Source: a virus | DNA length: 22,323 nucleotides | Virus record (IMG/VR): IMGVR_UViG_3300034418_009039 | Location: 1 to 22,323 of that record | Direction: 5' to 3' (one strand) | Shown here: positions 1 through 22,323 of the stretch, in pieces | Layout of the letters: every line of letters begins with the position of its first letter | Numbering within the stretch: the stretch's first letter is position 1 | The notes under the pieces: model-generated | The model's input: the letters and a program-made list of their open reading frames with translations, nothing else | What the model was told of the DNA's origin: nothing | Databases searched by the model: none | Translations under genes and position numbers: made by a program

Positions 1-63
1 CACAACCGCCAGTTCCTGGGGGCTGCGGGCGTGCTTCTGGGCCTCGATCAATGTTAGGGCCAT
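1..63 (-). CDS. Major capsid protein, N-terminal fragment (runs off left edge)
   Basis: Only the first 21 codons are inside the window, reading MALTLIEAQKHARSPQELAV and onward. A start of the type MALTL-EA-K is common in HK97-fold major capsid proteins of tailed phages, and the gene lies directly downstream of a scaffold-like gene, the usual order. The ATG at 61-63 is preceded by a good ribosome binding site, AGGAG, seven bases upstream on the minus strand. The leader is unusually long: about 125 nt separate the start from the nearest promoter-like motif, with a hairpin in between. The identification rests on the short N-terminus and on context. Another virion protein is possible. Confidence 0.6.
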   Translation of the reverse strand, partial: MALTLIEAQKHARSPQELAVV

Positions 64-120
64 GATAATCTCCTAAACAGAATGAACAAAGATTGGGTGT
101 TAGCGTCTTCGCAGTCTTCT

Positions 121-138
121 CGATTGCTTAGACAATCG
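121..138 (-). other. Hairpin in the leader of the capsid gene
   Basis: The sequence CGATTG, six bases, then CAATCG forms a 6-bp stem with a 6-nt loop, about 58 nt upstream of the capsid start codon. No T-run follows it, so it is not an obvious terminator. It could stabilise the 5' end of an abundant capsid mRNA. That role is inference. Confidence 0.4.
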
Positions 139-189
139 CACCCTTTCAGTCCACTCCATCTCGGAATTTCCTTACGGGGCTGCTATTTG

Positions 190-199
190 TAGTATGCCA
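190..199 (-). promoter_or_regulatory. Late-promoter-like motif TGGCATACTA ahead of the capsid gene
   Basis: The minus strand reads TGGCATACTA, identical over ten bases to the copy upstream of the 381-residue cysteine-rich gene at 4734-4743. It lies just beyond the terminator at 213-228, so it would restart transcription for the capsid gene. The distance to the start codon (127 nt) is much longer than for the other copies (19-25 nt). Confidence 0.5.
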
Positions 200-212
200 A
201 AACATAAAGAAA

Positions 213-228
213 GGGCCCCGAAGGGCCC
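213..228 (-). terminator. Intrinsic terminator after the scaffold gene
   Basis: On the minus strand GGGCCC, the tetraloop TTCG and GGGCCC are followed by TTTCTTT. This is a 6-bp GC-only stem with a very stable UUCG loop and a T-rich tail, 32 nt past the scaffold stop codon. It separates scaffold transcription from capsid transcription, or attenuates read-through between them. Confidence 0.8.
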
Positions 229-259
229 AACTCCTAATTTGGAGTAAGTTAGGAGTAAA

Positions 260-976
260 TTAGGAAAATGCACGCTGGAACAGAGCATCAACCGACAGCG
301 ACGAAAGATCCTCAACAGGCATGCCGTTGGCGTCGGTACCGCCGTAGCCAATACCTGCACCCGAGCCCTTGGCGCCCTTGAAGAAGGTGCCGTAGATCGG
401 ATGGACTTTGTAGCTAGCCAGATAGTCCTGAGCAGAGATCCGCTTGCCAGACTCCTTGTCAAGTACTGGATCACCAGCGGCGTCAACGACAGTCAGGGAA
501 CCGTCGGGCTCCTGGCGGAAGCTGCCACCGATCTGCTGGGCCATCATGTCGAAGAACGACACGCCATCGGCGCTGTCAGTGCGGCCACCAGCGGCGTAGA
601 ACACCTTCTCCAGGGCGTACTTCTTCTGGTAGTCAGCAAGGGCAGCCTTGGCCGCTGCAGCCTCCTTGGCGGCCTCCTGGGCCTGCGCTGAGTACTTGGC
701 CTCGATTGCCTCCTGGGCAGCACCGAAGTTGGCCTGCAGGGCTGCGGCCTCGGCGGCCTCCTTTTGCAGCTTGGTGTACTCGTCGGGATTGATCTCGGCG
801 AACCGCTCCAGCTGAGTCTTGGTCTCCTTGAGGTCCCGCTCGTACTGCTTGCGGGCTTCTCGTTCGGCCTTGAGAGCCTTTAGTAGGTTCTCTGCTTCCG
901 ATCGAGGCATCATTTCGTCGCCAGTGGCCGCAGGAGCCTTGACTTCCATCTCGGGAGTCATGTTTTCGTCAGACAT
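260..976 (-). CDS. Capsid assembly scaffold-like protein
   Basis: This 238-residue protein has an acidic N-terminus (residues 1-30), a long Ala/Glu/Lys/Gln-rich helix or coiled coil (about 28-120) and a Gly-rich C-terminal part with FFDMMAQQIGG and a final DALFQRAFS helix. A long charged coiled coil followed by a short C-terminal capsid-binding segment is the usual plan of phage scaffold proteins. The position immediately before the capsid gene fits. Scaffolds organise coat subunits into a prohead and are then removed. The ATG at 974-976 has no clear Shine-Dalgarno. A terminator follows at 213-228. The assignment rests on composition and neighbourhood, since no diagnostic motif is visible. 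Confidence 0.75.
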   Translation of the reverse strand: MSDENMTPEMEVKAPAATGDEMMPRSEAENLLKALKAEREARKQYERDLKETKTQLERFAEINPDEYTKLQKEAAEAAALQANFGAAQEAIEAKYSAQAQEAAKEAAAAKAALADYQKKYALEKVFYAAGGRTDSADGVSFFDMMAQQIGGSFRQEPDGSLTVVDAAGDPVLDKESGKRISAQDYLASYKVHPIYGTFFKGAKGSGAGIGYGGTDANGMPVEDLSSLSVDALFQRAFS

Positions 977-1010
977 AGTTAGCAGGCATCACGCCCGTAA
1001 ATAACGACAG

Positions 1011-1021
1011 TAGTGTACCTA
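1011..1021 (-). promoter_or_regulatory. Late-promoter-like motif TAGGTACACTA ahead of scaffold
   Basis: The minus strand reads TAGGTACACTA directly after the TGA of the upstream cysteine-rich gene. It is identical to the copy at 2164-2174 and fits the consensus described in the findings. The scaffold start is 35 nt downstream, somewhat farther than usual. Confidence 0.5.
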
Positions 1022-1726
1022 TCAGTCGTAACCGAAGGCCGGCGGTCCACCGTTGTTACAGTACTCGTAACATTCCTTTTTGCCAGCGGCTGTACTGATG
1101 TTAATACCCGCAGCCCCGCAATCACAGTCGCTGTTTGCGTAGTTAAATACGAAAGAAGTGAACTTGGCTTCCGAGTCACAGAATACTGCCCCACAACCGA
1201 CCCACCAATCTTCATTACAGCCATCGCTATCGCCCGCGCAGGCTGCGAGTCGGGCCGGGTATGGAGACTCGAATGGCGTATTATTGCTAGACCATGTTAT
1301 GCCCTCCTCAAATGTCGCCACTATTTCTTGGCCAATTGACCAAGTGCCCTCGTTTGCTCCTCCGGGGCCGTCCCAGCTTGTGCCTACGCTCCAGAGGTAC
1401 TCACCGCTATCGCCCTCCTCGTAGGTTACAAAGTAGTCGTAGCCGCTCGTTGGGACCGGGCTTCCACAGCACTCTGGATCGACGTCATGATAAGCCTGAT
1501 AACAGGAGCCTTTCCCCGCCCACTGAACAAACACCCAGCCGTAGGCCGAGTCGTCTTCACATCTTTCGCACTGGCAGGAAGAAGTAAGGCTATAGCCTGG
1601 CTCGCATGGATCCTCAGGGTCGTAGATAACACCTTGCGTACTCCCTCCTGCGCAGCACCTTTTCTTCGGAGAGCAGACGTTCATGTTGGGCTTCTTGAGC
1701 CCTGTGACTGAGCAGTTTATCGTCAT
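1022..1726 (-). CDS. Cysteine-rich protein, 234 residues
   Basis: The family is not recognised. The protein carries more than 20 cysteines, in pairs such as CC, CQC, CDC and CxxC, concentrated at both ends (residues 5-100 and about 165-228). The middle (about 95-160) is rich in Trp, Tyr, Gly, Ser and Thr and looks like beta structure. There is no signal peptide or membrane segment. The ATG at 1724-1726 sits one base past the TGA of the upstream zinc-binding-type gene, so translation is probably coupled. It is the second cysteine-rich product in this late block, after the one at 3570-4715, and is likely a virion or capsid-decorating component by position. Whether the cysteines bind metal or form disulfides in the finished particle cannot be told from sequence. 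Confidence 0.75.
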   Translation of the reverse strand: MTINCSVTGLKKPNMNVCSPKKRCCAGGSTQGVIYDPEDPCEPGYSLTSSCQCERCEDDSAYGWVFVQWAGKGSCYQAYHDVDPECCGSPVPTSGYDYFVTYEEGDSGEYLWSVGTSWDGPGGANEGTWSIGQEIVATFEEGITWSSNNTPFESPYPARLAACAGDSDGCNEDWWVGCGAVFCDSEAKFTSFVFNYANSDCDCGAAGINISTAAGKKECYEYCNNGGPPAFGYD

Positions 1727-1727
1727 G

Positions 1728-2144
1728 TCAGCGGCTCCATTTTTTCAGCGGGCAAAGAGTGTCGGGGTTGCCGCCAATCCAGGTCTTCGCTTCCATGAAG
1801 CATCCACAACTTGAACAACGCTTGCTGTCTTCTATAAACATTGGACACTTTTTACAGGTGTCATAACGCTCTTCTCTGATTTCAGGGGCAACCCTGCCCT
1901 TGGAGAGGGCCTGTAGCCCGCTCTTCACCAAGCCCTTCGCCATCTTGGCGGGAGAAGCTTCCACCTTGGTGGCGTGGCCCTCTCTTGCCATAGAGTACAC
2001 CGTAGTGCCGTCGCTCTTCTTTGTAACCTTCAATACACCGCCGATGCTCTCCGCCATAAGGCGCCAATGTCGCTCTTCCGGCCATGCGGAGCAGGGGCCC
2101 TTCGGCTCAATCCCATCGTAAGACAACTCTTGCGAAAGATCCAT
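1728..2144 (-). CDS. Small protein with C-terminal zinc-knuckle-like motif
   Basis: This 138-residue protein has a Lys-rich, probably helical middle (about 55-90) and a C-terminal cluster: CKKC, then CSSCGCFM, then CPLKKWSR at the very end. The order CxxC, CxxCGC, CPxxxW is a recurrent pattern in small phage proteins and would suit zinc binding. The function is not established. The gene begins 20 nt after a TAGGTACACTAG motif and has no visible Shine-Dalgarno. It is followed after one base by the cysteine-rich gene, so the two form one unit. It could be a virion morphogenesis factor, but nothing in the sequence proves this. Confidence 0.75.
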   Translation of the reverse strand: MDLSQELSYDGIEPKGPCSAWPEERHWRLMAESIGGVLKVTKKSDGTTVYSMAREGHATKVEASPAKMAKGLVKSGLQALSKGRVAPEIREERYDTCKKCPMFIEDSKRCSSCGCFMEAKTWIGGNPDTLCPLKKWSR

Positions 2145-2163
2145 GTTATCGAAAAAGCTTGGC

Positions 2164-2174
2164 TAGTGTACCTA
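2164..2174 (-). promoter_or_regulatory. Late-promoter-like motif TAGGTACACTA
   Basis: The minus strand reads TAGGTACACTAG, then CCAAGCTTTTT, 20 nt ahead of the ATG at 2144. It overlaps the end of the upstream fibre gene (TGA TAGG). The downstream CWAGCTTTT stretch is shared with the copy at 3259-3269. Confidence 0.6.
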
Positions 2175-3239
2175 TCAGGTCTTGAGCCGATAATCGCTAG
2201 AGGTGGTGTTGTAGTACATCGCTCCAGAGGTAACCCCGCCAGCTCCGGCGGCGCTGTCGCTTGAGTATTCGCCTATCCCAAGGAGTGATCTGGTAGCACT
2301 TGCACTGGCGGTACTTGAGTAGGCTTCAACCGTTAAGGTCGCATTCACTGCGGCCCCGGCCTGGTCTCTAACGGCCAGATAAAGCGCATCGGCTTTGACC
2401 GTATCGTTGTTAAAGAATGTGGTCCCAGGAGTAAACAGTAGGGGGCTGGAGCTTGTGACATACACTTCTGCTAAAACCCCAGAGCCCGGCGAGGGGTCAG
2501 TGCTGTAAGAGCGGCCAGAATCGGCGGTTCTATCCGCCGCCGTGGCGTAAAACACAACCCAGGCATCGAGGTTGGTGGAGATACCTACCAGTGTCCCGTG
2601 CCTCCCCAGGCCGGTCAGTGTCAAGGCCCCACTGGCAGCCACACCAGCGTCTGTAACGAAGGCAATAGGAGTACCTGCTGCACCTCCTCCTCCCGTGGCA
2701 TTAACTGTGACCGCGCCCGTGCCGCCGACCGGGTCGATCGTAACGTTGGTGCCGGCGATAATCTGGGTTACGCCGCCGCTGGTTCCATTAGAAGCTGCTG
2801 TAATTCGCCCCTGTGCATCAACGGTTACATTGGCGTTTGTATAGCTTCCCGGAGTTACGGCAGTGTTATCTAGGTTAACCGTAATCTGACCGGAGGATGT
2901 TATAGGTCCGCCGGTAGACGTCAGACCGGTCCCGCCCAGAACGTCTACGCTAAGGACTGCATCTCCAGGCTCCCATTGAGTACCCGCACCGTTCAATGTA
3001 AGTATCTGACCCGGAACCGGCGGGGTAGTACTGATGTCTACATCGCTTAGGTCGCCAATAGAAGACGTGGTTATGTCTGTGCTCGCTTTTGTTAAGACCC
3101 CACCCTCTACAACATACAGGCTATTTTCGTCGTTCGCGTATGCAATTTCTCCTTCTTGCAGGTCGCCGATCGCCGTAACCAGATTTGAATAAGTTCCGCG
3201 TGCAATCTTAACCGGCACGCGATAAGAAGGGGTCGGCAT
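2175..3239 (-). CDS. Tail fibre-like structural protein
   Basis: This 354-residue protein is Gly/Thr/Ser/Val rich. Its N-terminus, RVPVKIARGTYSNL with LQEGEIAYANDENSLYVVEGG, resembles the particle-attachment part seen in many phage fibre and appendage proteins. Residues about 95-190 contain beta-helical fibre repeats such as NANVTVDAQGRITAASNG and GTNVTIDPVGGTGAVTVNA. A C-terminal beta domain ends in MYYNTTSSDYRLKT, a typical fibre tail end. It probably forms a trimeric appendage that contacts the host. The gene follows a TAGGAACACTAG motif by 20 nt and lacks a Shine-Dalgarno. The stop codon runs directly into the next late motif. The fibre assignment is from repeat style; the receptor is unknown. 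Confidence 0.8.
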   Translation of the reverse strand: MPTPSYRVPVKIARGTYSNLVTAIGDLQEGEIAYANDENSLYVVEGGVLTKASTDITTSSIGDLSDVDISTTPPVPGQILTLNGAGTQWEPGDAVLSVDVLGGTGLTSTGGPITSSGQITVNLDNTAVTPGSYTNANVTVDAQGRITAASNGTSGGVTQIIAGTNVTIDPVGGTGAVTVNATGGGGAAGTPIAFVTDAGVAASGALTLTGLGRHGTLVGISTNLDAWVVFYATAADRTADSGRSYSTDPSPGSGVLAEVYVTSSSPLLFTPGTTFFNNDTVKADALYLAVRDQAGAAVNATLTVEAYSSTASASATRSLLGIGEYSSDSAAGAGGVTSGAMYYNTTSSDYRLKT

Positions 3240-3258
3240 TTTGATTGAAAAGCTAGAC

Positions 3259-3269
3259 TAGTGTTCCTA
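3259..3269 (-). promoter_or_regulatory. Late-promoter-like motif TAGGAACACTA
   Basis: The minus strand reads TAGGAACACTAG followed by TCTAGCTTTT, 20 nt ahead of the fibre ATG. The first TAG is at the same time the stop codon of the upstream 94-residue gene. Confidence 0.6.
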
Positions 3270-3551
3270 GTCAAAGCTGCCGCCATCCGGTGGGGCTCCG
3301 TCGGAGACCCCGCTATCAAAGTCTCCTCCGCCCCAGTAGGTTACCCCTCCTCCAGCCCCTCCTCCTCCGGCAACCACCCGAACAAATCCATTCTGATCCA
3401 GTGAATATAATTTAACGGCGCCGGCCTCCCTGCCGATGACAATCTCGCCGGGGACTATGGCGTCACTGCCCCCTGCGCCGATAGCACTCTCGATCAGTGA
3501 CTGTTCGTCTACGGAGTTTTTGAGAACAATCTTATCAGGGAAGACAGCCAT
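3267..3551 (-). CDS. Small structural protein, 94 residues
   Basis: The N-terminal half, MAVFPDKIVLKNSVDEQSLI followed by GGSDAIVPGEIVIGREAGAV, looks like a compact beta domain of the kind found at the N-termini of phage appendage proteins. The C-terminal third is a glycine-rich linker (GGGGAGGG) ending in an acidic Gly/Asp tail (GGGDFDSG to DGGSFD). No enzymatic motif is visible. It sits between the 381-residue cysteine-rich gene and the fibre gene and is probably a minor virion or adaptor protein. It has its own upstream motif 20 nt ahead, and its TAG stop is part of the next motif. The gene call is solid; the function is not known. Confidence 0.75.
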   Translation of the reverse strand: MAVFPDKIVLKNSVDEQSLIESAIGAGGSDAIVPGEIVIGREAGAVKLYSLDQNGFVRVVAGGGGAGGGVTYWGGGDFDSGVSDGAPPDGGSFD

Positions 3552-3569
3552 AGAATTTCACATGCCTAA

Positions 3570-4715
3570 TTAGGGTGCCGGATTGCTGAGGTCCACACAT
3601 GTGCCCGTAGTGTCACTGCATATCTGACCACTCTCGCATTCGCTGTGGCAGTTGCATTCAACAGGAGGACAGCATTTTGGATCTTCCTCATCTGCGTCGC
3701 ACTCATCGTAAAGCAAGCAATGCTCTCCTTCGCCTTCAATGCAGCCTGTTACATTTATGACCTTCCCGGAATCCGCAGCAGGAGGGTCTTGCGGACACGG
3801 GCCGGAGGCACATTGGCTTTTCCCTTCGCAGTTTTTCTCGCATGTTGGTGTATCAGGGCAATTCTCTTTGCATAATTCGTCTACTTTCGCTTGTGCTAAT
3901 TCGCAAAGACGGTCAACGGTCGACTGTCCGCACACTCTTGAGGTGACAGTCCTGCCGTCGCAGCATTCTTTCCTTCTATTGCAGCAAAACTGGCAGTCGT
4001 CCCTCCCCTGGCTTGTGGAGCCATCTTCTTGGCAGAACTCACAGCGTCCCAGTTTTTCTGGACAGCAGTGGCACGCCGTCGATTCATCAGGACACTGCTT
4101 TTTGACGCAGTAACCATTGCTGCAAGTGGAACACTCATCGCAACGACTGCCCTGTTGGCAACCCTTGAAGTCTTCGCCATTCGTCTGAAAATACTCGTCG
4201 CAAAATGCGTTACACGCGTTTCCTTCATCTTGGGTCAGGCCATCGTCTCCGCACCAGCAGTTGACCGTTGGCGTGGTCGTACCGTAAGTGTACCTGCAGG
4301 TTCTGATTCCACAGCAATCGCTATCGGAGCCGCCATAGCCAAGTCCGCCACCAGGGTCTCCGCAGGTAGGGACGGTACATCCAATGGTCCCACCGCCGCC
4401 GCCGGAGGCAGTGGCACATCCTTGCGTGCCGGGGTCGCCATCTCCATCGGGGCCGGATCCGCACCCTCCTCCAGAAACGATGCCGCCACCACTAACATAG
4501 GAAGGGGGGTAATATCCCCCGGTGCCGCCTCCTGGGCCTTCGATCTTTTTACACTTTCCCTGGATGCAGGCGTAGCCAGATCCGCAATGATTAGAGGAAG
4601 TGCATCGCTTTCCGCCAAGGACTGTGTCGAGCTGGCCGGTATTCAAGAAGTCAAGCGAGGCTTGATACTTAACCTGTGCGTAGTCTATTCTGTTCCAGTC
4701 TTCAAAGAAAGACAT
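3570..4715 (-). CDS. Large cysteine-rich virion-associated protein, 381 residues
   Basis: A hand count gives about 49 cysteines, roughly one residue in eight. Residues 1-35 form a Cys-free, acidic/aromatic N-terminus (DWNRIDYAQVKYQASLDFL) that could anchor it to the particle. After that come cysteine modules such as CTSSNHCGSGYACIQGKC near 38-55 and CHSECESGQICSDTTGTC near the end, which look like small disulfide-rich or EGF/EB-like knots. A Gly-rich linker lies at about 60-125 and further Cys clusters at 130-340. No signal peptide is present. By position among tail and fibre genes it is probably displayed on the virion. The family is not recognised. The cysteines could bind metal or form disulfides only after lysis. 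Start ATG at 4713-4715, 19 nt after TGGCATACTA. Confidence 0.8.
   Translation of the reverse strand: MSFFEDWNRIDYAQVKYQASLDFLNTGQLDTVLGGKRCTSSNHCGSGYACIQGKCKKIEGPGGGTGGYYPPSYVSGGGIVSGGGCGSGPDGDGDPGTQGCATASGGGGGTIGCTVPTCGDPGGGLGYGGSDSDCCGIRTCRYTYGTTTPTVNCWCGDDGLTQDEGNACNAFCDEYFQTNGEDFKGCQQGSRCDECSTCSNGYCVKKQCPDESTACHCCPEKLGRCEFCQEDGSTSQGRDDCQFCCNRRKECCDGRTVTSRVCGQSTVDRLCELAQAKVDELCKENCPDTPTCEKNCEGKSQCASGPCPQDPPAADSGKVINVTGCIEGEGEHCLLYDECDADEEDPKCCPPVECNCHSECESGQICSDTTGTCVDLSNPAP
3571..3579 (-). promoter_or_regulatory. Late-promoter-like motif GGCACCCTA
   Basis: The minus strand reads CGGCACCCTAATTAGG, 20 nt ahead of the ATG at 3551. It overlaps the TAA stop of the cysteine-rich gene. It is a weaker match (CC in place of YA) but keeps GG, A, CTA and the exact spacing. 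Confidence 0.4.
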
Positions 4716-4733
4716 GCCAAGCCCTAATCAAAA

Positions 4734-4743
4734 TAGTATGCCA
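4734..4743 (-). promoter_or_regulatory. Late-promoter-like motif TGGCATACTA
   Basis: The minus strand reads GGTGGCATACTATTTTGATT, 19 nt ahead of the start of the 381-residue gene. TGG plus CATACT would serve as an extended -10 element. It is identical over ten bases to the copy before the capsid gene. Confidence 0.6.
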
Positions 4744-4746
4744 CCC

Positions 4747-5067
4747 TTAGAAATACTGATTTCCGTCCCACGGTTTTCCCGTTGGAGCGTTGAGTACGTC
4801 TGTTATTCCAACAAAGCGAACCCACTTACCCTGTAACCAGAACTCTATTCGCGCTGCATCTATTTTATAAAGAACAGCCCTCATCTCACCTTCTTTTGCT
4901 CCATCCTGGCTTGGGGGCAAAGCCCATGCATTGGCAGCTGGGTCAAAGTACTCGTAAGTCGGCGCTTCGACAGGCGAGTCGTAGGTCTTTCGGGCCAACT
5001 GGATAGAGGCACCGGTTTTTTCTCTTTGGGTTGTGCGAGAAACGACCAGAACTGTTTTATTAAGCAT
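4747..5067 (-). CDS. Hypothetical protein, 106 residues, tail-appendage cluster
   Basis: The family is not recognised. The protein is soluble, with a basic N-terminal half (TVLVVSRTTQREKTGASIQL) and a C-terminal half with alternating hydrophobic residues (AVLYKIDAARIEFWLQGKWVRFVGITDVL), consistent with a small beta domain. No transmembrane segment or catalytic motif is seen. Its ATG overlaps the TAA of the upstream gene by one base (TAATG), so translation is coupled. It is the last of four tightly packed genes (4747-6273) that presumably make tail tip or fibre-associated parts. Confidence 0.7.
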   Translation of the reverse strand: MLNKTVLVVSRTTQREKTGASIQLARKTYDSPVEAPTYEYFDPAANAWALPPSQDGAKEGEMRAVLYKIDAARIEFWLQGKWVRFVGITDVLNAPTGKPWDGNQYF

Positions 5068-5279
5068 TAGCTAACCCTCGCAAGCTTATTGCCACCTGCT
5101 GTCACAATATATAGCTGAACAATTTCGTAAGTTGTATCATAAAAGCCAACAAGTCGTCCCGGGGCCTTTGGTGTACTAAGGGACAGGTCTGACGGAGGAG
5201 GTTCTGGTAAAAACTCGATAAAAACTTCGTAGTTCTGACTAACGGGTTGCGCTGCGATAAAACCAGGATTAATTGCCAT
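5067..5279 (-). CDS. Hypothetical protein, 70 residues
   Basis: A short protein with a Pro-rich middle (EFLPEPPPSDLSLSTPKAP) and a C-terminal beta-like stretch (GRLVGFYDTTYEIVQLYIVTAGGNKLARV). That C-terminal style is common in small phage appendage proteins. It starts two bases after the stop of the 87-residue gene and shares one base with the start of the 106-residue gene, so it belongs to the same coupled unit. The function is unknown. The tight packing supports it as a real gene. Confidence 0.65.
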   Translation of the reverse strand: MAINPGFIAAQPVSQNYEVFIEFLPEPPPSDLSLSTPKAPGRLVGFYDTTYEIVQLYIVTAGGNKLARVS

Positions 5280-5281
5280 TG

Positions 5282-5545
5282 TTACCAGCTGGAGAAGTAG
5301 ACACCATTTGCATGGCTTAGCAGAACGGGCTTGCCAGAGGAGATCGAAGTAAACCCAAGAGGCTTGGTGATGTATTGCTTACTGTTGTAGCTAACAACAC
5401 CAGCGCCGTCCTCGTCTAGTCTAACCCAGTAGCCGGTTACGCCACCGTCGAAATCGCCCTTGACAAGCTCTCCGCTGTCGCGACTCTCAAGGTCCGCTAT
5501 CCGATTCGCGGCCTGATTCTCAAGAACCTGCTGCAGAATTGCCAT
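5282..5545 (-). CDS. Hypothetical protein, 87 residues
   Basis: The N-terminus is a short amphipathic helix (MAILQQVLENQAANRIADLE). A small beta-type domain follows, with GDFDGGVTGYWVRLDEDGAGVVSYNSKQYITK and a C-terminal VLLSHANGVYFSSW. The start ATG overlaps the upstream TGA in a TGATG arrangement, which implies coupled translation with the 242-residue gene. It is probably an appendage or tail-tip component by position. No known family is recognised. Confidence 0.7.
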   Translation of the reverse strand: MAILQQVLENQAANRIADLESRDSGELVKGDFDGGVTGYWVRLDEDGAGVVSYNSKQYITKPLGFTSISSGKPVLLSHANGVYFSSW

Positions 5546-6273
5546 CAGACCGTATAGAAACCATACTGCTTAAGATTCCAATAAAAAGCGGCCTCGTTGC
5601 CAGCGGAAAGCGCAACGGCACTTTCGGTTTGGGCAACGGCAAGAACTGCTCCTCCTCCAGTTGTTGCGGTTCCGACGCTGAACGTAAGGCTGCCGGCCCC
5701 GGCCGTTACGACACCAAGCGAGACAAGGGTAGCCTCTTGGATCTGCAAAAGGTCACCTGCCACATATTTGTAGCCAGGCTTCACGATAGTCAAAGAATAA
5801 TCGCCCAAGGTAACCCCGCTTCCCGTGACGGTCAGATCAACAGTAAGGCCTACCCCATTCTGCCCAGTGACCACAGGGATATTGGTGTAGGTTCCGTTGA
5901 CGGCCGCCGTCGGTCTTGCTGTATTGCTCCCGAGCGCTACTACATTGCCAGTGCCCTTGATTAGAGCCGCATGGGTGAAGTCCATGGTTGTACCGCCACC
6001 ATCATGAGCAAACACGGTAGCTTTAGTGGCGAGAGCAACTCCGTCGTCTGCATAGGTGCCAACATCGCCACTTGCATACTTAATCACCTGGCGATAATAA
6101 CCCCCAGTGCCTTCCACCACTTCGTCAAGCAAAAAGTCGGCATCAGTGGTAATCCCGGGCTGATAGGTTACGCCAGGAGCATTGATTAAAATCCCTTCGT
6201 AGTACTGGTTCACATAGCGGTCAGTGACCTGACCGACCAGCTCGGCTGCAGAGATCTTGGCTGCAATGCTCAT
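5545..6273 (-). CDS. Structural protein with a PGxxYxxGD beta module
   Basis: This 242-residue protein has an N-terminal part with GQVTDRYVNQYYEGILINAP and a Gly/Thr/Val-rich beta region. Residues about 122-205 contain VGLTVDLT, then KPGYKYVAGDLLQI, then a Gly-rich strand. The same order (GLAVDLT, TPGTNYQVGDIVTV, Gly-rich strand) occurs in the extension after the amber codon of the tail tube gene (12742-12999), so the two share a module. It is probably a tail-associated surface protein. Its start follows a TAGGAAACCTA motif by 21 nt, and its stop overlaps the start of the next gene. The exact role is unknown. Confidence 0.75.
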   Translation of the reverse strand: MSIAAKISAAELVGQVTDRYVNQYYEGILINAPGVTYQPGITTDADFLLDEVVEGTGGYYRQVIKYASGDVGTYADDGVALATKATVFAHDGGGTTMDFTHAALIKGTGNVVALGSNTARPTAAVNGTYTNIPVVTGQNGVGLTVDLTVTGSGVTLGDYSLTIVKPGYKYVAGDLLQIQEATLVSLGVVTAGAGSLTFSVGTATTGGGAVLAVAQTESAVALSAGNEAAFYWNLKQYGFYTV

Positions 6274-6293
6274 TTCAATGGCTCAAATCGTCG

Positions 6294-6304
6294 TAGGTTT
6301 CCTA
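6294..6304 (-). promoter_or_regulatory. Late-promoter-like motif TAGGAAACCTA
   Basis: The minus strand reads TAGGAAACCTACG, 21 nt ahead of the ATG at 6273. Its first TAG is the stop codon of the 762-residue tail protein. GG, A and CTA of the consensus are kept. Confidence 0.4.
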
Positions 6305-8590
6305 TGGAGCGAACAGGTCGGCATCAATGACCGTTGCGCCTGCTGTCACGAGACTGCCCAGGAACTCGATAGGGATACCGCCATCCCCTTCTGTGTCCAA
6401 AAGGTCTCCGGGACCCACGATGAAACCTGTGCACCAAATTGTCAGTGTAGCACCGGGCTCGGCGACAAGGCCGGTTGGGGTGATCGGTAGTATGCCATTT
6501 TCGCCCCAGAAATCTTTAGTAACTGCAGTTGTTACGTCAATATTGACTTCCCAGTAGTAGCTTCCGCTGTCTACGATAGTCTCGCCTCCGATTGAGATGT
6601 CGCCGCCCGGACCAGCGGGAGGGGTTCCGCCGCTACCCATATCGGGACGTGAGTCGCCACTGAGATTTGATGGAATCGTTATCGTGCCATTGGAAAAGCC
6701 CCCCCAGATTCCACTGGTCGCAACAACCCCTTCCGAGGCATCGAGCCCCCAACTGCAGGCATCCATTCGTAAGGCCGAGATTTTACCGCTGCGCGGATCG
6801 TAAAAACGGAAGGGCTTTCCGGGGCGCCAGTTGCTCACGATGTCATCGCGAAGCGTTTCTGCTACGTTGATTCCATACGCATCACCGAGTACAAAGCTAC
6901 GCAGGTAGTAACTGTATGCGTTGACTACGCTAGCGATTTGACTATCGTTCTCGAACAGTACGGGGACGGGCATCGATTCTTTTACAACATACGGCCCAGC
7001 AGCGTTTGGTGGCGTGATGTAATTTGAGCTGAGCACAATCGTGGTGGTGCGCTCAGTGGTGCTAGTGGTGACGGTATTAGCTGTATCTGGGCGGATTGGG
7101 TTTGCGGTAATTGTTGTAGAAATTCTACGTTCGTGAGTCTTGATACCAGAAAGAGCGTCGATGTTTCCGTTAATTCCAGACCCCCTGGTCGTACTACTAC
7201 TCCAGGTATAGGTGTCTTGAATTGTCTGGTTTCTACCGTATATGTACTCAGTCGTTTGCCGTGTTACACGATACATTGAGGTAGGATAAATGTTTCTCCA
7301 GAAGGTACCCTCGCCTCCGATTTCGCCGGAGCGATAATCGCTCGGGATCGCGCCGGAAAGCCTTGTAGCATAGTTATCGGTGACCGTCTTACTTAACTCT
7401 CCAGCAGCGCCGTAGTAATTTGTAACTGTGGAGTATGATTGTTTGACGTTATTGAGTCCTTCCATTTTACAGCCGCCGTTCGGGCTGCAGGACGTAGCAC
7501 TTAATGATCGACAATATGCCATTTTGTCCGCATAGTACTGCTGATTAACCTCCATGGCAGGGCCGTACGTCTCAGAATAGGTATCGCTCAACTGCGCGGA
7601 AGGGCCGGAATAGGTACTACGAGACAGGGACGTCTTGGTGACAGGAACGTAAGTGGTTTGCTGTCTTGTTTCGTAGTCCTCTGAGCAGGAATCGATCTCA
7701 CTGCCGCCAGGGGTCGGTGAATCGGAGGGGCCAGAACTCGGGAGGTCAGTACTTGGAGGAATTGGAGAATTGCCACAACCGCTTGTTTTCGCGGGCGGCT
7801 TAGGCCTCGGTGCTGGCGGCCTCGGTTCCTGGGGTTCGCTCTCGGGGAGCTCAGGCGGCTTGCGAATAAACAAGGTCGCAGGGTACTGTAGAAAGTAGTG
7901 CGACAGGGTTTCGGTAATCTCAATTTTCCCACTCTGGTTGGTCGCAAGCGCATCTGAAGGCACTTGATACGACAGCTCTATCTGATCGGGGATTGCGTTT
8001 CCGGCGGCCAGAGGCGAGACAGAAAGGGCCGTGGTTCCATATACGGAAACCCACTCGCCCGCGGCGCTGCCGGCAAAGCTGTCGCCGTCAAAGAAGTCGC
8101 CCTGGACGAGTGCTCCCTGATTATCCTGGAACAGATACTTGCCTGCAGCGGCGAAACTGGCCGAGACGTTCGCGTAAGTGCGCTGAGCGGGATCGAGGGG
8201 AACGGGGGCCAGGTCAATGAATTCGCTCGTATCGTCTGTCAGAGCCGCCAGAGCAAGTCTGCAGCCCACCTGAACCAGCAGTTCGTCGCTCTGGGGCTCG
8301 TAGGCGGTAGAGATGACGTACAGAAGCCCACGAGGGTGTCTAACGGTGCCCAATCCTGGCGAGGAGATATTGACGATAACCTCATGGCCGCGCTTGAACG
8401 CATTGCGATCATAATCCTCCATTGACGGCATCTCGCCATAGTTGCCAAAGACAAGGTCTCCCGTCGTAGAAATCAAGCCGTTTTTATTGGCACTAGCGTC
8501 GGAGCAAGTGAAAGAAACAAAGTGGCTAGAAAAGTTTACTCCATTGATCGTTACAGACTCGAAACGAGTAGCATTACCAAGATAACCCAT
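6302..8590 (-). CDS. Large tail-tip / baseplate-hub-like protein, 762 residues
   Basis: Residues 1-240 form a folded domain with strand-like stretches (SVTINGVNFSSHFVSFTCSD, RGHEVIVNISSPGLGTV). Residues about 244-297 are a strikingly Pro-rich linker (PPELPESEPQEPRPPAPRPK, then PSSGPSDSPTPGG). The remaining 460 residues are rich in Thr, Ser, Tyr and Asn, typical of extended beta structure in tail tip and receptor-binding proteins. It lies downstream of the tape measure where siphoviruses keep tip and hub genes. A strong Shine-Dalgarno, GGAGG, overlaps the end of the preceding gene, and the ATG at 8588-8590 lies one base past that gene's TGA. It probably links the tail tube to host binding. No catalytic motif is recognised. 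Confidence 0.75.
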   Translation of the reverse strand: MGYLGNATRFESVTINGVNFSSHFVSFTCSDASANKNGLISTTGDLVFGNYGEMPSMEDYDRNAFKRGHEVIVNISSPGLGTVRHPRGLLYVISTAYEPQSDELLVQVGCRLALAALTDDTSEFIDLAPVPLDPAQRTYANVSASFAAAGKYLFQDNQGALVQGDFFDGDSFAGSAAGEWVSVYGTTALSVSPLAAGNAIPDQIELSYQVPSDALATNQSGKIEITETLSHYFLQYPATLFIRKPPELPESEPQEPRPPAPRPKPPAKTSGCGNSPIPPSTDLPSSGPSDSPTPGGSEIDSCSEDYETRQQTTYVPVTKTSLSRSTYSGPSAQLSDTYSETYGPAMEVNQQYYADKMAYCRSLSATSCSPNGGCKMEGLNNVKQSYSTVTNYYGAAGELSKTVTDNYATRLSGAIPSDYRSGEIGGEGTFWRNIYPTSMYRVTRQTTEYIYGRNQTIQDTYTWSSSTTRGSGINGNIDALSGIKTHERRISTTITANPIRPDTANTVTTSTTERTTTIVLSSNYITPPNAAGPYVVKESMPVPVLFENDSQIASVVNAYSYYLRSFVLGDAYGINVAETLRDDIVSNWRPGKPFRFYDPRSGKISALRMDACSWGLDASEGVVATSGIWGGFSNGTITIPSNLSGDSRPDMGSGGTPPAGPGGDISIGGETIVDSGSYYWEVNIDVTTAVTKDFWGENGILPITPTGLVAEPGATLTIWCTGFIVGPGDLLDTEGDGGIPIEFLGSLVTAGATVIDADLFAP

Positions 8591-8591
8591 T

Positions 8592-8993
8592 TCAAACCTC
8601 CGTCAGGCCAAAGGATACAATCATGTAAAAGGGGCCGAACTTGGAGTAGGTCGGCGGGGTAGAGAATACGGCGCTTGAGTTTACGGTAGTGCCAAACGTT
8701 TCGTCGATAATACCAACCGCGGCCGACAAGCCGCTGGCCCTGTCCGTATCCCAGGCTTGATACATCGCATCAAATAGCGCAGCCTCCGTAGTCGGAAGCG
8801 GCGAACTGATCGCCCAGATCCTCTTCTGAGGAGACGCACTGCCTGAGATGATTGCTGCGCCGGTGCCGGAAAACGTAAAAGCAGCAGAGTCGACGTACGA
8901 ACGAGGAAGTGTGCCGTCGGTGAACTGGCTAAAAAGGAAGCTGTAGACGGGTGTCCCCCCAGATGGAGTGTACGATATTCCGATCTGGGACAT
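8592..8993 (-). CDS. Minor tail protein, 133 residues
   Basis: This small soluble protein has a beta-rich N-terminus (GISYTPSGGTPVYSFLFSQF) and a helix near residues 88-105 (ALFDAMYQAWDTDRASGL). It lies between the 127-residue gene after the tape measure and the large tail-tip gene, where distal tail proteins are expected. It has its own motif (CGGCAAACTA) 20 nt upstream and a short AGG ribosome binding site. Its stop overlaps the Shine-Dalgarno of the next gene, which points to coupled expression. The distal-tail assignment is from position; no family signature was recognised. Confidence 0.7.
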   Translation of the reverse strand: MSQIGISYTPSGGTPVYSFLFSQFTDGTLPRSYVDSAAFTFSGTGAAIISGSASPQKRIWAISSPLPTTEAALFDAMYQAWDTDRASGLSAAVGIIDETFGTTVNSSAVFSTPPTYSKFGPFYMIVSFGLTEV

Positions 8994-9012
8994 TGACCTG
9001 ACTCAGCTGGGA

Positions 9013-9022
9013 TAGTTTGCCG
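9013..9022 (-). promoter_or_regulatory. Late-promoter-like motif CGGCAAACTA
   Basis: The minus strand reads CGGCAAACTA, 20 nt ahead of the ATG at 8993. It was found by looking at the distance predicted from the other copies. Confidence 0.45.
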
Positions 9023-9030
9023 AATCGGGG

Positions 9031-9414
9031 CTACTGAATACCGGTCAATGGCTCGTGGCCAGCAAGTGCTCTGTACTTGTTGATGGACTCGGCACTAAAA
9101 CCAGTAATGGGGCGATGCAAGCCCGTACCGACAATCGTACGGAATCGCTCAGAGACCTCTACAAGCCTTTTGAAGGCCTCGTCGTACGCTTCTAGCAGTG
9201 CGTCGCACACCTCTTGCGGAGCGTTGTCCGTACGGGCCGCGTAGTAGGCTATGCGTCGATATGTCAGGAGCACCTTGAGATCCTCCTCGGACATTTCACT
9301 AATGGCAGAGGTTGGCGCTACGGGTCCCGTCCCAGAAGTAGCCTTTGTAAAATACAGGGAGGCTACATCCTCGGTGGATCCAAAGTGAAACATGCCAGTC
9401 GAGTCGCTGATCAA
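9031..9414 (-). CDS. Hypothetical tail protein, 127 residues, following the tape measure
   Basis: A mostly helical protein: residues about 40-95 read EMSEEDLKVLLTYRRIAYYA, then APQEVCDALLEAYDEAFKRL and VEVSERFRTIV. The C-terminal segment is GFSAESINKYRALAGHEPLTGIQ. The start used here is TTG at 9412-9414, which overlaps the tape measure TGA (TTGA). An ATG at 9393 is the alternative and would shorten it by seven residues. Neither has a Shine-Dalgarno, so coupling to tape measure translation is likely. By position it may be a tape-measure-associated or tail-completion protein. It is not recognised. Confidence 0.7.
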   Translation of the reverse strand: MISDSTGMFHFGSTEDVASLYFTKATSGTGPVAPTSAISEMSEEDLKVLLTYRRIAYYAARTDNAPQEVCDALLEAYDEAFKRLVEVSERFRTIVGTGLHRPITGFSAESINKYRALAGHEPLTGIQ

Positions 9415-12400
9415 GAATACCGACGGCGACGAATCTTGGTCAGGCTGACCAGCATATCGCTGGCGGCCTTTGTAGGATTCTGAGCCTGAATCGTAACATT
9501 GTTCTGGATGTTATCACCGCCAGCGGAAGAGAGAGCCCTCAAGAGGCCAGCATTGCCACCCTTTCCTGCATTCATGCCGGGGGCATTGCTGACGCGGACG
9601 CCGCCCTTGGGGATCTGTAACTGGCTGGTGATATGGGCAGGAATCACGGTACCAGCTCCTGGGGCCCTCCACTGACCCCATGAAGGGGCGTTAATCATGC
9701 TCAGCTTACCGCCAGCAGAAAGGAAGGCTTCCTGGCCAAGCTCGTTTACGGTATAAGTCTTACCACCGCTAACAGGGCCACCGGCAGCCCTCGGTGGGTC
9801 AGCACCAGCGTTTGCACTAGACTGCAACCTAAGGGCCTTCTGCGCCTCGATGGCCAATCTCTCGGCCTCAGTGCGGGCTTCAATGTACCGATCCCTGAGT
9901 TCTGCGACCTTTCTAGCTTGTTCTTCTAGGAGTGAGGACGTGTCTTCGATTGCTTGCTGTTCCTCTGCATGGATAGTAAGCATCTCCTTGTACTGTCCAA
10001 CAGCCTCTTCTTTGGCCGTTTCTTGTGCTTCCATGACGTCCTCGGCAGCTTGTTTTTCCTCTTCCTTTTTTTTGATGTAGCCGTCAAGCTTCTGGACCAA
10101 ACCGTCAATGGCAGTAGTCTGCCTCTCTTGCAGCTCAAGCATCGCCGCCTCTTGCTCTGCGCGGATCTTCGCACGCTCCTCTTGTTTCTTTTCAATCTCC
10201 TCCTGTCTATTCATCCGCTCCAGCCTGGCCTTGGCACGCAGGAGTTCTTCGCCAGAGAGTTTTCCAGACGCGATCTTTTTCTGCAGCGAATTCTTTTCAT
10301 ATTCGTACAGCTGCTGTTCATATGGGCCACGCTTGCCGAGTGCTGTAATCTCTGCGTCGATAGCTTTCAGTCTTTCATTGTAAATATCGTTAATTTGCTT
10401 TTTCTCTTCGTCATACCTCTTGTTAACTGCGGCGATAGCCTTGTCGGTTGCCTTCTGCTCAGCCGCAATTTCTTCATCGATCCCTTCGATGATGCGTTTC
10501 TGTTTCTCAATTTCAATATCGTAGCGGCGCTCGACTTTTGAGATTATGTTTTCCAGCTCTTGGGATTCTTTTTGATATTCTGTAAATCGTTCCTTCGCTA
10601 CAAGTACAATCTCGGAAAGGTCGTCTTTGAATATTTTAGCCTGTAATGACGCTCCGCTAAAATCAAACAATCTTGTAAAGAAATTGCCATCTCTTTGTTC
10701 AAGATCCTTAAGGGTGGTGCCGACACCTCCCAGCCCCTGGTCAAGTGCAAACACTGAGGCGGCGGTGGCGTCGGCGGAAGACTTGAAGCTAGCAAAGGCA
10801 ACAGCGGCGGCGCCGGCAGCAACAACGGTAGCGGCAAACAGTGCTGGGTTAGCAAGCATCGCAGCCTGCACAGTGGAGGCAAATGTAACGAACGCAGGAA
10901 TCAAGCTCGTATAAATCGTATTTGCCATGAGCTGAATAATGGTAACCAATCCGCCAAACGAACCGACAAACCGCACCACGTTGAATGCCGCAAAAGCTGC
11001 TCCAGTCGCGACAACAGCTGCGGCAAGAGTGCCCATGTTCTTGGTCGTAGCGTTTAGCAGGTTGTTCAAAGCCTCAAGACTGCCAGCGATCGGGCTACCG
11101 AGGAATTCGTCTGTCGTCGCTGTCATCTTTACGAATTCCAGAGCGACCGCCTGCACAGCAGACTCAAGTTTGCGCATCTTGCCGATCCAGGTGGAATCGA
11201 TCTCGTCCGCAATCTCCGCAAAGGCACCGCCCTCTGCTGTTAAGTTATCAAGGGCTGCCTGAACTTCCAGGAAGGTGATCTTGCCGTCTTTTGCAAACTC
11301 CTTCAGAGTTACAGCATTCTCGCCGGTAACTTTTTCCAGTTCAGTCCAGATGGGAATACCTTGAATAGCGAACTGGGTCAAGTCACGAGTGTAAGCCCGG
11401 CCCTGCGTCACCACTTGGCCAAGGTTTCTTGCCAAGTTGGTAATATCGCCACCGGTGGCGCTTGCGATGATAGAGAGTTGCCTGGTAGACTCGACAGCTT
11501 GGTCGGTTTCGACGCCGTAGGCCAGCATGATCTGGCCGGCTTTAGCGACCTGCTCAAGATTGAACGACGTCGTAGCGGCAATGTCCCGGAAGGTCTCCAA
11601 AGCAGTAGCCGCCTCGGTCGCGCTCCCGGTAAAGGCGGTAAAAGTCAGTTCAAGAATCTGGAGTTCACCGCCGGTCTGGGCGATTTGAGCAACGCCGGAA
11701 GCAATGGCATTGAGGCCCTTGACCAACAGGCCGGCCGCGACCTGGGCGAGCGTGAATTTACCGATAAGTGCGTTGATACCGCCGCCGCCGGTCGATGAAA
11801 CCTTCTTCAGGGTGCCGTTCATGTCGGCGAGCGCCTTTTCAGCCTCTTTGATCTTGCCGGTGACCCGTGTCCACAGCGGGTTGATCTCTTTCGTATTCTC
11901 TTTGTATTTTGCTGTATTGTCCCTGAGTTCGTTGAGGATCGAGAGCTGTTTTTTAAGTTCTCCTGGAGTCTTACCAAGCTCGGAGTTAAGAGTAATGAAA
12001 GCCTTCTGAGAATTGTAGCTTTCATCGCTGAATTTCTTCATCTGAGTTTCGGCCGCCGCTAGCTTTGCGCTGACCTGATTCCACGCCTCCGTGGTTTCCT
12101 GTGTCCCACTCTGGTACTTCTCGGTGTTGTCGAGCAACTCCTTCAGTATGTCGATCTGAGCGCGAAGGGCGGCAGGTGTCTTGCCGAACTCTTCCGTAAG
12201 AGCCTTGGCACCTCTTTCGGCCAATGTAGTTTCCTGAGTGATCTTCTTAAGCTCTTCCTCGGCCGCCTTGATCTTACTGGTCAGAATCTGCCAGTCTTTG
12301 GTGATATTTTCTGTGCCATCCTCGTACTTCTGTACGTCATCCCGCAGGGACCTCAGGGTGCTAAGCTGCCCCCGTAGCTCGTTAGTGGTCTTTCCAATCT

Positions 12401-12647
12401 CTCCATTAACATGTCTCCATGCTTGCTCGATCTTGGACACATCGTCCCTCATCGAGTTGATTCTTTTGGCTACAAGTTCACCGCCTTCAAACTTGAGCTT
12501 AACGGCTGTGGTAAATTCCTGGTTAAAGACTTCCCGCAGTGTCGAAGCGGCGCCGATTGCGTTCCTCCGTAGATCCTTGAAGAAGAACTCAATCTGCTGG
12601 CCAGCCTTGGTTGTATCAAAATCAATGTTGTAAGTAAGGTCGGCCAT
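9411..12647 (-). CDS. Tail tape measure protein
   Basis: At 1078 residues this is the longest gene here. Three 70-residue helical repeats occupy about 85-280. The conserved tape-measure N-domain follows at about 325-490 (LELTFTAFTGSATEAATALE to ITFLEVQAALDNLTAEGG). A hydrophobic stretch lies near 540-625, with many Ala and Val, such as NPALFAATVVAAGAAAVAFA. A long highly charged coiled coil spans about 690-950. The C-terminus is Gly-rich and ends in RRRRYS. Tape measure proteins fix tail length, are packed inside the tube and leave at DNA ejection. By the usual 0.15 nm per residue, a tail near 160 nm would be expected. An upstream motif GGGAATCCTA lies 20 nt from the ATG at 12645-12647. Confidence 0.95.
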   Translation of the reverse strand: MADLTYNIDFDTTKAGQQIEFFFKDLRRNAIGAASTLREVFNQEFTTAVKLKFEGGELVAKRINSMRDDVSKIEQAWRHVNGEIGKTTNELRGQLSTLRSLRDDVQKYEDGTENITKDWQILTSKIKAAEEELKKITQETTLAERGAKALTEEFGKTPAALRAQIDILKELLDNTEKYQSGTQETTEAWNQVSAKLAAAETQMKKFSDESYNSQKAFITLNSELGKTPGELKKQLSILNELRDNTAKYKENTKEINPLWTRVTGKIKEAEKALADMNGTLKKVSSTGGGGINALIGKFTLAQVAAGLLVKGLNAIASGVAQIAQTGGELQILELTFTAFTGSATEAATALETFRDIAATTSFNLEQVAKAGQIMLAYGVETDQAVESTRQLSIIASATGGDITNLARNLGQVVTQGRAYTRDLTQFAIQGIPIWTELEKVTGENAVTLKEFAKDGKITFLEVQAALDNLTAEGGAFAEIADEIDSTWIGKMRKLESAVQAVALEFVKMTATTDEFLGSPIAGSLEALNNLLNATTKNMGTLAAAVVATGAAFAAFNVVRFVGSFGGLVTIIQLMANTIYTSLIPAFVTFASTVQAAMLANPALFAATVVAAGAAAVAFASFKSSADATAASVFALDQGLGGVGTTLKDLEQRDGNFFTRLFDFSGASLQAKIFKDDLSEIVLVAKERFTEYQKESQELENIISKVERRYDIEIEKQKRIIEGIDEEIAAEQKATDKAIAAVNKRYDEEKKQINDIYNERLKAIDAEITALGKRGPYEQQLYEYEKNSLQKKIASGKLSGEELLRAKARLERMNRQEEIEKKQEERAKIRAEQEAAMLELQERQTTAIDGLVQKLDGYIKKKEEEKQAAEDVMEAQETAKEEAVGQYKEMLTIHAEEQQAIEDTSSLLEEQARKVAELRDRYIEARTEAERLAIEAQKALRLQSSANAGADPPRAAGGPVSGGKTYTVNELGQEAFLSAGGKLSMINAPSWGQWRAPGAGTVIPAHITSQLQIPKGGVRVSNAPGMNAGKGGNAGLLRALSSAGGDNIQNNVTIQAQNPTKAASDMLVSLTKIRRRRYS
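11808..12395 (-). repeat. Three tandem 70-residue repeats inside the tape measure gene
   Basis: In the protein GKT recurs at residues 85, 155 and 225, and a Tyr-x-x-x-Thr segment followed by a Trp recurs at 108, 178 and 248. Both give a period of exactly 70 residues (210 bp). The repeats differ clearly in sequence, so the duplication is old. Each unit seems to be a helical hairpin. Confidence 0.75.
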
Positions 12648-12666
12648 GCTGATCTCAAACCTGGCT

Positions 12667-12676
12667 TAGGATTCCC
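12667..12676 (-). promoter_or_regulatory. Late-promoter-like motif GGGAATCCTA
   Basis: The minus strand reads TGGGAATCCTAAGCCAGG, 20 nt ahead of the tape measure ATG and just past the terminator at 12685-12700. That is a sensible place to restart transcription. Confidence 0.45.
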
Positions 12677-12684
12677 ATAAAGAA

Positions 12685-12700
12685 GACCCCTTTCGGGGCC
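12685..12700 (-). terminator. Intrinsic terminator after the tail tube gene
   Basis: On the minus strand GGCCCC, the loop GAAA and GGGGTC are followed by TTCTTTATG. This is a 6-bp stem with one G-T pair and a stable GNRA loop. It lies 42 nt past the TGA that ends the post-amber extension, and 300 nt past the amber itself. The transcript unit therefore includes the extension. Confidence 0.7.
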
Positions 12701-12741
12701 TGTGATTGCATTCAGTTTGCCGTAAGCATCGGTTACGGGCT

Positions 12742-12999
12742 TCAGGCGACGGTGGCGACCCGGAAGGTACCAACGCCGGGCCCAGCGGTCTCGTTGACGG
12801 TAACAATGTCGCCCACCTGATAATTGGTACCAGGGGTGACGACAGCAACGGCGGTGATGTTGCCAGAGCCGTCGGTGTCGACGGTGGCATCGGCGGAAGA
12901 GCCAGAGCCACCAGTGAGGTCGACTGCGAGTCCGGCCTGGGAGGCGGTAAACGGAGTAGACGTTGTAAACGTATCCCCCGTTGCGATGCCCCCAGCCAG
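12742..12999 (-). CDS. In-frame 85-codon extension after the tail tube amber codon
   Basis: Directly after the TAG at 13000-13002 the same frame stays open for 85 codons and ends in TGA at 12742-12744. It begins LAGGIATGDTFTTSTPFT and contains AGLAVDLTGG, ITAVAVVTPGTNYQVGDIV and GVGTFRVATVA. This is a Gly/Thr/Val-rich beta domain with the same module as residues 122-205 of the protein at 5545-6273. There is no ATG, and the only in-frame GTG is near the end, so it cannot be an ordinary separate gene. Read-through would give a 290-residue tail tube protein. Extra C-terminal surface domains made by recoding on a minority of tail tube subunits are known in siphoviruses, usually by frameshift. A recent nonsense mutation is the alternative. 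Confidence 0.65.
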   Translation of the reverse strand: MAGGIATGDTFTTSTPFTASQAGLAVDLTGGSGSSADATVDTDGSGNITAVAVVTPGTNYQVGDIVTVNETAGPGVGTFRVATVA

Positions 13000-13614
13000 C
13001 TAATTGCCAGTGTTTTCGTCAATCTCGACCACGTATGGGCCATAACCGATGATCTCGGTTTCCCAGGAAACGATCGAGCCGGCTTCGATCGACTCGGTGT
13101 AGCCCGACAGAGTGCCGTAGCCGTAAACGGTTTCGACGGTGCCGGTGGGACCAACGCGGGCGAATTTCACACGCAGGCTGTCAGCCACGGTATTCTGCTC
13201 GGCAAGGCGCATGATCTGGTAGCCAGCATCCTTGAAGTCGGCCACGCCAGCCAGGGTCACGGTCCAGGACTTGGAGGTAGCGATAGCGGTGTTGAAGCCC
13301 TTGGTGGTGTTGTCATAGGTAATGACGTCTTCCGTGTTGGTATCGGTTTCCAGCGAAGCGTTGGTCAGGCCGTACAGCTTCACGGGGTCCATGGTGCCGT
13401 CGGTCGGCTGGGCCACGGGGGTAGCGCCCAGGCTGAAGACGCCAGCGGCGTAGGCAACCTTTTCGTCGGCTGCGACAAGGGTAGTGGTATCAATGAAATT
13501 ACCGGCACCTGCACCCACGCCACCGGTTACGCCGGTAAAGGTGGTATCCGCGCTGGCAGAGGCCAGAGGGACAAGGTAGCAATCATAGCCAAATGCGGCA
13601 CTGTAGTTCGCCAA
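13000..13614 (-). CDS. Major tail tube protein
   Basis: This 204-residue protein contains SWTVTLAGVADFKDAGYQIM and a C-terminal YGYGTLSGYTESIEAGSIVS followed by ETEIIGYGPY, the order of strands expected of a siphovirus tail tube subunit. The sequence is Gly/Thr/Ala rich and without membrane segments. The tube protein stacks in rings around the tape measure, whose gene follows. The start appears to be TTG at 13612-13614 (TTG GCG AAC TAC), with an in-frame stop 15 nt upstream and no Shine-Dalgarno, which is unusual for an abundant protein. It ends at an amber codon (AAT TAG CTG) with an open extension behind it. Confidence 0.85.
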   Translation of the reverse strand: MANYSAAFGYDCYLVPLASASADTTFTGVTGGVGAGAGNFIDTTTLVAADEKVAYAAGVFSLGATPVAQPTDGTMDPVKLYGLTNASLETDTNTEDVITYDNTTKGFNTAIATSKSWTVTLAGVADFKDAGYQIMRLAEQNTVADSLRVKFARVGPTGTVETVYGYGTLSGYTESIEAGSIVSWETEIIGYGPYVVEIDENTGN

Positions 13615-13645
13615 GTAATTAGCTAGCTAGGTAGGCTAGGACAAA

Positions 13646-13665
13646 GGACAAAGCGGGCTTTGCCC
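13646..13665 (-). other. Hairpin upstream of the tail tube gene
   Basis: The region reads GGACAAAGCGGGCTTTGCCC, whose CAAAGC and GCTTTG arms pair closely. No T-run follows on the minus strand. It lies between the tail-terminator-like gene and the tail tube start and may be a weak terminator or a leader structure. Confidence 0.4.
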
Positions 13666-13714
13666 ACCTAACCATATAATTCCAATAACGGCGGTCTGGT
13701 AGGTAACCTGTTGA

Positions 13715-14149
13715 TTACACCAAAATCGGCCGATCGGAGCGAATCGTGATCATTGTTTGCGCAAGGGCGCCAATGCCGTTGGTGGCTGCCACGGTTTCAG
13801 TTGCGCTTGAGCTGCCGAACATCTGAAGAACCCGCAGGGCGGCGCTTGTCATGTCGCTGCCTTTGTCGTCATCCCAACAGATTAAGAATACCCTCCACTT
13901 GACGCTAAAATCGGAATCTCCGGCAACGTAATCCTTGCGATCAATGTCACCGCTGTCCTGGATCACGCACTCAAGGCCTTCTACACTACGCAGCTCCGGG
14001 AGGCTCTCACCAGGGGACACGATAGAGATGGCTGTAGTAGGCCCCAGGCCCTGTTGGAAGTCGTAGGTACCCAGGTAGGCCATGAAGGTGGCATCGGCCG
14101 TCAGGGTGTCGTAAATGACCTTTGCAGATGTAGGAAAGATTTGAGCCAC
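13715..14149 (-). CDS. Probable tail terminator / tail completion protein
   Basis: This 144-residue protein has an N-terminal helix (IFPTSAKVIYDTLTADATFM), a beta middle with SVEGLECVIQ and VKWRVFLICWDDD, then a helix (SAALRVLQMFG) and a C-terminal strand. That size and alternating fold, placed directly before the tail tube gene, match tail terminator proteins, which cap the tube and join it to the head. The start is GTG at 14147-14149 with GAGAGG five bases upstream. A TGGAAAACTA motif lies 23 nt ahead. The assignment is from position and size; no diagnostic motif was seen. Confidence 0.65.
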   Translation of the reverse strand: MAQIFPTSAKVIYDTLTADATFMAYLGTYDFQQGLGPTTAISIVSPGESLPELRSVEGLECVIQDSGDIDRKDYVAGDSDFSVKWRVFLICWDDDKGSDMTSAALRVLQMFGSSSATETVAATNGIGALAQTMITIRSDRPILV

Positions 14150-14171
14150 GGCGGCCTCTCAGGGTCGATTT

Positions 14172-14181
14172 TAGTTTTCCA
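14172..14181 (-). promoter_or_regulatory. Late-promoter-like motif TGGAAAACTA
   Basis: The minus strand reads CTGGAAAACTAAAATCG, 23 nt ahead of the GTG start at 14149. The rest of the gap 14150-14336 holds a TTGACA on the plus strand (14199-14204) without a convincing -10, and CCTATACGA near 14304-14312, 25 nt before the HNH start. Confidence 0.45.
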
Positions 14182-14336
14182 GGCTCGGTAAACTGTAGTT
14201 GACAACGCATTGATGCTTATGGGCTCGCTACAGAAATGTCGCCTCAGCTTCTCCGTTGTCACTGGTTGGTAATCGGATGAGCTGCAACAGGGCCCACCTT
14301 CCCCTATACGAAAGGATCTCCGATTACTTATTTAAC

Positions 14337-14741
14337 ATGTCTGCTCTGACAAGGCGAGAAGCCCGTCAGCAATGGCGGGACAGCATCAAACAAGCTTGGA
14401 ACAACCGTTGCGCTTACTGCGGTCAACCTCCGATTGACGACGAAAGCCTGACGGAACTTACAATGGATCATGTGCGGCCAAAGAGTCGCGGAGGCGAAGA
14501 CAGGACCACGAACGTGATCCCCGCCTGCGCCTCTTGTAACTCCGCTAAATCTTCGATCGAATGGGTCGCATGGTTTCGCATGCAACCCTTCTACACTATT
14601 GAAGCCGAGTGGCGTATTCGCCAATGGCTAAGTGGTGACACCAGAGACTTCGGTGCCAGCGACGAAGAGGACAGCAAAAAGGTAGATGACTACCTTAACC
14701 AGATTATGGCTTGCGACTGGCCTGTTGGTAGGGCAGCGTAA
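14337..14741 (+). CDS. HNH endonuclease (likely homing-type)
   Basis: Taking the ATG at 14337 gives 134 residues. The HNH/zinc core is clear: CAYC at 25-28, MDHVRPKSRGGEDRTTNVIP at 43-62 with the catalytic-type Asp44-His45 and Asn59, and CASCNSAK at 64-71. The two CxxC pairs would hold a structural zinc. A tryptophan-rich C-terminus follows (WVAWFRMQP, EWRIRQWL). Upstream starts at 14277 (ATG) and 14256 (TTG) exist but add an unlikely N-terminus. The gene is on the strand opposite to the surrounding late genes, and its last 38 bases overlap the 3' end of the chaperone T frame. This is typical of a free-standing homing endonuclease that cuts unoccupied sites in related phages and spreads by repair. 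Confidence 0.85.
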   Translation: MSALTRREARQQWRDSIKQAWNNRCAYCGQPPIDDESLTELTMDHVRPKSRGGEDRTTNVIPACASCNSAKSSIEWVAWFRMQPFYTIEAEWRIRQWLSGDTRDFGASDEEDSKKVDDYLNQIMACDWPVGRAA

Positions 14742-15342
14742 CCCCTTCGACTGCTACTGCCTTGGTCGGGATTTCAGGAACTTCAAGGAGGAACATTTCC
14801 CCTTTGAGGTTCCTGAATTCTCGTGTCTGGAGGCTCGCGCTTTCTAGTGCAACCAGCATCCCGCCTAGCCCACCGGCTGCCGGCATCGGATGCAGCAGAA
14901 TTGCATCTTCGCTAACGAGAATCGGGTCCTCTGGCACATACCCTGGGTCAGAGCCTGACGCAAGATCTTTGTAGCAGAACAGTGCCCAGGAAGGAAAGAC
15001 TCCCTGTTTAATGGCTACCATTGCCGCTGATCCGTAGGCGTGATCAGGTAGATTGATGTCCTCTCGCGGAACGTAGTAAGCGTAGTCTGCAGGCATGAAT
15101 GGCTTCCGCTGTTTCTTCGGGTCCCTGTTCTGGTTTGCTATAACGGAAGTTTGCAGTGCGATTGGCCTTTCGTAAGCATTCAGCTCACTAATAAAAAGCT
15201 TAGAGATCTTCTGGATTGCAATAACTACATACGAGTACGGAAGATCCCCGTAGTTGCCCATAGAGAACTCTGGGTCGCCAGGGAAGAACCGTTTGAGTTG
15301 CCAGTAGTACTCCTCAAACGGATACTCCATTCCCTGGCTCAA
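14704..15342 (-). CDS. Tail assembly chaperone T domain (made as G-T fusion by -1 frameshift)
   Basis: This frame covers 212 codons from a TTG that overlaps the TGA of the G gene. Its start region YYWQLKRFFPGDPEFSMGNYGDLPYSYVV has the PGDP and GD-P pattern seen in the T part of siphovirus tail chaperones. Slipping back one base at G GGA AAG (15345-15351) joins it to G without any stop, giving a protein of about 390 residues. G and G-T bind the tape measure and recruit tail tube subunits, and are absent from the finished tail. The last 38 bases overlap the convergent HNH gene. Independent translation from TTG, or from ATG at 15330, is less likely because no Shine-Dalgarno is visible. Confidence 0.75.
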   Translation of the reverse strand: MSQGMEYPFEEYYWQLKRFFPGDPEFSMGNYGDLPYSYVVIAIQKISKLFISELNAYERPIALQTSVIANQNRDPKKQRKPFMPADYAYYVPREDINLPDHAYGSAAMVAIKQGVFPSWALFCYKDLASGSDPGYVPEDPILVSEDAILLHPMPAAGGLGGMLVALESASLQTREFRNLKGEMFLLEVPEIPTKAVAVEGVTLPYQQASRKP

Positions 15343-15875
15343 GCCTTTCCCGATCCCTCCTGGGGTGTAACAGAAGGCTCTTTTTTAGCCTCCCTGAGCA
15401 GTTCGTCGATATTGCGGGCCTCTTCGTCCTGATACAGGTTATGCAGACCCTCAAGGATGTCAGGATGCAGCTCCAGAGTGTCCTCTACGCCCCAGGAAGG
15501 GTCGTGCCGCTGGGTGAGCAGGCAGGTAGCCTCAACGATCTTCAAACGCTCCGTGTAGGCCGTCATAGCAATGCCCTGGCTTGTCAGCTCATCTTGATAC
15601 CTGCTGAGGTACTCGTTGCGATCCTCGTCGCCGCTACCGATGTCGTCAAACACGGCTGTAGGGGTCTTGCCTTCAAGTTTCGCGATCCGGGCCACCGTGG
15701 CAACAAGTTGTTTGGGTCCTTCCTGTCCTCTCATCGCCTCCTGAACAAAAGTCTTTTCGGCAACGCTCAAAAAGCCCTTGCGTTCGATTTCAAATCGCCC
15801 GGACTCCTCCGAGCCAACCATTGTCATAACGGAAGCCAGACGAGGCTGCACCACGAAAGGAAGAGGCTTGGCCAT
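15339..15875 (-). CDS. Tail assembly chaperone G
   Basis: This 178-residue, mostly helical, acidic protein contains FEIERKGFLSVAEKTFVQEA near 27-47, a middle with RLKIVEATCLLTQRHDPSWG near 109-128 and DTLELHPDILEGLHNLYQDE after that. The DPSW-DTLEL-P-L segment is like those in short tail assembly chaperones of siphoviruses. The C-terminus is a charged linker (LLREAKKEPSVTPQEGSGKA) carrying the slippery codons. Placement before the tail terminator and tube genes, rather than directly before the tape measure, is unusual. Start ATG at 15873-15875 without Shine-Dalgarno; a motif-like TAGGTATGATA lies 22 nt ahead. Confidence 0.75.
   Translation of the reverse strand: MAKPLPFVVQPRLASVMTMVGSEESGRFEIERKGFLSVAEKTFVQEAMRGQEGPKQLVATVARIAKLEGKTPTAVFDDIGSGDEDRNEYLSRYQDELTSQGIAMTAYTERLKIVEATCLLTQRHDPSWGVEDTLELHPDILEGLHNLYQDEEARNIDELLREAKKEPSVTPQEGSGKA
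15345..15351 (-). promoter_or_regulatory. Slippery heptamer GGGAAAG for -1 ribosomal frameshift
   Basis: On the minus strand, in the G frame, TCG GGA AAG GCT TGA contains G GGA AAG in the correct X XXY YYZ phase, one codon before the G stop. This is the same heptamer as the classic lambda G-T frameshift site. After slippage the frame reads GGC TTG AGC CAG into T. Confidence 0.8.
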
Positions 15876-15896
15876 ACATGCTTAATTTAGCTGGTA

Positions 15897-15907
15897 TATC
15901 ATACCTA
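15897..15907 (-). promoter_or_regulatory. Degenerate late motif TAGGTATGATA
   Basis: The minus strand reads TGATAGGTATGATATACC, 22 nt ahead of the G start. It overlaps the TGA of the preceding gene, as at 1011 and 2164. G replaces C in the CTA part, so it is a weak copy. GGTAT and ATACC also form a small dyad. Confidence 0.3.
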
Positions 15908-16447
15908 TCAGCCAAATTGCTCCTTCCAGGCCTCGGAGATCGCCGCGTTCATAACGGAATCCACTTCAAACTTCTCATATCCGTTTTCCCCTACCATCAC
16001 GCTGCGAATCCAGGGCCTTCCCGGAACATATACAGCAGTTCTGCCTTCTTTACCGTAAGGGGTAATGTAGCCCCCTTCGTGGACCAGTCTGGCATAAGGG
16101 GCGGTGTACCGGACCTCCATAGTGGTCTTCGTAACGAGGTACTTGGCGACTACCTTGCCGCTTTTCTGCAGCTTGCCGGTATCAATGATGTCACGGGACC
16201 TGCCAGCAGTCGATCCGTTCTTCCTGAGGGTGGTGCGGGGCCAGTTCCAGTTGGTCGACCGCATAGCGTTGTCGAGGGCCTGCTTTAGGCTGGTTTCAAT
16301 GCGGGCGCCACCCTTCTGAATCCCCCTAGTGAGGGCTCTCTTCATCGCCTTGATCTGTTTATCCGTTTTGTCTTCCGTACTAAGGGTTGGGGTCGGCATC
16401 GTGATCTTGAATTCCCACTTCTGGTCCTTCAGTGATGGTTGCGCCAT
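15908..16447 (-). CDS. Neck / head-tail joining protein, HK97 gp10-like
   Basis: This 179-residue basic protein has a long N-terminal helix (KQIKAMKRALTRGIQKGGAR) and then TGKLQKSGKV, VRYTAPYARLVHEGGYITPY and PGRPWI. The order Asp-Thr-Gly-x-Leu-x-x-Ser, tyrosine/His-Glu-Gly and PGRPWI is characteristic of the HK97 gp10 family of neck or minor tail proteins. These join the completed head to the tail. The start has a good GAGGA ribosome binding site that overlaps the preceding stop, so translation is coupled to the upstream gene. Confidence 0.75.
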   Translation of the reverse strand: MAQPSLKDQKWEFKITMPTPTLSTEDKTDKQIKAMKRALTRGIQKGGARIETSLKQALDNAMRSTNWNWPRTTLRKNGSTAGRSRDIIDTGKLQKSGKVVAKYLVTKTTMEVRYTAPYARLVHEGGYITPYGKEGRTAVYVPGRPWIRSVMVGENGYEKFEVDSVMNAAISEAWKEQFG

Positions 16448-16449
16448 GA

Positions 16450-16956
16450 TCAGTTCCTCAGTTCAGCGCCGGTAATCTGCAGTTGGACACCTCCAAGTTC
16501 CCTGTAGAGGATCTCGTCGATTCCCTGGCCGCCATAGACGCCTGTAGCCCTCTCTACGGTGCCTACCATCGGCTTTTCGTCTCCGAAGTAGAACTCGACC
16601 TCCGCGCCCGCATAGAGCCACTCAGGCTGGGCTGTGACCTCGGTCCAAGCAAGCAGTGATTCGTCTCCGGTGAGCGGATCATAGTTAGAAGCCACCGGGG
16701 CGTACCTCAAGGCGTATCCACGGTAATAGAAGCTGTCACCGGAGGCGCCAGGCATCATCCGCCCGTCCAATTGAGAGTCCAGGGGGATCTTTTTAGAGCC
16801 AGAGGAGACATTGTTATATTGCGCACGGGACATGAAGCACAGGGTCAGGTACTTCTGGCCCTCGGGCGCAACAAAGCGGCCGTTGACGACGCTCGGAGCA
16901 CCTTCGACAGCCGCTAAAACACGAGCATTTGCGTAGGGAAGTAGAGGAGACGCCAT
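16450..16956 (-). CDS. Probable head-completion / connector protein, 168 residues
   Basis: A soluble beta-type protein with LLPYANARVLAAVEGAPSVV at the start and FYYRGYALRYAPVASNYDPL, QPEWLYAGAEVEFYFGDEKP and QGIDEILYRELGGVQLQITG further on. The small-barrel character and the position between an adaptor-like gene and the gp10-like gene suggest a head-closure (stopper) role. No definite family was recognised. Start ATG at 16954-16956, 23 nt after TGGAACACTA, with a weak GCGAG site. The TGA is two bases before the next ATG. Confidence 0.6.
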   Translation of the reverse strand: MASPLLPYANARVLAAVEGAPSVVNGRFVAPEGQKYLTLCFMSRAQYNNVSSGSKKIPLDSQLDGRMMPGASGDSFYYRGYALRYAPVASNYDPLTGDESLLAWTEVTAQPEWLYAGAEVEFYFGDEKPMVGTVERATGVYGGQGIDEILYRELGGVQLQITGAELRN

Positions 16957-16978
16957 TTACTCGCTCTTGGGGTCTCCT

Positions 16979-16988
16979 TAGTGTTCCA
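16979..16988 (-). promoter_or_regulatory. Late-promoter-like motif TGGAACACTA
   Basis: The minus strand reads CGTGGAACACTAAGGAGACC, 23 nt ahead of the ATG at 16956. A small GC-rich hairpin (GCCC, GTA, GGGC) lies just after the stop of the upstream gene near 17020-17030. Confidence 0.55.
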
Positions 16989-17031
16989 CGCCCCCAGCTT
17001 CCCCTCCGGGGTCGCTCTTCGCCCTACGGGC

Positions 17032-17214
17032 TCAGTTCAACTTCAAGCCTTTGCAGCGTGCGCAAGACGAAATCTCGCCCTTAAGGTGTTTGGCATAGTT
17101 GCTATTCATCTTACGAAATGCCCCGCAGCCATTGCACCAGACGTCTACCAGCTCCATTTTATTAAAATCAGCTAGCGCGTCACCTAGGGGGCCATCAATT
17201 TCGGGATGATTCAT
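17032..17214 (-). CDS. Small zinc-ribbon-like protein, 60 residues
   Basis: The protein has two cysteine pairs, CNGC at about 27-30 and CARC at about 51-54, separated by a basic stretch (FRKMNSNYAKHLKGEISS). Two CxxC knuckles in 60 residues suggest one structural zinc. The N-terminus is acidic. The start ATG at 17212-17214 has no strong Shine-Dalgarno, but a TGGTATACTGG motif is 22 nt upstream. It lies inside the connector cluster and may be a small regulator or assembly factor. The function is unknown. Confidence 0.6.
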   Translation of the reverse strand: MNHPEIDGPLGDALADFNKMELVDVWCNGCGAFRKMNSNYAKHLKGEISSCARCKGLKLN

Positions 17215-17235
17215 GGGTTTTTCCCAACCTTCGTA

Positions 17236-17247
17236 CCAGTATACCAG
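17236..17247 (-). promoter_or_regulatory. Late-promoter-like motif CTGGTATACTGG
   Basis: The minus strand reads CTGGTATACTGG, 22 nt ahead of the ATG at 17214 and directly after the stop of the 134-residue gene. TGG TATACT is the best match in the set to a bacterial extended -10. Confidence 0.55.
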
Positions 17248-17248
17248 A

Positions 17249-17653
17249 TCAGGAGCGGATCAGTGGTGTTCCGTAGGCAGAATCACCTACAAAGCTGCCC
17301 ATGCAGCTGCAGAATGCGAAATAATTCTTGATTTCAGCTTGAGCGCGTACCATTTCTTGCTGAGGGCCGCTGGCTTGGCCTACTCCGTTAGGGGACCACT
17401 CAAGAATGTCCGCTCGAACAAGGGTTTTACCCTCTGTATCAGCTAGATTCGCGGTAGACTCGATAGCTTTTGCAGCCTCGTACTCATCAAGCAGCGCTCT
17501 GACCTTCAAAACAGCCTCAGGACTCATGTCCTCAAGCTGGTTACAGCAATTTTGAGTACACTGCAGCGTATACGACCCAAAAGGAAGCTTCAGGGCCTCA
17601 ATAATCCTGAGGTCATCTTGTGGTTCCCAGTTACCGCTTACGTCCAGGGCCAT
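17249..17653 (-). CDS. Probable head-tail adaptor protein, 134 residues
   Basis: A mostly helical acidic protein. It opens with EPQDDLRIIEALKLPFGSYT, has four cysteines (QCTQNCCN near 32-37 and FCSCM near 114-118) and the helical segment EAVLKVRALLDEYEAAKAIE, and ends in a Gly/Ser-rich tail. Helical adaptor proteins of this size commonly lie beside the head-closure and neck genes, as here. The assignment is from position and helix pattern only. Its ATG (17651-17653) is 25 nt after GGGAACACTA. A divergent HNH gene starts 35 bp away. Confidence 0.6.
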   Translation of the reverse strand: MALDVSGNWEPQDDLRIIEALKLPFGSYTLQCTQNCCNQLEDMSPEAVLKVRALLDEYEAAKAIESTANLADTEGKTLVRADILEWSPNGVGQASGPQQEMVRAQAEIKNYFAFCSCMGSFVGDSAYGTPLIRS

Positions 17654-17657
17654 GACC

Positions 17658-17667
17658 TGCTATACTA
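17658..17667 (+). promoter_or_regulatory. Promoter-like TGCTATACTA for the rightward HNH gene
   Basis: The plus strand reads TGCTATACTA, an extended -10 (TG, C, TATACT), 20 nt ahead of the ATG at 17688. It is the plus-strand counterpart of the late motif and matches the core of the repeat cluster at 20221-20810. Confidence 0.5.
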
Positions 17668-17677
17668 AAAGCTGAAT

Positions 17678-17687
17678 TAGTGTTCCC
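17678..17687 (-). promoter_or_regulatory. Late-promoter-like motif GGGAACACTA
   Basis: The minus strand reads GGGAACACTAATTCAGCTTTT, 25 nt ahead of the ATG at 17653. The GCTTTT tail is shared with the copies at 2164 and 3259. It overlaps the leader of the divergent HNH gene. Confidence 0.55.
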
Positions 17688-18170
17688 ATGAGAGCCCGCC
17701 ATTACCCATTCGAGCTTTTTGATGAGTACCTTGAGTACGACGAGACCAGCTCGACCCTGCTGAGGTGGAAGAAAAACCCTGGCACAAGACAGCAGAAGGG
17801 CCTAGAAGCGGGCGGAAAGGGTCGTGACATGTACTGGCGCCTACAACTCAAGGGCAAGGCCTGGAAGGTCCATAGAGTGATCTATGTGCTGACGCATGGT
17901 AGCGTCGATCGGGACCTTCACGTCGATCACGCCGACAGAAACAAGGACAATAACCATCCAAGCAATTTGATCGCCAAAACCTGCTCGGAAAACTGCCGCA
18001 ACAAAGTATCTGGCCGCGGCAAGTATGCTAGACGACGCAACAACAGGTGGGAAGGGCACTTCACGATGCCGAGAAGCCGCAAGTACGTCCATGTCGGAAC
18101 GTATGACACCGAACTGGAGGCTCGTCTGGCCGCCGTAGCAAGGCGCCTGGAACTGTATTGGGCCATATAG
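17688..18170 (+). CDS. HNH homing endonuclease with AP2-like C-terminus
   Basis: This 160-residue protein has an N-terminal beta region (LRWKKNPGTRQQKG), then VHRVIYVLTHG at 61-71, HVDHADRNKDNNHPSNL at 78-94 and the Asn-rich ENCRN at 101-105. Asp80-His81 and Asn93 form the HNH core. The C-terminal part RWEGHFTMPRSRKYVHVGTY, followed by a helix with EARLAAVARRLELY, matches the AP2-type DNA-binding domain often fused to phage HNH enzymes. Such genes are mobile: they cut a recipient genome near their own locus and are copied in by repair. The gene lies opposite to the late genes, 35 bp from the start of the adaptor gene. No Shine-Dalgarno is visible. Confidence 0.9.
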   Translation: MRARHYPFELFDEYLEYDETSSTLLRWKKNPGTRQQKGLEAGGKGRDMYWRLQLKGKAWKVHRVIYVLTHGSVDRDLHVDHADRNKDNNHPSNLIAKTCSENCRNKVSGRGKYARRRNNRWEGHFTMPRSRKYVHVGTYDTELEARLAAVARRLELYWAI

Positions 18171-18175
18171 CCCGA

Positions 18176-18202
18176 TTGGCAACCTTGACTGGCCAGTATA
18201 AT
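18176..18202 (+). promoter_or_regulatory. Sigma70-like promoter with perfect -10
   Basis: TATAAT stands at 18197-18202, with TTGGCA at 18176-18181 and a short 15-bp spacer. Transcription would start only a few bases before the GTG at 18211, giving a nearly leaderless mRNA. The segment TATAATGGATACA resembles TATATTGGATACA at 22301-22313. Confidence 0.5.
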
Positions 18203-18210
18203 GGATACAA

Positions 18211-18414
18211 GTGAGCAAAGCCACCAGTAAAGTGATCCTAAAGTATTCCCTGGCACTGATGCTCGCTGTACGCTGTCAAAACAAACAGGCCTGCCTACAG
18301 CTAATGGCAAACCTGTACCATCACATGGAAGAAGCGCAGCTCAAGACAATGACACTGCGCCTCATATACCTCTTAACGCCCCAGGAACGGGATTGGCTTA
18401 AAGGACTAGCTTAG
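18211..18414 (+). CDS. Small helical protein, 67 residues
   Basis: The family is not recognised. The protein is helical, with a basic start (MSKATSKVILKYSLALML), a middle reading LQLMANLYHHMEEAQLKTMT and the C-terminal LTPQERDWLKGLA. The start is GTG at 18211, eight bases after a perfect TATAAT, so there is no room for a ribosome binding site. Its segment LQLMANLY resembles LQLIGELY in the early protein at 21699-21839. The gene follows the HNH gene on the same strand, and its last four bases overlap the convergent late gene. A chance open frame cannot be excluded, but the promoter and balanced composition favour a real gene. Confidence 0.5.
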   Translation: MSKATSKVILKYSLALMLAVRCQNKQACLQLMANLYHHMEEAQLKTMTLRLIYLLTPQERDWLKGLA

Positions 18415-18674
18415 CAGTCACCCCGAGGGTACAGGATACCCGTGGAGGGCCTTGTAGAGCCCCCTCCACCTCCGCTGTAGGTTAATTCGCCACTAGGAGG
18501 CGTGATCAAGGGCGCATTAACCAACGGATTCAAAACTGCATTTACCCCTCCGCCGGCATACCAGTTAGGGCCGTCTGTGCTGTAAAGAATAGCTACAGTA
18601 GAACGCCATTGGTCGGAGATATACTTGCCGGCAGAGATAGACCCTGGAGTAGCCCCAACGTTAGACCAAGCCAT
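18411..18674 (-). CDS. Small Gly-rich surface or fibre-tip protein, 87 residues
   Basis: The N-terminal half (VGATPGSISAGKYISDQWRS with VAILYSTDGPNWYAGGGVNA) looks like a small beta domain. The C-terminal half is Pro/Gly-rich (PPSGELTYSGGGGGS) and ends RGDC. It starts two bases after the stop of the 278-residue gene, so the two are coupled and probably act together as virion surface parts. The end RGDC is a coincidence-prone short motif and is not evidence for cell adhesion. The function is unknown. Confidence 0.65.
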   Translation of the reverse strand: MAWSNVGATPGSISAGKYISDQWRSTVAILYSTDGPNWYAGGGVNAVLNPLVNAPLITPPSGELTYSGGGGGSTRPSTGILYPRGDC

Positions 18675-18676
18675 GA

Positions 18677-19513
18677 TTAAGGAGTGTAACGAACAAGTGG
18701 GCCGTAAGTGGCCGTCGAAACAAGATTGGTACCATCCCCAAGCGTTAGATAATCCATCTGTGATATGGCTGATGGTGTATGGAAAAGGTCTTCGCTTGCT
18801 ACTGCAGATATTACTTGAGAAATCTCATTCGTTGGCAAAAAGGAAGTCACGGCATACGCGGCATAAGGGATCAAGGTATTAGAGGCCCCAGAACTCTCTA
18901 ATCCAGTCATGCGCATACGGTCTTTAGATGCGCCAGGAGTATTGATACTAAACCCAGTGTGACTGTTCCCATCATTCATCATCGCGGTCCATTCACCATA
19001 AGTATTCTTATAAATCGTCAGACTATCAGCATAAGTAGTACTGCTGTCTAATAGCCACCCAACACAAAAGAATTCTTCAGTGTCTACCGTACTATAGCCA
19101 ATAACAAAACTAGCACTGGATGTGATGGTATTCTTCCAGGAAATTGATGTATCGCTAGAAAGGCCATTGGTGGCAGTCACCGTACCGTAGCCACCATTGG
19201 AAGTATTATCCGTAAACTGATCGCCAGCATAAAAACGTAAGTTCGTAGCCGAATTACTATGCAGTGATACATACATCGATGCAGCCGTTGAGTTGAATGG
19301 TAACTCAACAACAAAACCACGATAATTGGCCGTCGTAGAATCAGCAGGACCCCTCTGCCTTACAACCTGCTTCCCAGTCTGGCTTGCATTCGCATTGATT
19401 GCCGTAATCCAAGTATCAAGCTCGCTGACAAGCTCAACACAAGCACTACCAGCAGTATTACTGTCCCAGCCCCATGTCGCACTCGTCCACGCTTGGTATC
19501 TAGCAGTAGCCAT
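18677..19513 (-). CDS. Structural protein of beta-sandwich type, 278 residues
   Basis: A Ser/Thr/Asn/Trp-rich protein with no signal peptide. It opens with MATARYQAWTSATWGWDS, has an N-terminal helix (CVELVSELDTWITAINANAS), and then strands such as YRGFVVELPFNSTAASMYVS and SASFVIGYSTVDTEEFFCVG. The composition resembles phage surface or carbohydrate-contact proteins. The ATG at 19511-19513 lies 25 nt after a TGGTATTCTA motif, and two A-tracts stand farther upstream (TAAAAAAGT twice, near 19560-19580), which may act as an UP element. It heads a two-gene unit with the 87-residue gene. The function is inferred only in general terms. Confidence 0.7.
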   Translation of the reverse strand: MATARYQAWTSATWGWDSNTAGSACVELVSELDTWITAINANASQTGKQVVRQRGPADSTTANYRGFVVELPFNSTAASMYVSLHSNSATNLRFYAGDQFTDNTSNGGYGTVTATNGLSSDTSISWKNTITSSASFVIGYSTVDTEEFFCVGWLLDSSTTYADSLTIYKNTYGEWTAMMNDGNSHTGFSINTPGASKDRMRMTGLESSGASNTLIPYAAYAVTSFLPTNEISQVISAVASEDLFHTPSAISQMDYLTLGDGTNLVSTATYGPLVRYTP

Positions 19514-19537
19514 CCTGGCACGAATGAATAATCAAGC

Positions 19538-19547
19538 TAGAATACCA
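19538..19547 (-). promoter_or_regulatory. Late-promoter-like motif TGGTATTCTA with upstream A-tracts
   Basis: The minus strand reads GTTGGTATTCTAGCTTGATT, 25 nt ahead of the ATG at 19513. Two A-tracts of six and seven bases, each within TAAAAAAGT-like words, lie about 10-30 bp upstream of it and could strengthen polymerase binding. Confidence 0.55.
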
Positions 19548-19609
19548 ACCCGTACCACTTTTTTTATTAGACTTTTTTAGCCCGCTTTCCGTTGGCAAGT
19601 TCTTAAATA

Positions 19610-19629
19610 GCCACCCACTTTATAGGTGG
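19610..19629 (-). terminator. Weak hairpin after the endonuclease VII-like gene
   Basis: On the minus strand CCACC, an 8-nt loop and GGGTGG directly follow the TGA, then CTATTTAAG. The stem is short and the T-tract poor, so termination would be partial. Confidence 0.3.
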
Positions 19630-20127
19630 TCAGTTGATGGGGTGGCGTTGGAGATAGTTAACAGCCCTGAGCAAACCATTGAGGTTATCCCCAAGCAGTC
19701 CCAGGCCACAATTACAGGAGCTACAAAGCATACCCCTAGGCTTACAGGTCTCGTGGTCATGGTCAATATGGAAAGTACCTTTGGGGGCAGCCTTCTCTTC
19801 AATTCCGCAGATCTCACAGCGGCCAGCGGCCCTATCTCTTAATGCCTCTAGCTCCTGCTTGCTTTTTAAGCCGTATTTGCAGTACCGGCAGTAATCGCGA
19901 CAGCACTCCTTAGAGCAGAATTTATACGCCCTAGAGCAGTTTTTATGATATCGCTGATGACTCTTTTGACACCAGCCGCAAATATTTGATGGGCTATCCT
20001 CCAACGCCTTCTGTCGCTGTCTTAGACGATACATCTTGCCTTCTACTACCTTGCGGCACTTCTCCGAGCAGTAAACGTGGTTTAGGCGCTTTGGCTCGAA
20101 CGGTGAATCACATAACTTGCAGAGCAT
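19630..20127 (-). CDS. Endonuclease VII-like (HNH/His-Me) nuclease with zinc knuckles
   Basis: From the ATG at 20125-20127 the protein has 165 residues. The C-terminal domain carries CEIC at 104-107, FHIDHDHETC at 119-128, RGMLCSSCNCGLG at 131-143 and GDNLNGLL after that, the recognised signature of T4 endonuclease VII-type recombination nucleases. Cys104, 107, 135 and 138 hold zinc, and the His-rich strand binds the catalytic metal. The first 85 residues are filled with CxxC-type knuckles (3-6, 20-24, 50-53, 71-75, 80-83). A GTG start at 20256 is possible but would run through repeat DNA. A GGTAAACTG motif 23 nt before the ATG supports the shorter form. Branched DNA resolution, or nicking as a mobile nuclease, are both possible. 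Confidence 0.85.
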   Translation of the reverse strand: MLCKLCDSPFEPKRLNHVYCSEKCRKVVEGKMYRLRQRQKALEDSPSNICGWCQKSHQRYHKNCSRAYKFCSKECCRDYCRYCKYGLKSKQELEALRDRAAGRCEICGIEEKAAPKGTFHIDHDHETCKPRGMLCSSCNCGLGLLGDNLNGLLRAVNYLQRHPIN

Positions 20128-20149
20128 AATCTCGCATGGGGGCTTCTTC

Positions 20150-20158
20150 CAGTTTACC
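20150..20158 (-). promoter_or_regulatory. Late-motif-like GGTAAACTG
   Basis: The minus strand reads TCGGTAAACTGGAAG, 23 nt ahead of the ATG at 20127. It fits GGNANACTR at the same distance as the other copies. Confidence 0.35.
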
Positions 20159-20220
20159 GACCAAAGGCATGGGGGGATCGTATAGGTTTCCTTGTGAGCA
20201 AGAGAGGAGGGGCTACCTGA

Positions 20221-20810
20221 GTTAGCTATACTAACTGTAGCCCCTGGGGGGTACACTTAGTGGCGCACAGTTAGCTATACTTAGTGGCGCACAGTTAGCT
20301 ATACACAGCGGCGCACGAGTAGGCTATACATAGCGAGTGCACGAGTAGGCTATACATAAGGGGTGCACGAGTAGGCTATACTGAAGCCGCCGATGTAACA
20401 TGAGAAAAGTATAACAAACTCGCTGCTAATTAGCAGGGGGTTTGTATAGCCTACCCCGGCGCACAGTGGGCTATACTAACCCTCGCTACCCTGTGCCACT
20501 AAGTATAGAAAATTATTGCGCACAGTAAGCTACACCTACCCCGGCTAGATAGCGTGGGGTTTGCATACCCTACCCCACGGGGCAGTAAGCTATACATAGC
20601 CGCGCACGGTTCGTTATACAATCATCGGAACATTGCGGCCAGGTTAGCATACCCTACCCCGGTGAATGTAGGGGCAGGTTTGCATACCCTACCTCGGCGC
20701 ATGTACACGCCGGTTTGTATAGCTTACTGTTCGCGAAGTAATTTTTTTTTTCTTGTGAAAGTATGCTGGGTTTGTATAGCCTACCCCTCCCACAGTTTGT
20801 ATACTCTACC
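20221..20810. repeat. Cluster of about 18 copies of a GTAGGCTATAC-like element, both orientations
   Basis: Ten copies read rightward, near 20221, 20270, 20294, 20319, 20345, 20371, 20466, 20525, 20585 and 20609. About eight read leftward as GTATAGCCTAC or GCATACCCTAC, near 20444, 20502, 20565, 20649, 20683, 20717, 20774 and 20800. Rightward copies are spaced 24-26 bp where regular and are joined by GGCGCACA-like words. The core contains TATACT or TATACA, so each could act as a -10 or as a binding site. No gene is visible here. A run of ten T lies near 20743. Confidence 0.85.
20410..20448. repeat. Long imperfect palindrome with perfect 14-bp centre
   Basis: The centre CTGCTAATTAGCAG (20423-20436) is perfectly self-complementary. 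Flanking arms TATAACAAAC and GTTTGTATA extend the dyad to about 39 bp with small mismatches. It could be a cruciform, a protein site or an origin element. Confidence 0.65.
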
Positions 20811-20841
20811 TGCCGCTAATCTATTCTCTATTCTTTATACG

Positions 20842-21537
20842 ATGTAATCAGCTATCTATTCTTAATAGATAACGATTGGGGTTTGTATTATTTATAAATA
20901 GTAATCGGCTATTTATTCTTAATAAATAACGATTAGGGTTTCTATTATTTATATTTAAGGATTAGGGTTTGTATTCTTAATAAGCAAGGATTAGGGTTTG
21001 TATTCTTAATAAGCAAGGACTAGGGTTTGTATTATTTACACTTAAGGATTAGAGTTTGTATTCTTTATAAACAAGGACTAGCGTTTGTATTATTTATACA
21101 TAAGGATTGAGGTTTGTATTCTTTATAAACAAGGATTAGGGTTTGAATTGTTTATACATAAGGATTGAGGTTTGTATTCTTAATACTTAAGGATTAGGGT
21201 TTGTATTCTTTATACATAACGATTAGGGTTTGCATTATTTATAAACAAGGATTAGGGTTTGTATTGTTTATACATAACGACTGGGGTTTGTATTCTTAAT
21301 ACTTAACGATTGGGGTTTGTATTGTTTATACATAAGGACTGGGGTTTGTATTGTTTATAAACAAGGATTGGCGTTTGTATTATTTACACATAACGATTAG
21401 GGTTTGTATTATTTACACATAACGATTGGAGTTTGTATTATTTATACATAAGGATTGGAGTTTGTATTATTTATACATAAGGACTAGCGTTTGTATTGTT
21501 TACACTCAAGGATTGGGGTTTGAATTATGATATCGGT
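20842..21537. repeat. Tandem array of a 29-bp repeat, about 24 units
   Basis: Units begin at 20928, 20957, 20986, 21015 and then every 29 bp without exception to 21508, that is 21 units in exact register. Three more degenerate units lie at about 20842, 20871 and 20900. The consensus begins AAGGATTAGGGTTTGTATT and continues NTTTATACAT. GTTTGTATT is nearly invariant. Variation is confined to a few positions, mostly between two alternatives: G/C at 3, T/C at 6, A/G at 8, A/C/G at 20, and the AT-rich end. The units at 20957 and 20986 are identical. The period is not a multiple of three and stop codons abound, so it is not coding. There are no spacers, so it is not CRISPR. Confidence 0.95.
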
Positions 21538-21539
21538 GC

Positions 21540-21561
21540 GGCGCACAGTTTGTATAACAAA
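21540..21561. repeat. Isolated copy of the first repeat family, with TTTGTATAACAAA dyad
   Basis: GGCGCACAG followed by TTTGTATAACAAA repeats the joining word and the core of the 20221-20810 cluster. The last 13 bases form a perfect dyad. The 29-bp array is therefore flanked on both sides by members of the first family. Confidence 0.6.
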
Positions 21562-21588
21562 TCCTAGTGCAATTTACTGCCGCACGAA

Positions 21589-21608
21589 AATAGGTATTTG
21601 TACCTATT
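21589..21608. promoter_or_regulatory. Operator-like dyad AATAGGTA-TTTG-TACCTATT
   Basis: Two perfect 8-bp arms are separated by four bases, directly ahead of the rightward operon. A possible -35 TTGATA overlaps its right end at 21607-21612, with AT-rich -10 candidates near 21629-21638 (TAATCA or CATAAT). A bound repressor would block this promoter. A second, 19-bp identical copy of the left part lies at 22248-22266. Confidence 0.65.
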
Positions 21609-21698
21609 GATATTTGGGGCCATATGTGTAATCATAATAATAGAGGGAAAGGGAAAGAAACCCGAACCTCGCCAAACACTCCACCAAAGGTATCAACC

Positions 21699-21839
21699 AT
21701 GGCCACTACTGTTCGTTATACAAACGCCGCCGGTATGTCCGCCGTTCAGCGTGACGCTCTCCTTCAACTTATCGGTGAGCTGTATGCTGCCGGTCGTAAG
21801 ACTGAGGCTAAAATGGTCGCCACTCTTCTCTGGGCTTGA
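21699..21839 (+). CDS. Small early protein, 46 residues
   Basis: The start ATG at 21699 has AAAGG eight bases upstream. The protein begins MATTVRYTNAAGMSAVQRDA and then forms one strong helix, LLQLIGELYAAGRKTEAKMV, ending ATLLWA. No family is recognised, but the compact helical form and position as first gene of a short rightward operon are typical of phage early proteins that act on the host. It resembles the middle of the 67-residue protein at 18211-18414 over LQL-LY-K. The leader from 21609 is about 90 nt. Confidence 0.7.
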   Translation: MATTVRYTNAAGMSAVQRDALLQLIGELYAAGRKTEAKMVATLLWA

Positions 21840-21844
21840 GTATT

Positions 21845-21904
21845 ATGGAATTACTACTTGTCCCGTTTGTTTTAATCGCTGTTCCTTACTTTCTCTTCAA
21901 ATGA
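21845..21904 (+). CDS. Putative 19-residue membrane micro-protein
   Basis: The frame reads MELLLVPFVLIAVPYFLFK and then TGA. It is almost wholly hydrophobic, long enough for one membrane helix, with an acidic residue at the start and a lysine at the end. It starts five bases after the upstream stop, and its TGA overlaps the next ATG as ATGA, the classic sign of translational coupling. It has no strong Shine-Dalgarno of its own. It might disturb or mark the host membrane. Function is unknown, and chance cannot be excluded at this length. Confidence 0.5.
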   Translation: MELLLVPFVLIAVPYFLFK

Positions 21905-22080
21905 TTAACTTCGACGCTCTCGCTAATCTATTCGAAAACGCCCAAACTGTCCGTGATTCGTTATGCGATCTTCGCTCCACTCTGACAGACGAGGAGTGGG
22001 AAAAGCTAGAGGAATCTCCGGCCGGTAAGTTACTCAATGCATGCGCCGATCTTGAGTATACTTTGGAGGTCCTAGAGTAG
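21901..22080 (+). CDS. Small acidic early protein, 59 residues
   Basis: The protein reads MINFDALANLFENAQTVRDS at the start and then two helices, LCDLRSTLTDEEWEKLEESP and KLLNACADLEYTLEVLE. It is strongly acidic with no motif of known function. The ATG overlaps the stop of the micro-protein by four bases (ATGA), and the intrinsic terminator begins 13 bases after its TAG, so it closes the operon. Small acidic phage proteins often bind host enzymes or mimic DNA, but nothing here shows which. Confidence 0.7.
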   Translation: MINFDALANLFENAQTVRDSLCDLRSTLTDEEWEKLEESPAGKLLNACADLEYTLEVLE

Positions 22081-22092
22081 GTTACACAAACT

Positions 22093-22115
22093 GGGCCCCA
22101 AATCGGGGCCCTTTT
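22093..22115 (+). terminator. Strong intrinsic terminator of the small-gene operon
   Basis: GGGCCCC, loop AAATC and GGGGCCC are followed by TTTTCT. A 7-bp GC-only stem and a T-run 13 bases after the last stop codon make this a clear rho-independent terminator. Confidence 0.9.
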
Positions 22116-22122
22116 CTATACC

Positions 22123-22138
22123 GTACTACCAGTAGTAC
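22123..22138. promoter_or_regulatory. Palindrome GTACTAC-CA-GTAGTAC
   Basis: Two perfect 7-bp arms stand around CA just past the terminator, followed by another GTACTA word. There is no gene between 22081 and 22267, so this may be a binding site for a dimeric regulator. Confidence 0.45.
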
Positions 22139-22247
22139 AAACGTACTAGACAGTGAACACCCCCCCTCCATCCTAGCACGGGCAAGGCGCCATTCTGGGC
22201 CAGTCGTCAACATTTCTTCACACAAGACCCATAAGCCAGACTGATGG

Positions 22248-22266
22248 GAAAATAGGTATTTGTACC
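22248..22266. promoter_or_regulatory. Second operator-like copy, identical over 19 bp to 21586-21604
   Basis: GAAAATAGGTATTTGTACC occurs here and at 21586-21604. The right arm of the dyad is less perfect (TACCCATG). It lies directly before an ATG at 22268 and a sigma70-like promoter. Confidence 0.6.
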
Positions 22267-22267
22267 C

Positions 22268-22323
22268 ATGAAAACCGTCGACATAGGAGCCCCCCGTGAC
22301 TATATTGGATACATGAGGGGGGG
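22268..22323 (+). CDS. Possible start of a rightward gene (cut by right edge)
   Basis: An open frame begins MKTVDIGAPRDYIGYMRGG and leaves the window. It starts one base after the operator-like repeat. A promoter with its -10 at 22301-22306 lies inside it, so the true start may instead be the in-frame ATG at 22313, with almost no leader. With only 18 codons visible this is a weak call. Confidence 0.25.
   Translation, partial: MKTVDIGAPRDYIGYMRG
22278..22306 (+). promoter_or_regulatory. Sigma70-like promoter TCGACA-17 bp-TATATT
   Basis: The -35 TCGACA (22278-22283) and -10 TATATT (22301-22306) are at the ideal 17-bp spacing. The stretch TATATTGGATACA resembles TATAATGGATACA at 18197, where a start codon also follows within a few bases. 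Confidence 0.65.

Follow-up and report, generated by a model that had tools for sequence, protein, structure and literature searches.

A constrained 29-bp tandem array and adjoining dyads in the divergent control region of a cyanosiphovirus fragment, a putative binding-site cluster

The locus and its phage

The window analysed here, 22,323 bp long, covers the whole of virus record IMGVR_UViG_3300034418_009039. Its leftward genes code mainly for structural proteins, among them scaffold, tape measure, neck and major tail proteins. Synechococcus phages S-CBS2 and S-CRES3 have major tail proteins with 88% and 82% identity, respectively, to that of the window, which is therefore classified as a fragment of a cyanosiphovirus related to these two phages. 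The leftward late genes and the rightward small genes are separated by a non-coding region of ~1.5 kb, a divergent control region just as the initial annotation had placed it. This gap is filled by a cluster of repeats, the tandem array (A region) making up only half of it. With 0.8 kb of contig left beyond the right end of the array, the window lacks the early genes. The features are as follows.

19630..20256, minus strand: endonuclease VII-like protein, first leftward gene beside the region; the true start may be an ATG near 20127
20215..20820, no strand: B field (50% G+C) with some 17 imperfect dyads, which occur in either orientation (e.g. GTTAGCTATACTAAC, GGTTTGTATAGCCTACC)
20439..20482, no strand: composite of two B elements face to face; a similar composite occurs once each in the related loci L017 (616) and L022 (411)
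20827..20938, minus strand: decayed left-hand units with 1-bp offset and palindromes inside
20939..21518, minus strand: A array, 20 complete units of 29 bp with strict register, (TATAAATAATACAAACCCTAATCCTTATG)n on the late-gene strand, 29% G+C
21519..21530, minus strand: truncated 21st unit, register kept
21545..21562, no strand: lone B-like element CACAGTTTGTATAACAAA to the right of the array
21700..21839, plus strand: first rightward small ORF, 45 aa, without family match

A 278-aa neighbour protein gave no match as a query against IMG/VR, and a prophage search with the major tail protein returned a single metagenome-assembled contig and nothing else. The cyanobacterial LexA-box consensus RGTACNNNDGTWCB matches the window once (22134-22147; 0.25 expected by chance). 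LexA-box-like palindromes near the same junction are also present in S-CRES3 (three) and in the loci L104 and L113. Moreover, AATAGGTATTTGTACC occurs twice in the window, at 21589 and 22251, whereby the copy at 21589 belongs to the palindrome AATAGGTATTTGTACCTATT. Similar sequences lie near the small genes of S-CRES3 and resemble operators of a small-gene regulon.

The 29-bp units and the adjoining dyads

The tandem array extends from 20852 to 21530 without a coding frame. TRF reports a period of 29 at 20857-21528 (score 721, 23.2 copies) and also a nested one of 116, i.e. 4 x 29. Self-identity is 0.79 at lag 29 compared with a median of 0.29 over other lags. The core words are spaced by exactly 29 bp twenty times consecutively and then by 57 bp once, hence the register is kept by 20 full units and one truncated unit, and the decayed ones on the left are shifted by 1 bp. 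The initial figure of about 24 units with an exact period is thus slightly too high. Two short perfect palindromes, TATCTATT-CTT-AATAGATA and TATTTATT-CTT-AATAAATA, are located in the decayed part. The word GTTTGTAT is found 23 times in the 1.36-kb stretch examined and twice elsewhere in the 22-kb window. G+C content is 28.3% in the array versus 52.3% in the window, and there is no separate AT-rich segment beside the units. At 10.5 bp per turn a unit of 29 bp corresponds to 2.76 helical turns, so that phase is regained only at every fourth unit (116 bp).

A coding sequence and a CRISPR array were excluded, in line with the initial annotation: no frame of the six is open for more than 40 codons within the array, and the units follow each other head to tail without unique spacers. 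Scanning the region for tRNAs and Rfam families gave no match. Promoter-like matches inside the array go back to a single weak match that recurs with each unit, so that no promoter was located by them. Since neighbouring units all differ, the array is unlikely to be an assembly artefact, although the true copy number may deviate from the one given here.

All 20 full units are distinct, with a mean pairwise identity of 0.82, and adjacent units are hardly more alike (0.828 at lag 1). Nevertheless 16 of the 29 columns are invariant, and the 580 bp of full units contain no indel at all. As described initially, GTTTGTATT hardly varies, and most of the variable columns alternate between two bases. 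For comparison, identity-matched arrays were simulated with segmental duplication, deletion and uniform mutation. Of these, 5.4% reached 16 or more invariant columns and 0.8% had 20 distinct units, and the two coincided in none of 778; a star-like model gave at most 9 invariant columns. Owing to this missing coincidence, position-specific constraint on the A units is likely. It is the simplest reading and agrees with the earlier proposal of selection rather than recent slippage. Strong mutational heterogeneity, or hot spots combined with gene conversion, could mimic such constraint.

The B field also contains the half-word GGTTTGTAT that characterises the A units. Allowing at most one mismatch it occurs there 7 times, compared with 0.36 expected and a maximum of 3 in 300 shuffles. 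The initial annotation did not extend beyond the left end of the array and thereby missed this field. The feature is larger than the array alone, and the B field should be part of its interpretation.

Related and unrelated sequences at the same place

Related loci were gathered by the major tail protein (80 loci) and by alignment of the 134-aa late protein g134 (66 loci). For 15 selected loci the syntenic non-coding DNA was locally aligned with the A region, each locus being compared with 25 second-order Markov controls. The highest z-scores were obtained for L030 (14.5), L038 (14.5), L100 (7.0) and L104 (5.8), whereby all z-scores from these alignments are descriptive and not probabilities, given 25 shuffles each and the inflation of scores by repetitive AT-rich DNA. 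Values of ~4 for L143 and L050 were left uncounted as AT-rich alignments. With the first PWM threshold no locus showed three or more matches; a separate test based on the top score was used instead and ranks L030, L100 and L038 highest.

At the same place, remnants of the unit are found in the four loci L030, L038, L100 and L104; they are faded and mostly dispersed. On the opposite strand, L030 shows an ungapped match of 66 bp that covers two units with the 29-bp register kept, and L030 also has core pairs exactly 29 bp apart on both strands (432/461 and 843/872). In L038 the region lies directly before an endonuclease VII homologue, which is also the arrangement in the window. The part of the A region most similar to L100 is its left edge (20827..20938). 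L143 matches the B field (z 14.6). All five control regions are located upstream of the late operon and have core words or, in L143, B elements in common with the window. In contrast, their copies are scattered or arranged in other tandem units, and none has the 20-fold exact array. Of the same-period array that the initial annotation proposed to look for in relatives, these loci have faded pieces, with two units in register once (L030).

Different arrays are found in L017 (units of 33 bp) and L022 (20 bp). They show no similarity to the A unit (z 0.4 and -1.6, respectively) and a modest match to B (z 3.4 and 2.1). Their composite B-like elements are located on the late side of the array. The order of AT-rich repeats, B elements and late genes is common to the window, L143, L017 and L022. 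Co-variation of array unit and B half-site among the window, L017 and L022 is not claimed, as three sequences were read by eye.

Some further repeats were observed in the gathered loci. L113, from the same contig as L050, has three tandem 44-bp units at 6161-6300 containing a LexA-box-like palindrome and GATAATGATAATCATTCTC, the latter resembling a Fur box. Direct repeats of 21-22 bp, ~4-6 per set, are located roughly 4-5 kb upstream of g134 in L106 (3320-3400), L131 (1198-1276), L126 (2973-3078) and L113 (2632-2764). The sets of L106 and L131 are similar while the others differ; they are possibly true iterons. A block like CCCCTCTCAGAATCTCACAAAATTTCTC lies just upstream of the late genes in L009 (about 7185-7215), L030 (about 1180-1215), L104 (near 1640) and L113 (7187-7441) and is a possible late promoter or leader.

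Other relatives have no comparable sequence. L023 (88% identity to the window in g134) has a short equivalent gap with no similar sequence, S-CRES3 has a different sequence in the equivalent gap, and the stretch of S-CBS2 read upstream of the late genes contains other genes and no core words. With these absences the feature is, as far as the compared genomes tell, patchy and fast-evolving among relatives. A conserved role across close relatives, as considered initially, is partly contradicted by L023 and S-CRES3. The patchiness argues against a universally required function of the sequence, not against a lineage-specific one.

Wider searches were likewise negative. The degenerate unit pattern had no match in IMG/VR or in GTDB genomes; a shorter pattern hit six stretches, none from a related siphovirus. 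Two cores 27-31 bp apart gave 23 matches in IMG/VR, mostly coding Asn-Thr repeats (AAT ACA AAC), and no similar array. A search of the open-access literature found nothing on these repeats. One sequence very like the window unit, GTATAAATAATACAAACACCAATCCTTGTTTAT, was seen upstream of a structural gene of a T4-like cyanomyovirus (L091, about 1595-1630, and L094). It contains the T4 late-promoter word TATAAATA. It would suggest a shared promoter or a transferred element but is recorded here as an observation only, since it stands alone in those records and blastn found no relatives of it in the phage collection.

Putative role of the repeat cluster

Known systems offer partial parallels. Iteron plasmid origins with inverted-repeat operators (R6K, pSC101 and P1 type) likewise have constrained direct repeats in AT-rich DNA with inverted part-copies beside them. 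The window differs from them by more than 20 copies, the 29-bp out-of-phase period, about 17 dyads and no known initiator gene beside the array, the contig being without early genes. The origin of the PLE phage satellite, an element from the phage world, similarly has repeat families in a long non-coding region, namely RepA_N iterons bound by a characterised RepA (PMC7145576); its sequence is unrelated and no counterpart of RepA is known for the window. The origin of Vibrio cholerae chromosome 2 combines two kinds of repeated sites in one control region, the 12-mers and 39-mers of RctB (PMC5395669). Its sequence is again unrelated, and the second kind in the window is an inverted-repeat field.

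On balance we consider it probable that the A array and the B field represent one cis-acting cluster of binding sites through which a single DNA-binding protein encoded by the phage acts on the divergent operons. Recognition of both A and B by one protein is suggested by the constrained direct repeat adjoining a field of inverted half-words. The putative protein would bind the B dyads on the late side and then load, probably cooperatively, along the A repeats. The resulting large nucleoprotein complex could control both divergent transcription units. The long tandem form would be a local amplification of a site that is kept as scattered copies in some relatives.

The main rival is a replication origin, in which the A units would be iterons of a phage initiator, the AT-rich DNA would be unwound there and the B dyads would be the initiator's own operators. 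We regard this as a serious but rather doubtful alternative. It would fit the 20 full direct repeats of one sequence with their position-specific conservation, and genes for a replication protein, a helicase and a primase of its own are present in the related S-CRES3. However, the units here are out of phase with the helix, whereas iterons of plasmids generally keep it (PMC5043065), and relatives without the array exist. Moreover S-CRES3 (OQ587941.1) has a palindrome about ACTACCCAACCGTTGGGTAGT in three copies at 3260-3328 and in four at 29691-29784 (corresponding to L009 3692-3785), the set at 3260-3328 lying beside the replication gene gp3; these repeats are a candidate origin or operator. 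This group may hence have its origin at another site. The out-of-phase period and the palindromic repeats beside the replication gene are the reasons to prefer a regulatory cluster over an origin. Cumulative GC skew, an origin check proposed in the initial annotation, was dropped since in S-CRES3 it simply follows gene direction. By sequence alone, iterons and likewise a sponge, both among the roles considered initially, are inseparable from an operator cluster.

Neutral satellite DNA, i.e. a gap prone to slippage and unequal crossing-over that is refilled with different repeats per lineage, would account for the different arrays at the same place in L017, L022 and others as well as for the absence in L023 and S-CRES3. 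It seems unlikely, though: the neutral simulations fail to reproduce 16 invariant columns with 20 distinct units, indels are lacking, and the same core words recur in non-tandem form in syntenic DNA of diverged relatives. Titration of a host or phage DNA-binding protein by a sponge would be in keeping with one constrained site at high copy number, and the period would be immaterial. Yet a known host operator is not recognised in the unit, the unit pattern is absent from GTDB genomes and titration does not need a position at divergent promoters, which makes a sponge very improbable. Least of all do we expect a partition site or a repetitive non-coding RNA, two roles from the initial annotation that gained no evidence. 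Long arrays serve as centromeres in some plasmids, but no partition genes are present among the proteins examined in this 22,323-bp genome fragment. The minus-strand transcript folds better than 20 shuffles (z -3.9), the plus strand does not (z 0.4), the repetition of a single unit by itself affects folding scores and no Rfam family matches; transcript structure was thus dropped as evidence.

Taken together, the region is real, probably functional and fast-evolving; its sequence is new while its general kind is known. More speculatively, the gap upstream of the late operon in this cyanosiphovirus group might be a fast-evolving exchangeable switch, in which the dyad sites of a regulator and the adjoining array co-evolve, so that the parts keep their order while each lineage has an array of its own. 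Little is known about gene control and replication origins in cyanosiphoviruses. Should the array be a binding platform, it would point to a new phage regulator or initiator and offer a probe to find it, and the control region would change much faster than the adjoining structural genes.
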